DNA from: a virus
Virus record (IMG/VR): IMGVR_UViG_3300025237_000001
Span: 62,001 to 126,000 of that record
Strand: one strand, 5' to 3'
DNA: 64,000 nucleotides
The stretch's first letter is position 1. Each line of letters begins with the position of its first letter. Shown one piece after another: positions 1-64,000 of this stretch. A program made the translations under genes and the position numbers. The notes below the pieces were generated by a model. The model was given only the letters and a program-made list of their open reading frames with translations. It searched no databases and was not told the origin of the DNA.

Positions 1-489
1 CCATGGGGAATATTCATCTTTAAGAACTTCCAATAAATATGACTTCTTCCATATTGATGGTTGAACTGAAATTATATATCGACTATTTGGTTGAAATATT
101 TTATAAGGACAATTTTCTTTATCCATATATCTTTGCTCACCTGGCGGTCCACATACTTGTAACCTATTCATATCGTACTTTTTCATATCTTCTATCCACG
201 TATTCATTTGGGTTTCGTCATATGAATAATTAAAAAAGTAATCTTCCAAAACAAAAAAGATATATTCCTCTTTACAAGCAATAACCCCATCTCTCATTCT
301 ACTACCCCACGACTTCTTACCTAAAGCAATAGTGTCGAACTTAGTGTCAGTATAATTTGGAATAACTTTCGTTTCACCAACGAATAAATTTTGTGTAGGA
401 AATTTCCAATACCTATCAAAGGTAATTTGGAATGGCTCCCAAAGTGGTTCGTATGCGTCACAGGTTCCTATTAGTACGGATAATTTCAT
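1..489 (-). CDS. Glycosyltransferase-like protein, partial (C-terminus outside window)
   Basis: The reading frame opens with ATG at 489 and runs without a stop off the left edge, giving 163 visible residues. It starts MKLSVLIGTCDAYEPLWEPF and has an acidic LEDYFF segment at residues 81-86. This layout (TCD-Y--LW-PF near the N-terminus, then a hydrophobic strand ending in ED/DD) is typical of a family of capsule/LPS glycosyltransferase-like proteins with a GT-A type core, so a sugar-transfer role is likely but the substrate is unknown. It begins one base after the stop of the dehydratase gene and is the last visible gene of the minus-strand operon that starts at 4638. The family call comes from pattern memory, not alignment. 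Confidence 0.6.
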   Translation of the reverse strand, partial: MKLSVLIGTCDAYEPLWEPFQITFDRYWKFPTQNLFVGETKVIPNYTDTKFDTIALGKKSWGSRMRDGVIACKEEYIFFVLEDYFFNYSYDETQMNTWIEDMKKYDMNRLQVCGPPGEQRYMDKENCPYKIFQPNSRYIISVQPSIWKKSYLLEVLKDEYSPW

Positions 490-490
490 A

Positions 491-1348
491 TTATATCATT
501 TTTTTAATTTCCTCAATAGTAAATTCTTCTACTTCGTTTGAGTATGGACCTTCATCCAATACTTTTTCATGTAAATTCTCACCCGCTTGTAATCCAATTA
601 CATTAAAATTAATCTCTATTCCATTGGAATATTTTTGAACCATTGCAGTTAATAAATTTTCAATACTCATTGATTTCATATTAGGACAAAATGGTGTGCT
701 ATCTATAGCCTCTTCCATACATTGGTAAATTAATTCTAACGCTTGTTCAACCGTCCAGAAAAATCTAGTAGCCGAAGGTTCTGTTACGATAACATCTTCA
801 CCATTTTCAATTAGAGCTTTCCATTTACATAAAACTGAACCAGTTGAGTATAATACGTTTCCATATCTAACTATCCTATATTGACAATTAGGATTTAACG
901 CCTCATATTGCTTAGATAACCTTTCCATTAATAATTTAGTGGCACCGTAAACACCAACTACTTGAGCGGCTTTATCAGTTGAAATTGATAATATAAAATC
1001 TAGAGGTTGTTTAAGTGATTGCTCAAAAATATTTAATGAACCAATTACGTTAGTTTTTAAACATTCTCTGGGGAACGTTTCTGCAAGACCAACGTGTTTA
1101 GAAGCTGCTAAATGAAATACTCCATCCACACCTTTCATGGCTTGTTGAACTTCAAAGGCATCGCTTATATCACCAGTAAAGATTTCAACATCAGGGTATA
1201 CTTCTTTTAAATACACCAACGTACCTTCGTCTCTACCCATGACTCTAACTCTACCACCTTTATTAAAGATATCTTTAACTAGGGGTTGACCTAAAAAACC
1301 ACCACCACCAGTTACTAGATATAATTTATTAATTTCTATTTCTATCAT
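491..1348 (-). CDS. NAD-dependent sugar-nucleotide dehydratase/epimerase (PseB/CapD-like SDR)
   Basis: This 285-residue extended short-chain dehydrogenase probably modifies a nucleotide-activated sugar in the cytoplasm. Visible motifs are the Rossmann loop VTGGGGFLG (residues 12-20), HLAASKHV (79-86), STDKA (123-127) and the catalytic pair Y134-x3-K138 in VYGATK. The STDKA, RYGNV and TRFFWTVEQ segments match the UDP-GlcNAc 4,6-dehydratase (PseB/CapD) branch better than GalE-type epimerases, although it is a little shorter than PseB. It overlaps the upstream glycosyltransferase gene by 4 bases (ATGA) and is followed directly by another transferase, so the three genes are probably translated together. 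The exact substrate cannot be read from sequence. Confidence 0.82.
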   Translation of the reverse strand: MIEIEINKLYLVTGGGGFLGQPLVKDIFNKGGRVRVMGRDEGTLVYLKEVYPDVEIFTGDISDAFEVQQAMKGVDGVFHLAASKHVGLAETFPRECLKTNVIGSLNIFEQSLKQPLDFILSISTDKAAQVVGVYGATKLLMERLSKQYEALNPNCQYRIVRYGNVLYSTGSVLCKWKALIENGEDVIVTEPSATRFFWTVEQALELIYQCMEEAIDSTPFCPNMKSMSIENLLTAMVQKYSNGIEINFNVIGLQAGENLHEKVLDEGPYSNEVEEFTIEEIKKMI

Positions 1349-2988
1349 TTTATAATTTCTTTATACTCTTCTATTATTTGTGTGACAACATTTTCACTTT
1401 TATATTTGTCAACATCTGTAGGGACTGGGTGTAATTTCTTACCCAATACAATCCCCTTATCGTCAACATCATATATCCAACCAGCTTTACCACATAACCA
1501 ACCTTCAATTGTTGTCCTACCTAATAGGATTCCAGCGGTTTCGGTACATTGGTTGATATAATTCTCAACCTTTCTTTGTACTCCATGATACGTTACGTGA
1601 GTGTCACTATCATTTATAAGACTATCAACGGTTACACCATTTTCTTTTCCTATAACCCATAGTTTACTTCCTTCTTTTTTGGTTCTTTCAATTAAATCAG
1701 ATAACATATTTTTCCTTAAGTAATCAATAGTTCCAACAAACAAAGTAATTTTTTCATCAATGAGCGTATCTTTTGGTTGAAATCTATTCGTGTCAATTGG
1801 GTTATAAATAACGCTTATCTTTTCTTCAGGTATGTCATAACCTGAAGTGATAAAATCTTTTATCTCAGGTCTAATTGCAATATATTTCTTAATATTATCA
1901 TGTACTACTGGATGCTCTAAAGATATTACTTCAGAGTGTATTGAAGCTATCGCTGGGATTTCAGGGTATAATTGTAACATTAAGTTGGTTACAGGTGTGT
2001 GGTTTAAATGCATTATATCAAAATTAGCTGGTGCCATTTTATATAATTTATTTTCTACTGATTTTTCTAAAGTACCATCTGGTTTTTGGATTTGCCATTT
2101 ACCATCACCTTTTTTAAAACCTAAAGGTTCTTCTATATTTGATAATTTGATTCCAGCTTGTTTAGCTTTAAACGCTAACTCACCACCTATTCTAGAACAT
2201 ATGGTAACCTCACAACCTCTTTCAACTAACCCCTTAGCTAACTCATAATTATATAATTCAGAACCAGTTAAGCCATTAAAATTAAGGCAAGCAATCAATA
2301 CTTTAAACTTATGATTATCCTTGAACACTTTATCTATTTTTAACGGTAAAGAATCTTTATACTTTTCAGCAAATAGAACTCTATTTTCTTCCCACTGCTC
2401 GTTGGTTTCACCGATTGACATGTGGTTGATACTAATGTTAGTGTGAACACCAACTTTAACACCTTCTAAACGATTTCTTAAACAAAAATCTAGGTCATAG
2501 AAATGAAAACCTTCAACAGATTCATCAAAATCTTTTTTAAGTCTAGACTTCATTACTGAAAAGAATACACCATCAACTACTGCGGTTTCTTCAATACCAG
2601 TCCCTTGGTCATCACTATATTTAGATTGACGTTTTTTACCTAAATGTGTATGCCATACACGACCAATCATTTTTCTTGGGTCTGCCCACCATTTACCGCT
2701 TTCATCTAAAACTTTAGTTCCAGCAACACCTAAAATACCATAATCGGTATTATCAAAATGTTTCTTGATTTTTCTAGCGAATTGTTTTGTTTGAACCTCA
2801 ATATCGTCATGACAAAAAACCACGATATCGTGGTCTGCTTGTTTTAATAATTCATTGTAAGAAACTGTTAAAGATTCCCCATTATTAATTCGTTCAATAA
2901 CTTGAACTTTAGGGTGTCCCGCCATTTTCTTTAAATGGTCAATATGTTTTTGATTATGTTCTCTTGTACAATATACGATTGTTATCAT
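1345..2988 (-). CDS. Bifunctional glycosyltransferase (GT2-like N-terminus, GT4-like C-terminus)
   Basis: This 547-residue protein appears to fuse two transferase folds. Residues about 1-215 look like a GT-A/GT2 domain: it opens MITIVYCTRE, has a DxD-like VVFCHDDIEV at 57-66 and a later FHFYDLDFCLRNR segment. Residues about 225-547 look like a GT-B/GT4 domain, opening FKVLIACLNFNGLTGSELYN (the usual nucleotide-sugar GT4 start) and containing IYNPIDTNRF and LFVGTIDYLRKN. It overlaps the dehydratase by 4 bases. Two-domain transferases like this commonly build or decorate surface glycans. Here the acceptor could be a virion protein, phage DNA or host glycan, and nothing in the sequence decides between them. 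Confidence 0.8.
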   Translation of the reverse strand: MITIVYCTREHNQKHIDHLKKMAGHPKVQVIERINNGESLTVSYNELLKQADHDIVVFCHDDIEVQTKQFARKIKKHFDNTDYGILGVAGTKVLDESGKWWADPRKMIGRVWHTHLGKKRQSKYSDDQGTGIEETAVVDGVFFSVMKSRLKKDFDESVEGFHFYDLDFCLRNRLEGVKVGVHTNISINHMSIGETNEQWEENRVLFAEKYKDSLPLKIDKVFKDNHKFKVLIACLNFNGLTGSELYNYELAKGLVERGCEVTICSRIGGELAFKAKQAGIKLSNIEEPLGFKKGDGKWQIQKPDGTLEKSVENKLYKMAPANFDIMHLNHTPVTNLMLQLYPEIPAIASIHSEVISLEHPVVHDNIKKYIAIRPEIKDFITSGYDIPEEKISVIYNPIDTNRFQPKDTLIDEKITLFVGTIDYLRKNMLSDLIERTKKEGSKLWVIGKENGVTVDSLINDSDTHVTYHGVQRKVENYINQCTETAGILLGRTTIEGWLCGKAGWIYDVDDKGIVLGKKLHPVPTDVDKYKSENVVTQIIEEYKEIIK

Positions 2989-3206
2989 TATGCTTCTCTA
3001 ATTTTTCTAATTAATTCATTTCTACCATCATTGATTACTTTACCTATGTTAACCTCCGATTTAATTTTTGCGGCAGCTTCTTCATCACCATTTAAGGCTT
3101 TTTTCATATCCTTTGTTACTACACTAGGTGCGCCACCAGCCATCATTTGTGACATTGCTACTTCATTCCAAAAATTATTAATGAAATCACTACTATCTTT
3201 ACTCAT
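2988..3206 (-). CDS. Small hypothetical protein (72 aa)
   Basis: I place the start at the ATG at 3206 (MSKDSSDFINNFWNEVAMSQ). The frame could extend upstream to 3275, but that would overlap the conserved C-terminal motif of dUTPase, so the short form is more likely. The protein has 72 residues, looks helical and charged, and contains MMAGGAPSVVTKDMKKALNG in the middle. I recognise no family. It sits between dut and the bifunctional transferase in the same operon and its stop overlaps the next start by one base. Confidence 0.6.
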   Translation of the reverse strand: MSKDSSDFINNFWNEVAMSQMMAGGAPSVVTKDMKKALNGDEEAAAKIKSEVNIGKVINDGRNELIRKIREA

Positions 3207-3216
3207 AATATATATT

Positions 3217-3669
3217 TTATTTTCCTGTACTTCCAAAACCACCTGTACCTCTATCAGTCGTTGATAAATCATCAACTTCGTTAAATGTTATGTGGGGTCT
3301 TTCGATTATCATTATTTGTGCAACTCTTTCACCAACTATATATTCATTCCCATACTCAGATAAAACTACATTATCTGGGATAAATATTGGCGTTGGTTTG
3401 AATTTACAGATTATCTCACCTCTATAAGCAGCGTCAATAACTCCAACTGCATTAGCTAAAGATAATTTCTTTTTACTAACACTACTTCGTGGAAAAATTA
3501 ACCCTACGTAACCAATTGGGATTTCCATTGCTAAACCTGTACCATAAGACACATTCCCATAACCATCTTTGGTTATACTTGTTGCCGTCAAATCCATAGC
3601 CCCATCCCCTTCTATTGCATAGGTAGGGATAGTCGCTTCTGGTACTAATTTTTTTACATTAATGTTCAT
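3217..3669 (-). CDS. dut: dUTPase (dUTP diphosphatase)
   Basis: This enzyme hydrolyses dUTP to dUMP and pyrophosphate, keeping uracil out of DNA and feeding dTMP synthesis. The 150-residue length and all five trimeric dUTPase motifs are present: motif 1 AMDLTA (24-29), motif 2 PRSSVS (60-65), motif 3 GVIDAAYRGEI (76-86), motif 4 GERVAQIMI (113-121) and motif 5 RGTGGFGSTGK (140-150), whose glycine-rich tail closes over the nucleotide. The gene overlaps the upstream HD-like gene by 11 bases and is in an operon that starts at an early-type promoter near 4643-4673, in keeping with a nucleotide-metabolism role before replication. Confidence 0.95.
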   Translation of the reverse strand: MNINVKKLVPEATIPTYAIEGDGAMDLTATSITKDGYGNVSYGTGLAMEIPIGYVGLIFPRSSVSKKKLSLANAVGVIDAAYRGEIICKFKPTPIFIPDNVVLSEYGNEYIVGERVAQIMIIERPHITFNEVDDLSTTDRGTGGFGSTGK

Positions 3670-4234
3670 TTGCTATGTGTTTTTCTTCCATAATAGCTAA
3701 TCTTACAGCGATTTTAAGTAAATCACCACCAGTTGTATTATACCACTCAGCTTGTGCGTCATCTAATTTATCAAAATTAACGATAGCTGCATATTCTTCT
3801 TCATTTAATTCAACACCATTAGTTAAAGCATAATAAGCTGAACGCTCACCAACTCTAGCTGATACTAAATCTTCATTGAAGTTATACATTTTCCCTTGGT
3901 TTTTTCTATGCCATTCTGAATCGTTGTAAACGTAAAGTTTTGCTTTACCAATTGAATGTAATAGAACTACTTTGAATAAAGACGCTTCAGACATCTTTAA
4001 GCCAGCAACTAAGTTATTCTTATTAATTAGGTAAGCGTGTTTCATAACTCTTAAGATATGGTCTATTAAACCACCCTCAAATGCGTTATGTAATTTTGTT
4101 GTTGTTGATGCTGGCGCACCAACAAAATCTAATCCTAAAAATGCTTGTAATTCAGGTGTTGCGAAACCATGCTTTTCCGCTGTTTCAAAATACTTTATTG
4201 CATTTGCAACAATTTTCTCTTTTGTTAAACTCAT
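3659..4234 (-). CDS. HD-superfamily-like protein with altered HD pair
   Basis: This 191-residue helical protein resembles HD phosphohydrolases. HNAFEGGLIDHILRVMKHA (49-67) supplies the first histidine helix, and VVLLHSIGKAKLY (89-101) lies where an H-D-x-GK motif is expected. The doublet reads H93-S94 rather than HD, so a metal-binding aspartate seems to be missing and catalysis may be lost or changed. Related phage proteins of this size are known beside nucleotide-metabolism genes. It overlaps dut downstream by 11 bases and the 135-residue gene upstream by 4. The fold call is from motif pattern only. Confidence 0.6.
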   Translation of the reverse strand: MSLTKEKIVANAIKYFETAEKHGFATPELQAFLGLDFVGAPASTTTKLHNAFEGGLIDHILRVMKHAYLINKNNLVAGLKMSEASLFKVVLLHSIGKAKLYVYNDSEWHRKNQGKMYNFNEDLVSARVGERSAYYALTNGVELNEEEYAAIVNFDKLDDAQAEWYNTTGGDLLKIAVRLAIMEEKHIANEH

Positions 4235-4638
4235 TTTGTTCTTTTTTTAATTTCTTCTAATACCTCTAATACTTTATCTCCAGAGTTAATTCCGCTAGTT
4301 GTCGTAAATCCATTTTCTAAAATTTTACTTTGCTCACGGTCTAATTTTACACCTTTGTTTAAAATACTACTTAATTTTTTACTAATTTTTATTGGTCTGA
4401 ATAACTTAAAACGTTTTTTTTTGTCCACAGCTAAAGCCTTTTCCTTTAAAGGCATTGCTGGGTCATTTGGTTTCCCATTAAACTCCATAAGGTATTTAAT
4501 CCTATCTTTGTTTTCTTCTAAAAAACTATAGAATTCTTCTTCCTTAGTTAAAAGGATTGATTCAGGGTCTTTAATATTAAAGAATGCTCTGTAAAGACCA
4601 ATAAAATAGTTTCCGATATTTCTAAAAATATTTTTCAT
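4231..4638 (-). CDS. Hypothetical protein, first gene of the dut/sugar operon
   Basis: This 135-residue basic protein begins MKNIFRNIGNYFIGLYRAFF, a short amphipathic or weakly hydrophobic N-terminus, followed by a lysine-rich charged region (KKKRFKLFRPIKISKKLSSI). I do not recognise a family. Its ATG at 4638 follows a TATAATTA element by 4 nt, making it the first gene of an early transcript that continues through dut to the glycosyltransferases. If transcription begins at the usual distance, the mRNA would be nearly leaderless. Peripheral membrane association is possible but not shown. Confidence 0.6.
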   Translation of the reverse strand: MKNIFRNIGNYFIGLYRAFFNIKDPESILLTKEEEFYSFLEENKDRIKYLMEFNGKPNDPAMPLKEKALAVDKKKRFKLFRPIKISKKLSSILNKGVKLDREQSKILENGFTTTSGINSGDKVLEVLEEIKKRTK

Positions 4639-4642
4639 AATG

Positions 4643-4673
4643 TAATTATACTACTTTTTAGTGTTAAATACAA
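4643..4673 (-). promoter_or_regulatory. Early-type promoter for the 4638-to-left operon
   Basis: Read on the minus strand, TTG (complement of 4671-4673), 20 nt, then TATAATTA (complement of 4643-4650), then CATT and the ATG at 4638. Spacing and sequence match the other early-type promoters in this window and the Bacteroidota -33 TTG / -7 TAnnTTTG pattern. It lies inside the 3' end of the upstream glycosyltransferase gene. Confidence 0.6.
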
Positions 4674-5889
4674 GTTTTTTGTAATATTTAGCACGATTTT
4701 CTGTAACTGTATTCAAAGAATATTTATCAGAAACAGTATTATATAAGTTATCACCAAATGTTTTAATCAATTCTGGGTTTTGGATTAACTTCTTTAGGTA
4801 TTGATACCATGATTTGTGATTTCTACGTGAATCAACTAAAAACCCATTTTTAGTTGTATCTAGTTCACCACCTTTTTGGTATGCACTTTCAATATCGATT
4901 GTGTAAGGACCAAAATTTTGTGCAATAATAGGTTTCTTGAAGAATCCACTTTCAATGACCTTTAACTGACTTTTAACTTTATTAAATGTGTTTTCTCCCA
5001 ATGGAGCTAATGATATATCAAATAGATTATAGTTAGTTGCGTAACTACTAATTGGTTTAGTCCATACTCTACGGTAAGGTTCGTTTTCAACCCCTACAAA
5101 TTCTTGAGTAGTAAATCTATTTAAATGTTCTTTATATTCAGGTGAGATAATTGAATAGTTGTTGGTGAATATTTTCTCATATTCAACCCACACACTTTCT
5201 TCTGGTTTGATATCTCTTTGACTTTGTTCACCAGTATCTTTATTAATAGTATTAATTTTACCACGAATATCAAATCCACAAACCACAAATTGAATCTTAT
5301 CTAATAACCCATCATTTTTTAGTTTTGATGACACACCATTTAAAATTCTTAAATCATTTAGGTGAGAAGAACCTCCTAACCATCCGATTCTAATTCTATC
5401 TGATTTTTCTGGTTTTGCTATAAATTGTTTTTCGGTAGGGTCAATAGAATTAGGGAAAACTGTAACGTTTTTATTAAACTTTCTAATTTCATCCGCAAAG
5501 ATTGGTGTTGTTGTGGTTACGTTTTCAGCACCTTTAATATTATTTAATATTTTAGTGTTTAAATCGTTTGTTTTTATAATGTGATATGCTGGATGTGTCA
5601 TATCGGGTAACCAATAATCATCTAAATCCATTACCGTTACAATTCCTAAACCTTTAATTTTATCTATTAAAGCTTCCATTTTATCATAATCAGTTAACGT
5701 TCTATGGTAGTGAATTAAATCATATTGCTTTAACCATTCATCATCATCTAAATTTGGTTCGTATTCAATATCCACATGAAAATCATCTGGGTATAATTTC
5801 TCTAAGTGTAAGTGTGGTTTGGTTGAACGGAAGAAAGAAACTCCTGTTCTGTCGCTTGGAACGACTAATATTTTTATTTTTTTACTCAT
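4651..5889 (-). CDS. GT-B glycosyltransferase (GT4-like)
   Basis: This 412-residue protein looks like a family 4 (GT-B) glycosyltransferase. The N-terminus KKIKILVVPSDRTGVSFFRS is a Rossmann-type opening; VMDLDDYW and FPNSID mark the first domain; RIRIGWLGGSSHLNDLRIL opens the second; and the segment VIESGFFKKPIIAQNFGPY occupies the place of the donor-binding glutamate loop. It is the third transferase-type gene in the left 6 kb. It is separated from the next gene upstream (5969) by a terminator and about 80 bases, so it probably has its own promoter, though I find only a weak TATACTTG element near 5915. Acceptor unknown. Confidence 0.78.
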   Translation of the reverse strand: MSKKIKILVVPSDRTGVSFFRSTKPHLHLEKLYPDDFHVDIEYEPNLDDDEWLKQYDLIHYHRTLTDYDKMEALIDKIKGLGIVTVMDLDDYWLPDMTHPAYHIIKTNDLNTKILNNIKGAENVTTTTPIFADEIRKFNKNVTVFPNSIDPTEKQFIAKPEKSDRIRIGWLGGSSHLNDLRILNGVSSKLKNDGLLDKIQFVVCGFDIRGKINTINKDTGEQSQRDIKPEESVWVEYEKIFTNNYSIISPEYKEHLNRFTTQEFVGVENEPYRRVWTKPISSYATNYNLFDISLAPLGENTFNKVKSQLKVIESGFFKKPIIAQNFGPYTIDIESAYQKGGELDTTKNGFLVDSRRNHKSWYQYLKKLIQNPELIKTFGDNLYNTVSDKYSLNTVTENRAKYYKKLVFNTKK

Positions 5890-5940
5890 TATTATTTAAT
5901 TTATACAAGTATAAAGAAAATTGTGATATAAGTAAATATA

Positions 5941-5963
5941 AAATCCCACAAAAAGTGGGATTT
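5941..5963 (-). terminator. Stem-loop terminator after the 8671-5969 cluster
   Basis: AAATCCCAC (5941-5949) and GTGGGATTT (5955-5963) form a perfect 9-bp stem with an A/T loop. In the minus direction it is followed by a T-rich stretch (TTATATTTACTT). It sits 6 bases past the stop of the 5969 gene. Confidence 0.7.
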
Positions 5964-5968
5964 TAATA

Positions 5969-6583
5969 TTATTTAGTTGTTTTTTTCGGGGAGACTTTAA
6001 TTTTACCTTCTTTTATTAAAGTAGTAATAGTTCTCTTAATCGTGTTCTCCGTTAAATTTTTAGTAAATGTTGTTGCCATAAACTGAAGTAACGCATCATT
6101 AATTTTTTTATCTAATTCAGCTTCAGTTAATGTGACTAACATCTTACCTTGTGAATTAACAAATGAATTTTCATTCATCTGTTGTTGTTGTGGGATTTGT
6201 TGAACCACTTGTCTAACTTGTTGTGCTTGTGGTTGTTGTTGATGTGCTTGAGGTCTAACTAAAGACTTAACATCTTCTAAATTAAACGTAGGTCCATTTC
6301 CACTAGCCATTTCAAATTGAGGCATTGGGTTTGAAGTCATTGCATCTTTGATAGCTTGAGGCATTTTACTAGTCTCTAAGTTTTTATATGAATTACCCAT
6401 TGGTCTAGTTGGGTTTCCTTGTGGTGCCGCACCATTTGGTACCGCATCTAATAGTTGCACATCTCCACCAGACATACCTTCTTGTATTCTAGCATGGTCC
6501 ACTTTGTAATTGGTATCACCTACCTTATCCATTACTTGTTTAGCACCACCAAGCATTGCCATTAATCTTTCGTTTTGGTCCAT
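5969..6583 (-). CDS. Hypothetical Q-rich protein, last gene of late minus cluster
   Basis: This 204-residue protein has a glutamine/alanine/valine-rich low-complexity stretch around residues 115-137 (repeated QPQAQQVRQVVQQIPQQQQ-like sequence) that links an N-terminal part to a C-terminal helical, basic tail (KRTITTLIKEGKIKVSPKKTTK). I recognise no family. It is the fifth gene of a minus-strand set read from a late-type promoter at 8686-8693, so a virion or assembly role is plausible but only by context. A terminator follows directly. Confidence 0.55.
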   Translation of the reverse strand: MDQNERLMAMLGGAKQVMDKVGDTNYKVDHARIQEGMSGGDVQLLDAVPNGAAPQGNPTRPMGNSYKNLETSKMPQAIKDAMTSNPMPQFEMASGNGPTFNLEDVKSLVRPQAHQQQPQAQQVRQVVQQIPQQQQMNENSFVNSQGKMLVTLTEAELDKKINDALLQFMATTFTKNLTENTIKRTITTLIKEGKIKVSPKKTTK

Positions 6584-6585
6584 TT

Positions 6586-7293
6586 TTAATCTATTGTTTC
6601 TTCATCTTCAACCTCACTCCCTACTTTAGGATATTCGGTATATTGATATTCTTTATAATTAGGTTGTTCTTTTTCAACATCCCTTTTATTGTAATTACTG
6701 GTATATTCATGGTCTTGATTAGTTGGATAATTTGGTTGTTGTTTCTTAGTATTATCTTCATAATCTTGACTACTTGAGTTATAGGTCACCCTATTTCTCG
6801 CTAATGGTTCGTTAGATTGTTTAGTATCTATATTACTTTGCCATCCAGTTCTATTTTTAGTCATTGTACCTTTCTTATCGGTCAATTTAGCGATATTTGC
6901 ATCTCCATTACTATTAGGTAATCCCAATGTAATATCTTGAGTTGGTTTAAATAACTCATCTGGAGGTAAATTAAGTTTCATACTTGTTTCACTCCAATTT
7001 GTAATGTGGTTAATAATAAAAACTTTGTAACGTTGTTCTTTACCTTGCTTAGTTCTTATATTAGGTCCATTTATTTGATAAATTCTAACCGCATCATTAC
7101 CTTTACTTGTTTTACCAATTGAGATAACTTGTCCATACCTCTTTGCACCATCCTTGTAACTTAAATTTACAGCATGTTTATTGGTTAACGCTTGTTGTAC
7201 ATCAGACAATGACGGTGTACCACCTTCATTAAGTTCTAATTTAACGCCCGTTTCCTCAAATATAACATCTTTATATAAATTGTAAAGTTTCAT
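6586..7293 (-). CDS. Hypothetical protein with WYL-like N-terminal segment
   Basis: Of 235 residues, about 30-125 resemble the core of a WYL-type small beta domain (AVNLSYKDGAKRYGQVISIG, then NDAVRIYQINGP, KVFIINHITNW and a LPPDELFKP end). WYL domains bind ligands or nucleic acids in bacterial regulators. There is no HTH here, so this would be a stand-alone version. Residues 150-235 are a hydrophilic, Asn/Gln/Tyr-rich, probably disordered tail ending in an acidic patch. It lies two bases from the next gene in the late minus cluster. The WYL resemblance is tentative. Confidence 0.5.
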   Translation of the reverse strand: MKLYNLYKDVIFEETGVKLELNEGGTPSLSDVQQALTNKHAVNLSYKDGAKRYGQVISIGKTSKGNDAVRIYQINGPNIRTKQGKEQRYKVFIINHITNWSETSMKLNLPPDELFKPTQDITLGLPNSNGDANIAKLTDKKGTMTKNRTGWQSNIDTKQSNEPLARNRVTYNSSSQDYEDNTKKQQPNYPTNQDHEYTSNYNKRDVEKEQPNYKEYQYTEYPKVGSEVEDEETID

Positions 7294-7309
7294 GAATAAA
7301 TATTTTTGT

Positions 7310-7636
7310 TTACTCTATTGTAACTTGTCCGATATTTCCAGATGTATCTGGGTGTCCATAACCATTACCATCATTATATTGATTGATGACCGTATTACCA
7401 ATTCTACCTGAACCAGCATAATTAGGGTTTCCATAAATATCTTGATGTGAACCACCGTTTGCGCTATCAAATGGCACGCCAGTACCTTTACCATGATTAG
7501 GTGTTGTTTCGTCACTCTTAGCATTTGTATGAGTAACTGAGTAATTATTAGCTGTCGCCTCATTGTTAAATGCATTATTAGTTAATAATTGTTGTCTTGC
7601 TGCAATTGCCGCTTCTTCTAATTTGTTAGATGCCAT
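7310..7636 (-). CDS. Hypothetical Gly/Asn-rich protein
   Basis: This 108-residue protein opens with a short helix (MASNKLEEAAIAARQQLLTN). The rest is Gly/Asn/Thr/His-rich and low in hydrophobics (for example GNPNYAGSGRIGNTVINQYN), so it is probably flexible. No family recognised. A second overlapping frame in the same region (7315-7575) is a shadow. It is closely packed between two genes of the late minus cluster (2 and 16 base gaps). Confidence 0.5.
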   Translation of the reverse strand: MASNKLEEAAIAARQQLLTNNAFNNEATANNYSVTHTNAKSDETTPNHGKGTGVPFDSANGGSHQDIYGNPNYAGSGRIGNTVINQYNDGNGYGHPDTSGNIGQVTIE

Positions 7637-7638
7637 TT

Positions 7639-8169
7639 TTATTTGTTTTTACTTTTATCCATATATTCTATCAAATATTTCATAGAATCTATTTCTTTCT
7701 TATAGTTTTCTTGATAAATAGCTGAGTTTGCCATAATGTTCTTAGCTTTACTACTTTTTGCTATATCTATCATCCCACCGTTAGCTCTGCTAAGGTTCGT
7801 ATTATCATTATCTTTTTCGTGGGTCTTAATAAATTGATTCTCTAACCCACCGTCCATTTTAGCTTTTTTAGATTGTAAAATACTATCTCTATTTGAACCA
7901 AGTGTTTTATCAACCCACATTCTAGTTACCTTACCACCAATTAACTTAAATTCTTCATCATTACCATCGCCTTTATAAGTATCGAAGTAATTCTTCAATC
8001 TCTTCATTTGTGAATATGATATTTTTCTATCTGCTACAATATCTTTAGCCCTCTTCAAACCCTTTGCTTGCTCAGTATCAGGATTGATAGCTGAAAGCCT
8101 TCGGTTGATTTGGTTAAATACATTATCAGGTACTTTAAAGTACTTATCGTTTAATTGACTATTAGGCAT
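7639..8169 (-). CDS. Hypothetical charged helical protein
   Basis: This 176-residue protein is rich in Lys, Asp and Asn, with predicted helices (for example FNQINRRLSAINPDTEQAKG and MKRLKNYFDTYKG), and no signal peptide or membrane segment. I do not recognise it. It overlaps the preceding gene by 8 bases, so the pair is probably translationally coupled. It belongs to the late minus cluster, whose products may be minor virion or assembly proteins. Confidence 0.5.
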   Translation of the reverse strand: MPNSQLNDKYFKVPDNVFNQINRRLSAINPDTEQAKGLKRAKDIVADRKISYSQMKRLKNYFDTYKGDGNDEEFKLIGGKVTRMWVDKTLGSNRDSILQSKKAKMDGGLENQFIKTHEKDNDNTNLSRANGGMIDIAKSSKAKNIMANSAIYQENYKKEIDSMKYLIEYMDKSKNK

Positions 8170-8671
8170 TTGGTTTTAAATTACTGTTAACAAAATTTAA
8201 TATTATATCTACCTTAGCTGGGTCTTTATCAAGCCCATTAGCTTTTACACTTTTCACTAAATCTAACATCTTTCTACTTACACCATCAGGTAATTCGTCT
8301 GTATCAATAACTGAATTATTATTATAATCAGACCCTAAATCCTCTAATAAAGCGATTGCTTTCTCTTTTGCAATCCTATTTTTGTTCTCAGAAGTGTTCC
8401 CAGACCTGTTCCCACCTACTGAATTTATATTATATAAATATCTATTTGGTTGAATAGCTTGTCTGGCAAAATCATCGGTAGTAGCTTGTGGTGAAGTCTT
8501 AATTTCACTGTTATTTACATTCTTTTCATCCCCAGATATAGGGGCACCCGTACCATTAACGAATTCATCCAACTCTTCCACCTCTTCAAGTTCAACTATT
8601 TCAGTTTCAACTTTCTTGGTTTTAACCTTTGGTTTATAGCTTTTTATGTCTTTCTTTTTTAAAGTTTGCAT
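8162..8671 (-). CDS. Hypothetical protein, first gene of late minus cluster
   Basis: This 169-residue protein has a basic N-terminus (MQTLKKKDIKSYKPKVKTKK) followed by an acidic run (EIVELEEVEELDEF) and a C-terminal helical region (KAIALLEDLGSDYNNNSVID). The YNNNSVIDTDELPDG segment looks like a calcium-loop-like DxxDxD variant but is too degenerate to claim. The ATG at 8671 lies 14 bases after a TATTTATA late-promoter element on the same strand. Function unknown. Confidence 0.55.
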   Translation of the reverse strand: MQTLKKKDIKSYKPKVKTKKVETEIVELEEVEELDEFVNGTGAPISGDEKNVNNSEIKTSPQATTDDFARQAIQPNRYLYNINSVGGNRSGNTSENKNRIAKEKAIALLEDLGSDYNNNSVIDTDELPDGVSRKMLDLVKSVKANGLDKDPAKVDIILNFVNSNLKPNA

Positions 8672-8685
8672 ATATTACGTTTATA

Positions 8686-8693
8686 TATAAATA
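8686..8693 (-). promoter_or_regulatory. Late promoter element TATTTATA (minus)
   Basis: The minus strand reads TATTTATA, 14 bases before the ATG at 8671. It is back to back with the plus-strand copy at 8711-8718, making a symmetrical divergent late promoter in a 60-base gap. Confidence 0.65.
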
Positions 8694-8710
8694 TAACTGA
8701 AAAGATTAAT

Positions 8711-8718
8711 ATTTATAT
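8711..8718 (+). promoter_or_regulatory. Late promoter element TATTTATA
   Basis: TATTTATA followed by TATAAACT, 13 bases before the ATG at 8732. The same extended block (ATATTTATATATAAAC) recurs before the paralogous fibre gene at 15455. Confidence 0.65.
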
Positions 8719-8731
8719 ATAAACTGATTTT

Positions 8732-10717
8732 ATGTCATTTGTGACAAAACTAGATTATTCTGATAATAGACAAATAAAACAATTTGAACTCACTAATACA
8801 CAACTTTCTGGTACAACAGAGTTTGGTGTAACTTTTAGTGCGTTAACTGGTGTCTTAGATTCATCTATTGTTTTAACGAGTACTTTAACTGGAATCACTT
8901 CTACATTTTCTGGAAATTCAACAACTACAAATATCACATTTGGTGACCCTAGAATGGTTTCTGGGTCAGAAATGTTAGAGGTTATAACCGATATAACCTC
9001 AGGTTATACACAACAAGGTTATGGTTTTCTTGGGGTTGACCCATATGAATTAGATGGTAATACAATATACGGTAGCTATACAGGGTCTTCATATGATTTC
9101 TCAGTAACTTCAATTGAAGAAGTTGGAGTTGATATGTGGACTGGTGAAACCATTAGTAATGTGGTTGCTATTCTAAGCGGCACTTCAACTGATTTTACTG
9201 GTAGAACTATATGGGTGGATGTTTTAGGTATTGCAAGAACAAAGCGTTTAATACTAACCGATGAACCAGACGAGTATAGTGGTGCTACACATGTATTAAC
9301 AAGAGGTGTTAGTGGAGATGTATTAAATTTCCCTTTATCCAATCTAGTTGGGGCTGGTAATACAGATGATTATACAACTGGTGTAACCCTTAGTGGTGAA
9401 ACTCTAGAATTCACAAGATTATCAGGTGGTACATATTCTGTTATTTTAGATAGTTTTGAAAATAGTGGGCTTGAAAGAATCGATGAAGGAAATGGGGATG
9501 GATGGAGACTTATTGATAGAGACTCAGCATATTATGGTAATATAGGGGAAACTGCAATTGATTTTAGTCTTAGTACAGTCAGTGGTAGTACTACCATGGG
9601 TTCTACTGGATTTGGAGCGGTTACATTTGGGTTAAATAATATGAACCCATATGTTGAAACTCTAATGTTAGGTAGGTATATTGAAGGTTCTACGACAAAT
9701 GGTTATAGTGGTAGTAATATAATTGTTTCTGAAAACTTTGATGGTACACCAACCAACTTCTACAATAATATATACAATTGTATGTTTAATGTATTTTCAT
9801 CAACCATAGGTACTTCTGGTGCTGCACTTGGGACTGCTGTTGTATATGAATCAACCGCTTCAGGTAGGTATATTGATATGTATGCGGGGCAAAGTTCCGC
9901 TATGTTTGGTGGATGGTTAAAAGGTGGTTCTACTTGTACAACAATTGTTGGTATATCAAATGAAGATTTAACCACTACAACCGCCACAGCTAGTGGTGGT
10001 TCTTTTAATACATTCGGACCCAGATTTATTGTTGGTGTTGGTACAAACGGTGCTGCTATAAGACGAAATGGTTTTGTAGTAATGTCAGATGGTACATCAT
10101 TCTTTCCTTATTTATCAATCGCACAAATAACTGCGGCAACTGGTGATAGTGCAATCACAAAAGAATATCTTGAAAGTGTAACAAGTGGTTTTACTAGTAC
10201 AGATGATTACTTAACAGGGCATACTTTCAATACAACAACAGGGTTATTTGAATCTAATCTACAAGGTGGTTCAACCGTTTCAGTTAATCTTGATGGTAGG
10301 TATTCTCTTACAGGACATACACATACAGAATTTGGTGATTACTTACCTCTTTCAGGTGGAACACTTACGGGTGGGGTTACAGGAACAACATTTAATGTTG
10401 ATAAATCTCAACTAGATTATCAAGAAAATCTAACTGTTGATTCTGGAACAACTGAGACAATTGCAACTGTTTCAATATTAACACATAAAGCAGTATTTTT
10501 TGATTATGTTGTATCAGAAAGTACCAATATAAGGGCGGGTACAGTTATGACTACTCATATGGGTGGTTCGACAGTTTTTACTGACAACTCAACAACAGAT
10601 ATAGGTGATACGAGTGATGTTATCTTTAGTACAGATATTAGTGGTAGTGATTTAAGACTACTGGCAACAACAGCCACAGATGGCTGGGAAATAAAAGTAA
10701 TGATTAGAGCATTATAA
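8732..10717 (+). CDS. Tail fibre/adhesin protein, module family A
   Basis: This 661-residue Ser/Thr/Gly-rich protein has the look of a trimeric beta-structured fibre. The first 35 residues (MSFVTKLDYSDNRQIKQFEL...) nearly repeat those of the protein at 15455, so they are probably the virion-attachment end. Residues about 490-535 contain the shared module TDDYLTGHTFNTTTG...LDGRYSLTGHTHTEF with an H-x-H. The last ~90 residues (from DYQENLTVDSGTTETIATVS to WEIKVMIRAL) are shared with the end of the protein at 10775. It is read from a late promoter. The receptor-binding part is probably the unique middle (about 100-480). Function is inferred from composition, repeats and neighbours. Confidence 0.75.
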   Translation: MSFVTKLDYSDNRQIKQFELTNTQLSGTTEFGVTFSALTGVLDSSIVLTSTLTGITSTFSGNSTTTNITFGDPRMVSGSEMLEVITDITSGYTQQGYGFLGVDPYELDGNTIYGSYTGSSYDFSVTSIEEVGVDMWTGETISNVVAILSGTSTDFTGRTIWVDVLGIARTKRLILTDEPDEYSGATHVLTRGVSGDVLNFPLSNLVGAGNTDDYTTGVTLSGETLEFTRLSGGTYSVILDSFENSGLERIDEGNGDGWRLIDRDSAYYGNIGETAIDFSLSTVSGSTTMGSTGFGAVTFGLNNMNPYVETLMLGRYIEGSTTNGYSGSNIIVSENFDGTPTNFYNNIYNCMFNVFSSTIGTSGAALGTAVVYESTASGRYIDMYAGQSSAMFGGWLKGGSTCTTIVGISNEDLTTTTATASGGSFNTFGPRFIVGVGTNGAAIRRNGFVVMSDGTSFFPYLSIAQITAATGDSAITKEYLESVTSGFTSTDDYLTGHTFNTTTGLFESNLQGGSTVSVNLDGRYSLTGHTHTEFGDYLPLSGGTLTGGVTGTTFNVDKSQLDYQENLTVDSGTTETIATVSILTHKAVFFDYVVSESTNIRAGTVMTTHMGGSTVFTDNSTTDIGDTSDVIFSTDISGSDLRLLATTATDGWEIKVMIRAL

Positions 10718-10730
10718 CAAATAAACTACA

Positions 10731-10738
10731 TATTTATA
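10731..10738 (+). promoter_or_regulatory. Late promoter element TATTTATA
   Basis: TATTTATA in the 57-base gap before the fibre gene at 10775, 36 bases upstream of its ATG. Confidence 0.6.
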
Positions 10739-10774
10739 AAATATAGGTATGTAAAAGATTAAAAAATAATAATT

Positions 10775-12250
10775 ATGGCAAACGAATACATTTTACGAAA
10801 AGGATTCATTTCAAAATCGGGTTCAACGGTACAAGATTTCTTAAACATTAGTGGTGATACAACTTCACCAGCTTTTGTAACGGTTGGTGGTGCGTCAACT
10901 GACTTTGTTAAGGGTGATGGTACTCTTGATTCAAATACATACCTTACATCAGCTGATTTAGTTGGTGTTAACACAGATGACTATGTAACCAGTGCATCAT
11001 TTAATACAGGTGACGGTGTTTTAACACTTAATATGTTATCAGGTGGTACTGTAACCCAAGACCTTGATGGGAGGTACTCATTACTTGCACATACACATCT
11101 TCTTGCTGATGGTGCTACTGACGTAACTGCTACAGCTGCTGAAGTAAATATATTAGATTTATCTGCAACCGCTCTTACCACTGGTTGGGGTTACTTCGCA
11201 GATGGTGCATCAGCCGCTAGTTGGAGACAACTATTAGGTTCAGAAATAAATAATGACCAAGGATGGACAAATAATGTTGGTACAGTAACCTCAGTAACCG
11301 CTGGTTCGGGTATGACTCAATCAGGTGTATCAACCGTTAACCCTACTTTAGATGTAGTTGGTGGAACAGGTATATTTGTTAATGCCAATGACGTTGAATT
11401 AGCTTTAGACCAATTACCAGTTGCAACAATGCTTACTAGTGATTGGATTGCATTCGATGATGCTGGTGTTTCAAGTAAAGCACTTATCTCAGCAATTCCC
11501 TTATCATTATTTGATAATGATTTATCAACTGTAACCAATACAGATGACTATGTAACTGGAGCAACATTTAATACTGGAACAGGTGTTTTAACACTTAATA
11601 TGTTATCAGGTGGAACCGTAACTGAAGACCTTGACGGTAGGTACTTAGAAAGTCTTAGTACTGGAACTGGATTAGCTGATACTGGTGGTCAAACCCCAGC
11701 AATTACACTTGACTTTCCTAGTTTGCCAGATGGGACAGCTGCAATTGTAGGTGCTACGGATGAAATTATATATTTAGATAATGGAGTTGAGAGTCGTAAG
11801 GCTTTCGATGAGTTAGATTTAGGTCAATTTAATAACGACCAAGGTTGGATTACTGGAGCTGATGTTGTAGGTGGTTACTTACCTCTTTCTGGTGGGACAC
11901 TTGTAGGGGAATTAACTACAACGGAAATTGTAGTTAAAAATGCGTTGGTTGATAACCAAGAAAATTTAGTGGTAACTACTGGTACTGAAGTTGTTGCGAC
12001 AATAAATAAAAACACATATGACGCTGGGTTTTTTGATTATGTGGTTAAAAATGGTACAAATTTAAGGTCTGGAACTGTAATGGCTTGTCACGATGGTACA
12101 TCAGTTGAATTTACTGATAACTCAACAAATGATTTAGGTGATACTGAACAAGTATTATTTGATGTTGATATTTCTGGAACTGATTTAAGATTACTAGCTG
12201 ATGTTACAAGTGGTACTTGGGAAATAAAAATATTTATTAGAGGTTTATAA
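10775..12250 (+). CDS. Tail fibre protein, module family B
   Basis: This 491-residue fibre-like protein has an N-terminus (NEYILRKGFISKSGSTVQDF) that matches that of the next gene (12313) and is followed by the shared block FVTVGGASTDFVKGDGTLDS. Two copies of a TDDYVT-ATFNTG-GVLTLNMLSGGTVT-DLDGRY module occur (about residues 68-105 and 252-290). The C-terminal ~90 residues (NQENLVVTTGTEVVATINK to WEIKIFIRGL) are homologous to the end of the 8732 protein. So it combines the N-terminal type of 12313 with the C-terminal type of 8732. No enzymatic motif is seen. Late promoter at 10731. Confidence 0.75.
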   Translation: MANEYILRKGFISKSGSTVQDFLNISGDTTSPAFVTVGGASTDFVKGDGTLDSNTYLTSADLVGVNTDDYVTSASFNTGDGVLTLNMLSGGTVTQDLDGRYSLLAHTHLLADGATDVTATAAEVNILDLSATALTTGWGYFADGASAASWRQLLGSEINNDQGWTNNVGTVTSVTAGSGMTQSGVSTVNPTLDVVGGTGIFVNANDVELALDQLPVATMLTSDWIAFDDAGVSSKALISAIPLSLFDNDLSTVTNTDDYVTGATFNTGTGVLTLNMLSGGTVTEDLDGRYLESLSTGTGLADTGGQTPAITLDFPSLPDGTAAIVGATDEIIYLDNGVESRKAFDELDLGQFNNDQGWITGADVVGGYLPLSGGTLVGELTTTEIVVKNALVDNQENLVVTTGTEVVATINKNTYDAGFFDYVVKNGTNLRSGTVMACHDGTSVEFTDNSTNDLGDTEQVLFDVDISGTDLRLLADVTSGTWEIKIFIRGL

Positions 12251-12312
12251 TTAAAAAAAAAAGAATATATTAATAATACTCACCTTTTGGAAAGTGAAAA
12301 AAGTGTGCAACT

Positions 12313-14298
12313 ATGTCAAAACAATTTATAGCCCGTAAAGGGTTAATTTCAAAATCGGGTTCTACTATCGAATCCTACCTTAACGTTAGTGGTGATACAA
12401 CCGCTAATGCGCATATCACCGTTGGTGGTGTATCAACCCAATTTGTAAAGGGTGATGGTACGTTAGATTCTACAACATATAGTACTGGTACTATTGGTGG
12501 TTCTATTACTGACAATCAAATTGCTTTTGGAGCTACTACAGCAGATGAAATTGAAGGTGAATCTAATCTAACTTGGGATGGTTCAGTATTCAATGCTATT
12601 GGTAATACAAAACTTGATGGATTTGTGGCAATGGGTGGTACGGCTATTAATACAAATAACATATTACAAATTGCTGGTAATTCAACTGACCCTACTTCAA
12701 ATGTAACTGGTGCAAATGTTACAAGAACATTGGCAATGACTGCTGATAACGCAAAGAAGATTACTGGTGGTGCATTTGTTGCTTCAACCACTACTACTGC
12801 TTTTAATCAAACACAGAGACTAATTGGTGGTGACTTTACAGCACAAACTTCTGGAACTGGTACTTATAGTAGATTATTTGGTGGTTCATTTGTAGCATAT
12901 AATCAAAGTACAGGTACAGTTACAAATGCATATGGTGGTCAATTCAAAATTCAAAATCTTGTTTCGGGTGGGACTATTACAAATGCGTATGGTGTATATA
13001 TTGGTGGTGGTTTTAATAATGGTACTATTACTAATAAGTATGGGTTATATCAAAGTGATACAGATGCTAATAATTATTTTGGTGGGACATTAACATTTGA
13101 TAGTTATGATAATGTAAGGGATGATGGAACACCTAGTAGTATGTTAAGTACAGATGCTAGTGGAAATCTACAATCTGCACCAATTAGTACGATACCTTTA
13201 AGTATATTCGATGATGATTTAACATATGGTACTGGTGATGGTACTGTAACTAATGTTAATGATGGTAATGGTATGACCTTTACCGCTATTAGTACAACTG
13301 GTGATGTAACACTTGGAACGCCAAGTACTTTAACAAGTGTTTCAACAAATGCAGTAACAACGAATAGTCATACACACGCAATAACAACAGGTATTGCAAG
13401 TAGTAATATAGTCCAAATGAGTGCTCTTGGTGTTGATAATGAATATGCAAGATTCACCGCAACTGGACTTGAAAGTAGAAGTAATGCAGAAGTATTAAGT
13501 GATATTGGAGCGCAAGCATCTGGTAGTTATTTACTAGATACAACTGATAGTTTTATTGGAACATTATCAGTTGATGGTGAGGTTAGAGTGGATTCTGATG
13601 TTTATGGGGTTGGTTGGAATGGTGATTCTAGTGTTGCTACCAAGAATGATATTTATGATAAAATAGAAACATTAGGTGGAGGTGGAGACGTAACGAAAGT
13701 GGGTACGCCAGTGAATAATGAAATAGGTGTTTGGACTGGTGATGGTATGCTAGAAGGTGATACTAATTTACAATGGAATGGCACTTCATTAACAATAGAC
13801 GGTACTATAATACTTCAAGAAAGGTCTGACCCACCATCAACAGTGAGTGGTTACGGTCAAATATGGGTTCATAATACAGATACACCTTCGTTATGGTTCT
13901 CAGAAGAGGATGAAGAAGATATGGATTTACTTGGTGGGTTACACCATACATTTACATCTGCTGGTGTAACTGCGGGTGATTTATGTTTCATTAATTCTAG
14001 TGGTAGAATGGAAAGGGCTAACGCTGATAGTGTAACAACTTCTGATACACAATTAGGAATCGCAATGACAACTAGAAGTAATGGGCAACAATGTATGTTC
14101 AAATTATTTGGAGAGCATATAACAACTGGTTTATCTACTGGTGCAATATATTATGTTCACACAGTTGATGGTGATTGGTCAACAATAAAACCATCAACAG
14201 CTGACCATGTGGTTAGAACAATTGGAACTGCAATAAGTACTACTAAATTATTCTTTAATCCAAGTCAAGATTACATAACACGTATAGGTGACGTATAA
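12313..14298 (+). CDS. Tail fibre/adhesin protein, module family B N-terminus
   Basis: This 661-residue Thr/Gly/Asn-rich protein has an N-terminal ~60 residues (MSKQFIARKGLISKSGST, FVKGDGTLDSTTY) shared with the 10775 protein. The middle (150-260) has repeated GG-F---T-----Y-GQFKI type segments, TNAYGVYIGGG and TNKYGLY, typical of beta-helical phage fibre regions. SHTHAITTG (about 355) is another H-x-H site. The C-terminal ~120 residues (HTFTSAGVTAGDLCFIN ... FNPSQDYITRIGDV) resemble C-terminal domains often found on phage structural proteins. No TATTTATA lies in the preceding gap, so it is probably transcribed from upstream. Confidence 0.72.
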   Translation: MSKQFIARKGLISKSGSTIESYLNVSGDTTANAHITVGGVSTQFVKGDGTLDSTTYSTGTIGGSITDNQIAFGATTADEIEGESNLTWDGSVFNAIGNTKLDGFVAMGGTAINTNNILQIAGNSTDPTSNVTGANVTRTLAMTADNAKKITGGAFVASTTTTAFNQTQRLIGGDFTAQTSGTGTYSRLFGGSFVAYNQSTGTVTNAYGGQFKIQNLVSGGTITNAYGVYIGGGFNNGTITNKYGLYQSDTDANNYFGGTLTFDSYDNVRDDGTPSSMLSTDASGNLQSAPISTIPLSIFDDDLTYGTGDGTVTNVNDGNGMTFTAISTTGDVTLGTPSTLTSVSTNAVTTNSHTHAITTGIASSNIVQMSALGVDNEYARFTATGLESRSNAEVLSDIGAQASGSYLLDTTDSFIGTLSVDGEVRVDSDVYGVGWNGDSSVATKNDIYDKIETLGGGGDVTKVGTPVNNEIGVWTGDGMLEGDTNLQWNGTSLTIDGTIILQERSDPPSTVSGYGQIWVHNTDTPSLWFSEEDEEDMDLLGGLHHTFTSAGVTAGDLCFINSSGRMERANADSVTTSDTQLGIAMTTRSNGQQCMFKLFGEHITTGLSTGAIYYVHTVDGDWSTIKPSTADHVVRTIGTAISTTKLFFNPSQDYITRIGDV

Positions 14299-14310
14299 AT
14301 ATATATATAA

Positions 14311-15414
14311 ATGGCACATACTTTTTCAACAAAACTAGAAGCAGCGGGTTCTACTTCAAACCCACTAATCTTAACTAAAAACATTACTTCAACGGTCACC
14401 CTTTGTGTGCTTTCTATTATAACAACTGGGGGTGCTAGGTCTGGTGGTGCGCCAACACAAGAAGGTACTACTATGCTTTCTGGTGCGGGTTCAGCGGGTG
14501 ATGGGGAACAGAAGGTTGAAATATGGTATTTATTAAACGATGATATTTCAACTGGGGCTGGTCAACAAATATCCATACCTAATAGTGGGTCAGACGAAAT
14601 TAGTGTTGTAGCTTCTTTTTTTATTGCGGGTAGTGGTTCATCTGGTTTTGTGTCAGCAACAGTTAATGGAACTATTGGTGTGGGTACTTCATCAAATCCA
14701 AGTACGTCAGTTACTGGTGCTGCGGGTGGTGTAATAGTTGACGCTTTGGGAAGTGGATACCACATTACACCAACAGCAAACAATAGAACATTACTTTACA
14801 AGGGGGATACTGGTTCTGAATCATATGGTACACAATATACCTTACCAGTATTTTCCCTTCCCACAACATTTAATTATACTCAACCATCAGATGATTGGAC
14901 ACATGCCATTGTCATTTTTAGAGAAAATGAAAAACCAACTATAGTGTATGAGACTGCGGATAAAATTAATTTTGGTTATGACAGTACACCAACTCTTGAA
15001 TTTACGGGGTCGGATGAGGATGGTGATGACCTTACATATCATTTTAGGATAGATAATAATAGTAATATGTCATCACCAGAGATAGTTGTATATTCTAGTG
15101 GTTTAACTCAAGGATTTCTAAACACTGTAATTGGTGGAGATTTAGCTCCATTTACTGAAGCACAAAAAATTAGTTATACTGTACAAGCTGGTGATGCACT
15201 ATCCGCTGGTACATATTATTGGGATTGTGAGGCAACCGACTTAAAAGGTACAAAACTTTGGAGTACAAAACCAAAATTACGGAGTTTCACAACAAGTGGT
15301 GCCACAGCTAGTGGTGATATACTTGGTTGGGATACAGTTTCTGTAGCACAAATAAAAGTAATGAATGGGGTGTCTGAAAGTCAGATAAAAACTTGGAATG
15401 GGGTAGATTGGTAA
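14311..15414 (+). CDS. Virion adhesin-like protein with Ig/FN3-like C-terminal half
   Basis: In this 367-residue protein, residues 1-205 are a Gly/Ser/Thr-rich beta domain. Residues about 212-330 look like a fibronectin-III/Ig-like sandwich (PTIVYETADKINFGYDSTPT, DEDGDDLTYHFRID, GTYYWDCEATDLKGTKLWST). The C-terminal segment IKVMNGVSESQIKTWNGVDW contains the I-K-x-x-N-G-V repeat often seen at the ends of Bacteroidota phage surface proteins. It lies 12 bases from the preceding fibre gene and probably shares its transcript. A carbohydrate-binding or accessory adhesion role is inferred. Confidence 0.6.
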   Translation: MAHTFSTKLEAAGSTSNPLILTKNITSTVTLCVLSIITTGGARSGGAPTQEGTTMLSGAGSAGDGEQKVEIWYLLNDDISTGAGQQISIPNSGSDEISVVASFFIAGSGSSGFVSATVNGTIGVGTSSNPSTSVTGAAGGVIVDALGSGYHITPTANNRTLLYKGDTGSESYGTQYTLPVFSLPTTFNYTQPSDDWTHAIVIFRENEKPTIVYETADKINFGYDSTPTLEFTGSDEDGDDLTYHFRIDNNSNMSSPEIVVYSSGLTQGFLNTVIGGDLAPFTEAQKISYTVQAGDALSAGTYYWDCEATDLKGTKLWSTKPKLRSFTTSGATASGDILGWDTVSVAQIKVMNGVSESQIKTWNGVDW

Positions 15415-15432
15415 TTAAAAGTAATTAAAACA

Positions 15433-15440
15433 TATTTATA
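15433..15440 (+). promoter_or_regulatory. Late promoter element TATTTATA
   Basis: TATTTATA followed by TATAAACC, 14 bases before the ATG at 15455. The flanks match the promoter block before 8732. Confidence 0.65.
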
Positions 15441-15454
15441 TATAAACCTATTTT

Positions 15455-16645
15455 ATGTCATTTTTAACTAAATTAGATTATTCCAATAATCGACAAATAA
15501 AACAATTTGAACTCACTAATACGCAACTTTCTGGTACAACAACATTTGGTGTACCAAACGAGTATATACCTGAAAATCTTTCAGGTAATACTATCAATAT
15601 TGACGCTTTACAACTTATTCAAACTAGGGGTATTATTTTCCCTGAAATAATACCCGTATTTACTGGTGTTACATATCAATTATTAGGTAGAGATAACACT
15701 AGTGGTAAATTAGTTGACGTTTCTAATGATGGTTACATACCATATTCTGGTGCTACAAACACGTTAGATTTAAATTCACAAAACTTAACACTAAGTGGTT
15801 CTGTAAGAGTTAACTCATCAGACACTTCAACTAATAAATTTGTGTTAGAAGATAATTTAGCTGTAGGTTCCAACAATAATTTATTTAAGATAGTTAATAG
15901 TGGAACTACAAGAACTTTTATAACCTCTAGGGGTCAGCAATTGTGGAAACTTAATGATGGTGCTGTAGAAGTGGGTGCTGTAGCTATGGGAACTCCTTTT
16001 AATGAACCAGGAATTGAATTTTCAAATTCTGTTAGTGCGGGGACTTCAATTATTAGATTAACGAATAGTGGTGGTGGATTAGATTTTGCTGCAAATAGTG
16101 GTGTAGGGTATCCTACTACTCAAATGCAATTAGATACTAGTGGTGATTTAACATTATTAGATGGTGATGTGACCGCTAGTGCGCATGTCACTTCTGGTGG
16201 GACCGCTTCACAGTTTGTAAAAGGAGATGGTAGCTTAGATTCATCAACTTATAGTTCATCAACAATAACAAAAACACTTCAAATAGAAGTGTTCGCAAGA
16301 GGAAGTTCAGTTAGTATTGGTTATAGTGTGGGTGATGTTATAATCCCAAGTTGTATGAATGGTATGTCATTGATTAATGTTGTTGCGACAGTAGAAAATA
16401 AAGGTAGTTCTAACACAACTAATATTCAAGTAGAAAGATTTAGAACTGGATTTCTTGCACAAATGTTATCAACTGAAGTGACTATTGGTGATGAATATTT
16501 TGCACAAGATGGTGTTGTAGAGTTAGGCGGTGAAAGTTTAGTTTTTACGGGGGATAAAATTAGGGTTGAAGTAACCGATATTCATTCATTAGTTGCACCA
16601 CAAGGGTTGGTGGTGGTAATGGAATTTGAATTTATTCCAATTTAA
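15455..16645 (+). CDS. Tail fibre protein, module family A N-terminus
   Basis: This 396-residue protein has a first ~35 residues (MSFLTKLDYSNNRQIKQFEL) that repeat those of the 8732 fibre at both protein and DNA level, including the promoter. Residues about 240-270 carry ASAHVTSGGTASQFVKGDGS, the module also found near the N-terminus of the 10775 and 12313 proteins. The C-terminal 125 residues (ITKTLQIEVFARGSSVSIGY to FEFIPI) form a different beta domain and may be the distal tip. It is the third combination of the same modules, which points to recombination among fibre genes. Confidence 0.72.
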   Translation: MSFLTKLDYSNNRQIKQFELTNTQLSGTTTFGVPNEYIPENLSGNTINIDALQLIQTRGIIFPEIIPVFTGVTYQLLGRDNTSGKLVDVSNDGYIPYSGATNTLDLNSQNLTLSGSVRVNSSDTSTNKFVLEDNLAVGSNNNLFKIVNSGTTRTFITSRGQQLWKLNDGAVEVGAVAMGTPFNEPGIEFSNSVSAGTSIIRLTNSGGGLDFAANSGVGYPTTQMQLDTSGDLTLLDGDVTASAHVTSGGTASQFVKGDGSLDSSTYSSSTITKTLQIEVFARGSSVSIGYSVGDVIIPSCMNGMSLINVVATVENKGSSNTTNIQVERFRTGFLAQMLSTEVTIGDEYFAQDGVVELGGESLVFTGDKIRVEVTDIHSLVAPQGLVVVMEFEFIPI

Positions 16646-16690
16646 AATTAATTAAATAACATTTTAGTTGGTAATAGCTTTATTCATGAC

Positions 16691-16698
16691 TATTTATT
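16691..16698 (+). promoter_or_regulatory. Late promoter element TATTTATT (one mismatch)
   Basis: TATTTATT, 11 bases before the ATG at 16710. It supports choosing that ATG over the upstream in-frame TTG (16668) or ATG (16686). Confidence 0.5.
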
Positions 16699-16709
16699 TA
16701 AAAACATCT

Positions 16710-17159
16710 ATGAAGAAACTTATCCTTACATTATTTATTCTCATAAACTTATCTTGTATTTCTGAGAGGGAAAGAGAAATTAATTTCCATGTATACAATA
16801 ATTTACCTATAATTAATGCCTATATTAATGGGGTTAGGGTTAAACTATTAATAGATACAGGTGCAAATGTTTCATTACTAGATACTTCTACCGAAACGTT
16901 TCTATTATTTAATAGAGATTATAGTGTTCCTATGATTATAGGTCAAGGTGTGGGTGGTGAAACTCATATTTATGGTATTAAAGACATTATTTTAGAATAT
17001 GAAGGTAAAGTTTTAAATGTTGACTTCAGAGGTGCTAATTTAAAGGAAATTAGAGAAATAAACGGAATTCATGGTATTATTGGTTCAGATTTCTTAATAA
17101 AACATAGTTTAGTTATTGATTACTATAATAGAACAATAAAAGAAGGTGTTTTAGAATAA
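16710..17159 (+). CDS. Lipoprotein with retropepsin-like aspartic protease domain
   Basis: This 149-residue predicted lipoprotein starts MKKLILTLFILINLSC, a basic/hydrophobic signal ending in a lipobox (L-N-L-S-C16), followed by charged residues. The mature part contains LLIDTGANVSLLD with the retroviral-type catalytic triplet D49-T50-G51 after a hydrophobic strand, and later HGIIGSDFLIKHSLVIDY, equivalent to the GxDxL segment of clan AA peptidases. Retropepsins act as dimers. Lipidation would place it on the host outer or inner membrane facing the periplasm. Its lateness and position among fibre genes suggest a role at lysis or in blocking adsorption by other phages, but that is speculation. 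Confidence 0.72.
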   Translation: MKKLILTLFILINLSCISEREREINFHVYNNLPIINAYINGVRVKLLIDTGANVSLLDTSTETFLLFNRDYSVPMIIGQGVGGETHIYGIKDIILEYEGKVLNVDFRGANLKEIREINGIHGIIGSDFLIKHSLVIDYYNRTIKEGVLE

Positions 17160-17168
17160 CTTTTTATA

Positions 17169-17176
17169 TATTTATA
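17169..17176 (+). promoter_or_regulatory. Late promoter element TATTTATA
   Basis: TATTTATA, 10 bases before the ATG at 17187. Confidence 0.6.
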
Positions 17177-17186
17177 AAAGAAACAA

Positions 17187-18905
17187 ATGACTAATATAAA
17201 GAATTATAACTTTTCAGGGCTTGATTACCACTTAAGTAATAGTGATTACTATGATTTTTACTTAAATACTGATGGTGTGTCCATATCTAATGAAAATACA
17301 GGTGATTGGAATGGTTCAGATTATGAAAATAATGATTGGTTTGTATCAGCGAACCCTATTGATTCTTTAATATCAGCTTTTGATTTTAATCATTATTATA
17401 CTAACCCAGTTAATCAAATAACAAGTTATGTTGATTGGGGGGAAGCTGTCTCAGGAAGTTTTTCAGCGAGTACATACGGTTTAACGGGTTTAGATAACGG
17501 TAGTGTTACATATTCACCAGAAACAGATAATTATGGTCACACAGGGCTTATAAATGCGTTAACGGGTACGACACTGATACATTCTTCAGGTGATACGACA
17601 CTTACACTTAATAAAGTGACTGGATATACTGGAAATTATGTTTATCCGACTGAATTAGTGTCTACAACTGCGGCTACTGGAAATTATATTAATTTTTGTG
17701 GTGGATTTTACCAAGGATATTATAAATTAGATGGTTATGACTATGAAGTTTTACCAAATAGATATCAAAAAGGTTGGACCATTGATACTTGGTTAGTTAA
17801 ATCTGATAGTGTTTGTAGTGGTACAACTGGTACAACATTAAATGATACTTATCCCGAAAATAAAGGGTTCTTTTATTATATTGGTGCTAGAGCTGAAAAT
17901 AAATTCTGGAATATATTCACAGGAAATACAACTGGTTGTACTAGTGGTTCAACAGATTTTTGTATGGAAGTTAAAGAAACTGATGTTAATATCAATAACG
18001 TTGAAGTGGATGGAAATGGAACTACATTAAGTGTTCCCTTAAGCCCACCACCAATTGACTTAAAAGAAATTAAGAATCAATTCTTAATTTTTGGTAGGTC
18101 AAACGGTATGGTATGTAGTAATCAACAATCAAAAGATGGTTACGGTCAAGTTAGAGCTGATAATAAGTTTGATAAAACTAATATATATTATTCAAGTATT
18201 GTTCGAGAAGAAATGGTGGATTTTACCAATCCATTTTTAATCTATGGTAGGTCAAACGGTATGGTATGTAGTAATCAACAATCCTCAGATGGTTACGGTC
18301 AAACTAGGGCTGATAGTAGGTGGACTGGGACAACAGCACCTATAATGGAATTAGATAAAGACGCTGATATAATCGATAATGCAATTGGGTTTAGAATTAA
18401 AGATGATGGTAGTATTGGTTATAGATTACTAACACTTTCTGCGGATTGTAAATCTGTTGAAGTGGTTGAAGAATATTCAATGAGTGGAATGGTAACATCC
18501 GACCAATGGCAACATATAGTTGTTAAATGGGTAAATAATGACACTTATAGTGGGTGTGACCTAGAAGTAGGTAAAGCTAGAAAAGGTAAATTAAAATTCT
18601 ATATAAATTCTATGTTAATATTTAGTTCTAAAACATTGGATGAATTTATTGGGAGAAGGTTAGATGACTTATTGGAGAAACAAGTTGGAGTTCCATACAA
18701 TGTTAGTATTGGTGGTGGTACACAAGGGTTATTAGATAGTATGACATTTGACGGGCAAGATAACGATGATATAGGTTTAATCATCGAACAAAATTTCGCT
18801 GGAACTTTTATAGGTTCGATTGCAACATTTAATATGTATGATTCGAATTTAAGTTGGTGTGAAATTAAATCTTTGTACAAAGAGAAATTAACAAAATATA
18901 ATTAA
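17187..18905 (+). CDS. Large structural/adhesin protein with LamG-like C-terminal part
   Basis: This 572-residue protein is rich in Asn, Thr, Gly and aromatic residues. Two copies of FLI(F/Y)GRSNGMVCSNQQS-DGYGQ-RAD occur 51 residues apart (about 300-330 and 351-381), encoded by a 38-bp exact repeat. Residues about 395-572 look like a concanavalin/LamG sandwich (GFRIKDDGSIGYRLLTLS, QWQHIVVKWVNNDTYSGCDL, LKFYINSMLIFSSKT, IGSIATFNMYDSNLSW). It is preceded by a late promoter. A role in binding host surface glycan is likely from fold and position. No catalytic motif is seen. Cysteines are unusually frequent for this phage. Confidence 0.65.
   Translation: MTNIKNYNFSGLDYHLSNSDYYDFYLNTDGVSISNENTGDWNGSDYENNDWFVSANPIDSLISAFDFNHYYTNPVNQITSYVDWGEAVSGSFSASTYGLTGLDNGSVTYSPETDNYGHTGLINALTGTTLIHSSGDTTLTLNKVTGYTGNYVYPTELVSTTAATGNYINFCGGFYQGYYKLDGYDYEVLPNRYQKGWTIDTWLVKSDSVCSGTTGTTLNDTYPENKGFFYYIGARAENKFWNIFTGNTTGCTSGSTDFCMEVKETDVNINNVEVDGNGTTLSVPLSPPPIDLKEIKNQFLIFGRSNGMVCSNQQSKDGYGQVRADNKFDKTNIYYSSIVREEMVDFTNPFLIYGRSNGMVCSNQQSSDGYGQTRADSRWTGTTAPIMELDKDADIIDNAIGFRIKDDGSIGYRLLTLSADCKSVEVVEEYSMSGMVTSDQWQHIVVKWVNNDTYSGCDLEVGKARKGKLKFYINSMLIFSSKTLDEFIGRRLDDLLEKQVGVPYNVSIGGGTQGLLDSMTFDGQDNDDIGLIIEQNFAGTFIGSIATFNMYDSNLSWCEIKSLYKEKLTKYN
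18093..18283 (+). repeat. Direct repeat, 38 bp, two copies inside the 17187 gene
   Basis: Positions 18093-18130 and 18246-18283 are identical over 38 bases (starting GGTAGGTCAAACGG) and in frame, 153 bp apart. Flanking codons diverge but keep the amino-acid motif, so this is an internal duplication of a protein segment. Confidence 0.85.
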
Positions 18906-18921
18906 AACAAAACACCCTATT

Positions 18922-19263
18922 ATGACAGAACAACCAAAAGTGAGAGAATATGACAAGGTTAAGTATAGTGACAAAGATATGTGGTATGCTAGTAGTAAAA
19001 CAGCTATCGCAGTGTTTGTTATTGCTTTGATTTACGCTAGATTTTTAAGTGTGGAAACAACACAAGTTACGGTTACAGAACAACAAGTAGCTATAACAGA
19101 ACAAATGGTAACAGCTTTAGAGTTGTTGCATGATAATGATAAAATTAATATAGATTTCCTAAATGATAGGATTGATAAGAAAACATCACGAATTGAAGCT
19201 GATGTTAAAAAAATATGGGAGGAAATTGATTATTTAAGACTTCCTAACTCAGATAAGGAATAA
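18922..19263 (+). CDS. Membrane-anchored coiled-coil protein (holin/spanin-like candidate)
   Basis: This 113-residue protein has one transmembrane segment at about 26-43 (KTAIAVFVIALIYARFL) after a charged N-terminus without a signal peptidase site. A long helical, heptad-like region follows (QVTVTEQQVAITEQMVTALE ... DRIDKKTSRIEADVKKIWEE). One TM plus a coiled coil suits a holin-like, spanin-like or other membrane accessory protein. No lysozyme is nearby, so a lysis role is unproven. It lies between an adhesin and a structural gene with short gaps and has no promoter of its own that I can see. Confidence 0.5.
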   Translation: MTEQPKVREYDKVKYSDKDMWYASSKTAIAVFVIALIYARFLSVETTQVTVTEQQVAITEQMVTALELLHDNDKINIDFLNDRIDKKTSRIEADVKKIWEEIDYLRLPNSDKE

Positions 19264-19269
19264 ATTAGA

Positions 19270-19277
19270 TATTTATA
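19270..19277 (+). promoter_or_regulatory. Late promoter element TATTTATA
   Basis: TATTTATA, 10 bases before the ATG at 19288. Confidence 0.6.
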
Positions 19278-19287
19278 ATAAAAGATT

Positions 19288-20463
19288 ATGGCTGTATCAG
19301 AAACAGATAAAGATAGAATATTCAGACAATTTAAACATTCGTTAGGTGCGCCTATTAGAGATATTGAAGTGTTAGACGAAATGTTATGTACATTTTTAGA
19401 AATAGCAACAGAGGACTATGCAATGTATGTTCAACAATGGTTAATAGAACACCAATGGCAATCAGTCCTTGGTAAAAATGTAGATACCACAGATATGGCG
19501 TTTGCATTAAGTGTACGTGATTTTGATTTTACAACACAATACACCTACGCTTATTCTAAACAAGTAGGACTTCAAGCTAGAGGTCCTTGGGAGATGAAAA
19601 AAGATTTCGTTGAAGTTGAAGCTGGAAGACAAGTTTATGTAATACCAGCTGGTAGAGAAGTAAATGAAGTTTTATGGGTTACCCCACCAACTACAGATGC
19701 TGCATTATTCGCCAACTATGGTGGATTTGATGCTGGTTACGGTGGTGGTTTTGCTCAAATGGGTATTGGTGCTGGAGCAAATGGTGCTTCTGGTGCTGGA
19801 GCTGGTGGTGGTTACTATGTAGCACCCGCATTTGATGTATTATTAACAGCAGCAGATTTCAATTTAAAAAATAGATTATTAAGAAGTGAATTGGCATTTA
19901 AGATTACGGCTGGACCAGATGGTACAAGGTTATTACACCTTATGAGTACTCCAGGTTCTAGATTATCATTCGGTGGAGCTGGAGTTGGAGCTGGAGCGGG
20001 TGCTGGAGCGGGACCTACGGCTGTAGGTCTACAAGGTTGTAAGGTATGGTATCACTATTATGATACTGGAACAGACCCAGAAGATATTAAAGAATGTAGA
20101 AAATTAAACTCGGATATTATTACCATGCCAAATGAAGTGCCATTGGCTGAATTAGATTTTGAAGATTTTAATGCGCCAACCAAAATACTTGTTAGAAATT
20201 TATTTATGGCTGAAGCTAAAAAAGCTCTAGGTAGGACAAGAGGTAAATTCGGTGGAACAATAGGACCACCAGAAGCAGAAAGAACAATGGATTATGAGAC
20301 ATTAATTACCGAAGGTAATGATGAGAAAAAAGCAATCCTTGAAAGACTTGATGAAATGTTAGGTCGTCTATCTAGTGATAAACAATTAGAACGTGCAGCT
20401 AACGAAGCTGAAAATTTAAATAAACATTTAAAATTTCGACCACTAGGATTTTATTTCCATTAA
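19288..20463 (+). CDS. Putative virion structural protein (conserved, unnamed)
   Basis: This 391-residue protein has a helical N-terminus (SETDKDRIFRQFKHSLGAPI, DYAMYVQQWLIEHQW), a beta-rich core (EAGRQVYVIPAGREVNEVLW), two Gly/Ala-rich loops (about 145-172 and 229-247), then FDVLLTAADFNLKNRLLRSE and GPDGTRLLHLMSTPGSRLSF. The C-terminal region ALGRTRGKFGGTIGPPEAER leads to a helical tail. I believe similar proteins occur in marine myoviruses as virion proteins, but I cannot name the T4 counterpart. It has its own late promoter and ends at a bidirectional terminator shared with the polymerase gene. Composition, length and late context argue for a major or baseplate/neck structural protein. Confidence 0.6.
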   Translation: MAVSETDKDRIFRQFKHSLGAPIRDIEVLDEMLCTFLEIATEDYAMYVQQWLIEHQWQSVLGKNVDTTDMAFALSVRDFDFTTQYTYAYSKQVGLQARGPWEMKKDFVEVEAGRQVYVIPAGREVNEVLWVTPPTTDAALFANYGGFDAGYGGGFAQMGIGAGANGASGAGAGGGYYVAPAFDVLLTAADFNLKNRLLRSELAFKITAGPDGTRLLHLMSTPGSRLSFGGAGVGAGAGAGAGPTAVGLQGCKVWYHYYDTGTDPEDIKECRKLNSDIITMPNEVPLAELDFEDFNAPTKILVRNLFMAEAKKALGRTRGKFGGTIGPPEAERTMDYETLITEGNDEKKAILERLDEMLGRLSSDKQLERAANEAENLNKHLKFRPLGFYFH

Positions 20464-20464
20464 C

Positions 20465-20494
20465 AAAAAGAGACTCAAATTTGAGTCTCTTTTT
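20465..20494. terminator. Bidirectional terminator, perfect 30-bp palindrome
   Basis: AAAAAGAGACTCAAA (20465-20479) is followed at once by its exact reverse complement (20480-20494). The A-run on one side and T-run on the other serve both strands. It separates the convergent 19288 (plus) and polymerase (minus) genes, and it includes the last codons and stop of the polymerase gene (TGA at 20475-20477 on the minus strand). Confidence 0.85.
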
Positions 20495-23400
20495 CTTCTA
20501 GTACATGTTTGTAATCTTCGATATCTAATTCAATTCCAGCTAATTTTAATTCAGCTCTAATGAAACTAGCTTTAGCATCATCTTTAGCTTTCTTAGCTTC
20601 AACCCATATATGAGTTAACCAAGTCTCGAAAGTCTTATCTTTCTTATATTTAACTGTTGGGTAGAACGGTACTCGTTGCTTCGCCCAAGGTTCATACTTT
20701 AGTATATCAGTTACTTTACATAAATCAATATCCCAAAGTTTAGATTTAATATAAATATTTGGGGTTCCATTTTCATCATCGTGAACAACAAACTCACCCA
20801 TATTAGCGAATGGTTTAGGTATTTCACTACTTTCTTTCATCAATTGAATTTCATCCCATTCTAAACGCTTCATAATTTCAGTCGTTCTTTTTCTCTCATG
20901 AGCCATTCCTTCAATTCTAGCAATTCTCATACGCTCATGATAATCCGTTTGTATCCATTCCCAATTCATGTTTAATTCAACAAGGTTATTTGGTTCTTTA
21001 TTAACTCTAATCCAAAACTCAATTTCCTTATCTTCCATGTCCATTAACTCACTCATTGTATTTTGGTCACCATCTTTAAAAGCAGTACCTCTATCCATTT
21101 CAGTGTCTTTTTTTGTAAAGATTTTTCTTTCAGTTAATTCCATTTCTTTAGTTTCCTTGTTCTTAACCATGTCCATTAGAATTGCCTCCCTAATTTCAGG
21201 TTTGAAACAAACTAATAATGCGTGAATTCTATTATTGAAAGCCGCTAAATACTTTGGTACGTTATATTCGTCAGTTGTCAAATCAGGGTTATTCTCTATT
21301 TGGTCTGTTGGTATTACTTTACATTGAATCTTAACAGTTCTATCACCAGTTTCTTTATCAGTAATAACTTTAACATCACCATGAGATTTAACACTACCTA
21401 TGTTAACATAGTAAATTGTATCACCTAAATTAGATTTGATACCATCTTGCATTATCAATTCCATATGAGCTTTTCTAGCTTTAAATGAACCTGATTTTGT
21501 TTTGGTTTTCATATCTCTTAAATACGAAGACACTGTATCCTTAACATTAGACTTCGAAGCTATTTTAAGCAATGGAATTCTAAAATTGTAGATGTCATCT
21601 ACTGTCTTGTTATATAACTGAACGAACTTATCTCCTTCACCATTTAAAAGATGTTCAATTCCTATGGCTAAGAAGTCTTCAATATATCCTGGCATTTTAG
21701 ATGACTTAATCGTATTCCCAACCAATTTAATTTTACCATCAATTAAGTTAGCATAATTCTTTCTAGAGAAGTTGATGGTAGACTCACAGATATCATCAAT
21801 ATCTAGACCCATTCTATCAATCATAAATAATTCGTTGAACTCAGCAACAACTGCGTCTAATCCTACAAGAGTATTACCTTTATCAGGTTCAGTAAACCTA
21901 TGAGTACCAAGAGGCACATATGAGTTTTCATTGATATTATCGGGGATGGCAAAGTTAAATCCATCCGTATCCCCTACAAGAGGTCTGAAATCTAAATCCA
22001 TAAAGAATTTAACCATCAATCTCAAGTATTGTCTACCTCTACAGGTAGTTTCCTCAGCAATATTAGTATCTCCCCATGGAAATATATTGGGAGCACCCAT
22101 CGAACCAAAGAATGAATTCGCTAAAATCTTAATTGGTAATTGTTTCTTATCGTACATACTAACTAAAGCAGTCTCTTTTGCAATTTCCTCATTTAACATG
22201 TCTAAATCTTCTTTAGACATTGTATCACCAGTCTTTTCTTTCAATTCTTTTAAACCACTCAACACACCTTTATGTTTATTCATAAGGTTCTTGAATTTAT
22301 CCCTTGTATTTGCAATATACGTTAAGAAACCTTTCATCGCACCAGTAATATCAGTGTCAGGAAAAATATCGTGAGTAATCTTAATATTAGGGTATAAGGC
22401 AGCAAAATCCAATTTTGCGACATTTTTAGCATATCCAAGTTCTAATACTCTTGAGAGTCCACCTGTAAATGTTTTTCTTGGTTTTGTTGCTGGAACAGCT
22501 AATCTATTCTCGTATGACCAAGCTAACATAATTAATTTCCAAATACCAGCAGTACCCATCGTTGTTGAACGCATGTACGTTGTAGGAATAATCTTAGATA
22601 GTAAGAAAGATGCTTGATTGTAAACACCATCCACTTGTTCTGTTTCCCATAAATCATCTAATAAATAACGTCTGATAATAATATTACCTTTAACAACCTC
22701 ATAACCTTCTTTTAAGGGCTTTTCTTCACTTATTGGGTAGTAAGTACCATCAGTATCATTAAAAGCGTAATCAGTTACCTTATCGTTCCAAATTTCGAAT
22801 ATTTTATTACCTTCTACATACACACGATTGGCTTTGTTAAGTTTTGAGTATTTTGTAATATACTTTAACCCAGCACTTTTAATGTTTGAGTTAATCGCTT
22901 TGGCTCTACGTACTGCGTGCCAAACATCGATTATATTATAACCCCACATTGTAGTTTGCTTATAGAATTCACTTTCACCACCTAACTTGATGCTTTTGTC
23001 AACTCTTCTAATTTTAGAACCACCTTTCTTATCAAGTGTCTTTGCAGCAATTTCAATGTCTAATCCGATAATATCACATCTTGTGAATATGAAACTCCAG
23101 TCAAAGTTTTCAGAGTTATATCCAGCAATAGTGTCAGGTTTCAACGTATCTATAATGTCAAACATTTTAAGTATAGCGTAAGCTTCGAAATCTTTTAATT
23201 CTTGCTTAGTACCTTCTTGTGGAACTTCTATAATTTCTTCAAAACCTCTATTATCTTTAATTCCAATTTGGAATATCTTAGCATCTTTAAGTCTAATTGG
23301 TTCACCAGCAACATCAAACTCATATAATTTAGTTAAATCTTCTCCAGTTCCCATACGACTTTTAACCTCCAAAATATCTTCTTGTGATAGAAGTGTACCT

Positions 23401-23933
23401 TTAGGGTAAAGACCAGTTGTTTCTAAATCAAATTGTAATCTATGAATATCATTATAATCTTCCATTCCTTTGAACAAACGCTTTCCTGATGCGATTAAAT
23501 ATTGTTCCACTGGATTTATGGCTATGAACATACTTCTGTGACGTTCACCATAAACATCGATACCACCTTCTTTGAAGAAATTGAGTACTTTAGTATAAGA
23601 ACCTTTGGTTTTAGCCATGTATTTGTAACCCGAAGCCATTCTTTTAGGTTCGGCTTCATCTGGCATTGAAGATTTTAGTTTTGTAATTACGATGCCGTAT
23701 TTCTCAGCAGCTTTTTTGATAAGAGTTCGTTTACCGCCATACATTATTTTGGTAACTTCTTCTTTAAACCATATAAATGATGTAAGTGCATCTTTTGATA
23801 TGAACTTTCCTCTTTCAGGGTCATTGATTATAAGCGAAACTTCAGCACTCCCATAAGGAATCTCAACACCTACAATATATTTTTTTTGATTTCTACCTTC
23901 TAAAAACCTAGAAATTACATCCTCATTAATCAT
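20475..23933 (-). CDS. Family B DNA polymerase (T4 gp43-like)
   Basis: This is the replicative DNA polymerase with proofreading exonuclease. At 1152 residues it is longer than T4 gp43 (898). The 3'-5' exonuclease sites are FDLETTG with D169/E171 and GYNSENFDWSF with D278. The polymerase motifs are A, LDFAALYPNI (D509); B, KILANSFFGSMG (about 598-610, with FFG in place of the common YG); and C, GDTDG (D655/D657). The start ATG at 23933 is 19 bases downstream of an early-type -7 element. It lies alone in a minus-strand block facing the terminase-like gene and terminates in the 20465-20494 palindrome. Extra length is spread through the N-terminal region and the C-terminal ~350 residues. Confidence 0.96.
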   Translation of the reverse strand: MINEDVISRFLEGRNQKKYIVGVEIPYGSAEVSLIINDPERGKFISKDALTSFIWFKEEVTKIMYGGKRTLIKKAAEKYGIVITKLKSSMPDEAEPKRMASGYKYMAKTKGSYTKVLNFFKEGGIDVYGERHRSMFIAINPVEQYLIASGKRLFKGMEDYNDIHRLQFDLETTGLYPKGTLLSQEDILEVKSRMGTGEDLTKLYEFDVAGEPIRLKDAKIFQIGIKDNRGFEEIIEVPQEGTKQELKDFEAYAILKMFDIIDTLKPDTIAGYNSENFDWSFIFTRCDIIGLDIEIAAKTLDKKGGSKIRRVDKSIKLGGESEFYKQTTMWGYNIIDVWHAVRRAKAINSNIKSAGLKYITKYSKLNKANRVYVEGNKIFEIWNDKVTDYAFNDTDGTYYPISEEKPLKEGYEVVKGNIIIRRYLLDDLWETEQVDGVYNQASFLLSKIIPTTYMRSTTMGTAGIWKLIMLAWSYENRLAVPATKPRKTFTGGLSRVLELGYAKNVAKLDFAALYPNIKITHDIFPDTDITGAMKGFLTYIANTRDKFKNLMNKHKGVLSGLKELKEKTGDTMSKEDLDMLNEEIAKETALVSMYDKKQLPIKILANSFFGSMGAPNIFPWGDTNIAEETTCRGRQYLRLMVKFFMDLDFRPLVGDTDGFNFAIPDNINENSYVPLGTHRFTEPDKGNTLVGLDAVVAEFNELFMIDRMGLDIDDICESTINFSRKNYANLIDGKIKLVGNTIKSSKMPGYIEDFLAIGIEHLLNGEGDKFVQLYNKTVDDIYNFRIPLLKIASKSNVKDTVSSYLRDMKTKTKSGSFKARKAHMELIMQDGIKSNLGDTIYYVNIGSVKSHGDVKVITDKETGDRTVKIQCKVIPTDQIENNPDLTTDEYNVPKYLAAFNNRIHALLVCFKPEIREAILMDMVKNKETKEMELTERKIFTKKDTEMDRGTAFKDGDQNTMSELMDMEDKEIEFWIRVNKEPNNLVELNMNWEWIQTDYHERMRIARIEGMAHERKRTTEIMKRLEWDEIQLMKESSEIPKPFANMGEFVVHDDENGTPNIYIKSKLWDIDLCKVTDILKYEPWAKQRVPFYPTVKYKKDKTFETWLTHIWVEAKKAKDDAKASFIRAELKLAGIELDIEDYKHVLEEKETQI

Positions 23934-23952
23934 AATTATTATCTATTTTATG

Positions 23953-23983
23953 CAATATAACTACATTTTGACCCAAAAAACAA
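23953..23983 (-). promoter_or_regulatory. Early-type promoter for DNA polymerase
   Basis: On the minus strand: TTG (complement of 23981-23983), 20 nt, TTATATTG (complement of 23953-23960), then CAT. The same GTAG-TATA-TTGCAT context occurs before 4638 and 57192. A GTCATA half-site lies just outside at 23991-23996. Confidence 0.55.
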
Positions 23984-24029
23984 GGGTTTTGTCATATTTT
24001 TTAAAATAAATTACTGTAAGCCAGGTTAT

Positions 24030-24054
24030 GTCATATTTATTTGTATGACAAAAG
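24030..24054 (+). promoter_or_regulatory. Candidate RHH operator, GTCATA-N8-TATGAC
   Basis: GTCATA (24030-24035) and TATGAC (24044-24049) form an inverted repeat spanning the ATG of the 24045 gene. The right half continues as GTATGACAAAAG (24043-24054), identical over 12 bases to 35559-35570 upstream of the other RHH gene. A further GTCATA lies at 23991. The terminase-like protein ends in an RHH domain, so autoregulation, and possibly control of the divergent polymerase promoter, is a reasonable inference. Confidence 0.45.
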
Positions 24055-24899
24055 ATATAAAATGTAACACAAATAATATCCATGATTTCATGGAAAATTA
24101 TAAATCAGGTTTTAATAAAATTAAATCAGAATATGAAGTATTTGAATACTACGATTTTGAAAGAGAAATTGTAAATTTGATTAATGATAATCGTTTTTCG
24201 ATTATATTAAAAGGTAGACAAGTTTTTGTGAGTACGATTTTAGCTACTTATACTGCTTGGCAAGTTTTAAATGGTAAACAGATTGCTTATTATAGTCATA
24301 ATAGACATATGTCTAAACATTTTTTAACTAAAGTAAGAGCGATATTAATGAGTTATGGTGCAGAATTTGAATGTGATAATCAAATTTACATTAAATTGAA
24401 AGGTTTAGGTTCGATAAAAGGTTTATGCACCCCAACAGAGTTTTGTAGTCACACATTTGATGAAATAATCTATGATGAAGCCGCATATATTAATAGGTTT
24501 AATGAAGCTTTAAGTATTGGGACTTCAATTATTGCAACAGGTGGTAAAATTATTTTAGCTTCTACACCTAATGGTCTGGAAAAATTTTTTTATACATGGC
24601 AAGGTAGTGAAGTTGGTGATAATCCTTTTAAAAGGATTAAAGTCACTTATAAAGATGTTCCTATATATGATGAAGCGTGGGCTGAAGAAATGAAAAGGAT
24701 TATGAATTATAATAAAAGGTGGATTGACCAAGAACTTCATGCTGAATTTATACCAGCATTAAAAAATAATAAAAATAAATTAATTCAATTTAGAATTGAT
24801 AAAGATTTGAATTTAAAATTGTTAGAAAAATTAATAGAGAAAGATGTTAATATTTCAACCTATATGCGAGATTTAATTCTCAAGGATGTGAATAATTAA
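24045..24899 (+). CDS. Terminase large-subunit-like ATPase fused to C-terminal RHH domain, no nuclease domain
   Basis: Residues about 37-240 match the ATPase half of gp17/TerL proteins: LKGRQVFVSTILATYTAW (55-72) at the Walker A place, IIYDEAAYI (141-149) as Walker B with D144/E145, ILASTPNG (170-177) as motif III, and WIDQELHAEFI (226-236) as the usual end of the domain. The Walker A glycine is replaced by F61. The RNase H-like nuclease domain expected next is absent. Instead KLIQFRIDKDLNLKLLEKLI ... STYMRDLILKDV (245-282) looks like a ribbon-helix-helix DNA-binding domain. It lies alone on the plus strand between minus-strand genes and its 3' end overlaps the next convergent gene by 27 bases. 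It might be a regulator, a packaging accessory or a decayed terminase. Confidence 0.72.
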   Translation: MTKDIKCNTNNIHDFMENYKSGFNKIKSEYEVFEYYDFEREIVNLINDNRFSIILKGRQVFVSTILATYTAWQVLNGKQIAYYSHNRHMSKHFLTKVRAILMSYGAEFECDNQIYIKLKGLGSIKGLCTPTEFCSHTFDEIIYDEAAYINRFNEALSIGTSIIATGGKIILASTPNGLEKFFYTWQGSEVGDNPFKRIKVTYKDVPIYDEAWAEEMKRIMNYNKRWIDQELHAEFIPALKNNKNKLIQFRIDKDLNLKLLEKLIEKDVNISTYMRDLILKDVNN

Positions 24900-25235
24900 T
24901 TCATCCCTTATTGGTACCAATAGGGTTCCCGAACCATCGTTAAAGATTATTTTGAATTCACCAACGAATGTGCCAGCTTTTCTAGTTTCTTTTGCTGAAA
25001 ATTGATATCCGATGAAATATTCTTCACCGTTACAATCACTTGAAGGGTCTTTAAGAATACATAAACCTTCCTTACCACCTATTCTTTTAACGCCAGTGCT
25101 AGTGTCGGTCATACAGAATGTAATTACAGAGTTTTGTATCATATCGTGGAACTTATCGTACTCATTTCTTCCATCGTTAATTAATTCCATCTTTAAGATA
25201 GGTAATGTTGCAGTTTTATTTATGTAAAAATCCAT
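24873..25235 (-). CDS. BppU-like Ig-fold baseplate/tail protein
   Basis: This 120-residue beta-rich protein has the run KTATLPILKMELINDGRNEYDKF, ITFCMTDTSTGVKRIGGKEG and then YFIGYQFSAKETRKAGTFVG EFKIIFNDGSGTLLVP. The last segment, ending D-x-G-T-x-x-x-P, resembles the Ig-like N-terminal domain of phage baseplate upper proteins (BppU_N). A late TATTTATA element lies on the minus strand 14 bases before its ATG, so it is expressed with structural genes although it sits next to glutaredoxin and helicase. Its end overlaps the convergent terminase-like gene by 27 bases. Function inferred. Confidence 0.55.
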   Translation of the reverse strand: MDFYINKTATLPILKMELINDGRNEYDKFHDMIQNSVITFCMTDTSTGVKRIGGKEGLCILKDPSSDCNGEEYFIGYQFSAKETRKAGTFVGEFKIIFNDGSGTLLVPIRDELIIHILEN

Positions 25236-25249
25236 TTAATTTGTTTTAT

Positions 25250-25257
25250 TATAAATA
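25250..25257 (-). promoter_or_regulatory. Late promoter element TATTTATA (minus)
   Basis: The minus strand reads TATTTATA, 14 bases before the ATG at 25235, the same spacing as the minus copy at 8686. It makes the BppU-like gene a separate late unit at the end of an early operon. Confidence 0.6.
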
Positions 25258-25264
25258 TAAATTA

Positions 25265-25522
25265 TTACGAAATAATCGTGTTTTGTATTAAATCAATTGC
25301 ATTATCTATCGTCACAAAGCTCCTTTTTGGGACCAAGATGTGTGGTGGAATGACAATAATTGGTATTACAGCTTCACCCGCTTTTTCGAACATTAAACCA
25401 ACTGGTTCTTTATTCTTAGCATCATCCACATCAATCTCCACGAACTTTAATTCGAGTTTTGTTAGTTTTTCTGTTAACTCTACACAGTATGCACACTGTT
25501 TACTTGTATATATTTGTATCAT
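25265..25522 (-). CDS. Glutaredoxin
   Basis: This 85-residue glutaredoxin-fold protein opens IQIYTSKQCAYCVELTEKL with the redox pair C10-A-Y-C13. The AVIPIIVIPP segment (52-61) supplies the cis-proline region. T4 NrdC and related phage glutaredoxins donate electrons to ribonucleotide reductase. Since this phage carries nrdA and nrdB further right, the same role is likely. It overlaps the helicase stop by 4 bases (ATGA) and therefore belongs to the helicase operon. Confidence 0.85.
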   Translation of the reverse strand: MIQIYTSKQCAYCVELTEKLTKLELKFVEIDVDDAKNKEPVGLMFEKAGEAVIPIIVIPPHILVPKRSFVTIDNAIDLIQNTIIS

Positions 25523-27372
25523 AATTCTAATCCATTTTCTTCTAAATCATCCATTAACATTTTCAATCTAACGCCATGTTCATCATTTTTACCGATGATT
25601 TTATTAATTACTTCTTGCTTACGCATAAGTGTGTACCACATCACTAGTGATACCGTACCTGTAAATAGTTGATAATATACTGATACGTTGTTTGTTTGAC
25701 CAATACGGTAACATCTATCTTCGGCTTGTTCATTATCACCTGGTACCCAACTAAATGAATTAAAGATAACAACTGTCCCTTCAGTCAATGTAATTCCCAC
25801 CCCAGCAGATGTTATGTTTCCAACGAAAACTTTACATTTATTGTTGGTTTGGAACCTATCCACAGATTTTTGCTTAGCATTAGCTGTCATCTTACCATTA
25901 TGTGTTACACACTCAGTATTGGTGAAGTTTTCTGCTATTTCGTCCAATTCATCGGTAAATGTCGTAAATATCACCACTTTTTGACCTTGTTCAATAGCAT
26001 CTTTAGCTAATTGTATCGTATTTGGGATAGTTTCCATGGCTATAAATTTCCTAAGAAGTCCTAATTCAACTATATCTTTAGATAAATCACTAATTTTACG
26101 TTTACCTTCCTCAGCTCTTTTCTCCATATATTCATCCCAAAGACTTTCATACTCTTTTTCACCACGTTTTGATAATGTATGATAGTTTGTTGAAATTGTT
26201 TTATCTGGCATATCTAACACTTCGGTCTTTAACCTTCTTAATAAAGAGTTTTTGGTCCTGATTGATAATTCATCTAGATTAGAATTACCATTGGTAATCC
26301 ATATTTGTCTTGATTGACCATTCTTAAGGGTTTTATAAAAACGCTTGGCATCACAATACCTTTGCGCAAAGAATTTCCAATTATCAGCTAGAGGTGATTT
26401 AATCATCTTTAGAATATTAAAGAAATCCATTGGTCTATTAGCAATAGGAGTACCCGTAAGTTCCCATACCCTATCAATGCCATGAGTTAACGCAAGTTCA
26501 TTACATATTTTACCCCTTTGAGTTTTATGGTCTTTAATTTTGTGAGCTTCATCGATGATTACTAAATCATATTCTTCATTAACAAGTTGTCTATTAAATG
26601 GATTAGGGTTCCCTTCTTTATCAAATGTTTGATTACCAATAGTGTGAAAATTTTTAAGAATATCAAAATTAATGATAGTAAAACGTCCTACGTGAGGAAA
26701 TTTCCTACCGCTAACAATCATAGCTTTTTGTCCAAAACTTTCGATTTCTCTTTGCCAAGAGATTTTAACACTCGCTGGACATATTACCAATACTTTCTTA
26801 GCATCAACCTCTAAAGCGGCTACAATTGACTGGTAAGTTTTACCCAAACCCATGTCATCAGCTAATATCGCACCTTTTCTACAAACTAGGAATTTAATAC
26901 CTTCTTTTTGGTGGTCATATGGATGTCTACCCATAAGGTCCATTTCTTCGTACTTAGCCCAATCAACTTCAATATCACATTCAGTGTAATAAGGGTCGTC
27001 CAAAACAAGTGTTTTTGGTAACCAATACATTTTAGAATGTTTTTGATTTTGTTTTAGTTTACCATATATGTGATAAGTTTTTTCTTGGTCGGCAAGCATT
27101 GCTTGAATAAGAATCTTCTCAGGTAAAAAGGATAATCTATCTTTAGCTTGTAAAGATTCACCCAATAAAGGGTTTATTGAAACTACACGATTTAACACTT
27201 GTGGTGGTACATCATGAAATTTATTTATGTATTCAACTTGCCCTTCAGTTAAAGATATTTTAGTATCTCTAAGCAATTTCTTGTTTAAGTCTTTTAAATA
27301 CGGGTTAACTCCGCTATATGTTTGTAGTAGGGTCACCGCACCTCTACTTTTAATGTCATCTAAATTTATCAA
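25519..27372 (-). CDS. SNF2-family DEAH helicase/translocase
   Basis: This 617-residue superfamily 2 ATPase has motif I DDMGLGKTYQS (172-182), motif II DEAH (274-277), motif III ELTGTPIAN, and motif VI QAEDRCYRIGQTNNVSVYYQ with the QxxxRxxRxGQ signature of SWI2/SNF2 translocases. T4 uses the SF2 helicase UvsW for branch migration; this protein could fill that place but is of SNF2 type. The frame has no upstream ATG before a stop, and the codon at 27372 is TTG, so a TTG start (TTG-ATA-AAT) is the best choice. An early-type promoter lies at 27415-27445. Glutaredoxin is co-transcribed. Confidence 0.88.
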   Translation of the reverse strand: MINLDDIKSRGAVTLLQTYSGVNPYLKDLNKKLLRDTKISLTEGQVEYINKFHDVPPQVLNRVVSINPLLGESLQAKDRLSFLPEKILIQAMLADQEKTYHIYGKLKQNQKHSKMYWLPKTLVLDDPYYTECDIEVDWAKYEEMDLMGRHPYDHQKEGIKFLVCRKGAILADDMGLGKTYQSIVAALEVDAKKVLVICPASVKISWQREIESFGQKAMIVSGRKFPHVGRFTIINFDILKNFHTIGNQTFDKEGNPNPFNRQLVNEEYDLVIIDEAHKIKDHKTQRGKICNELALTHGIDRVWELTGTPIANRPMDFFNILKMIKSPLADNWKFFAQRYCDAKRFYKTLKNGQSRQIWITNGNSNLDELSIRTKNSLLRRLKTEVLDMPDKTISTNYHTLSKRGEKEYESLWDEYMEKRAEEGKRKISDLSKDIVELGLLRKFIAMETIPNTIQLAKDAIEQGQKVVIFTTFTDELDEIAENFTNTECVTHNGKMTANAKQKSVDRFQTNNKCKVFVGNITSAGVGITLTEGTVVIFNSFSWVPGDNEQAEDRCYRIGQTNNVSVYYQLFTGTVSLVMWYTLMRKQEVINKIIGKNDEHGVRLKMLMDDLEENGLEL

Positions 27373-27414
27373 AATATCTAATCTTTTTCTACTCTTTAAC
27401 TATATTATATATCG

Positions 27415-27445
27415 TTAATATACTAAAAATTAATGAAAAAGTCAA
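27415..27445 (-). promoter_or_regulatory. Early-type promoter for the SNF2 helicase operon
   Basis: On the minus strand: TTG (complement of 27443-27445), 20 nt ending TTTTTAG, then TATATTAA (complement of 27415-27422). Spacing is the same N20 as at the other early sites. The leader to the TTG start is about 40 bases. Confidence 0.5.
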
Positions 27446-27474
27446 TAGCTTTCAACTATTTACCTAATATCAAA

Positions 27475-27482
27475 TATTTATC
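27475..27482 (+). promoter_or_regulatory. Late promoter element TATTTATC (one mismatch)
   Basis: TATTTATC, 19 bases before the ATG at 27502. It lies inside the longer possible frame (start 27433), which argues for the shorter start. Confidence 0.5.
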
Positions 27483-27501
27483 AATATACACTTTAAAGAA
27501 T

Positions 27502-28020
27502 ATGAGTAATAAAAGAAAAATACCGATTAAAAGAATTAATAAATTCTTCTCTGGAAGAGACTTCGATTTGGAAGTTCAAATGGGTCGTGAGGCAATGGAA
27601 GGTGATGGTAATTTTACTGTCATACTATATCGAGTTGATAGAGCTACAACCCAAGTTGACGATTTATATGGTGAGGCTAGTGCGGATGAAATTAATTATT
27701 TAGCACCAGTTGAATTATATGTGATTCCTATCATAGACGAAGCAACCAATGAAACATATGCAAAAGGTTTCCTAAATAATTTAGAAGATGGAAATATGAC
27801 ATTTATAGTTTACGTTGAACATTTGTCTGAATTAGATGTTGATATTACTATGGGAGATTACGTAGCTTATCCTATCAATGAAACAGATGTTGTTTATTAT
27901 TCTGTGACCAATGCTGGTCAAAAAAATTACGACAATGCCCATACAATAATGGGGTATAAAGGTGCATACAGAAAGGTTACATGTACTTTTGCTAACGAAG
28001 ATGAATTTAAAGGAATATAA
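27502..28020 (+). CDS. Putative virion structural protein (neck/tail region)
   Basis: I take the ATG at 27502 (MSNKRKIPIKRINKFFSGRD), giving 172 residues, because a late promoter element lies between it and the in-frame ATG at 27433. The body has FDLEVQMGREAMEGDGNFTVILYRVDRATT, GEASADEINYLAPVELYVIP and DYVAYPINETDVVYYSVTNA, a compact beta/alpha arrangement without membrane segments. I suspect relatives in marine T4-like phages but cannot name the T4 equivalent. It is followed after 3 bases by a pair of paralogous structural genes, so a connector or tail role is likely. Confidence 0.55.
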   Translation: MSNKRKIPIKRINKFFSGRDFDLEVQMGREAMEGDGNFTVILYRVDRATTQVDDLYGEASADEINYLAPVELYVIPIIDEATNETYAKGFLNNLEDGNMTFIVYVEHLSELDVDITMGDYVAYPINETDVVYYSVTNAGQKNYDNAHTIMGYKGAYRKVTCTFANEDEFKGI

Positions 28021-28023
28021 ATT

Positions 28024-28767
28024 ATGCCACTACCAAAAGGTTTTAGAAAAAATGTAAAGTTTATTAATCAAAACATCGGTCCTGAAAAAAGACAAGACAT
28101 TCTTGATGATATAGATTATAAGGGTATGTACTTACCTAAAGGGGTTGATTACGAAGATATTGATAGAGGATTTCTTGATTTCACGGATGATGAATTATCT
28201 GTTGAAGTTGATGGTAATTCAGTACCAGTAAGATTTTTAACACTACAAAGATTTGCTGAATTCAGTAAAACTTGGACATTTTCAGATAAATTTAAAAATC
28301 TAAAGATGCCTTTCATTACCGTAGTTAGACAACCTGATATTCAAGTTGGTACTAACCAAGCGGGTATATGGAATATTCCAGGTCAACAGGTTTATACATA
28401 TATGAAAATACCTAACCTTGTAGGTGGTGTAAAGGGTATTGACACCTATAAGATTCCACAACCAACTTCAGTCGATATTACATATGATGTAAGATTCTTT
28501 TGTAATAGAATGAGGGATTTAAACATATTACACAAAGTAGTTCAAACGACATTTAATTCTAGACAATTTTACATTACAGTAAATGGACATCCAATGCCTA
28601 TTCACTTAGAGAAAATTGGTGATGAAAGTCAAGTTGATGACTTTGATAAAAGAAGATTTTACGTTCAACATTTCGAAATGAAGATATTGGGGTATATATT
28701 AGATGAGGACGATTTTGAATTTATACCAACCATTAATAGAGGTAATATAAAATTTACCGAACAATAA
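28024..28767 (+). CDS. Putative virion structural protein, paralogue 1
   Basis: In this 247-residue protein, the first ~235 residues are closely related to the next gene (shared FRKNVKFINQNIGPEKRQDI-like start, LQRFAEFSKTW, VVRQPDIQVGTNQAGIWNIPG, YKIPQPTSVD and HPMPIHLEKIGDESQVDDFD). It is acidic and soluble with no motif for catalysis. The phrase DVRFFCNRMRDLN and the ending DDFEFIPTINR are conserved between the copies. I recognise no T4 gene. Position and late context suggest a tail or head-completion component made in two related versions. Confidence 0.6.
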   Translation: MPLPKGFRKNVKFINQNIGPEKRQDILDDIDYKGMYLPKGVDYEDIDRGFLDFTDDELSVEVDGNSVPVRFLTLQRFAEFSKTWTFSDKFKNLKMPFITVVRQPDIQVGTNQAGIWNIPGQQVYTYMKIPNLVGGVKGIDTYKIPQPTSVDITYDVRFFCNRMRDLNILHKVVQTTFNSRQFYITVNGHPMPIHLEKIGDESQVDDFDKRRFYVQHFEMKILGYILDEDDFEFIPTINRGNIKFTEQ

Positions 28768-28774
28768 TTAAATT

Positions 28775-29806
28775 ATGCCACAAGGATATAAAAAAGATGT
28801 AAAGTTTATTAATCAAAATGTTGGTCCTGAAAAAAGACAAGACATTCTTGATGATATAGATTATAAAGGAAGTTACTTACCTAAAAGTATCTATTACGAA
28901 GATATTGATAAAACATTTCTTGATTTTATTGATAATATTCTAGAGATAGAGATTAATGGGGTGAAGGTGCCTGTCTATTTTTTTACAATACAAAGATTTG
29001 CTGAATTCAGTAAATTGTGGGATACTTCAGATAAATTTAAAAATGTTAAAATTCCATTCATTACCGTAGTTAGACAACCTGATATTCAAGTTGGTACTAA
29101 CCAAGCGGGTATATGGAATATTCCAGGTCATAAATTATACACCTATATGAAGGTACCTAATTTTGTTGGTGGTCGTGGTGGGGTTGATTTATACAAGATT
29201 CCACAACCAACTTCAGTCGATGTAACATATGATGTAAGATTCTTTTGTAATAGAATGAGGGATTTAAATATGTTTAATAGAAAGACACAATTTACTTTCC
29301 AATCAAGACAATATTATATAAACGTTGGTGGACATCCAATGCCTATTCACTTAGAGAAAATTGGTGACGAGAGTCAAGTTGATGATTTCGATAGAAGAAG
29401 ATTTTACGTTCAACACTTCGAAATGAAGGTTCTTGGATATATATTAGATGAAGACGATTTTGAATTTGTACCAACTGTAAATAGAATGATAGTGTTTACA
29501 GAATTAATGGATAAGACGATTAAACCTAAGATTGTAATTAGGTCATTTAAAGATATTGATGAAATATGTTTAAATGTTGTAATAAAAGCTGACCATTTTA
29601 GTGATGAGTTTATAATTACTATGATATATGATGCGGAGATAACTTCATTAACATTTGTTAAGAATGTTACAAACGTTAATATAGCAATAAATGGGGTTCA
29701 ACAAACATTCCCCTTTACTATCACAGCTAATCAACAAATGGTTTTAACCGTTGATAGAGACGAAAGTAATGAGTCTAAATTTCAAATAATTGGAATTGTT
29801 AAATAA
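28775..29806 (+). CDS. Putative virion structural protein, paralogue 2 with extra C-terminal domain
   Basis: In this 343-residue protein, residues 1-240 repeat the fold of the preceding gene, and many stretches are identical at DNA level (for example around ACCGTAGTTAGACAACCTGA). Residues 248-343 are an added beta domain (KTIKPKIVIRSFKDIDEICL ... FIITMIYDAEITSLTFVKNV ... ESKFQIIGIVK) absent from paralogue 1. The gene starts 7 bases after its neighbour. A tandem duplication in which one copy gained a domain would allow two related subunits in one assembly or two positions in the virion. Specific role unknown. Confidence 0.6.
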   Translation: MPQGYKKDVKFINQNVGPEKRQDILDDIDYKGSYLPKSIYYEDIDKTFLDFIDNILEIEINGVKVPVYFFTIQRFAEFSKLWDTSDKFKNVKIPFITVVRQPDIQVGTNQAGIWNIPGHKLYTYMKVPNFVGGRGGVDLYKIPQPTSVDVTYDVRFFCNRMRDLNMFNRKTQFTFQSRQYYINVGGHPMPIHLEKIGDESQVDDFDRRRFYVQHFEMKVLGYILDEDDFEFVPTVNRMIVFTELMDKTIKPKIVIRSFKDIDEICLNVVIKADHFSDEFIITMIYDAEITSLTFVKNVTNVNIAINGVQQTFPFTITANQQMVLTVDRDESNESKFQIIGIVK

Positions 29807-29827
29807 AATTGATATAATAGAATAAAA

Positions 29828-30790
29828 ATGAGTGATGTTAATAAAACATATGTATTTGAGACAGTATTAATTAGTGGTACAACTGGTACTACTGCCGAGT
29901 ATATAACTGGTGCTACTTTTAATCCTACTACAGGTGATTTAAATTTAGAAACAGTTTCTGGAAATACAATTACTACTAATTTTGATGGTAGGTATTCCTT
30001 AACGGGGCATACTCATGATGATTTATATTCCTTAACAGGACATACTCATGATGATTTATATTCCTTAACAGGACATACTCATGATGATTTATATTCCTTA
30101 ACAGGACATACTCATACCATATCTGAAATAGTTGATTTTCCAACTTCCTTATCCGCATTTACTAATGATGAAGGTTTTATTACTGAAGATACTAACGATT
30201 TTGTAACAGGAGCAACATTTAACACATTAACTGGTGAATTTATTTTAACTACACTTTCAGGTAATACGGTAAGTGAAACTCTAGATGGTAGGTATTTATT
30301 ATCTGATGATTACACACCAAGTGATTCTAACACCGATGATTATGTAACTGGAGGTACATTTAATAATGAAATATTAGAATTTACTAGATTATCAGGTGCA
30401 ACATTTAATATTGATTTATCTAACACATATTCTCTTACAGGACATACTCATACCATGTCTGAAATAGTTGATTTTTCTGGTTCAACAGCTAATGATTACA
30501 CTACTACTGCTGAGCTTACTAGTGGTAACACTTTAAATTTCACAAGATTATCAGGTGGTACATATAATGTTGTTTTAACTGGTTTAACAGGTACTGTTGC
30601 TGGACCAATTACTTTTTCTGCGGAAACACTTAGTGGTACTACAACATATGTTGGTTATGGGGAGGTTAATGCTTGTAAAATTAGGAGAATTATTACTTCT
30701 TCTGGGACTACATATTCAGCATTTTGGTCCAATGGTGAAGAAACTTTAGATAAATTTTGGGCAAATAGATATAGTTATGGGTATTTTTAA
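29828..30790 (+). CDS. Tail fibre protein with GHTH repeats
   Basis: This 320-residue protein is built from the same modules as the 8732-15455 fibres: T-DYVTGATFNT-TG...GNTV-ETLDGRYL occurs at least three times. A tandem SLTGHTHDDLY repeat lies at about 56-96, and a further SLTGHTHTMSEIVDFSG occurs near 205. H-x-H triplets in trimeric phage fibres (as in the T4 gp37 tip) coordinate iron along the fibre axis, and the same is likely here. The last 75 residues (from GPITFSAETLSGTTTYVGYG) form the probable distal end. No TATTTATA precedes it, so it is probably read from 27475. Confidence 0.72.
   Translation: MSDVNKTYVFETVLISGTTGTTAEYITGATFNPTTGDLNLETVSGNTITTNFDGRYSLTGHTHDDLYSLTGHTHDDLYSLTGHTHDDLYSLTGHTHTISEIVDFPTSLSAFTNDEGFITEDTNDFVTGATFNTLTGEFILTTLSGNTVSETLDGRYLLSDDYTPSDSNTDDYVTGGTFNNEILEFTRLSGATFNIDLSNTYSLTGHTHTMSEIVDFSGSTANDYTTTAELTSGNTLNFTRLSGGTYNVVLTGLTGTVAGPITFSAETLSGTTTYVGYGEVNACKIRRIITSSGTTYSAFWSNGEETLDKFWANRYSYGYF
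29993..30115 (+). repeat. 33-bp tandem repeat (about 3.7 copies) encoding GHTH units
   Basis: Units at 29993-30025, 30026-30058, 30059-30091 and a partial copy to 30115. Each encodes YSLTGHTHDDL. Units 2-4 are almost identical; unit 1 differs at a few bases (GGGGCATACT versus CAGGACATACT). In-frame copy number could change by slippage and so change fibre length. Confidence 0.85.
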
Positions 30791-30803
30791 TTAAAATACC
30801 CAT
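30777..30803 (+). terminator. Stem-loop at the end of the 29828 gene
   Basis: ATGGGTATTTT (30777-30787) and AAAATACCCAT (30793-30803) form an 11-bp stem that includes the end of the coding region; the loop holds the stop codon. The T-run after it is poor, so termination may be partial. The next late promoter begins at the last base of the stem. Confidence 0.55.
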
Positions 30804-30810
30804 ATTTATA
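30803..30810 (+). promoter_or_regulatory. Late promoter element TATTTATA
   Basis: TATTTATA, 19 bases before the ATG at 30830, directly abutting the preceding stem-loop. Confidence 0.6.
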
Positions 30811-30829
30811 AGAAAGTATAAATTATTAA

Positions 30830-31564
30830 ATGAAAGCATTTCCAATAAGTCAAGATTTAGATGTTATACAAGCAGAAGTTGACTTAAATACAGCTAAGGT
30901 AACTGATTTAGTTCATCCACTTGTAGAGACAGCAGTTCCGTTAGGGGCTTTGTTCACTGATACAATTTATGATGACTCCGCTATACAAGCGGAAGTTGAC
31001 TTAAATACAGATAAAGTGACTGATTTAGTTCATCCATTGGTTGAAACGGCAGTGCCTATTGGAGCCTTATTTACTGATACAGTTTATGATGATGCAACAA
31101 TACAAGCAGAAGTTGACTTAAATACAGCTAAAGTAACTGATTTAGTTCACCCATTGGTTGAAACAGCGGTGCCTATTGGCGCATTATTCACTGATACAGT
31201 TTACGATGACTCTAATACATTAGTTGATTCAGACGCAAAAACTTTAGTAACTCCTACTAATAAATTAATTACAGAGGATGATGTTATTTCGGTTGCATCT
31301 ATGTTTGAAGTTGAAATAGATGTGGGTGCTACACCAGTATCAGAAGCAAGTATTTCAGTAACAGATGCCTCTATAACAACTAGCTCTAAAATACTTGGTA
31401 GTGTGGCTTATTTAGCCCCTACTGGGAAAGATTTAGACGAGATAGAAATGGATACTTTTGATTTAAAATTTGAACCATTGGTGGGTAGTTTCAATCTTAA
31501 GATTAAAGGATTAGAAGGGTATATAGCAGATAAATTCAAAATTAACTATTCCGTTTCAGTATAA
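30830..31564 (+). CDS. Fibre-like structural protein with three 39-residue repeats
   Basis: In this 244-residue protein, residues 13-129 are three near-identical 39-residue units with the pattern IQAEVDLNT-KVTDLVHPLV then ETAVP-GALFTDT-YDD. VETAVP-GA-FTDT-Y segments are common in phage tail-fibre shafts. Residues 130-244 form a different beta domain (MFEVEIDVGATPVSEASISV to KFKINYSVSV), probably the globular end. The gene has its own late promoter and a terminator-like stem before it. Role as a fibre or collar whisker is inferred from repeats and neighbours. Confidence 0.65.
   Translation: MKAFPISQDLDVIQAEVDLNTAKVTDLVHPLVETAVPLGALFTDTIYDDSAIQAEVDLNTDKVTDLVHPLVETAVPIGALFTDTVYDDATIQAEVDLNTAKVTDLVHPLVETAVPIGALFTDTVYDDSNTLVDSDAKTLVTPTNKLITEDDVISVASMFEVEIDVGATPVSEASISVTDASITTSSKILGSVAYLAPTGKDLDEIEMDTFDLKFEPLVGSFNLKIKGLEGYIADKFKINYSVSV
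30866..31216 (+). repeat. 117-bp tandem repeat, three copies
   Basis: Units 30866-30982, 30983-31099 and 31100-31216, each coding 39 residues starting IQAEVDLNT. They differ mainly at third positions, so the duplication is not the most recent and is under protein-level constraint. Confidence 0.85.
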
Positions 31565-31576
31565 AATATAAAAAAT

Positions 31577-32473
31577 ATGGCAATTATAAAATCAGGTGAA
31601 TCAACCGACCAACTAACAATAGACCCAACAAGTAAGGCAGCTAGAGTAACACTTTATGACACTGCGGGAGATGTTGTGGACCGTTCTATACCAATTAGTA
31701 TTCCTGTAAATCCAGTAACAGTAGTGGATAACGACCTTGTTGCGTCATTCGATGCGGGTGCATACAAATTTGTGTCTATCCAATTAACAGGAACATGGGT
31801 TGGTACAGTTTCATTTCAAGGTTCAAATGATAATGGAACTTTTGAGGATATTGTAGTACAAAATACAGGTTCAGTCCTTACTCCATATACATTAAGTAGT
31901 TCCACTAACGGTGGGGTAAAAATTCCAATTCTTTTTAAATATTTAAGAATACGAGTTACTGCATATAGTTCTGGAACTGTTGAAGGTACTGCTTTTGGAT
32001 TAAAAGAAGATTCCAACACAGGACAGATTTCATCTACTGGTATAGTAGATATTGGAGCTGGTCAAACAGTAGGTTTGGATGTAGGTGATAATATTATAGG
32101 GTCTGTTCGTCTATTATCTCCAATTACAGCTTCCACAATATACACTAAATTTATTTCAGGTATTGGAACTAATGAAACTTTAGTTAAAGGGAGTACCGCT
32201 AATATGATGACACTACATATTATAAGTACGGCTGCAACACCACGTTATTTTAAACTTTATAATAAAGCAACTACACCAATCGTAGGTACTGATGTACCAA
32301 TGATAACCATTGGTATGGCTAGTGCTGGGGCTAGTAATTTTCAAGTACCTTTATTTACTGGTATAGATTTTTCACTTGGTCTAGGGTTTGCAATTACTTT
32401 AGGTGTTGACGATAGCGATACAACTTCATTCACTGTGATTGGGGAGGTAACAGGTATGATAGGGTATACTTAA
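31577..32473 (+). CDS. Putative virion/tail protein, two beta domains
   Basis: In this 298-residue protein, the N-terminal part (AIIKSGESTDQLTIDPTSKA ... FVSIQLTGTWVGTVSFQGSN) resembles an Ig/galactose-binding-like sandwich found in phage structural proteins that carry (S)xQLTIDP-type starts. The C-terminal part (from about residue 185) is a second Thr/Ala/Gly-rich beta domain ending FTVIGEVTGMIGYT. No catalytic residues or membrane segments are visible. It lies 12 bases after the 39-residue-repeat gene and presumably shares its transcript. The name is by context. Confidence 0.6.
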   Translation: MAIIKSGESTDQLTIDPTSKAARVTLYDTAGDVVDRSIPISIPVNPVTVVDNDLVASFDAGAYKFVSIQLTGTWVGTVSFQGSNDNGTFEDIVVQNTGSVLTPYTLSSSTNGGVKIPILFKYLRIRVTAYSSGTVEGTAFGLKEDSNTGQISSTGIVDIGAGQTVGLDVGDNIIGSVRLLSPITASTIYTKFISGIGTNETLVKGSTANMMTLHIISTAATPRYFKLYNKATTPIVGTDVPMITIGMASAGASNFQVPLFTGIDFSLGLGFAITLGVDDSDTTSFTVIGEVTGMIGYT

Positions 32474-32502
32474 AAAATAATAATTAAACAAAAATAATTA
32501 AC

Positions 32503-32607
32503 ATGGAAACTACTACAGATGAAGCTTTTATTATATTACAAGGGGCAAGGTTAATATACACACAACTTATCGTTGTGAAGCTAATTCATCAAACACAGTT
32601 AAGTTAA
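32503..32607 (+). CDS. Possible small ORF (34 aa), perhaps a gene remnant
   Basis: ATG at 32503 opens a 34-residue frame (METTTDEAFIILQGARLIYT...) that ends inside a stem-loop. The AT-rich leader resembles those of real genes here, but there is no similarity I can recognise and the frame is very short. It may be a decayed start of a fibre-type gene like those at 32690 and 32898. Confidence 0.3.
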   Translation: METTTDEAFIILQGARLIYTQLIVVKLIHQTQLS

Positions 32608-32613
32608 CTTAAC
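32598..32613 (+). terminator. Stem-loop followed by T-rich tract
   Basis: GTTAAG-TTAA-CTTAAC (a 16-bp palindrome, 32598-32613) followed by ATTTTATTTATTTTTT. It separates the 30803 late unit from the 32644 late unit. Confidence 0.55.
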
Positions 32614-32643
32614 ATTTTATTTATTTTTTAATTTACTTTTAAC

Positions 32644-32651
32644 TATTTATA
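32644..32651 (+). promoter_or_regulatory. Late promoter element TATTTATA
   Basis: TATTTATA followed by TATATAATA, 38 bases before the ATG at 32690. Confidence 0.6.
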
Positions 32652-32689
32652 TATATAATAAAAAAGTATTAAAATTTAACAATATAATT

Positions 32690-32896
32690 ATGACAGCAAC
32701 AGAAATAGCAATAAGTGACTTAACCGTTCAGACAACAGCATTACTTGCTGCGGTTAATTTTTCGAAAACAAATCTTGAAAATCAAATCGCTAACGCAGTT
32801 GTTATATCAGAAAACGCATCACAAATACCACTTGCTACAATAGCAGTGTCCATTATAGACACACAAACAATATTTGTTAACAATTTAACTAAATAA
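32690..32896 (+). CDS. Short fibre-like helical protein (68 aa)
   Basis: The 68 residues begin MTATEIAISDLTVQTTALLAAV, closely related to the start of the next gene (ETEIAALTTSTTALLSAVTI). The T-x-x-T-x-A-L-L-x-A-V pattern is a heptad-like segment common in phage fibre N-termini. The rest (ENQIANAVVISENASQIPLA) looks like an alternating helix. It starts 38 bases after a late promoter and ends one base before the next ATG. It could be a shortened paralogue of the following protein. Confidence 0.5.
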   Translation: MTATEIAISDLTVQTTALLAAVNFSKTNLENQIANAVVISENASQIPLATIAVSIIDTQTIFVNNLTK

Positions 32897-32897
32897 T

Positions 32898-33491
32898 ATG
32901 AGTATAGAAACAGAAATAGCGGCATTAACAACTTCAACAACAGCATTATTAAGTGCTGTCACAATACAACAAACAACTATTGAAGTTGCTGTATCAGGAT
33001 TTGCAACAACCACTACAAGAGTTGATGCTTTAAATTTAGTGGAGAATACGGCAGATGCAGATAAAGAAGTGAGTGGACCGCAAGCAACCGCAATTGGTTT
33101 AAAAGTTTCTGCAAGTGATTTAGCAAGTGTAAATGGTCAACCCTTAAATACAGGGTTAGCTTTAGTAATTGCGAGAGGTGCGATAGAAAAACCTGTATTA
33201 GTTTATGCAAGTAGAGCCACACTAAGAACACCTTCACTACCCGTTCCATTAGCGGGTGACATTCTAAATATTCCACACTTAGGGGAATTTCAATATGAAG
33301 TTAGTTTTAATTACGTTGATGATGATGAAACTGTATTTCAAGTAGTTGACCCATCTGATGGAGTAACTCCAATAGGTCAATGGGTTATGAGTTTAGAAGC
33401 TCATGAATTTACAGAGGTAAACAAGATGTTTGAAAATGCAGTATTATGGGAGTGGATGGAAGATGAACAATTAAGGTTTGCAACCTATTAA
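32898..33491 (+). CDS. Putative fibre-associated structural protein
   Basis: This 197-residue protein has an N-terminus related to the preceding small gene, then VENTADADKEVSGPQATAI, a variant of the NT-D-DKPVS hinge widespread in phage tail fibres. Residues about 100-197 form a compact mixed domain (VYASRATLRTPSLPVPLAGD, EFQYEVSFNYVDDDETVFQV, FENAVLWEWMEDEQLRFATY). The combination suggests a short fibre with a globular tip. It is co-transcribed with 32690 and probably with the next gene (39-base gap without a promoter). Confidence 0.55.
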   Translation: MSIETEIAALTTSTTALLSAVTIQQTTIEVAVSGFATTTTRVDALNLVENTADADKEVSGPQATAIGLKVSASDLASVNGQPLNTGLALVIARGAIEKPVLVYASRATLRTPSLPVPLAGDILNIPHLGEFQYEVSFNYVDDDETVFQVVDPSDGVTPIGQWVMSLEAHEFTEVNKMFENAVLWEWMEDEQLRFATY

Positions 33492-33529
33492 AAAATAAAA
33501 AAGATATTAAAAAAATATATTAAAAAATT

Positions 33530-34999
33530 ATGGGATTATTTAGAGCAGAAAATTTACTACGTGGTGTTGAAGCACAAACCACGTCAGGTGCTGAATTAGA
33601 AACAATATTATCAGGTTCTACAGCACAAAAAGCTGAGTTTGGGGCAATGTTGAGTACAAGACATATGGCACGTAGGATGGCGGGAAACCCTATCACTATG
33701 ACTGCTATTAATGCAAGTGATAAAGCAATTGAGACGGTTTTCACAAACACATCTACATATAACTTTAGACCAATAGAAGAAATTGCTAAAAACTCAGGGG
33801 CGATGGTAAACACTTCAACAACTTTAACTTCACTTAATGCAGTGACCGCAAATTCAATAGCTTTTGGTTATTTTAGTGCGTCAGAATTTTATGAAGGAGT
33901 TGCTGGAGTTAATATTTTAAACATCTTATCAACATTAATTGGGGATGCTCCAGGAACTCACGCAAGTTTAGCTGCAATGGTTGCAAATACAACAGCAATG
34001 AATGCAATCACAGTTAATACGGGGGCAGTAACAGCACTCGCATCAAGTGCTTTAGCAATGAATGAAGTTGTTTTAGTAGGTGCAGCAGTTGCAGACCTTG
34101 CTGGTAATACTGCCGCAATAACTATCATTGCTAATTCTGATATAGCAGTGACTATTGTTGGAGGTTCTACAATTGCAATTGATAATTTAACGACTGAAGC
34201 AAGAACAATAGTTACAGGTGTACCTTCAGCTTTAGCAATCCTTGGTGCTAATCATGATGGATGGCAATATATACTTGATACGTCTACAACATTGAATAAT
34301 AACATATTTAATTTACTTATTGCTTTTGGTGGGTTAGATGCTACTGTCTTTGGAGATGTAGCTTCAATATTTGCTGATGCAACTGCATCAGCAGCAGTTG
34401 CATCCAGTCACCCCGCAATGCAAGCAGTTGTAGCAGAGGCAAACAAAACTAAATATCCTGGAACAACAGGTGCAATGGATAAAATTATTGCTAGTGATAA
34501 CCTCGCAACAGTACTGGCTTCAAGTGTAGCTATAGCTCATATTACAGAAGATGAAGATATCATGGATGTATTAATAGCTAATGAAACTGCATTCCCACTA
34601 TTGTTAGATAGTTCAGCAGCAAAAGCAGCAATATTTACATCGTCAACATTAACAACAACTATGTTAACTGCTGAGTCTACATCTTTAGCAACTGTTCAAG
34701 GATTAGCACAATCTACAACGATTGTCAATGACGCTCTTATAGGTACATTTAAAACTTCTGGTGTAGCTGGAAATATGATACTTCTTACGGGAGTAATGGG
34801 GTCAATAGTTGCAACAACGTTGGCTAACACATTTAAAGGAGATACTCAAGCAGAATTTACTATTGGTATTCCAGGAACTTCTTTATCAAGTGGTCCAGTA
34901 AATATAAATCTACCGTTTACTAACATGGTTTGGGATATTGCGAGTATAGCGGCAACAGCCGCTGGTAATGTAACAATTACATATGTAGATTTTAATTAA
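33530..34999 (+). CDS. Ala/Thr-rich repetitive fibre protein
   Basis: In this 489-residue protein, much of residues 25-430 is a degenerate short repeat with the pattern (S/T)-x-A-(M/L)-x-x-(I/V)-(V/I)-x-x-(T/S/N) (for example MVANTTAMNAITVNTGAVTA, STIAIDNLTTEARTIVTGVP and SAAKAAIFTSSTLTTTMLTA). Such repeats build shafts in other phage fibres. The C-terminal ~60 residues (GDTQAEFTIGIPGTSLSSGP to ITYVDFN) are non-repetitive and probably the tip. No signal, membrane or catalytic motif. It lies just upstream of the tail sheath region. Confidence 0.62.
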   Translation: MGLFRAENLLRGVEAQTTSGAELETILSGSTAQKAEFGAMLSTRHMARRMAGNPITMTAINASDKAIETVFTNTSTYNFRPIEEIAKNSGAMVNTSTTLTSLNAVTANSIAFGYFSASEFYEGVAGVNILNILSTLIGDAPGTHASLAAMVANTTAMNAITVNTGAVTALASSALAMNEVVLVGAAVADLAGNTAAITIIANSDIAVTIVGGSTIAIDNLTTEARTIVTGVPSALAILGANHDGWQYILDTSTTLNNNIFNLLIAFGGLDATVFGDVASIFADATASAAVASSHPAMQAVVAEANKTKYPGTTGAMDKIIASDNLATVLASSVAIAHITEDEDIMDVLIANETAFPLLLDSSAAKAAIFTSSTLTTTMLTAESTSLATVQGLAQSTTIVNDALIGTFKTSGVAGNMILLTGVMGSIVATTLANTFKGDTQAEFTIGIPGTSLSSGPVNINLPFTNMVWDIASIAATAAGNVTITYVDFN

Positions 35000-35007
35000 A
35001 ATTTTAA

Positions 35008-35385
35008 ATGTCACAAGAATTAAATTATTACGGACATTTAAATGAAACTGGATTAACTGTTATAGCTAAAGTCTATAACAAATCTGGGGTTCAAGTCGGT
35101 GGTGATGTTACTTGTAGTGAATCGGGTGTTTTATCAATTTATATTGGTGATATGCCCACATTAGCTTTAGGTGAGTATGGCGTTAGATTTTTTAACGGTA
35201 TTGTGTTATTGGGTCAAGGTAATATTTTTTGGAACGGAACTGAAGAAGTTGAAATTTTGGATATTGAGTCGAAAGTTGATGTACTTGATACTGAAATGGA
35301 AATTATTGATGGTAAATTAATAACGGTTCAACATTCAATAAATGTTAACACAGAACTTTTAAAGAATAAACCTAATAATCCATAA
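35008..35385 (+). CDS. Small structural protein, possible fibre accessory
   Basis: In this 125-residue protein, the first 80 residues are beta-rich (LNYYGHLNETGLTVIAKVYN, LSIYIGDMPTLALGEYGVRF) and the last 35 form a heptad-like helix (VEILDIESKVDVLDTEMEII). Similar short proteins with a beta domain followed by a helix occur next to fibre genes in other phages. It lies 8 bases after the repetitive fibre gene and 4 bases before the convergent stop of the RHH gene. Function unknown. Confidence 0.5.
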   Translation: MSQELNYYGHLNETGLTVIAKVYNKSGVQVGGDVTCSESGVLSIYIGDMPTLALGEYGVRFFNGIVLLGQGNIFWNGTEEVEILDIESKVDVLDTEMEIIDGKLITVQHSINVNTELLKNKPNNP

Positions 35386-35389
35386 TAAA

Positions 35390-35545
35390 TTATGATTCCC
35401 CATATAGGTCTTTAGGTTTTAAACACGCTTCTTTTATTAGTTTCTCAACAAATCCAAACATTTTAAGTCCATTCTCATTACAATAATCTTTTAAAATTTT
35501 GTGAGTTGGTGGTGTTATTTTAAGGTTTTTACTACGTTTCATCAT
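35390..35545 (-). CDS. Small ribbon-helix-helix DNA-binding protein
   Basis: I take one of the tandem ATGs at 35545/35542 as start, giving about 51 residues; the frame can also open at a TTG at 35578, but that would run through an operator-like repeat. The sequence MMKRSKNLKITPPTHKILKD ... GLKMFGFVEKLIKEACLKPK has the Arc/MetJ RHH pattern: a basic beta strand, helix A (THKILKDYCNEN), a turn, helix B (FGFVEKLIKEAC). It is the only minus-strand gene in this late region. Upstream are two inverted repeats that could be its own operators. No toxin partner is visible. Confidence 0.68.
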   Translation of the reverse strand: MMKRSKNLKITPPTHKILKDYCNENGLKMFGFVEKLIKEACLKPKDLYGES

Positions 35546-35555
35546 TCTTTTACTA

Positions 35556-35590
35556 TAAGTATGACAAAAGGTAGACAAAAGTCATACTTA
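35556..35590. promoter_or_regulatory. Operator candidate 1: TAAGTATGAC / GTCATACTTA
   Basis: Perfect 10-base inverted repeat arms at 35556-35565 and 35581-35590 with a 15-base spacer, just upstream of the RHH gene start. The left arm runs into GTATGACAAAAG (35559-35570), a 12-mer that also occurs at the start of the other RHH-containing gene (24043-24054). Confidence 0.55.
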
Positions 35591-35615
35591 TTATGATGTA
35601 TTACATACATCATAA
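35591..35615. promoter_or_regulatory. Operator candidate 2: 11-base arms around TAC
   Basis: TTATGATGTAT (35591-35601) and ATACATCATAA (35605-35615) are perfect inverted repeats with a 3-base centre. It abuts operator candidate 1 and has no T-run on either side, so it is more like a protein-binding site than a terminator. Confidence 0.5.
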
Positions 35616-35641
35616 AAACTTTTGCTTTTATTTTTCATATT

Positions 35642-35649
35642 TATTTATA
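35642..35649 (+). promoter_or_regulatory. Late promoter element TATTTATA (tail sheath)
   Basis: TATTTATA within the palindromic TTATTTATAAATAA, 32 bases before the sheath ATG at 35682. The palindrome means the element could also face left toward the RHH gene. Confidence 0.6.
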
Positions 35650-35681
35650 AATAAGCTATAACAAATTTAAAATATTAAAAT

Positions 35682-38105
35682 ATGAGTTCTAACAACAGAG
35701 TATTCGTAAGCCCAGGAGTTTACACTTCAGAAAAAGATTTATCATTCGTAACACGTCAAGTTGGAGTAACAACATTGGGGTTAGCTGGCGAAACTACAAA
35801 AGGTCCAGCATTCCAACCAATTTTTGTTTCTGACTTCGGTGAGTTTACAAATTTCTTTGGTGGGTTAAACGGTACAAAATTTTCCGACACAGGTTACCCA
35901 AAATATGAATTGCCATATATCGCAAAATCATACTTCACAAAATCAAATCAAATGTATGTAACAAGAGTGTTAGGTTTTTCAGGATATGACGCTGGAGATT
36001 CTTGGGCTGTAACAGGTGATAATAATCAAGTGGTTGCACTTTTAAGAAGTAGAGCAACATATGATGCTAGTGAAATATTAGCGTTTGAGGTTACTGGAAG
36101 TACTTTAGGGATGGGGAATACATCTGCTGTCGCTTTAGACGCAGAGGCAACATTCACTCTTTCTGGTACATCTTTAGTATCTGGAGCGTTTTCATACGAA
36201 GTTTCATTCGATTCAACTAAAAAGAATTTCATTTCTAGAGTATTAGGGACTAACACTCAAGTTGGTCAAGCCCCTATTTATGTTGAAGAGATTTATTCTG
36301 AAATGTTAGCTGATTTAATCACTACATCAGGAATTACGGGTCTTACAACGTCTTTAGTTGAAACTACATCTGTAGACACTGATTATAAAACAGAATACTT
36401 ACCAGCGATATCACCATATGTGGTTTCAGAGATAAACGGTAACGTTATTAAAAAATTATTCAGATTCATTACGATTTCTGATGGTAATACTGCTAATAAA
36501 GAGGTTAAAATCTCTATTGAAAACATTAAACCTGATTCTAGAGAATTTGATATTAGAGTTAGAGCATTTTATGATAAAGACGCTAGTGTTGTTACTCTTG
36601 AAAAATTTTCAAGGTGTACAATGGACCCAAATTCTGACAACTTCGTTGCTAGAAGAATTGGTACTTTAGATGGTTTTTACGCATCTAAATCTAATTACTT
36701 ATTACTAGAGTTAGATACTGATGAAGATACTTCTGAATCATTCCCAGCGGGTATGACAGGTGTACCAACTAGAGAGTATACACTTCCAACATTGGCACCA
36801 GAAATAGAATATAACTTAGCTTATGTTCCTTACTCTAAAGTTAGAAAAATATACTTAGGTGTATCTGATACTGTAGGTATTGACCAAAATTTCTTTAATT
36901 TCTTAGGAAAGCAAACAACAACTGGCATGACACAAGGTTTCCACATGGATGTAGATGCTAGTGGGGTAACTGTAAATGGTGTTGGGTTTGTAACTGGAGA
37001 TTCAAATTTCCAAACTGACGCTCAATTAGAATTATCTGGTAATAGTTATACAAAATTATACTCAAGAAAATTCACAATGGCACCTTACGGTGGTTTTGAT
37101 GGATGGGATATTTATAGAGCTAGTAGAACTATCACTGACACTTATTCTAAAGGTCAATTAAAAAGTGAAGCTGCTAAAGCTAGTGGAGCGATTGAAACAA
37201 AGATTACTTCAACTGGTGACGAAGGAACAACTTCTGATTACTACGCTTACTTTGAAGCAATTAATACGTTCAATAACCCTGAAGCGATTAACATTAATGT
37301 GTTCGCAACTCCAGGTATTGACTTATTAAACAACACAAATCTTGTTGAAGAAACTATTGAAATGATAGAAGAAAAGAGATGTGATTCAATTTATCTTGCA
37401 ACTACTCCAGATGTAAATGCTGGTGATGATGCGATTATTGATGTTGATGACTTAGTGGGTCAATTAGACAACACTGGAATCGATAGTAATTACACGGCAA
37501 CGTACTGGCCTTGGGTTCAAGTAAATGATACAGACAATAATGTATTGATTTTCTTACCACCAACAAGAGACGTTTGTAGAAACATCGCATTAACTGATAA
37601 CGTATCACATCCATGGTTCGCAGTAGCTGGTGTTCAAAGAGGTATTGTACAAGCTGAGAAAGCTAGAGTTAAATTAACCCTAGACCAAAGAGATGTATTA
37701 TATGAAGGTAGAGTTAACCCGATTGCGACATTCGCATCTGAAGGTCTTGTGATTTTTGGTAACAAAAACTTACAAGTTAAAGAAACTGCTTTAAATAGAC
37801 TTAACGTAAGAAGATTATTATTACAAGCAAGAAAATTAATCTCTGCTGTATCAATAAGATTATTATTCGAACAAAACGATGAAGTTGTAAGAAACCAATT
37901 CAAATCATTAGTTAACCCAATTCTAGAGAACATTAGAAGTGAAAGAGGTTTAGTAGATTTCCGTGTGGAAGTTGATAACACTCCAGAAGCAATTGATAGA
38001 GGTGAGTTAAATGGTAGAATTTTTATCAAACCAACAAGAGCTTTAGAGTTCATAACTGTAGAATTCGTAGTGATGAACACAGGTGCTTCATTCGAAGACG
38101 TATAA
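35682..38105 (+). CDS. Tail sheath protein (T4 gp18-like)
   Basis: This subunit of the contractile sheath drives tail-tube insertion. The N-terminus SSNNRVFVSPGVYTSEKDLS plus LAGETTKGPAFQPIFVSDFG EFTNFFGG is the conserved sheath opening. The C-terminal part LNVRRLLLQARKLISAVSIR LLFEQNDEVVRNQFKSLVNP ILENI, then GLVDFRVEVDNTPEAIDRGE and a strand ITVEFVVMNTGASFEDV, is the conserved core that interacts with tube and neighbours. At 807 residues it is longer than T4 gp18 (659), with the variable outer domains accounting for the difference. It is read from its own late promoter and followed by a strong stem-loop overlapping the tube promoter. Confidence 0.95.
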   Translation: MSSNNRVFVSPGVYTSEKDLSFVTRQVGVTTLGLAGETTKGPAFQPIFVSDFGEFTNFFGGLNGTKFSDTGYPKYELPYIAKSYFTKSNQMYVTRVLGFSGYDAGDSWAVTGDNNQVVALLRSRATYDASEILAFEVTGSTLGMGNTSAVALDAEATFTLSGTSLVSGAFSYEVSFDSTKKNFISRVLGTNTQVGQAPIYVEEIYSEMLADLITTSGITGLTTSLVETTSVDTDYKTEYLPAISPYVVSEINGNVIKKLFRFITISDGNTANKEVKISIENIKPDSREFDIRVRAFYDKDASVVTLEKFSRCTMDPNSDNFVARRIGTLDGFYASKSNYLLLELDTDEDTSESFPAGMTGVPTREYTLPTLAPEIEYNLAYVPYSKVRKIYLGVSDTVGIDQNFFNFLGKQTTTGMTQGFHMDVDASGVTVNGVGFVTGDSNFQTDAQLELSGNSYTKLYSRKFTMAPYGGFDGWDIYRASRTITDTYSKGQLKSEAAKASGAIETKITSTGDEGTTSDYYAYFEAINTFNNPEAININVFATPGIDLLNNTNLVEETIEMIEEKRCDSIYLATTPDVNAGDDAIIDVDDLVGQLDNTGIDSNYTATYWPWVQVNDTDNNVLIFLPPTRDVCRNIALTDNVSHPWFAVAGVQRGIVQAEKARVKLTLDQRDVLYEGRVNPIATFASEGLVIFGNKNLQVKETALNRLNVRRLLLQARKLISAVSIRLLFEQNDEVVRNQFKSLVNPILENIRSERGLVDFRVEVDNTPEAIDRGELNGRIFIKPTRALEFITVEFVVMNTGASFEDV

Positions 38106-38117
38106 AAAAAAATTAAT

Positions 38118-38149
38118 ATATGTGAGGAAATTTTTCTTTCCTCACATAT
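38118..38149 (+). terminator. Stem-loop terminator after tail sheath
   Basis: ATATGTGAGGAAA (38118-38130) pairs perfectly with TTTCCTCACATAT (38137-38149), 13 bp with a T-rich 6-base loop. The 3' arm overlaps the late promoter of the tube gene, so it may attenuate rather than end transcription. Confidence 0.7.
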
Positions 38150-38154
38150 TTATA
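38147..38154 (+). promoter_or_regulatory. Late promoter element TATTTATA (tail tube)
   Basis: TATTTATA overlapping the end of the sheath terminator stem, 37 bases before the tube ATG at 38192. Confidence 0.6.
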
Positions 38155-38191
38155 ATTAAATAAGATAAATTAAAATTAAAACAAATATATT

Positions 38192-38680
38192 ATGAGTGAT
38201 TTACTAATGAAAATGCCCGTACCTTACGAACCAAAGAAAAAAAATAGATGGTTAATGAGATTCCCAGCTGAATTGGGTATTCAACAATGGTGGTTACAAT
38301 CAGCATCACGTCCTTCAATCGAACAAAATGAAGTTGAGATTCCATTCTTAAACACTTCAACATGGGTGATTGGTAGATTTACATGGTCAACTATAGATGT
38401 TGTCTTTAGAGATGCTATAGGACCTTCATCTGCCCAAGCTATTATGGAATGGGTAAGATTACAATCAGAATCTGTAACAGGTAGACAAGGTTATGCTGCT
38501 GGTTACAAGAAAGACATCGAAATTGAGATGTTAGACCCAACTGGAGTTGTTGTTGAGAAATGGCAATTACAAGGTTCTATGTTAACTAACGTAGGATTTG
38601 GTGACCTAGCAATGGATGATGACGGTATCGCTGACATTACAACAACAATTAGATTTGACAGAGCAATCTTAATCTTCTAA
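38192..38680 (+). CDS. Tail tube protein (T4 gp19-like)
   Basis: This 162-residue protein (T4 gp19 has 163) forms the rigid inner tube through which DNA passes. Features seen are the early RWLMRFPAELGIQQWWLQSA, EVEIPFLNTSTWVIGRFTWS TIDVVFRD, the loop SSAQAIMEWVRLQSESVTGR QGYAAGYKKDIEIEMLDPTG, and the terminal strands KWQLQGSMLTNVGFGDLAMD DDGIADITTTIRFDRAIL, all in the usual gp19 order. It follows the sheath gene as in T4-type genomes, and is followed by a terminator. Confidence 0.94.
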   Translation: MSDLLMKMPVPYEPKKKNRWLMRFPAELGIQQWWLQSASRPSIEQNEVEIPFLNTSTWVIGRFTWSTIDVVFRDAIGPSSAQAIMEWVRLQSESVTGRQGYAAGYKKDIEIEMLDPTGVVVEKWQLQGSMLTNVGFGDLAMDDDGIADITTTIRFDRAILIF

Positions 38681-38706
38681 TACGGTTTTAGACCGAAATA
38701 AAACTT

Positions 38707-38732
38707 AAACCTTTATTTAATTATAAGGGTTT
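38707..38732 (+). terminator. Intrinsic terminator after tail tube
   Basis: AAACCTTTAT (38707-38716) pairs with ATAAGGGTTT (38723-38732; one G-U) and is followed by a run of T. A second small hairpin CGGTTTTAGACCG lies just after the tube stop. Confidence 0.75.
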
Positions 38733-38753
38733 TTTTATGAAATAATTTAAAAT

Positions 38754-39440
38754 ATGATGTATATAAAATTTATATTAGGACAATTAAAAGTATTTGGAAT
38801 GGTTATAATAACATTCTTTATATTTCCATTTGTAACCTATCCTAGAAGGAGAGAGATTTGGGGAATGAAAAATGAACCATTAAAGAAATGGTATTGGTGG
38901 TATTCCGATACTTCTGAAACTGGATTTGGTAATGATGAAACAGATAATTATAATTACCTTAATTCAACTTATGGTATTTACGAACTTGTTAAGAAAAGAA
39001 ATTCACTAGGACATTGGGTTCCTGATTATGAGAAATTCGAAACATTTGGAAAATTAAGGAAATGGTTTTTATCATTTCATTGGCTTGTGTTTAGAAATGG
39101 TGCTTGGAACTATATTAGTACAACTAAACCAAAAACCACCAACATAACTAATCTTAGGTGTGTTAAATTAGTAGGTGATGCTGATTGTGATGTGGTAAGA
39201 AACAAAATGATACATGGTGTTCAATCTCTTAAATGGGAAGCAGAAGGTAAACCACAATTTCTATATTCATTTACTAAGAAAGCTAAGTGGTATAATATAC
39301 AACGATTAGGGGCATTAATATTCTCTTTTAAGAATTATAAATATTATACATTTGTTTGGGGTTCATCAATATGGAATGAAAAAATAAGTGATAATAGGTT
39401 TATCGTAAAAACAAGAGTATTTAATCTAGAAGACGTTTAA
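38754..39440 (+). CDS. W-rich membrane-anchored protein, paralogue 1
   Basis: This 228-residue protein has an N-terminal hydrophobic helix (FILGQLKVFGMVIITFFIFP, about 5-27) followed by a basic stretch, then a Trp/Tyr-rich soluble part (KKWYWWYSDTSETGFG, FRNGAWNYISTT, LKWEAEGKPQFLYSFTKKAK). The N-in anchor and charge bias suggest an inner-membrane protein with one TM. It shares pattern and length with the next gene. I think related W-rich membrane proteins exist in other phages but know no function. Its position between tube and tail-chaperone genes is odd for a membrane protein. Confidence 0.55.
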   Translation: MMYIKFILGQLKVFGMVIITFFIFPFVTYPRRREIWGMKNEPLKKWYWWYSDTSETGFGNDETDNYNYLNSTYGIYELVKKRNSLGHWVPDYEKFETFGKLRKWFLSFHWLVFRNGAWNYISTTKPKTTNITNLRCVKLVGDADCDVVRNKMIHGVQSLKWEAEGKPQFLYSFTKKAKWYNIQRLGALIFSFKNYKYYTFVWGSSIWNEKISDNRFIVKTRVFNLEDV

Positions 39441-39441
39441 A

Positions 39442-40086
39442 ATGATGTACAATAAATTTATTTTATTACAAATACTAATGTTATTTATCTTTGTGATAAA
39501 TTTAGTGTTATACCCAATAAGTTATATATTTAGAAAATCAATTATGAATAAGCCAAATCTTTGGAAATGGTTAATATTGTATTGGTTCTCTAATGATTCT
39601 GAAACAGGTTCGTCAAACCCAGAAATTAATTTTATTAATAATTGGTATGGAGTTTACCAAATATATAATCGAGATTATATAAAATTTAAAACACTTAATT
39701 GGTTTCAAAAATTTAAATTATCGTATCGATGGAACGGATTAAGAAATCCAAATTGGAATTTACAAACTGAATTTAAACCAAAAGAGGGTGAAAAAACGAA
39801 TATAGTTGAATTAGAATTTGAAGGTGATAATAATATTTTCACTTGGAGAAATAAAACCACTTTTGGTAAACAATTTGTTATTTGGGAAATAGATGGTACT
39901 AAATATTTTAGATATTCCTATACAAGAAATTTAAAACAGTATTCACCCAACAGGTTAATCACTAGATTTATATCTTGGATAGGTAATAAAACAAATTTAT
40001 ACTCATATAAAGAAAATGAATACGTTAATTTCATGGCTGGTACTGGTAACAGTAGATTTATTCTAAAATATAGAACATTTAAATAA
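39442..40086 (+). CDS. W-rich membrane-anchored protein, paralogue 2
   Basis: This 214-residue protein is parallel to its neighbour: N-terminal TM (FILLQILMLFIFVINLVLYP, about 5-27), the motif WLILYWFSNDSETGSSNPEI against WYWWYSDTSETGFGND in paralogue 1, LRNPNWNLQTEFKPK against FRNGAWNYISTTKPK, and a matching C-terminus (GNSRFILKYRTFK against DNRFIVKTRVFN). It starts one base after the stop of paralogue 1, so the two are a coupled tandem duplication. Function unknown; a membrane receptor for a phage assembly or exclusion function is possible. Confidence 0.55.
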   Translation: MMYNKFILLQILMLFIFVINLVLYPISYIFRKSIMNKPNLWKWLILYWFSNDSETGSSNPEINFINNWYGVYQIYNRDYIKFKTLNWFQKFKLSYRWNGLRNPNWNLQTEFKPKEGEKTNIVELEFEGDNNIFTWRNKTTFGKQFVIWEIDGTKYFRYSYTRNLKQYSPNRLITRFISWIGNKTNLYSYKENEYVNFMAGTGNSRFILKYRTFK

Positions 40087-40130
40087 TATTAAAATAAACG
40101 GTTAGGACCGCTTATAGTCAAACGGCTATT

Positions 40131-40165
40131 GAAAACCACTTAAGTTCGCTACTAAAGTGGTTTTC
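40131..40165 (+). terminator. Strong stem-loop terminator
   Basis: GAAAACCACTT (40131-40141) pairs perfectly with AAGTGGTTTTC (40155-40165), 11 bp with a 13-base loop, followed by CACTTTTATAA. A small CGGT-TAGG-ACCG hairpin lies upstream at 40099-40110. Confidence 0.7.
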
Positions 40166-40178
40166 CACTTTTATAAAC

Positions 40179-40186
40179 TATTTATA
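40179..40186 (+). promoter_or_regulatory. Late promoter element TATTTATA
   Basis: TATTTATA ends only 2 bases before the ATG at 40189 but 26 bases before the in-frame ATG at 40213, so the second ATG may be the used start. Confidence 0.55.
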
Positions 40187-40188
40187 AT

Positions 40189-40353
40189 ATGAGTAATGAT
40201 AAAAAAACACATATGGCTAAAGCTAATAAACTTTTCCAAGAAAGACTTAGAGCTGAAAGCGCAAATACTGAGGAACCTAAAGAAATGACGGTTGTACCTG
40301 ATATTAACCCAAGTTTAACCAATTTATTAAACCCCTTAATGAAGAACCAATAA
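40189..40353 (+). CDS. Small protein (54 aa, or 46 aa from 40213)
   Basis: This frame starts MSNDKKTHMAKANKLFQERL and ends NPSLTNLLNPLMKNQ, two bases before the next gene. If transcription starts the usual few bases after the TATTTATA element, the first ATG would not be on the mRNA and the internal ATG at 40213 (MAKANKLFQERLRAES) would be the start. The sequence is a helix followed by an extended acidic part. No family is recognised. Tight packing with the 40356 gene supports it being real. Confidence 0.55.
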   Translation: MSNDKKTHMAKANKLFQERLRAESANTEEPKEMTVVPDINPSLTNLLNPLMKNQ

Positions 40354-40355
40354 TT

Positions 40356-40724
40356 ATGAGAAGACAAGATAAATTAAAGAATATAGCAAAAATTAACAAA
40401 CGTTTAAATGAGAATAGATTTAGTTGGGATGGAACATATGCCAATGAAGTTAATGAAGATGAAGTTAATGAAGACGAAGTTGTAGAAGGTGATGTTGAAG
40501 ATTATAACCATTTATATGACGTTGAAGCATCTTCTAAAGATGATGATGTTGTTGACCCTTATACAATTAAAGAAAAACAAATGATTGCTTTAGGTAGTGA
40601 TATTGAAATGGTTGATGAAGATTGTGGATGTCCTTTAGACCAACCAGAACCAACTGACGTAGATAAAAGTCAATGGTTTTCACAAGAAGATGGGGAAAGA
40701 CTTACCGATAAAATATTTAATTAA
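40356..40724 (+). CDS. Hypothetical acidic protein (122 aa)
   Basis: The short basic N-terminal helix (RRQDKLKNIAKINKRLNENR) is followed by a strongly acidic region containing EVNEDEVNEDEVVEGDVEDY and a C-terminal part with a cysteine pair (DEDCGCPLDQPEP). No family recognised. The acidic, probably disordered nature and its place directly before the tail-chaperone gene are compatible with a small assembly or scaffold role. It is co-transcribed with the 54-residue gene. Confidence 0.5.
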   Translation: MRRQDKLKNIAKINKRLNENRFSWDGTYANEVNEDEVNEDEVVEGDVEDYNHLYDVEASSKDDDVVDPYTIKEKQMIALGSDIEMVDEDCGCPLDQPEPTDVDKSQWFSQEDGERLTDKIFN

Positions 40725-40745
40725 ACTAAAAAACTTTACTTTAAC

Positions 40746-40753
40746 TATTTATT
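40746..40753 (+). promoter_or_regulatory. Late promoter element TATTTATT (one mismatch)
   Basis: TATTTATT followed by ATATATAATATAA, 34 bases before the ATG at 40788. Confidence 0.45.
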
Positions 40754-40787
40754 ATATATAATATAATTAAATTAATGTTTTTAACAA

Positions 40788-41897
40788 ATGGAAAATAAAC
40801 CACAAGTATTCGCATCTCCAAAGATGTCAGAAGCCATGAAAGAGGCTAATTCAATGGGTGATAAAATTGCCGCACAAGCTAATTTAGAAGATGGCGCAAT
40901 TATAAAAGAAAAAGGTAATGGTGAATTATCTGCTCAAGAACAAATGAATAAGGATAGTCTTGATAACTTAGAAGCGCAGTTAAAAGCGAGAGATGAGTTG
41001 ATTGCAAAAAAGAAAGCCGAAGCACAAGGTGTTGAGGTTGAATCTGTAATTCCTAACACTCCACTCGTAACTTACGCACAACCCGATACAAAATCACATG
41101 AAAAATTAGATTTTGATGATGATGAGAAATACGAGGCTTTAAGTAGACCTCAGATGAACGCACCTTATGACGTAATTAAATTACCAAGTGAAGGGTTATT
41201 ATATAAAAATTGTAAAAGTGCTTTAAAAGTAGCTTATTTGAACGCTACGGATGAAAATATCATCACTAACCCTAACCTTTTAAAATCAGGTAAGTTTCTA
41301 GAAGTATTAATCAATAGAAAAATATTAGACACTAACATTAGATATAAAGATTTACATGTTGGTGATAGAAATGCAATCATGATTTGGTTACGTTCTACTG
41401 GATTTGGTGCGATGTACAAAATTAGACTAGCCGACCCAGAAAACGATTATAAAGAATTCGAAACTGAAGTTGATTTATCTAAGTTACCAATAAAACATTT
41501 ATCCGAAAAACCTGATGAGAACGGTCACTTTACATTTAAACTACCTCTTGCTGAGAAAACGATAACATATAAATTGTTAACCGTTGGCGATGTAGATGAC
41601 ATTGAAAATCATGTTGAGAAGATTAGTGATGAAGTTGGACCTGAATTTGTTGATACTTCAACATATACACTTAAAAAACAAGTTGTAGCTGTTGATGGAG
41701 ATTATGATTCTGAAGTTGTTAAAAACTTTGTGGATTTAGGAATGAGATTAGGTGATGTGAGAGCATTTAGAAAGCATATAAATGAAGTTGAGTCAGGAAT
41801 TGATATGGCTATAACAGTCGAGACTCAGGGGGGTGGGTCTCTTGATACATTTCTTCCCCTTAACATCACATTTTTTTGGCCTGACCTTGGAGTATAA
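40788..41897 (+). CDS. gp26-like tail/baseplate assembly protein (tail chaperone, short form)
   Basis: In this 369-residue protein, residues 1-115 are a charged, helical, poorly conserved extension. From about 122 it follows the T4 baseplate gp26-type pattern: PYDVIKLPSEGLLYKN, VAYLNATDENIITNPNLLKS GKFLEVLINRKIL, DLHVGDRNAIMIWLRSTGFG, then a beta module (ENGHFTFKLPLAEKTITYKL LTVGDVDDIE) and FLPLNITFFWPDLGV at the end. In T4 the gp26 family is needed for hub assembly. In siphophages the equivalent position (between tube and tape measure) holds chaperones with a frameshift. The last codons contain a run of seven T (41871-41877) beyond which an overlapping frame continues. Confidence 0.75.
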   Translation: MENKPQVFASPKMSEAMKEANSMGDKIAAQANLEDGAIIKEKGNGELSAQEQMNKDSLDNLEAQLKARDELIAKKKAEAQGVEVESVIPNTPLVTYAQPDTKSHEKLDFDDDEKYEALSRPQMNAPYDVIKLPSEGLLYKNCKSALKVAYLNATDENIITNPNLLKSGKFLEVLINRKILDTNIRYKDLHVGDRNAIMIWLRSTGFGAMYKIRLADPENDYKEFETEVDLSKLPIKHLSEKPDENGHFTFKLPLAEKTITYKLLTVGDVDDIENHVEKISDEVGPEFVDTSTYTLKKQVVAVDGDYDSEVVKNFVDLGMRLGDVRAFRKHINEVESGIDMAITVETQGGGSLDTFLPLNITFFWPDLGV

Positions 41898-42105
41898 GAG
41901 GTATTTGTTAGAGGAAGTATATATTTGTAGAAAACATCTTGGATTTACATATAGCGATATAATGAATATGCCAACTTATGAAAGGAGATTCTTTTTAGTT
42001 ACATTACAAAATGAAGTTATTGACGCAGAAGAGAAACGTACTACTGGTAGTACCGTTACGAAAACTGGAAAACATACTCAAACTAGAAAATTCTCACCAA
42101 AATAA
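41833..42105 (+). CDS. gp51-like downstream part of tail chaperone, probably made by +1/-2 frameshift
   Basis: This frame overlaps the end of the gp26-like gene and continues LEYKRYLLEEVYICRKHLGF TYSDIMNMPTYERRFFLVTL QNEV, the L-x-E-x-x-x-x-x-x-x-x-G-x-x-x-x-D-I-x-x-M-P-x-x-x-R pattern of the short tail-assembly proteins coded after gp26 in T4-type phages. It has no ATG before MNMPTYERRF; the only early start codon is GTG at 41833, inside the other gene. The T7 run at 41871-41877 is read ttt-ttt-tgg in the first frame and ttt-ttt-ggc here, so a +1 (or -2) slip would fuse the two proteins. The exact N-terminus is therefore uncertain. Confidence 0.65.
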   Translation: MGLLIHFFPLTSHFFGLTLEYKRYLLEEVYICRKHLGFTYSDIMNMPTYERRFFLVTLQNEVIDAEEKRTTGSTVTKTGKHTQTRKFSPK

Positions 42106-42108
42106 TAA

Positions 42109-42134
42109 AAAACCTCTATTTATAGGGGTTTTTT
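42109..42134 (+). terminator. Intrinsic terminator after tail chaperone
   Basis: AAAACCTCTA (42109-42118) pairs with TATAGGGG TTTT-type sequence to 42132 (one G-U), 4-base loop, then a T-run. A late promoter follows 11 bases later. Confidence 0.75.
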
Positions 42135-42144
42135 ATTTATTAGA

Positions 42145-42152
42145 TATTTATA
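42145..42152 (+). promoter_or_regulatory. Late promoter element TATTTATA
   Basis: TATTTATA, 15 bases before the ATG at 42168. Confidence 0.65.
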
Positions 42153-42167
42153 TAAAAACAATTAGTT

Positions 42168-43367
42168 ATGAATGATATAACATACGCAAATGAAATTATG
42201 AATTCACTTCTTATGGAAGCTGAATTAAAAGATAGTTTCGCTGAATTTGCTGAAGAGTCAATTATTAGGTTAGTTTTATCGAATGGTTCAGAAGAAACTT
42301 TTGAGGTCACTGAAAATCTTGCTGGTAGAATTGAAATGGTCGATAGAAAGAGTAAGATTAAATATACTTTTACCAAAGACGCAATAAATGATGGTACGAT
42401 GACATTACATAAAGTTGATTCATCTAAACCTAATTCTGAAGGTGCGAAGATAACTCTTAAATTAAAAGAGTTTATGACTAGTAAAAAAAATGGTGAATTA
42501 GTAAGTGTTGATATTGTTGACGATGAGATACATGAAAGACTTGGTGAGATTAATTCTCAATTGAAAAGTGCTTCGAAGGGTGATATTCTTTATATTTCAA
42601 CCGAAGAAAAGAATTCAAAGGGTGATATTGTAAATACTATTTTACTAAAGATTGTTGAATCTGAAGTGGAAATGTTAACTTGTGTTTTAGAAGGTATTGA
42701 ATCTGAGAATGATGGTGGTGAAACAAATAGTTATGCCATGGATAAATTAGTTAAAGTATTTAAGATGCATAACATTTATATTCGTAGTAATAATTTAGTT
42801 AAAATAGTTGACGGTTCTTTAACGTTAACATTAACGGTAGGTAAAAAACCTTTTGATATTCAAAATATAATATTCATTGAAACTCATCCGAATGAAGATA
42901 GTGATATTGATGTAGAAGATGCTAGAGAATTAGCAAAACAAGAATTTCTTCATCAACACGGAAACTCACCAGAATTTAAACAAGCACTTGCAAAAACTCC
43001 AACTTTTTGGGACACATTTATGGGTGCGACACCAAAAGGTCGTAAAGAAATTGAAAAGATTGTTAATAGAAGTGTAACGGATAATAGTTATTTAACCAAA
43101 GGGAATACAATAACATTTAAATTATTGTCAAATACTATATTCATTGACAGAGACTTTAAATTAACCCAAAATAAAAAAATATATGCTGGTACTATGGAAA
43201 AAAACAATGTTTTAAAACTTGGTACTAGGAGAAGAGGACATTTTGAACTTCAAATTACTAAAGAAGTGAGTCCGTCAATATACAACGTTAAAATAAGATT
43301 CTGTAACAAAGATTTAAATTGTGAATCTCAAGGTGAAGGTACAATAAAAGTGATAAGAAATGGCTAA
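42168..43367 (+). CDS. Putative tail/baseplate protein upstream of tape measure
   Basis: This 399-residue acidic protein has beta-rich regions in the N-terminal third (ESIIRLVLSNGSEETFEVTE, SKIKYTFTKDAINDGTMTLH) and the C-terminal third (NTITFKLLSNTIFIDRDFKL, HFELQITKEVSPSIYNVKIR). In between is a helical part with FLHQHGNSPEFKQALAKTPT FWDTFMG. I recognise no family; T4 has gp27/gp28-type hub genes in a comparable place but no clear match is visible. Its end overlaps the tape-measure start by 8 bases, so the two are probably translationally coupled. The N-terminal MNDITYANEIMNSLLMEAEL is a predicted helix. Confidence 0.5.
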   Translation: MNDITYANEIMNSLLMEAELKDSFAEFAEESIIRLVLSNGSEETFEVTENLAGRIEMVDRKSKIKYTFTKDAINDGTMTLHKVDSSKPNSEGAKITLKLKEFMTSKKNGELVSVDIVDDEIHERLGEINSQLKSASKGDILYISTEEKNSKGDIVNTILLKIVESEVEMLTCVLEGIESENDGGETNSYAMDKLVKVFKMHNIYIRSNNLVKIVDGSLTLTLTVGKKPFDIQNIIFIETHPNEDSDIDVEDARELAKQEFLHQHGNSPEFKQALAKTPTFWDTFMGATPKGRKEIEKIVNRSVTDNSYLTKGNTITFKLLSNTIFIDRDFKLTQNKKIYAGTMEKNNVLKLGTRRRGHFELQITKEVSPSIYNVKIRFCNKDLNCESQGEGTIKVIRNG

Positions 43368-45954
43368 GAAAAATAATTCTTCAAATAAAAAATTATCGGA
43401 CCACGAAATAAAGGTTGATTTAATCCGTGAGGCTTCACAAAGCTTAAAGGATTATAATAAACTTTTACAAGAAACTAGGGAGTTGGAAATTAATATTCAA
43501 CACCAGAAAATTCAACGTGATAAAATCAAAGCTATATTAGCTGAAAATAAATTAAAAGCTATTGGTTTAGGGTTATCACAAGCTCAAGTTGATGTATATC
43601 AAGATGAATTAGATGAAATAGAAAAAATTATTAAAGTTGGTGAGAAGTATAATAAAATTCAAAGAGAAGCTGTTAGTGAAGTTAAATTATTAGCCCTTTC
43701 TTGGAAAGAAGCTGGGAGACAAGTTAAGAATTTAGGAAAATACATTTACCAACAAGGTCCTTGGTTATTAGAACAACAAAAAGCCGTTAAAGGAACCGAG
43801 CTTTCAATGGGTATTCTTTCTAATCAAGCAAAAGGTTTTAGAAATAATATTTACAAAAGTTCATTAACAACAACCCAAATGGGTGTTGATACCAAAGACT
43901 TAGCTAAATTACATGGTACTTATTCAGATAAAATAGGACGTAGTGTTCAATTATCTGAGGAACAAATGGAATCTATGGCTGAATTAGCTAAAGGTACTGT
44001 TTTAGGTATTGAGGGTGCCGCAGAATTTGCTGCTGAGATGGAACACTTCAACGTATCAGTTAAGGGAAGTACCGCATTGGTTGAAGGTATGCTTAAACAA
44101 TCCCATAAAATGGGTGTTAATAGTGGTAAGGTAATTAAAAATGTTCAAAAGAACATTAAAATGCTCCACAAATACAATTTTAAGGATGGTGTTAAAGGTT
44201 TAACCAAAATGGCAGCTCTAGCTACCAAATTTAAATTTGAGATGGAATCAATAGCTGGTTTCGCTGATAATTTAATGACACCTGAAGGTGCTGTAGAAGC
44301 GGCTTCTAAATTACAAGTATTAGGTGGTGCGTGGGCTAAAATGGGTGACCCGTTTGAACTTATGTATAGAAGTAGAAATGATTTAACTGGTTTAACCGAA
44401 GATATTCTTGACGCTACAACTGCAACAGCTAGATTTGATAAAGATAGTGGGGAGATTACTATTGACCCAATGGAATTACATAGATTACGTGAGGTAGCTA
44501 AGGTAACTGGAATTAGTGCTGAAGAACTTAGTAAAATGGCTAAAGCAAAAGCGAGGTTCAACGCCATTACTAGTAATGTATCAAGTGCTTTTAGTGAAGA
44601 AGATAAACAATATATTGAAGGTTTAGCCACTTGGGACGATAAAAAGAAAGAGTTTGTAATTACAACTCAAGTAGGTGATGAAAGTGTAACTGAAAGTGTT
44701 AACGCTCTTAGACAAATAACACCTCAAATTATTAAATCTCAAGTAGATTTCCAACAAACACTTAAGAAAAATGCTACTCAAGCAATGACTTTTGCTGATA
44801 AATGGGAAGGTCTAGAAAATATGTTTAAATCCATGTTATTACCTGGTTTCGAATCCTTCGCAAAAGCAATGGAAGATACTATTGGAGACTTTCACGCATG
44901 GGCTAGTGACGCTAAACTTACTGAAAATTTAATAGATTTTGGTAAAAGTGTTGGTGAATTAGCTGGTAGTATAGTTAAATTTGCAGCTAATAACCCTTTT
45001 ACCGCTGGAATATTAGCATTGGTTGGTTCAGCTGCTGTATGGGTAGCCAGAGGTATGCAATTAGGTATGGGGTTCAATATGACAGCTAGTAAAATGGGTC
45101 TTGGTGGAGGCGGTGGTATGAACAAAGGTGGTATGTTTAAAAATGGTGCATTTAACTTAGGTAAAAATGGTTCAATGGCAATGGGTAAAAATGGTGGAAG
45201 ATTAGGTATGCTCGGTAAAATGGGTAGAGCTGGTCGTTCTGGTATGGGTATTGGTGCTGGTGTTATCGGTGGTGTAGCCGCTGGTTATGATGAATGGAGT
45301 GAAAACTCAGCCGCTGGAATGGATAATGGTGAAAATGCTAGTAGAACTGCTATGCGTGGAATTGGTGGTGGTCTTGGTGGTTGGGGTGGTGCCGCTGCTG
45401 GTGCTGCAATAGGTTCAGTTATACCAGTGATTGGAACTCTAGTTGGTGGAATTATTGGTGGTGCTCTTGGTGCTTGGGGTGGTAGTGAAATTGGTGATGT
45501 TGCTGGTGATTTTTCTCATGGTAAATCTGGAAGGAAATTGAATGATTTTATTTCAAGAGGTGGTGAAAGTCCTGTACCATTTAGTAAAGATGATACAGTA
45601 CTTGGGGCTAAGAAAGGTGGTCCGATTGATAATCTTTTAAATCAAAGTATGCCAGGTGATAATGACAGTAGTTTTAACACTAAAGCTATATTATCATCTA
45701 ATATTGGAAAAGCTTCTAGAGGTAATGCGATTGAAGAAGGAAAGTCTGTTATCCCTACTACACAAAAGGTTTCGGTTGAATTTAAACAACCTTTACGAGT
45801 TGAAGGTACACTAACTTTAGAGTCTAATGGACAAGAAATTAAATTAGATTTAAATGACCCAATATTGATGAGAGAGTTAAGTAAAGAAATGCAAATACAA
45901 TTAACTAAAGCGATTGGTGGTGGTAAGACTGCATCTACTCCTAACGCTGTATAA
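43360..45954 (+). CDS. Tail tape measure protein (gp29-like in role)
   Basis: This 864-residue protein has the hallmarks of a tape measure. The N-terminal ~130 residues are coiled coil (QSLKDYNKLLQETRELEINI, AQVDVYQDELDEIEKIIKVG); the middle is long and helical. Hydrophobic segments lie at about 545-570 (NPFTAGILALVGSAAVWVAR) and 675-705 (a glycine-zipper run with GAAIGSVIPVIGTLVGGIIG). The loops between are Gly/Met-rich. The hydrophobic/glycine-zipper parts may form or enter a membrane channel during DNA injection. It is the second-longest tail gene and lies after the chaperone pair and the 42168 gene, the classic order. No lytic domain is visible in it. Confidence 0.85.
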   Translation: MAKKNNSSNKKLSDHEIKVDLIREASQSLKDYNKLLQETRELEINIQHQKIQRDKIKAILAENKLKAIGLGLSQAQVDVYQDELDEIEKIIKVGEKYNKIQREAVSEVKLLALSWKEAGRQVKNLGKYIYQQGPWLLEQQKAVKGTELSMGILSNQAKGFRNNIYKSSLTTTQMGVDTKDLAKLHGTYSDKIGRSVQLSEEQMESMAELAKGTVLGIEGAAEFAAEMEHFNVSVKGSTALVEGMLKQSHKMGVNSGKVIKNVQKNIKMLHKYNFKDGVKGLTKMAALATKFKFEMESIAGFADNLMTPEGAVEAASKLQVLGGAWAKMGDPFELMYRSRNDLTGLTEDILDATTATARFDKDSGEITIDPMELHRLREVAKVTGISAEELSKMAKAKARFNAITSNVSSAFSEEDKQYIEGLATWDDKKKEFVITTQVGDESVTESVNALRQITPQIIKSQVDFQQTLKKNATQAMTFADKWEGLENMFKSMLLPGFESFAKAMEDTIGDFHAWASDAKLTENLIDFGKSVGELAGSIVKFAANNPFTAGILALVGSAAVWVARGMQLGMGFNMTASKMGLGGGGGMNKGGMFKNGAFNLGKNGSMAMGKNGGRLGMLGKMGRAGRSGMGIGAGVIGGVAAGYDEWSENSAAGMDNGENASRTAMRGIGGGLGGWGGAAAGAAIGSVIPVIGTLVGGIIGGALGAWGGSEIGDVAGDFSHGKSGRKLNDFISRGGESPVPFSKDDTVLGAKKGGPIDNLLNQSMPGDNDSSFNTKAILSSNIGKASRGNAIEEGKSVIPTTQKVSVEFKQPLRVEGTLTLESNGQEIKLDLNDPILMRELSKEMQIQLTKAIGGGKTASTPNAV

Positions 45955-45995
45955 TAAATAACTCTTGAAACCCCTATAAAATAAGGGTAATTGAA

Positions 45996-46019
45996 GATTT
46001 ATTAAAAATAAATCAATTT
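45996..46019 (+). terminator. Weak terminator after tape measure gene
   Basis: GATTTATT (45996-46003) pairs with AATAAATC (46007-46014) across an AAA loop, followed by AATTTTT. A/T-only stem, so weak. The rest of the 240-base gap (45955-46194) holds no gene. It contains short TAATAAC repeats and a 10-base inverted repeat TAAATTTTAA / TTAAAATTTA at 46140-46160 just before the late promoter. Confidence 0.4.
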
Positions 46020-46172
46020 TTACTTGCATTTTCTTTAAATATTTTGTTTTTTTTATATTATTAATAGAACTTAATAACTAATAACTAATAAGAATAATAT
46101 ATATAATTAATACTACTATTATACTAATATTGCGTAATTTAAATTTTAAGTTAAAATTTACTTCAATAGCAA

Positions 46173-46180
46173 TATTTATA
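46173..46180 (+). promoter_or_regulatory. Late promoter element TATTTATA
   Basis: TATTTATA, 14 bases before the ATG at 46195; it probably drives the baseplate genes to 55054. Confidence 0.65.
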
Positions 46181-46194
46181 ATAAAAGAAAAGCT

Positions 46195-49100
46195 ATGGCT
46201 AATTCAATAAATGATGATTCACCCGAAATAAGAGATTCCTTATTAAGTAAAAACTTAATATTATCTGACACAGTGACAGATAATAGTTTAAGTGGAATAG
46301 CTAATGGATTAGGTTTACCTTCAAGCAACACATTACTTACTCACGTACCAGCCTCCGAAAATTTAGAGGTAACTGGTGAAGATGTACGTAGTGGTCTAGT
46401 AAGTAGAAATAGATATACTTCAACCGAAGATATGGTTTCTGCAACTATAATAGATAATAACTTCAATTATGACCAACAAGACGGTGGGTATATCACAGAA
46501 AACAATGAATTAAATTTTGGTGGTGCTGGCACTTCAGGATTAGATACACTTGACGCAATCACATCTCAACAAGGATTTGGATTAGATGGTGGTGGTTTAT
46601 ACCCACAAGGGGATATTAGAACTACTGTCGCTGGTAGGGTTTTAGGAGCCACTGGAGCTATTAATGATACTCCATTGGGGATTATTGGTGGTGAACAATT
46701 ATTATTAGCTCTAGGACAAAGAGCCACTTTCAATGCACAAAGAGAATTATTTGGTCAAGTTAATCTTAGTCCGTTTAGTTTATTGAGTGGTTCGGATTTT
46801 ATAGTACCTGACAATAGTATTACCGTAAGAAGCACAACTTTAGGTAGAATCGGGGATATCGCTTTAGATGTCACTGGATTTAATCTACCAATTCAAATTA
46901 TTGACGATGAAGCTTCAATCGAAAACCAAGATAGTATCGAAAGAAACAATGCGTTAATTAGATATACAGGCAAAGGGCAATTAATGCGTCTTTTCGATAA
47001 TTTAAATCAAAATAAATATAAACCTAATTATGTATCTGATGGCTCAGGTAGAAGTAAATTAGGTGTTAATCCAGAAGTTACTGAATATAGCCCAATAAGT
47101 AGTGGAACAACATTAGCTGAAAGAACTCAAACCGAACTTGGTATTGGTCTTAGTGAATTTGATGGTTCCGATAAAATATGGGACCCAAATGTGTTCCTTA
47201 GTGAATCAGGAACTTTGTTAGCTAAAACCAAAGAAATGTTCAATGATAGGATTAGTTACATGGTTCATTTTGGTGAACAAGGAACTCCAAGTGTTGATTT
47301 TTCACAATTAAATACACCTTCAGGTGGTAAATTATCTAAGGGTAGTGGTGTTTTAAGTGAAGCTTTCTTGAAAGAAGGTGATAAAGAAAATGTGTTTTGT
47401 AGAACTTGGACTTCAACGAAGACTTACTCTACCGTAGCAGATTTACAAAAAAATACAGGGTTATATAATTATAAAAATAAAATCAGACAGGATATTGAAG
47501 ATTCTGTATTGGGTGATAATGGATTTGTTAAAATATCTCCATATAAAGTACCTCAAGGTGAAGAAGATTCATATGATGCTAAGAAATTCATGTTTTCAAT
47601 TGAAAACCTTGCGTGGAATGATGATTTAATTAACTTACCAAAATTTGAAATTGGTAATGGTGACCCACAAACGGGTACCAAAGGAAGAATTATGTGGTTT
47701 CCACCATACGATATTAAATTCACTGATACAACATCGGTAGATTGGGATACAACTAAATTTATTGGTAGAGGTGAACCTATCTATACGTACAATTCTACTG
47801 AAAGAAGTGGAACTTTATCTTTCAAGGTGATTATAGATTACCCTGATTATATGAACGATAGTAAGATTAATACAAATGAGTTAATGTCTAGTTTGGCAGC
47901 TGGTTGTTTGGATTATAACAAATATTTCTCAACGAATGAAGAAAGAATGTTACAAGAGGAAATTAATAAAGATATTGTTACACCTAAAACAACTATAGGA
48001 ACTCAAGTTGTGAAGTATGATAATTTCAAATTCTTTTTTGATAATGATATTTCTATAATAGATTCAGGATATGAAACAATTGGTTTAAATGCGGATTGGC
48101 AAGGTCCTACATTTATTAGTGATTTGAAAAATCTATTTACACAAAATAAAGGAATTAAAGTTAAATTAAGTGGTTACGCTAGTAAACGTGGTAATACAAC
48201 AACAAATAAAATATTAAGTGATGATAGAATTACCTCAGTTAAAGCGTGGTTTGATACTAATATTGGAAGTGATTTAACATTCGGTGCAACTACTTCAGAA
48301 GGTGATACCAAAGCAGACCAAGCAATCGATGCAGATATTAATGCGGTAAGTGTTAAAAAAGAGAGATTTGTACTTGTGGATTTTGTATATAACCCTAGTA
48401 CTGATGAACAAGTAACTAATACAACTGATGTTAAAAAAGAAACAACTAATAATGAAAAGGAAGTTTTAGAAAAAGTTAAAAGAAGATTCCATAGAGAAGA
48501 CCAATATTTTGAAGAATTAAAGAAGAGTGATGTTAATAGTGATAAAATCATTTATGATAATATTAGGGAAAAGATTAAATTCTTTCACCCAGCGTTCCAT
48601 TCAACTACACCTGAAGGTTTTAACTCTAGATTAACATTTTTACACCAATGTACTAGACAAGGTTCTACAAAACTTAATAATAAAAGTTTTAATCTAGCGT
48701 TTGGTTCACCACCAGTATGTATACTTAGGATTGGTGATTTTTATAACACTAAAATAATTATAAATAATCTAGGTATTAATTACGAACCTCTAGTTTGGGA
48801 TTTAAACCCAGAAGGTGTTGGAGTCCAACCAATGATTGCAAATGTTGAAATAGCATTCAAATTTATAGGTGGTAGTGCATTAAATGGTCCAATTAATAAA
48901 TTACAAAATGCGGTATCATTTAATTACTTTGCAAATACAGGTGTTTATGACCCTAGAGCTGATAGGTTGGTTAGAAAAGATAATATTGACCCTGAAAATC
49001 CAGATGATTCAATATATGAATTTTCAGGTGGAGAAAAAGAATTTGGCGCAAAGGTTGACAGTGATACTGTTCAACCTAATAATAAACAAGCAAGTGATTT

Positions 49101-49581
49101 AGGGGTTCCTAATGATGCTAATGTAGTTGCGGAAAATGAAGCTCAAAAACAAGAAGAGGTGCTTTATGATGATAAATCAGAAGTTTCTAATATATCAGTT
49201 GTAGGTCATGACAGTTATGTTGCAGACCAAGATTACTTATATGTTGATTTCTCATACACACATAAGTCAACATCAATTTATAAATTAGAGAATTCTAATA
49301 GAGGTAATATATCATTAACTTCAAGTAGTGACCCAACATTGAATATTCAATTAGGTTATGTTCTTGCAGACCCAAATGATGCGACTAGTTTTATATTTGG
49401 GAGTTCAGATGGTTTAGAACAAATTATAATTAGTGAGAGTACTGGGACTACAGATTTCACAATATCATTCGTTGATTTCAATAGTGATATAGTATTATTA
49501 ATGAACCAAGTGCTTGCAGCTGGTGATGGGACATTAAAATTGGCTTGGACAAGTGGTTCAAGAAGTAATGTAAATTTTTAA
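46195..49581 (+). CDS. Large baseplate protein with OmpA-like peptidoglycan-binding domain
   Basis: This 1128-residue protein has a low-complexity N-terminal third. Residues about 465-560 (MFSIENLAWNDDLINLPKFE, KGRIMWFPPYDIKFTDTTSV, GRGEPIYTYNSTERSGTLSF KVIIDYP) look like a conserved baseplate adaptor domain. Residues about 615-740 match the OmpA C-terminal fold: FFFDNDISIIDSGY, VKLSGYASKRGNTTTNKILS DDRITSVKAWFD and KERFVLVDF, i.e. G-x-A/T-S-x-x-G-x-x-x-x-N-x-x-L-S-x-x-R. Such domains bind diaminopimelate in Gram-negative peptidoglycan. The C-terminal part (from about 1000) is another beta domain. It is followed after 3 bases by the gp53-like gene, which supports a baseplate location. Confidence 0.72.
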   Translation: MANSINDDSPEIRDSLLSKNLILSDTVTDNSLSGIANGLGLPSSNTLLTHVPASENLEVTGEDVRSGLVSRNRYTSTEDMVSATIIDNNFNYDQQDGGYITENNELNFGGAGTSGLDTLDAITSQQGFGLDGGGLYPQGDIRTTVAGRVLGATGAINDTPLGIIGGEQLLLALGQRATFNAQRELFGQVNLSPFSLLSGSDFIVPDNSITVRSTTLGRIGDIALDVTGFNLPIQIIDDEASIENQDSIERNNALIRYTGKGQLMRLFDNLNQNKYKPNYVSDGSGRSKLGVNPEVTEYSPISSGTTLAERTQTELGIGLSEFDGSDKIWDPNVFLSESGTLLAKTKEMFNDRISYMVHFGEQGTPSVDFSQLNTPSGGKLSKGSGVLSEAFLKEGDKENVFCRTWTSTKTYSTVADLQKNTGLYNYKNKIRQDIEDSVLGDNGFVKISPYKVPQGEEDSYDAKKFMFSIENLAWNDDLINLPKFEIGNGDPQTGTKGRIMWFPPYDIKFTDTTSVDWDTTKFIGRGEPIYTYNSTERSGTLSFKVIIDYPDYMNDSKINTNELMSSLAAGCLDYNKYFSTNEERMLQEEINKDIVTPKTTIGTQVVKYDNFKFFFDNDISIIDSGYETIGLNADWQGPTFISDLKNLFTQNKGIKVKLSGYASKRGNTTTNKILSDDRITSVKAWFDTNIGSDLTFGATTSEGDTKADQAIDADINAVSVKKERFVLVDFVYNPSTDEQVTNTTDVKKETTNNEKEVLEKVKRRFHREDQYFEELKKSDVNSDKIIYDNIREKIKFFHPAFHSTTPEGFNSRLTFLHQCTRQGSTKLNNKSFNLAFGSPPVCILRIGDFYNTKIIINNLGINYEPLVWDLNPEGVGVQPMIANVEIAFKFIGGSALNGPINKLQNAVSFNYFANTGVYDPRADRLVRKDNIDPENPDDSIYEFSGGEKEFGAKVDSDTVQPNNKQASDLGVPNDANVVAENEAQKQEEVLYDDKSEVSNISVVGHDSYVADQDYLYVDFSYTHKSTSIYKLENSNRGNISLTSSSDPTLNIQLGYVLADPNDATSFIFGSSDGLEQIIISESTGTTDFTISFVDFNSDIVLLMNQVLAAGDGTLKLAWTSGSRSNVNF

Positions 49582-49584
49582 GAT

Positions 49585-49905
49585 ATGGCACAAAAATATT
49601 TAGATAGATACAATAGGTTTAAAAGTGATGATAATTACAAACCAGTTCCTGGAATTAAGATATCCGAAAAAAAGAGTGATAAATTCTTGACTTATAAGGG
49701 TGGAAGCACTAGATTTGATATACTTAGTCAAAAATATTATGATTCACCGTATTACGGTTGGTTAATAATGTTGGCTAACCCAGAATTTGGTGGATTAGAA
49801 TTTAATATACCAAATAATAAAACGATAAGAGTACCTTTCCCGTTAACCACTTCTATAAATGATTATATCGAAGAAGTGGATAAATATTTTAGATTATATG
49901 GCTAA
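49585..49905 (+). CDS. gp53-like baseplate wedge protein (LysM-type fold)
   Basis: This 106-residue protein contains FLTYKGGSTRFDILSQKYYDS PYYGWLIMLANPEFGGLEF-type sequence followed by IPNNKTIRVPFP, i.e. the Y-G-D/S-x-x-x-x-D-x-I-S-x-x-x-Y-x-x-x-x-Y-x-W-x-I-x-x-x-N pattern shared by T4 gp53 and LysM-like baseplate proteins. T4 gp53 (196 aa) is longer; here only the LysM-like core is kept. In T4 gp53 joins wedges around the hub. Its stop overlaps the hub gene start by 8 bases. High confidence in family type, moderate in exact T4 equivalence. Confidence 0.78.
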   Translation: MAQKYLDRYNRFKSDDNYKPVPGIKISEKKSDKFLTYKGGSTRFDILSQKYYDSPYYGWLIMLANPEFGGLEFNIPNNKTIRVPFPLTTSINDYIEEVDKYFRLYG

Positions 49906-52900
49906 TTCAAATTCAATTGTACAAGCAGAACAAATACAAAACCTATTAGTAATTGACCCATCCGCAAAGGGTATGTCTAATGTTAATGTTGAGGACTTAA
50001 GTATTTCTGTTGAGTTAGAAGTTTACAAGAGGGATGAAAACCCAATTATTTTTAGTAATGGTGAAGTGACCACAGGGAATAAAACCAATCCAGAAGCAAC
50101 AAGAATTAGTTTTATTGATGGGGTTGGTGAAGAAGACCATTTAACAACACATTACACTGAATTAACAACCGATTTTGGAAAAGATAATGATGTTGGTTCA
50201 TTAGGTATTGAGAGTATCGACATAAGCTTTAATACATCATATGTTCCAATTGTTAAGATTAGATTTAAAGATATTAGAGCTAGGTTATTTGAAATGGGTG
50301 ATGAATCACCGTACAGTTTCTTATTTAAGATGCCATACCCAATCTTTTACCTAACAGTGAAGGGTTATTATGGAAAACCAGTTAAATATGCCTTACACCT
50401 TACTAAATTCAATGGACAATTAGATAATGATACAGGTAGTTTTATAATTACATGTGATTTCATAGGATATACATATGCGTTCTTAGCTGATTTATTAATG
50501 GGTATTTTGAAAGGAATCCCTTATACAAAACGTGGTATAGATTTAATGAAACCAGATTTTGTTTCATTTGATGAGTTAACCGCTGTAGTTAGTCAATTAG
50601 AAAAAAATATAACTAAATTTAATAAAAAAAATAAACCATTAAGAGCGTTATCAATATTCGGTGATTTAATTATAAAACTAAATGCTATTAGAGATAATTT
50701 AATTACATCCATAGCGTCCAATTCTTATAACGTTGTTGATAATACGAACCTTGTTGGTGCCGAATTCGTTTCTTGGGGTAGTCACATTAATATTGGACCT
50801 TCAAGTTCATTACCAAGTAGTGACCAAGATATTTATCAGAGAGAGGTTTTAGATTTCGTAGAACAATATAATAACCTTAATGATAAAAAAGGCGTACCTA
50901 GTTATAAATTAAATAAGGAAGATTTTCTATTAGACAATGATGGTGTTTGGATTAATAACTATAACACAAATGATTTCATAGTACCAGATGGAATTCTTAA
51001 TGGTATACCCAAAACATTTGAAGAATTTCAAAATTCTAGTTTAGATAAGTATCCAAATTATGCAACAACTGACGATAAAGAATTAAGAGCAAAATATAAT
51101 AACTTCATTAAAATAGTTGATTATAAATCTAAAAACATTAGCAACTTCACCTATAATTTTAAAGAAAATATGACTCTTTTTGATATTAGATTTGCAATAG
51201 CTAAAATAGATAAATTAAATTTATTAATAACTAACGATTATAAAGAAGCTAAAAAAGATGTTACTGAAACATTTATAGATGGTATAACAGAATATTTAGA
51301 AAAGGATGGAAGCGTTTTTGATGCTTCAATAGGTTCTTTGTTTAAAATCTTATGTAGTCATGTTGATTTATTTGTTGATGTAATAAAAGACCTTGAGAAA
51401 GATATTAAAGAAGATGTTATTAGTGGTCAAAGAAATGTCAGTGAAGCGGATAAAACTAATTTTAGTCAATACACTGATGGTACAGGATTAACTGAAATTC
51501 CAGTTAATGCTTTCCCTGAATATATCGAAAAAGAAATTATCACTGATAGTGATGGTAAGAGTAATAGTGCTTTAGTTGAAAAATGGTTAGGTTCAGCTAT
51601 TAACCCTGATATTAGGAAATATAAAGAAGTATTGTTTATTGATGATTTATATGATTCAATGATAAAAGCGGCTAAAAAAGATAGTGAAAATTTACTAAAT
51701 TTAGTCCAACTTCCAAAGGGTTGGTACCCAGTAAACCCGTTAGAGACTAAAGCGTTTAATAGTAATAATACAAACCCATGGGAGGTTGCGGAAAACTTAA
51801 CGAGTGGACCTATTTTAAAATTAATGCATCAAAGAATGTCATTATTTTTAGGTTATAGTAACGATTTTAGCGATACTGATAAAAATTATGATAGAGAGAT
51901 TATAAATATGGCTAAAATTGAAGCTAATCAATTAAATGAAAGTATATTAGACTCAGGGGTTAAAAAACAAATAATATGGCAAGATGCAAATTCAAGTGAA
52001 TGGGCAAAAAGGGTAGAGACAACGTTAGGTGACGGTGATGAGTCCTTTGGGTCAATGGGTAAAGACTTTGATTTAAGATTATATTATGACGATTCATTTT
52101 TTAGCTCTAATGATGAGTATGTATATAGACATGGATTAGAAACCTCAAATGATGTTGCCCTTCTAGATTCAGAACAAAACATTTCAATTACACAAACAGA
52201 AGGTAATTTAACAAAAGGGATTAATACCACAAATACACCGACTTTATTTGGTACTTCGGTAGTTTCAAATATAGATACACCAAGTACGGAGATAGTTGAG
52301 AATTTTATTAAGATAATACCTTATGACACATATAGTCAGGATTATAAATATGAATCATGGTTAGGTGATTCACCTAGTAGGGACACTAAAAAAACAACTA
52401 GACTTACTAAAAATATAAATGAGGTAAATGATTTCCATAGTGGTCTTTATAAAACCCACGAATTTTCTACGTATATAGATGATGAAATAGGTTTTGACAA
52501 CTATAATTTATCTTATGAATTTTATGATAAAGAACTTAAACTTAACCTTCTGCAAAACGCAAAAGGTGTTAATAAACCATTCTCTTTTCAATCGAAATTT
52601 ATTAGTAATGGTAAGGAATTTTCACTTTTTGGTAGTGAATGGTATTATGCTCAAACTGATATAAGTAAAGCGTTATTATTCTTACACTCAATTCCTTTTG
52701 ATGGGACTAACTTAGAATCAAAAGGTAGTACTGAACTTATGCATGGTATGTTAAGTGATAAAAATTTAAAATTCTTTAATGAAAGAGCTGGCTTCGTTTT
52801 AGTACCAGATTCTTGGTTATTATTACTTGGCGGTCTATTATATAGAGAATCATTAAATAATGAAATGATTATGTTTAGTGACGCTAATGGTTCATTAGTT

Positions 52901-55054
52901 CCTAATATTGATGATATTGATTTAAATAAAAATGATTATTTAATTAATAATAGTATATCAGTTGGTACATTTGGTAGTAGTTCCACTTATAGATATAGTA
53001 ATGGGGCGATTAACTTTATAAACATTAATGTTCCTAGAGAATATACGAAAATTCCTGATGTAATATTAAGATTACCAGAATCAGTTAAAACTATTTTAAA
53101 GAGTTATTTTGCTGCTTGGGTTGATAATAGTGAAGGTTGGATAAAATTGAAAAATGTGTTAGAACTTGAATTTACACCTAATGGAATAATAGGTGATAAT
53201 TACGAAACAGTTACGGAAAATAACACATTTGAGGGTAATTACGACTTAAAATTAGAAGATGGTTCAGATGGTTCAGACGCTTTAAATATTTTTTTAGGGA
53301 GTAAAAAAATATTAATGAATAGTACTTATAGAATTTGGAAAGGTGAAACTAAAAGATATAAAAAAATTGTAATTAAAGAAGCTCATTATAATTTATATTT
53401 AAAAACATTTTACAACGAACTTAGTGTTTTAAATGGTAAGGTGGCACTTGACGCTAAATCTAAAATTAATAGACAGTTGTTTAATACGGACAATGTTGAT
53501 GATATTAAATTAAGTTTATATAAAAATATAAAATCTGTTTATAATAAATGGATAGTTGGTGTTAACCCTAGTGTTGACCCAGTTATTTTACATGACTTAT
53601 ATAAAAGTTTTAACTTTTTAGATAGGGCACATATTGATATTTCAAATAATTTTAAAATTTCCCCAACTAAGTTTGTTGAATTCTTATCAACGAGTTCCAA
53701 TATGAATTTTTATAGCTTTATTGCTAGAATTCTTAGTGAAAATAATTTCGATTTTATTCCGTTACCAACATTTCTTGATTATTCATCAGCGGAGAAGGTT
53801 AAAGGTGTTTTTGAACCTCAAAGATTTAAAGATATGGCTGCGACAAACGGACCAACATTTGTTTGTATGTATTTTGGTGAGCAATCTAATAAATTAAATG
53901 TTAGTAAAAAAGATGATAGGGGTGATAGTTTTAGTATACCTACTAAGTACAATAAAGATGGTGATTTAATTATAAGTGATTTTGATGATTTACCAGATGA
54001 TTTTAAAACTGGTAATAGAACAATACCATACTTCTTAGTGAACTATGCTGACCAAAACCAATCTATATTTAAGAATATAACTTTAAATCAAGCTGAATTT
54101 ACGGAAACCAATGAGAGCCTTGAAATAATCGAGAGTCTTTCAAGGAGAAATAGAAATAATTCACTTGGTCAAAATTTATTTGACATTTATAGTAATAGAG
54201 CATATTCAGCTGAAGTTGAGATGTTAGGGAATGCACAAATACAACCATTTATGTTCTTCCAAATTAATAATATTCCTATGTTTGATGGTGCTTATACAAT
54301 TATAAACACTAGTCATCACATCAAGGCGAATCATATGACAACAACCTTTAAGGGTGTTAGGATTAGAAAGGTTAAAACCAAAATGATTGATAACGAAACG
54401 TTATATGCCCATTTACTTGCTAACTTAAACGAAGTTGATAATGATGACGCTAATTTAGGTGATATAGGTACTTCAAATAATGCAAATCCTAGAGAAGAAC
54501 TAACCCCTGAAGATAAAGAAAGAATTACAAATTCTAGAGAAGATATTCCAAATGATATTAAAGGGACTTGGGCTAATCCATTAGGTAATATGAATGTTAC
54601 TAGTGACTTTGGACGTAGAAGTATTGGATTTCATAATGGTATGGACTTCACCGCTGCTATTGGAACAGATGTTAGTACCGTTGATGAGTTAATAATTAGA
54701 AGAGTTAGATGGAACCCAACAGCGGGTGGTCTATACGTTGATTTTAGAGTTAAAGATAGAGATATATATATTAGATATATGCACTTATCTACTTTAACTC
54801 ACCCAGCTTTTGCTGGTATAACACCAGTACCTAATATGGATATCACACAAGGTGGACCAATTGGTACCGTTATAAAAAAAGATGTTATATTTGCCAAATC
54901 AGGTGATTCGGGTGAAGTACCTAAACATTTACATATAGACATTAGGAATACAGTTGGTGTAACTGGTGGTAACCAATTTAAAGAACCTCAATATTTCTTT
55001 AACATGGAAGGGTGGACTTGGAATTCAAACCAATCTAAATTAGATGACCTATAA
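49898..55054 (+). CDS. Giant baseplate hub protein with C-terminal M23 metallopeptidase domain
   Basis: I use the ATG at 49898 (MANSNSIVQAEQIQNLLVID) rather than 49859, which would overlap the gp53-like gene by 47 bases; length is then 1718 residues. The N-terminal ~220 residues (ISVELEVYKRDENPIIFS, IVKIRFKDIRARLFE, SFLFKMPYPIFYLTVKGYYG KPVKYALHL) look like a tail-hub beta domain. The C-terminal ~170 residues are an M23 endopeptidase: SDFGRRSIGFHNGMDF (about 1568-1583; H-x-x-x-D zinc ligands) and KHLHIDIR (about 1675-1682; H-x-H). M23 enzymes cut peptide cross-links in peptidoglycan, so this is the functional counterpart of the T4 gp5 lysozyme, locally opening the cell wall during injection. 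Confidence 0.82.
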   Translation: MANSNSIVQAEQIQNLLVIDPSAKGMSNVNVEDLSISVELEVYKRDENPIIFSNGEVTTGNKTNPEATRISFIDGVGEEDHLTTHYTELTTDFGKDNDVGSLGIESIDISFNTSYVPIVKIRFKDIRARLFEMGDESPYSFLFKMPYPIFYLTVKGYYGKPVKYALHLTKFNGQLDNDTGSFIITCDFIGYTYAFLADLLMGILKGIPYTKRGIDLMKPDFVSFDELTAVVSQLEKNITKFNKKNKPLRALSIFGDLIIKLNAIRDNLITSIASNSYNVVDNTNLVGAEFVSWGSHINIGPSSSLPSSDQDIYQREVLDFVEQYNNLNDKKGVPSYKLNKEDFLLDNDGVWINNYNTNDFIVPDGILNGIPKTFEEFQNSSLDKYPNYATTDDKELRAKYNNFIKIVDYKSKNISNFTYNFKENMTLFDIRFAIAKIDKLNLLITNDYKEAKKDVTETFIDGITEYLEKDGSVFDASIGSLFKILCSHVDLFVDVIKDLEKDIKEDVISGQRNVSEADKTNFSQYTDGTGLTEIPVNAFPEYIEKEIITDSDGKSNSALVEKWLGSAINPDIRKYKEVLFIDDLYDSMIKAAKKDSENLLNLVQLPKGWYPVNPLETKAFNSNNTNPWEVAENLTSGPILKLMHQRMSLFLGYSNDFSDTDKNYDREIINMAKIEANQLNESILDSGVKKQIIWQDANSSEWAKRVETTLGDGDESFGSMGKDFDLRLYYDDSFFSSNDEYVYRHGLETSNDVALLDSEQNISITQTEGNLTKGINTTNTPTLFGTSVVSNIDTPSTEIVENFIKIIPYDTYSQDYKYESWLGDSPSRDTKKTTRLTKNINEVNDFHSGLYKTHEFSTYIDDEIGFDNYNLSYEFYDKELKLNLLQNAKGVNKPFSFQSKFISNGKEFSLFGSEWYYAQTDISKALLFLHSIPFDGTNLESKGSTELMHGMLSDKNLKFFNERAGFVLVPDSWLLLLGGLLYRESLNNEMIMFSDANGSLVPNIDDIDLNKNDYLINNSISVGTFGSSSTYRYSNGAINFININVPREYTKIPDVILRLPESVKTILKSYFAAWVDNSEGWIKLKNVLELEFTPNGIIGDNYETVTENNTFEGNYDLKLEDGSDGSDALNIFLGSKKILMNSTYRIWKGETKRYKKIVIKEAHYNLYLKTFYNELSVLNGKVALDAKSKINRQLFNTDNVDDIKLSLYKNIKSVYNKWIVGVNPSVDPVILHDLYKSFNFLDRAHIDISNNFKISPTKFVEFLSTSSNMNFYSFIARILSENNFDFIPLPTFLDYSSAEKVKGVFEPQRFKDMAATNGPTFVCMYFGEQSNKLNVSKKDDRGDSFSIPTKYNKDGDLIISDFDDLPDDFKTGNRTIPYFLVNYADQNQSIFKNITLNQAEFTETNESLEIIESLSRRNRNNSLGQNLFDIYSNRAYSAEVEMLGNAQIQPFMFFQINNIPMFDGAYTIINTSHHIKANHMTTTFKGVRIRKVKTKMIDNETLYAHLLANLNEVDNDDANLGDIGTSNNANPREELTPEDKERITNSREDIPNDIKGTWANPLGNMNVTSDFGRRSIGFHNGMDFTAAIGTDVSTVDELIIRRVRWNPTAGGLYVDFRVKDRDIYIRYMHLSTLTHPAFAGITPVPNMDITQGGPIGTVIKKDVIFAKSGDSGEVPKHLHIDIRNTVGVTGGNQFKEPQYFFNMEGWTWNSNQSKLDDL

Positions 55055-55086
55055 TTTGTTATTTTAGATATAATTTAGTATATTTG
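55055..55086 (+). promoter_or_regulatory. Early-type promoter for 55091
   Basis: TTTG (55055-55058), 20 nt, TATATTTG (55079-55086): a perfect Bacteroidota -33 TTTG / -7 TAnnTTTG pair. The ATG follows after only 4 bases (CAAA), so the mRNA is probably leaderless. Confidence 0.7.
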
Positions 55087-55090
55087 CAAA

Positions 55091-55705
55091 ATGGAGATAG
55101 CTAACATCGTATGTAAAGACGTTATAAATATTGGTCCAGAGTTCAACGTTGTTGATTCTGTGGATGATATTATCTATACAAATTTACCAACATTAATTAT
55201 TGGCTACGAAGATGCTATCAATCTATATGGTGTTGATAACATCAATGTTTTAAAGCGTAATATTAAGAGAAATCTGTTTTGGACATTTAGAAGAACAGTA
55301 GAACGTAAAGTCTATGAACCCGATATAGAAGCCTTTATAAAATATTCCTACAAAAAAGCTATTGAGAATATAAATTATGTGGATATTGACATTATTCAAT
55401 TTTCACCCAATAAATTATATAAAATTACCAAGAAAATACTAGGATTAAAACAACCACTATCCTATAAGTCAGCGAATAACGTAATTTATGTTTATTCTGA
55501 AAATTTAATTTTTGGAGTTGATATGAATTTACTAGAGTACGTTGGAGTTGATGTTGAAAAAGTGGAGAAAAAAATAATTGATAAAAGTGTGGTGTTTCTG
55601 GAAGGTTCGGAGATACTTATAGAATATAATAACCAATTGGAGCGTTTGAAATATGATTACAAATTTCTTCCTTTTTTATATTCCATAAAAAACCCACATG
55701 ACTAA
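55091..55705 (+). CDS. Hypothetical early protein (204 aa)
   Basis: This 204-residue mixed alpha/beta protein starts MEIANIVCKDVINIGPEFNV VDSVDDI, with Ile/Asp/Asn-rich strands and a basic helix (VLKRNIKRNLFWTFRRTVER). No signal peptide, TM or catalytic motif that I recognise. It has its own early-type promoter 4 bases upstream and overlaps the next gene by 8 bases, forming a two-gene early unit wedged between late genes. It may be a regulator or host-takeover factor, but nothing shows this directly. Confidence 0.6.
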   Translation: MEIANIVCKDVINIGPEFNVVDSVDDIIYTNLPTLIIGYEDAINLYGVDNINVLKRNIKRNLFWTFRRTVERKVYEPDIEAFIKYSYKKAIENINYVDIDIIQFSPNKLYKITKKILGLKQPLSYKSANNVIYVYSENLIFGVDMNLLEYVGVDVEKVEKKIIDKSVVFLEGSEILIEYNNQLERLKYDYKFLPFLYSIKNPHD

Positions 55706-56102
55706 AAAATTATTGATAGCTGCATTTATTTCTCGAAATGAATTAGAGCAGTTCTTAAAACAAATATATACAGAATTTGACGTTGAAAGTAACAAGGTTT
55801 TCATCTACGAAAACTTAGAAGATGACTCTCAATATGTAGCTACGTTTTATATCAACCTGAATATAGGAGAAAAGGTATTCCTACAAAATTACTTCAAAAA
55901 CGCCTTAATTGTCCATAAGAAAAAGAAAACATTCTACACCATTAATGCCCTTAATAAATTAATCGAAAAGGAACATAATTTAGATAAAGGTAATATTGAT
56001 TATAAAAATTGGAAAATAGATTGGTCTAAGTTCCAAAACAAAATAATTATCAATAGTAATAATAAATTGGTTTTAATAGGCTTAAAACGGTTTTTTTCAT
56101 AA
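55698..56102 (+). CDS. Hypothetical early protein (134 aa)
   Basis: This 134-residue protein (MTKKLLIAAFISRNELEQFL) has Lys/Asn/Phe-rich strands and helices (ENLEDDSQYVATFYINLNIG, LIVHKKKKTFYTINALNKLI). The start KKLLIAAFIS is a buried strand rather than a signal peptide, because it is short and followed by acidic residues. The repeated pattern of strand-helix-strand could be a small RRM-like or ACT-like fold; this is only an impression. It is coupled to 55091 by an 8-base overlap. Confidence 0.5.
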   Translation: MTKKLLIAAFISRNELEQFLKQIYTEFDVESNKVFIYENLEDDSQYVATFYINLNIGEKVFLQNYFKNALIVHKKKKTFYTINALNKLIEKEHNLDKGNIDYKNWKIDWSKFQNKIIINSNNKLVLIGLKRFFS

Positions 56103-56110
56103 TTTCTATC

Positions 56111-56118
56111 TATTTATA
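56111..56118 (+). promoter_or_regulatory. Late promoter element TATTTATA
   Basis: TATTTATA, 23 bases before the ATG at 56142. It re-starts late transcription after the early gene pair. Confidence 0.6.
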
Positions 56119-56141
56119 TTAACTGATAAATATTTAATATT

Positions 56142-56318
56142 ATGAAAAATACCAAAATAGACGAATTAAATAAGTTTTTGGAAGAGAATGAAGAGGAAGG
56201 TACCGTTTGTGACATCGATGGTAACTGTAGACCAAAGCTTATCAAACCAGATAAGAGTATTGTTGAGAGAATTAGCAAGAAAATAATAATCGAAGACGGA
56301 AGACAATTATTAATGTAA
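56142..56318 (+). CDS. Small late protein (58 aa)
   Basis: This frame (MKNTKIDELNKFLEENEEEG TVCDIDGNCR ... KKIIIEDGRQLLM) has a late promoter 23 bases upstream and its stop overlaps the next start in TAATG, so it is very likely a real gene. It has an acidic helix, a short C-D-I-D-G-N-C segment with two cysteines, and a basic end. No family recognised. Coupled expression with the acidic 251-residue protein suggests they act together. Confidence 0.6.
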   Translation: MKNTKIDELNKFLEENEEEGTVCDIDGNCRPKLIKPDKSIVERISKKIIIEDGRQLLM

Positions 56319-57073
56319 TGAAAAGATACACAAACGAAGATAACAAAAACGATAAAGATAGATTTAGATTACTTTTAGAGTATGATTTCTATATTGGTGA
56401 AGAAGAAGAAGTTGAACCAGAAGGTGAATTAGTAACTGAAGAACCACCAGAAGGTGAAGCTCCAGATGAAATGGCTCCTGATGATGAAATGGCTCCTGAC
56501 GCTGAAATGGGTGGTGAAGAAGAATTGGCTCCTGACGCTGAAATGGGTGATGAAGAAGGTTTTGACGCTCCTGAAGAAGAAATGATGGGTGGAGAACCAG
56601 AAGGTTTTGACGAACCATTACCTGAACCAGAACCAATGGAAGATGAAGTTGAATTAGATGTTACTGAATTAGTTCAAGGAACAGAAGCTGCAAAACAATC
56701 ATCTGATAGAGCAAACCAACAAATCGATGTGTTAATGAATAAATTTGATAGTTTGAATGCGTCATTAGAAAAAATGGCTGCAATCAATACTAAGATAGAT
56801 GATTTAGAACATGAAATCGAAAAAAGAAACCCAACACCTCAAGAACAATTAGAAATGCGTTCATTAGATTCATATCCTTATAGTCTTAAACTTACAGACT
56901 ATTGGTCTGAGAAGGAAGGTAATTATGATGCGATGGGTGGAGACAAGGCAAAAGACCAAGAATATGTACTTACACAAGACGAAGTAGATAGAGATTACAA
57001 TGCAATTGAAGTAAAAGATTCATTTATCCATGACCCAGAAGAGGATGAGGTAGATGATTTTAAAACGTTTTAA
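56318..57073 (+). CDS. Acidic Glu/Pro/Met-rich repetitive protein
   Basis: In this 251-residue protein, residues 27-112 are low-complexity and strongly acidic, with repeats of MAPD-EMAPDAEMG and EEGFDAPEEEMMGGEPEGFD. Residues 115-170 form a coiled coil (TELVQGTEAAKQSSDRANQQ IDVLMNKFDSLNASLEKMAA). The C-terminus is again acidic (HDPEEDEVDDFKTF). The composition suits a scaffold/core-like or DNA-mimicking protein. It is late by promoter (56111) and ends at a strong terminator. T4 prohead core proteins are acidic too but I see no homology, so the name stays descriptive. Confidence 0.6.
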   Translation: MKRYTNEDNKNDKDRFRLLLEYDFYIGEEEEVEPEGELVTEEPPEGEAPDEMAPDDEMAPDAEMGGEEELAPDAEMGDEEGFDAPEEEMMGGEPEGFDEPLPEPEPMEDEVELDVTELVQGTEAAKQSSDRANQQIDVLMNKFDSLNASLEKMAAINTKIDDLEHEIEKRNPTPQEQLEMRSLDSYPYSLKLTDYWSEKEGNYDAMGGDKAKDQEYVLTQDEVDRDYNAIEVKDSFIHDPEEDEVDDFKTF

Positions 57074-57104
57074 AAAATTAACTAACTGAAACTAATAGAT
57101 ATAG

Positions 57105-57134
57105 AGCACGACCTACCAGGTTGTGCTTTTTTTT
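57105..57134 (+). terminator. Strong intrinsic terminator before the replication block
   Basis: AGCACGACCT (57105-57114) pairs with AGGTTGTGCT (57118-57127; one G-U), ACC loop, then a run of eight T. It separates late transcription from the gp32 unit. Confidence 0.85.
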
Positions 57135-57156
57135 CCGAAAATAAATACAATTTTAC

Positions 57157-57187
57157 TTGTTATGGGGAACATAATGTAGTATAATTG
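57157..57187 (+). promoter_or_regulatory. Early-type promoter for gp32
   Basis: TTG (57157-57159), 20 nt, TATAATTG (57180-57187), then CATC and an ATG at 57192. It can equally be read as a sigma70-like TTGTTA-N17-TATAAT. The context GTAGTATAATTGCAT is shared with the 4638 and polymerase promoters. Confidence 0.7.
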
Positions 57188-57191
57188 CATC

Positions 57192-57260
57192 ATGTTATAC
57201 AGAGATACTGTTTCTGTTTTAACCAAACCATTACCATTGACAAATTATTACAGATGGTAA
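57192..57260 (+). CDS. Possible 22-residue leader peptide of gp32
   Basis: ATG at 57192 lies 4 bases after the -7 element, the same spacing as for the genes at 4638 and 55091, and opens a frame MLYRDTVSVLTKPLPLTNYYRW that stops at 57258-57260. The stop lies in the 3' arm of a hairpin, so ribosomes translating it would unfold the structure upstream of gp32. It may instead be chance, with the ATG simply marking the transcription start. Confidence 0.4.
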   Translation: MLYRDTVSVLTKPLPLTNYYRW

Positions 57261-57297
57261 TGTAATAACGACCCCGACACTAAAAAACGAAGTCGGG
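57230..57297 (+). promoter_or_regulatory. Structured gp32 leader: competing hairpins
   Basis: Three elements are visible. H1 pairs ATTACCAT (57230-57237) with ATGGTAAT (57254-57261). H2 pairs TTATTAC (57245-57251, in the H1 loop) with GTAATAA (57262-57268, right after H1). H3 pairs CCCGAC (57273-57278) with GTCGGG (57292-57297). H1 and H2 share loop/stem space and so compete or form a strained pseudoknot. T4 gp32 represses its own translation by binding a leader pseudoknot, so a similar autoregulatory site is a reasonable inference. Confidence 0.5.
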
Positions 57298-57320
57298 CAA
57301 CTTAAAAACAATTATTTATT

Positions 57321-58277
57321 ATGAGTAAAGAAAACTCGGCATTACAAGCGATGTTAGCCCAATATGAGCAAGCATCAACATTCTCAAGTGAAAATTCATT
57401 TGACATTAAAAATTACTTCTCAACATTTTTACCTGATGGAGTAGACAATAAAATGGTAGCGATTAGAATTCTACCAATTGAAGGAACAACTCCTTTTCAA
57501 GAAGTTCAAGTACACTCTGCTAAGGTAGATGGAAAAAACCGTAAGTTTACATGTATCGCACATCTTAATGATGAGCCATGTCCTTTCTGTGAAGCAAGGG
57601 AACAATTATTAGCCACTGGTGAAAAAAGTGACGAAGAATTAGCAAAATCTTACAAGCCAAGATTGATGTATATCGTTAAAGTTATCGATAGAGACAACGA
57701 AGCTGATGGACCAAAATTCTGGAGATTCCCAATCAACTATAAGAAAGATGGTATCATGGACAAAATCATGGCTACAATTACAATGTTAAAGGAGGATGTA
57801 ACAGACCCTGTAACAGGTAGAGATTTAGTTCTTAACATCGTTAGAGTGAAAAACCCTAGAGGTGGAACTTATCCAGCAGTTAATTCTGTACAAGGAATGG
57901 ATAAAAAAGCTTTAAGCACTGACGCTGAATTATCAGCTAAATGGTTGAATGACAAAAAAACATGGCAAGATGTTTATTCACTTAAAGATTATGATTACTT
58001 GAAAATAATCGTAATGGGTGAAGTTCCAGCATGGAACAAAAGACTTGAAAAATTTGTTGCTAAGTCTTCATTGACTGAAGCTGACAATGAATCAACAACT
58101 GAAAGTTTAGATTCTCAAGTTAACAGTCCAGATTCTTCAATAGCCGTAGGTGCTAACGCATCTGAAGCTAAGACAGAAACGAAAGTTGAAACGAAAGTGG
58201 AAACTAAAGCTGAAACTACTTACACCGCTCCAGTTGATGAGCCTATTGCACAAGTAGAAGACGACTTACCGTTTTAA
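57321..58277 (+). CDS. Single-stranded DNA-binding protein (T4 gp32-like)
   Basis: This 318-residue protein coats ssDNA at the fork and recruits replication and recombination proteins. The N-terminus (NSALQAMLAQYEQ) is the cooperativity region. The core has KMVAIRILPIEGTTPFQEVQ VH and FTCIAHLNDEPCPFCEAREQ, giving zinc ligands H65, C78, C87 and C90 in the T4 gp32 arrangement (H64, C77, C87, C90). The C-terminal 60 residues are acidic and flexible with a TETKVETKVETKAE repeat, ending EDDLPF, which is the tip motif of bacterial SSB rather than of T4 gp32. Upstream are an early promoter and a structured leader; downstream is a strong terminator. Confidence 0.92.
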   Translation: MSKENSALQAMLAQYEQASTFSSENSFDIKNYFSTFLPDGVDNKMVAIRILPIEGTTPFQEVQVHSAKVDGKNRKFTCIAHLNDEPCPFCEAREQLLATGEKSDEELAKSYKPRLMYIVKVIDRDNEADGPKFWRFPINYKKDGIMDKIMATITMLKEDVTDPVTGRDLVLNIVRVKNPRGGTYPAVNSVQGMDKKALSTDAELSAKWLNDKKTWQDVYSLKDYDYLKIIVMGEVPAWNKRLEKFVAKSSLTEADNESTTESLDSQVNSPDSSIAVGANASEAKTETKVETKVETKAETTYTAPVDEPIAQVEDDLPF

Positions 58278-58298
58278 TAAGTAAGTCCAAACAATAAT

Positions 58299-58337
58299 GG
58301 TTTGGTAGTGAGGGATTCCACTACCAGACCTTTTTTT
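58299..58337 (+). terminator. Intrinsic terminator after gp32
   Basis: GGTTTGGTAGTG (58299-58310) pairs with CACTACCAGACC (58319-58330; one G-U), 8-base loop, followed by seven T. It would leave gp32 as its own transcript. Confidence 0.88.
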
Positions 58338-58395
58338 AGCTCTAAGAGTTAAAAATAAACATAAAAAACATATGTTTCCCTAATTATTAACTAAA

Positions 58396-59502
58396 ATGGC
58401 TAAAAAACCAACAAAAACCACTGTAGCAAAAACCAGTTACAGCTTAGATGACTTTAAAGCGTCACAAGGTATCACTAAAACAATAAAAGATAAAGAATTA
58501 TCATGGGTACCACTATCCAAAGCATGGCACGATGCAATTAAACTGCCAGGATTTGCAAGAGGGTATGTAAACTCAGTAAGAGGATATTCAAACACTGGAA
58601 AATCAACAGCTTTTTACGAAGCGATTGCTGGAGCACAAAGAATAGGTGACTTACCAGTAATATTTGAAACAGAAGGTAATTTCAATTGGGAACATGCAAA
58701 GATGTGTGGGATGCAATTTGAAGAGTTGGTAGATGAAGATACTGGCGAGATTACATATGGAGGTAAATTCCTTTATATGAGTAACAAAGATTTACTAGAT
58801 AGGTATCAAAATTATGACCACCAACATAGTAAGGAAATGACCAAACCATTAAGGTTTGAACCAGTTTTAGAAGACGTAGCAAGGTATATGACCGAGTTAT
58901 TGGATATGCAAGCTGAAGGTAAGTTGAAGGAACATTTATGTTTCCTATGGGATTCAATTGGAACATTGAATGGATTTAAATCAGCGATGTCTAAAACAAC
59001 TAACAATATGTGGAATGCTGGCTCAATGAAAGTATTTCAAGCGATTGTTAATTACAGAATACCAGCTTCTAGAAGAGAAGATAGTGAATTTACAAATACA
59101 TTTATTTGTGTTCAAAAGATTTGGTATGACAGTATGAATATGAAGATTAAGCACAGTTGTGGTGAGTTCATGTTCTTCAATTCAAGATTAATAGTTCATT
59201 TAGGTGGTATTATATCACATGGAACTAAAAAATTAAAAGCTACTGCATTAGGTAATGATTATCAATACGGTACCGAATGTAAGATTAACTGTGAGAAGAA
59301 TCACGTTAATGGTCTTGAAAAGAAAGGTATTATAGCGTCAACCCCACATGGGTATTGGAATCCATTGGATTTAGATAGTTATAAAAAAGAGAAGAGAGAT
59401 TTCATTCATGAAAAATTGAATGTAGAATATAGTACTGATTTAGAAATAGATTACTCTGTAGAAGAAGGTGAAAAGTCGAATGACGATTTTTCAGGAAATT
59501 AA
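58396..59502 (+). CDS. uvsX: UvsX-like RecA-family recombinase
   Basis: This 368-residue strand-exchange protein (T4 UvsX about 391) is needed for recombination-dependent replication and repair. Walker A is GYSNTGKST (63-71), Walker B is LCFLWDSIGTL (about 179-189), and NTFICVQKIWYDSMNMKIKH follows in the place of the L2/adjacent ATP-sensing region. The C-terminus is acidic (DYSVEEGEKSNDDF) as in other UvsX proteins that interact with gp32-like SSB. It lies between gp32 and rnh; I see no clear early-type or late element in the 58338-58395 gap. Confidence 0.9.
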   Translation: MAKKPTKTTVAKTSYSLDDFKASQGITKTIKDKELSWVPLSKAWHDAIKLPGFARGYVNSVRGYSNTGKSTAFYEAIAGAQRIGDLPVIFETEGNFNWEHAKMCGMQFEELVDEDTGEITYGGKFLYMSNKDLLDRYQNYDHQHSKEMTKPLRFEPVLEDVARYMTELLDMQAEGKLKEHLCFLWDSIGTLNGFKSAMSKTTNNMWNAGSMKVFQAIVNYRIPASRREDSEFTNTFICVQKIWYDSMNMKIKHSCGEFMFFNSRLIVHLGGIISHGTKKLKATALGNDYQYGTECKINCEKNHVNGLEKKGIIASTPHGYWNPLDLDSYKKEKRDFIHEKLNVEYSTDLEIDYSVEEGEKSNDDFSGN

Positions 59503-59527
59503 TATTAACCCTTTAAATTAAAAGGAT

Positions 59528-60595
59528 ATGGCAAATAAGCCAAGAAAATATGGTGTAGTTAAAAATGTTAAAAACACCTTACTTGTTGATGGAAACGCTC
59601 TATTTAAATTGGGATTTTTCGGAGCGAAAGATTTGTTTACTAGGGATGGTGACCATATAGGAGGACTATATGTATTTATTACCATCCTTAGAAAACTCCT
59701 TCAAGAGAATTTATACCACAAAGTATTCGTATTTTGGGATGGAAAATTCAGCGGCAAGCAAAGATGGAAACTATACTCAGATTACAAAGGTGACCGAAAT
59801 AAAGATTTTGTCAATGGAACACATCCCATTGATATTCAAGAGAAAACTGAAGTCTTTATTATACGTCAATACTTAGAAGAACTATGTATTAGACAATTGG
59901 TTGATGAAACCGATTCAGGTGTTGAAGCAGATGACTTTATCGCTCAATACTGTCTAACTAAAGCTGATAATGAACATGTAACAATCTGTACTACAGATAG
60001 AGACTTAGCGCAATTAATAGCTGAAGATGTACGAATATACTTCTGCGACTTAAAAGAGTATATATCCTTAAAGAATTATAACGATTTCTTTAAGCATCAC
60101 CAGAGTAATAGTAAATTGATAAAAATCATAGGAGGTGATTCCAGTGATAGTATCAAAGGGATTAAAGGGGTTAAAGAAACCACTTTACTAAAATATTTCC
60201 CAATACTAAAAGAAAGACCAGTAACACTAAACGAGATTATTCAATCAGCTAAGGACCAACTAGAGCTTCGGGCAGAAGAGAAAAAGAAACCACTTAAAGC
60301 ATTAACAAACATAGTAGAATCAATTACAGAAGGTATCCAAGGAAAGGATATCTATAAGATAAATGAGACCATTATTGATTTAAGCAAACCGTTAGTTGAC
60401 GAACCTAATAAGACCTTACTAGAATATATTAAAGGTCCGATGGGTGACTTCGATGAACGAGGAATCAAAAACGTTTACACTTACATGAAACGTGATGGTA
60501 TGGATAAAGAAATCGAATCATTTAGTACCAATTACTTATTACCATTTAAAAAACTAATAGAACGAGAAAAAATACAAACATTAATTAATAAATAA
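59528..60595 (+). CDS. rnh: RNase H / 5'-3' exonuclease (T4 Rnh-like, FEN family)
   Basis: This 355-residue flap nuclease removes RNA primers from lagging-strand fragments (T4 Rnh 305 aa). Metal ligands of the FEN/PIN fold are visible: TLLVDGNALF (D21), VFVFWDGK (D71), SDYKGDR (D89), GVEADDF (E133, D135, D136), TTDRDL (D157, D159) and GGDSSDSIKGIKG (D204, D207), the last leading into the helix-3-turn DNA-binding element. It lies in the order uvsX-rnh-unknown-gp41, suggesting one replication transcript. The C-terminal ~110 residues are helical and longer than in T4. Confidence 0.9.
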   Translation: MANKPRKYGVVKNVKNTLLVDGNALFKLGFFGAKDLFTRDGDHIGGLYVFITILRKLLQENLYHKVFVFWDGKFSGKQRWKLYSDYKGDRNKDFVNGTHPIDIQEKTEVFIIRQYLEELCIRQLVDETDSGVEADDFIAQYCLTKADNEHVTICTTDRDLAQLIAEDVRIYFCDLKEYISLKNYNDFFKHHQSNSKLIKIIGGDSSDSIKGIKGVKETTLLKYFPILKERPVTLNEIIQSAKDQLELRAEEKKKPLKALTNIVESITEGIQGKDIYKINETIIDLSKPLVDEPNKTLLEYIKGPMGDFDERGIKNVYTYMKRDGMDKEIESFSTNYLLPFKKLIEREKIQTLINK

Positions 60596-60603
60596 ACAAA
60601 ATT

Positions 60604-61167
60604 ATGAGTAACAGAAAAACAGAAATTGTAAAGCCTTTTGAATTCTCTTTGAGAATTAACAACCACATTATTTGTCAACGATACTTTAGTATCAAAAACT
60701 ATAATAATGACAGTAGAGAGTCTATGGAAGTTAAAGAAATGATGGATGATATCATAGGTGTTAATCAACACATACAACTAGGATTAATTCCAGAGTTCTT
60801 CAAGCAACAATGCATTGCAAATTCGTATAAACCTTATTATTCACAAAATAATCATTTAAACGATAAAGTTGATATTTTCACTTTAGAAATTTCTAAGAAT
60901 AATGTGAACCAATTAAAGGGTAAAGATGGTCAGTTTGACATCGAAGATTTACAAAAAGAACTGATTAGTTCTGGAAGCTTTGATGGTAGAGTGTTTCACC
61001 CTAATATCCGATACGAAATCGATATTAGAAGTATAATATCTGACATTATCAGAATAATCCAAGGACATTTAAGCCAGAGAGAATATATCACGGCTTATGG
61101 TGACGTTAAATTAAAACGTTTCAATAAATTAACTTCACAAGAAATGAAGTATGTAAACCAATATTAA
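60604..61167 (+). CDS. Hypothetical replication-block protein
   Basis: This 187-residue acidic/basic mixed protein starts MSNRKTEIVKPFEFSLRINN HIICQRYFSI and has the regions EVKEMMDDIIGVNQHIQLGL IPEFFKQQC and RYEIDIRSIISDIIRIIQGH. No enzymatic motif is visible. It lies 8 bases after rnh and 3 bases before the replicative helicase. A helicase-loader, primase-accessory or clamp-related role could be imagined from place, but nothing in the sequence identifies it as gp59, gp61 or any clamp protein. Confidence 0.5.
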   Translation: MSNRKTEIVKPFEFSLRINNHIICQRYFSIKNYNNDSRESMEVKEMMDDIIGVNQHIQLGLIPEFFKQQCIANSYKPYYSQNNHLNDKVDIFTLEISKNNVNQLKGKDGQFDIEDLQKELISSGSFDGRVFHPNIRYEIDIRSIISDIIRIIQGHLSQREYITAYGDVKLKRFNKLTSQEMKYVNQY

Positions 61168-61170
61168 AAA

Positions 61171-62595
61171 ATGAGTGACATCAACAAGGACACTGGATTT
61201 GGATTTTTAGGAATTCCCTACCAAAGAAGGTTGATTACTCAATTTATTACAGACCACAAATTTGCTACAAATATAATGAGTATCGTAGACCCAAACTACT
61301 TTACTGATTTATATTTGAGAATTATAGCATCGGAAATTAAAAATGCGTTTGAAGTAGATGAAGTAATTCCAGATATGGATAGTCTAAGATTTAGACTTAA
61401 CAGTAGGAGTGATAATGATACTACTAAATTATATATAAAAGCACAAATTGATGAAATAGAAGATAGTTCATTGAATGACTCAGAGTTTGTCCAAAGTATG
61501 GCAATGAAATTCTGTAAGCAACAAGAACTAAAGAAATCAGTTCACGATATCCAAGAAATAATCGATAAGGGAGATTTAGACTCTTTTGATGAGTGTGAAG
61601 AAATACTTAAAAGAGCGTTAGAAATTGGAAGTGATAAAGACGCTGGTATTGACGTTTTCTATGATATTGAAGATGTGTTAAGAGAAGATTTCAGAAAACC
61701 AATACCAACTGGTATTGATGGATTGGATGATAAGATGAACGGTGGTTTATCTAAGGGTGAATTAGGAGTGATATTAGCACCATTCGGTGTTGGTAAAACA
61801 ACTATGATAACAAAAATTGCAAACGAAGCTTATAATCTAGGTTATAATGTTTTACAAGTGTTTTTCGAAGACATTCCGAAAGTAATTCAAAGAAAACATT
61901 TGTCATGTTGGACTGGTATTGCGTTGAATGATTTAGCAATTGAAGCACATAGACCTTTGATTGATGAAACAATCAAAGCAAAAGCTGATGCTAAAGGTTA
62001 TTTAGAATTAAAGAAATTCCCAAGTGATGGTACTACAATACCAATGATTAAAAATTACGTTAGAAAATTAACTGCCTCTGGTAGAAAACCTGATATTATT
62101 TTAATTGATTACATTGATTGTGTAACATCAACTAAACATTTCGATAAAGGTTATGAAGCTGAAGGACCAATAATGAGACAATTTGAATCATTATTATCCG
62201 AATTTGACATGGCTGGATGGACTGCTATTCAAGGTAATAGAAGTTCTATAAACGCTGATACAGTTGACTCTACCATGATAGGTGGTTCAATCAAGAAAGG
62301 TCAAATTGGACATTTTATTGTATCAATAGCAAAAGATTTAGACCAAAAAGAAGGTGGTAGGGCAAATATGGCAATACTAAAATCTAGATTTGGGGTAGAT
62401 GGGATAGTATTTACAGATATAGTATTTGATAATGCTAGAATTCAAATTGTAATTGAAGAAGGTAAGGCTTTAAAAGCTTCTGAAATGGAAGAATATAAAG
62501 CGGGACAAAATCAAGATAGGATTAATGAATTAATGAATAAAATGAATAATAAGGAAGAGGATTTAATCAAATCAGAAACCGAATTGAATAAATAA
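61171..62595 (+). CDS. Replicative DNA helicase (DnaB/T4 gp41-like)
   Basis: This 474-residue protein (T4 gp41 475) is the hexameric 5'-3' fork helicase. The N-terminal ~150 residues are helical. The RecA-like domain begins PTGIDGLDDKMNGGLSKGEL with Walker A APFGVGKTT (203-211), Walker B DIILIDYIDCV (about 309-319) and GWTAIQGNRSS in the place of DnaB motif H3. The C-terminal tail is charged and probably flexible. It directly follows the unknown 60604 gene and precedes nrdB by 26 bases. Confidence 0.92.
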   Translation: MSDINKDTGFGFLGIPYQRRLITQFITDHKFATNIMSIVDPNYFTDLYLRIIASEIKNAFEVDEVIPDMDSLRFRLNSRSDNDTTKLYIKAQIDEIEDSSLNDSEFVQSMAMKFCKQQELKKSVHDIQEIIDKGDLDSFDECEEILKRALEIGSDKDAGIDVFYDIEDVLREDFRKPIPTGIDGLDDKMNGGLSKGELGVILAPFGVGKTTMITKIANEAYNLGYNVLQVFFEDIPKVIQRKHLSCWTGIALNDLAIEAHRPLIDETIKAKADAKGYLELKKFPSDGTTIPMIKNYVRKLTASGRKPDIILIDYIDCVTSTKHFDKGYEAEGPIMRQFESLLSEFDMAGWTAIQGNRSSINADTVDSTMIGGSIKKGQIGHFIVSIAKDLDQKEGGRANMAILKSRFGVDGIVFTDIVFDNARIQIVIEEGKALKASEMEEYKAGQNQDRINELMNKMNNKEEDLIKSETELNK

Positions 62596-62621
62596 TAATA
62601 AATAAAAAGAATTAAACACAC

Positions 62622-63581
62622 ATGAGTAAATATTTAAATATAGATAACGGTAACAGAGATACAAAATTCCCAATAATTCATGGTGAACTTTGGGAATTTT
62701 ATAAAAAGCAACAATCCAAAATATGGACAGCTGAAGAATTAGACTTATCAAAAGATACATTGGAGGGTATTCCCGAAGGTGAAGTCATTATACTAAAAAA
62801 CCTCTTAGCGTTTTTTGGGGTTTCAGATACATTGGTACAAGATAACTTGGCTGATGAAATAGTATCAGAATTTTCAGAAATTGAGGAAATGAAGTCTAAT
62901 TACGTGTATCAAGCGTACATTGAAGATGTACATAGTGAAACTTATTCATTAATGATTGAGCAATTAATAAATAATGAGGAAGAAAAACAAGCTATGTTTA
63001 AAGCTATTCAAACTAATCCAGTAGTCGCTGCTAAAGTAAAGTGGGCTAAAAAATGGTTAGAAGAAGGTACTTTAGTTCAAAGAGTAGTTGCGTTTTCCTT
63101 ATTAGAAGGTATGGGTTTTTCAAGTACTTTCGCTGTACTTATGTTCTTTAGATTACGATATCCTCAATTAGCTGGTTTAGGTCAAGCAAATGAATTAATT
63201 CTTCAAGATGAAGTGTTACATATGCATCTAGGAATAAACGTCTATAACAAGTATATCAAAGAAGAATATAAATTACCAGCTGAAGAAATAAAAGAAATGA
63301 TTTTGGAATGTTATGAAACAGAAAAGATTTTTGTAGAGTCAATTTATAGTGGTAGCTTTGTATTAGGCTTACCTAAAGAAAAATTAATCCAATACATTCA
63401 ATATGTAACGGATAGTTTATTAATATACTATAATATAGAAACGGTATTCAAAGTAGAACAACCATTTGACTTTATGGCATCATTTTCAATTGTAGAACGT
63501 CAAAATTTCTTTGAAACTAAAGGTGGTGAATATAATAGATTAACCAATATCGGTGGGGATTTAACAATCGAAGATTTTTAA
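62622..63581 (+). CDS. nrdB: Ribonucleotide reductase class I small subunit
   Basis: The 319-residue beta subunit holds the diiron/tyrosyl radical. Ligands in order are D69 (GVSDT), E101 and H104 with the radical Y108 (IEDVHSETYSL, the E-x-x-H-x-x-x-Y motif), E162 (LLEGMGFSS), and E197/H200 (QDEVLHMH). It is shorter than T4 NrdB (388) and nearer the length of the type found in many Bacteroidota, which hints that the phage gene has host-like ancestry. It supplies deoxynucleotides with the NrdA subunit coded next and the glutaredoxin at 25265. Confidence 0.93.
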   Translation: MSKYLNIDNGNRDTKFPIIHGELWEFYKKQQSKIWTAEELDLSKDTLEGIPEGEVIILKNLLAFFGVSDTLVQDNLADEIVSEFSEIEEMKSNYVYQAYIEDVHSETYSLMIEQLINNEEEKQAMFKAIQTNPVVAAKVKWAKKWLEEGTLVQRVVAFSLLEGMGFSSTFAVLMFFRLRYPQLAGLGQANELILQDEVLHMHLGINVYNKYIKEEYKLPAEEIKEMILECYETEKIFVESIYSGSFVLGLPKEKLIQYIQYVTDSLLIYYNIETVFKVEQPFDFMASFSIVERQNFFETKGGEYNRLTNIGGDLTIEDF

Positions 63582-63595
63582 AAAAAAAACAATTA

Positions 63596-64000
63596 ATGAA
63601 AATTATTAAAAAAGATGGTTCTAGTCAGAATTTTAACCCAAATAAGGTTCTGACCAGAATAAAAAGAACTGCTAAAAGCTTGAGTTTAAAAATTGACTCA
63701 GACAAATTATCACAAAAAGTAATACCACAAATTCAAGATGGTATGACCACAGATGATATTGATAACTTAGTTGTTATCGAATCACTAGGTTCAGTATACC
63801 TACACCCAGATTATTCAATGATGGCATCAGCTATTGAAATTGATATAACTCAGAAGAACCATATTTTTAAAAAATATGATATCGAGTTAGATTACTCAAG
63901 AGATTATACTTATGATTATCTAGCATGGGCAACATTCAAGAAATCGTATAGAAATGGTGATGAATTACCTCAAGAAATGTACGCTAGAATAGCCTTGGAA
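63596..64000 (+). CDS. nrdA: Ribonucleotide reductase class I large subunit, partial (N-terminus)
   Basis: ATG at 63596 opens a frame that continues past the window edge (135 codons visible). The start MKIIKKDGSSQNFNPNKVLT RIKRTAKSL and the following helices form an ATP-cone allosteric domain (about 1-85). Then come the first elements of the catalytic subunit (SMMASAIEIDITQKN, LPQEMYARIALE). The order nrdB-nrdA with a 14-base gap suggests joint translation. The catalytic cysteines are outside the window. Confidence 0.88.
   Translation, partial: MKIIKKDGSSQNFNPNKVLTRIKRTAKSLSLKIDSDKLSQKVIPQIQDGMTTDDIDNLVVIESLGSVYLHPDYSMMASAIEIDITQKNHIFKKYDIELDYSRDYTYDYLAWATFKKSYRNGDELPQEMYARIALE

Follow-up and report, generated by a model that had tools for sequence, protein, structure and literature searches.

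The window analysed here, a stretch of 64,000 nt from a 197-kb phage genome, contains on its plus strand a stand-alone gene (24045..24899) that encodes a protein of 284 aa plus stop, in which profile, sequence, and fold comparisons identified a TerL-like ATPase fused to a ribbon-helix-helix (RHH) tail. The left edge of the locus is formed by the divergent gene for DNA polymerase B (polB, 20475..23933, minus strand), and on the other side lies the gene of a conserved 120-aa protein (24873..25235, minus strand), whose 3' end shares 27 bp with that of the ATPase-RHH gene. This 120-aa protein, adjoining polB, gave no PHROG match, is kept in nearly all the relatives (E to 1e-76), and is a predicted core gene of this phage group. 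A promoter-like sequence, ATATTTAT (24033..24040), and two proposed operator boxes of the pattern TGTAnnACA, TGTATGACA (box 1, 24042..24050) and TGTAACACA (box 2, 24063..24071, 21 bp from box 1), are found on the plus strand at the start of the ATPase-RHH gene. No Rfam families or tRNA were detected in the 64,000-nt window.

The TerL-type ASCE ATPase domain, including its lid, occupies residues 12-236 (24078..24752), a region modelled with high confidence. All the TerL landmarks listed in the original prediction were found as described: an altered Walker A, KGRQVFVST, at residues 56-64 (24210..24236), with F61 at the position of an invariant Gly; a Walker B with the catalytic Glu, IIYDEA, at residues 141-146 (24465..24482); the motif III or coupling motif ASTPNG at residues 172-177 (24558..24575); and the QE..AEF motif at residues 229-235. 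A Pfam search returned no TerL match. The PHROG 2 profile (terminase large subunit) matched residues 26-236 (E=3e-16), T4 gp17 was matched by phmmer (E=4e-10), and Foldseek paired the AlphaFold model, built from a 24-row alignment (mean pLDDT 86), with the ATPase domain of T4 gp17 (E=1.3e-15, TM 0.71). These three matches argue that the similarity to TerL is not due to chance.

Searches of viral contigs identified four more full-length homologues, in L128 (298 aa), L010 (275-276 aa), L140 (297 aa), and L130 (298 aa, counted from its ATGGAT start), as well as a contig-end fragment, L274, which has the same tail, overlaps the 120-aa gene likewise, and can be considered a sixth member by its tail. 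All five full-length genes are flanked by polB and the 120-aa gene, share one orientation, and overlap the latter at their 3' ends. The full-length proteins are ~31-43% identical, versus 62-85% identity between the polB of the carriers and that of the window, which indicates that the ATPase-RHH gene evolves fast. Cellular genome contigs, searched with two short patterns, yielded no homologues.

No C-terminal RNase H-like nuclease domain follows the ATPase in the 284-aa protein; instead, the ORF ends inside its convergent neighbour with a tail (residues 246-283, 24780..24893) assigned to the RHH type from its predicted helices and from weak Pfam and fold matches. In the AlphaFold model, an extended stretch (the strand being unassigned in the monomer model) is followed by helices at residues 253-265 and 270-283, and modelling of the tail alone again gave an extended stretch and then two helices. 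In a fold search with the model of the tail, six of the seven PDB matches were RHH proteins (ParD, Arc twice, MatP, TacA3, and CopG), each of them weak on its own (E 4-9) since the query was of 46 aa. The tails of the relatives matched Pfam RHH families below threshold: CopG_antitoxin at 3e-4 (best score 21.8 bits versus a curated cut-off of 28), NikA-like at 2.5e-4 and 1.3e-3, and RHH_1 at 0.035 (14.5 versus 20.5 bits). For the tail of the window protein itself no RHH match was found in Pfam, and when the aligned tails were searched as a profile against the PDB, the matches were at chance level only.

The RHH tail is present in four of the five full-length members, where it reads [IL]Q[FV]R...N[IV]S.Y[MIL]R.LI[LI]KDVN, with the strand residues Q248 and R250, and also N269, S271, Y273, and R275, invariant across the four. 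In RHH proteins, the strand face is the one that contacts DNA, and we take Q248 and R250 to be placed on it. The conservation of residues 277-284 is partly forced and counts for little, because their codons lie on the strand opposite the 3' end of the 120-aa gene; without this overlap (residues 246-276), tails are 32-61% identical between members, versus 29-40% for the ATPase part. The exception is L130, in which an unrelated tail of ~60 residues (L130:3840-4024), with no match in Pfam or NCBIfam, is found instead. By convergent evidence, the tail of the 284-aa protein is of the RHH type, and it would be expected to form homodimers and to bind DNA in a sequence-specific manner.

The protein is thus almost certainly a TerL ATPase fold fused to an RHH tail, and the replacement of the nuclease domain by some 40 residues of RHH type, as originally claimed, was borne out by the model, the fold matches, and the tails of the relatives; none of the three results that would have contradicted the original prediction was obtained. 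A frameshifted or split TerL, or an interrupted nuclease, was ruled out, as the gene runs straight into the convergent 120-aa gene, and the four full-length homologues are of similar length, with the same architecture and the same 3' end. Moreover, the coexistence with a normal terminase that had been anticipated was confirmed by a separate full-length TerL of 621 aa, encoded outside the window in the same phage (G000 30344-32209), with the P-loop KPRQAGVST and a sequence that continues through the nuclease region.

T4 gp17 is the best match of the 284-aa protein in both sequence and fold, and the two share the ASCE ATPase fold with a lid, the Arg-Gln of the P-loop, the DE of Walker B, and the STPNG of motif III. 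Unlike T4 gp17 and other TerLs, the protein is devoid of a nuclease domain, has the P-loop Gly replaced by His or Phe within its family, bears an additional RHH tail, and is encoded beside polB, away from the packaging genes, in a genome with a separate full TerL. With the RHH repressors CopG, Arc, ParD, and RelB, it shares a strand-helix-helix of ~40 residues, the alternating Q/R of the strand, and the N-[IV]-S that opens helix B. In contrast to them, the RHH is located C-terminal to a large ATPase domain and scores under the Pfam gathering cut-offs.

Phylogenetic analysis placed the five full-length proteins in a single clade (support 100/100). The best tree showed a deeper link of the family with the group of own-type TerLs (97/92), and a grouping with compact TerLs was not rejected (p=0.08). 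The family did not arise by recent duplication of the TerL of the same phage, as its grouping with the nearest own-type TerLs was rejected (AU p=0.006).

Relics of the gene were detected in other phages of the group. In L012-type phages, the leader and an 18-codon relic in homologous register, MIKVLKCNTKNIHEFMEI with its stop, are joined to the 3' end of the gene, and the leader and start region match those of L128 (blastn 2e-36). L007-type phages retain a broken N-terminal relic, and in L231 the leader and start that remain are L130-like. Mutations affect the promoter motif and one of the boxes in the scars of L007 and L012; all three elements are retained in the four RHH carriers (4/4). The eight outer relatives inspected, with polB ~48-53% identical to that of L140, showed no trace of the gene, and the 69-185 bp that separate their polB from the 120-aa gene contain no promoter motif or box pair. 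A mobile insertion into an empty site was ruled out for the L007, L012, and L231 lineages, whose short intervals contain relics and represent scars left by deletion. A single gain followed by at least three losses would be the simplest history, and the distribution of these sequences points to a conserved but dispensable accessory gene.

At the catalytic site, the residue aligned with F61 is Gly in each of the 136 distinct TerLs covering this position, and a bulky one in the five family members, Phe in the window protein and His in the other four. In P-loop NTPases, a bulky residue at the Walker A glycine is expected to impair phosphate binding. Further changes were found in individual members: L010 has Asn in place of the catalytic Glu (Walker B Asp-Asn) and His in place of the P-loop Lys; in L130 the P-loop Gln is replaced by Ala and motif III reads STTNG; and in L140 motif III reads STPND. 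The loss of the Walker A Gly in 5/5 members, together with the absence of the catalytic Glu in L010, suggests that these proteins are most likely pseudo-ATPases and not a motor. Some residual nucleotide binding or hydrolysis may exist in the family, since Walker B Asp-Glu and motif III, present in the window protein, are retained by most members. T4 gp17 loses both its stimulated ATPase and packaging when predicted catalytic residues are mutated, and splitting of the protein at the linker abolishes translocation (PMC3012670). That the ATPase-RHH protein is not a working packaging motor is, in our judgement, very probable.

The motif ATATTTAT was located in the 80 nt preceding 14 of the 54 window genes, versus 1.15 expected (12-fold), including the tail sheath gene, and sits ~20-45 nt before starts (e.g., 8732, 15455, 19288, 35682, 42168, and 46195), as a probable phage promoter element judging from its distribution; polB does not have it. 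Just after this motif, two TGTAnnACA boxes separated by 19-21 bp were found at all four of the RHH gene starts that are visible, overlapping the first codons in the window and L128, and in non-coding sequence in L010 and L140. In 1.71 Mb of sequence, the box pair was found solely at these four starts, a count that is descriptive and not a formal test, as the motif was defined after inspection. For the window gene, the ATG at 24090 is a second candidate for the start of translation, besides 24045. The start of the RHH-less L130 gene has neither boxes nor promoter motif. The candidate boxes resemble the operator half-sites of the RHH repressor RelB of E. coli, TTGTAATGACAT and TTGTAATTACAA (PMC2812701). 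The tandem arrangement of these proposed boxes is also similar to that of RelB, and the boxes lie 19-21 bp apart, in contrast to the abutting half-sites of such repressors. Autoregulation of the gene through these boxes is probable, given their presence at 4/4 RHH gene starts and their absence before the RHH-less gene. A genome-wide regulon was rejected, as the pair occurs a single time in the 197-kb genome and no second perfect box or second pair was found in it; regulation of other genes is unsupported in the absence of a second strong operator.

On this basis, we propose that RHH dimers would bind the two boxes at the start of their own gene and repress its transcription, so that the protein would limit its own dose. 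The dead or crippled ATPase domain would retain TerL-type contacts, whether with the portal, TerL, the small terminase, or partners in late transcription; through these contacts, DNA packaging by the phage itself, or by a satellite or another phage infecting the same cell, would be lowered, delayed, or poisoned without pumping of DNA. To this explanation as a whole, in which an autoregulated pseudo-terminase tethered to DNA dampens or poisons the packaging of its own phage or of a competitor, we give somewhat less than an even chance. The role of packaging antagonist or modulator, taken separately, is put forward tentatively, and a self-limiting dead TerL subunit tethered to DNA that blocks or times packaging, possibly against competing phages or satellites, is more doubtful. 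Points against the pseudo-terminase explanation are that L130 keeps the gene although its RHH was lost or never present, that the boxes were defined after inspection and overlap coding sequence in the window and L128, and that most members retain Walker B Asp-Glu and motif III. A role in conflict, with a competing phage, a satellite, or a host sensor, fits better than a core role, because the gene is dispensable, fast-evolving, and self-limited. T4 gp17 contacts several partners, including the late sigma factor gp55 (PMC3012670), so the coupling between packaging and transcription would be another possible target.

Of the roles offered by the original prediction, that of a motor was disfavoured (Gly in 136/136 TerLs versus His/Phe in 5/5 members), and that of a regulator, in an autoregulated form, was the best supported. 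A protein acting mainly as a transcription regulator, with the TerL fold recycled as a sensor or dimerisation platform and the RHH controlling its own gene and perhaps polB, seems unlikely: the boxes do fall within the divergent polB interval and the RHH is conserved about as well as the body or better, but polB lacks the promoter motif and remains intact where the ATPase-RHH gene was lost. Quite unlikely is a decoy for host TerL sensors, in which the look-alike would occupy Avs-type STAND defence proteins without activating them. An Avs3-bound TerL (8dgc) among the fold matches shows that TerL is a known trigger, and a fast-evolving, repeatedly lost accessory gene would be in agreement with it; however, it leaves the RHH tail unexplained, and no anti-Avs precedent of such kind was found in the open-licence literature.

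The decay of catalytic residues and the repeated deletions could also correspond to a relict, with no present function, of a TerL duplicated long ago or gained horizontally. This we consider improbable, as five phages have preserved open frames of 275-298 aa with about 40% identity, with the RHH contact-type residues invariant and the boxes and promoter motif intact in the 4/4 RHH carriers. Even less probable is an active motor set by the RHH on specific DNA, which it would translocate or remodel: the Walker B DE, the P-loop Arg, and motif III are retained in most members, but the substituted P-loop Gly in 5/5, the two catalytic changes of L010, and the lack of a nuclease domain, considering the split gp17 (PMC3012670), argue against it. 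Finally, a built-in small-terminase function, with the RHH reading a pac-like site and the ATPase domain recruiting the real TerL, would agree with a tandem box pair found once per genome, but it is the least probable of all, as at least three related lineages have lost the gene by deletion and packaging is thus independent of it across the clade.

TerL is the packaging motor common to tailed phages and herpesviruses, and also a trigger of bacterial immunity. If the proposed pseudo-terminase exists, this motor would have a natural dominant-negative or decoy in a conserved TerL ATPase that has a broken P-loop, no nuclease, and a DNA-binding domain of its own, and the idea is directly testable on a small gene with its own predicted operator. 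No precedent of a stand-alone TerL ATPase or of a TerL-RHH fusion was found in the open-licence literature, nor of such a class of packaging antagonists in this literature and the sequence collections searched.

In a related phage group, L044 (IMG/VR 3300040770_000286) encodes at 3995-4906 a 303-aa TerL ATPase paralogue, with the motifs KYRQAGGST and IIDDAAY, which is also nuclease-less and altered in its catalytic site. It differs in being located directly upstream of a full-length TerL, in having no RHH tail, and in keeping the P-loop Gly, and it seems to be the consequence of an independent event, as it groups with own-type TerLs. In addition, the TerL of L185 (4956-5798) is interrupted after QECDC by an intein-like start, CLWGDSVVRV, so its nuclease part must lie further downstream. 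The helicase (969 aa; L012:446-3352) and polB (1514 aa; 4168-8709) of L012 contain in-frame inserts of ~350 aa, probably inteins, within conserved stretches, and L013/L015 have equivalents.
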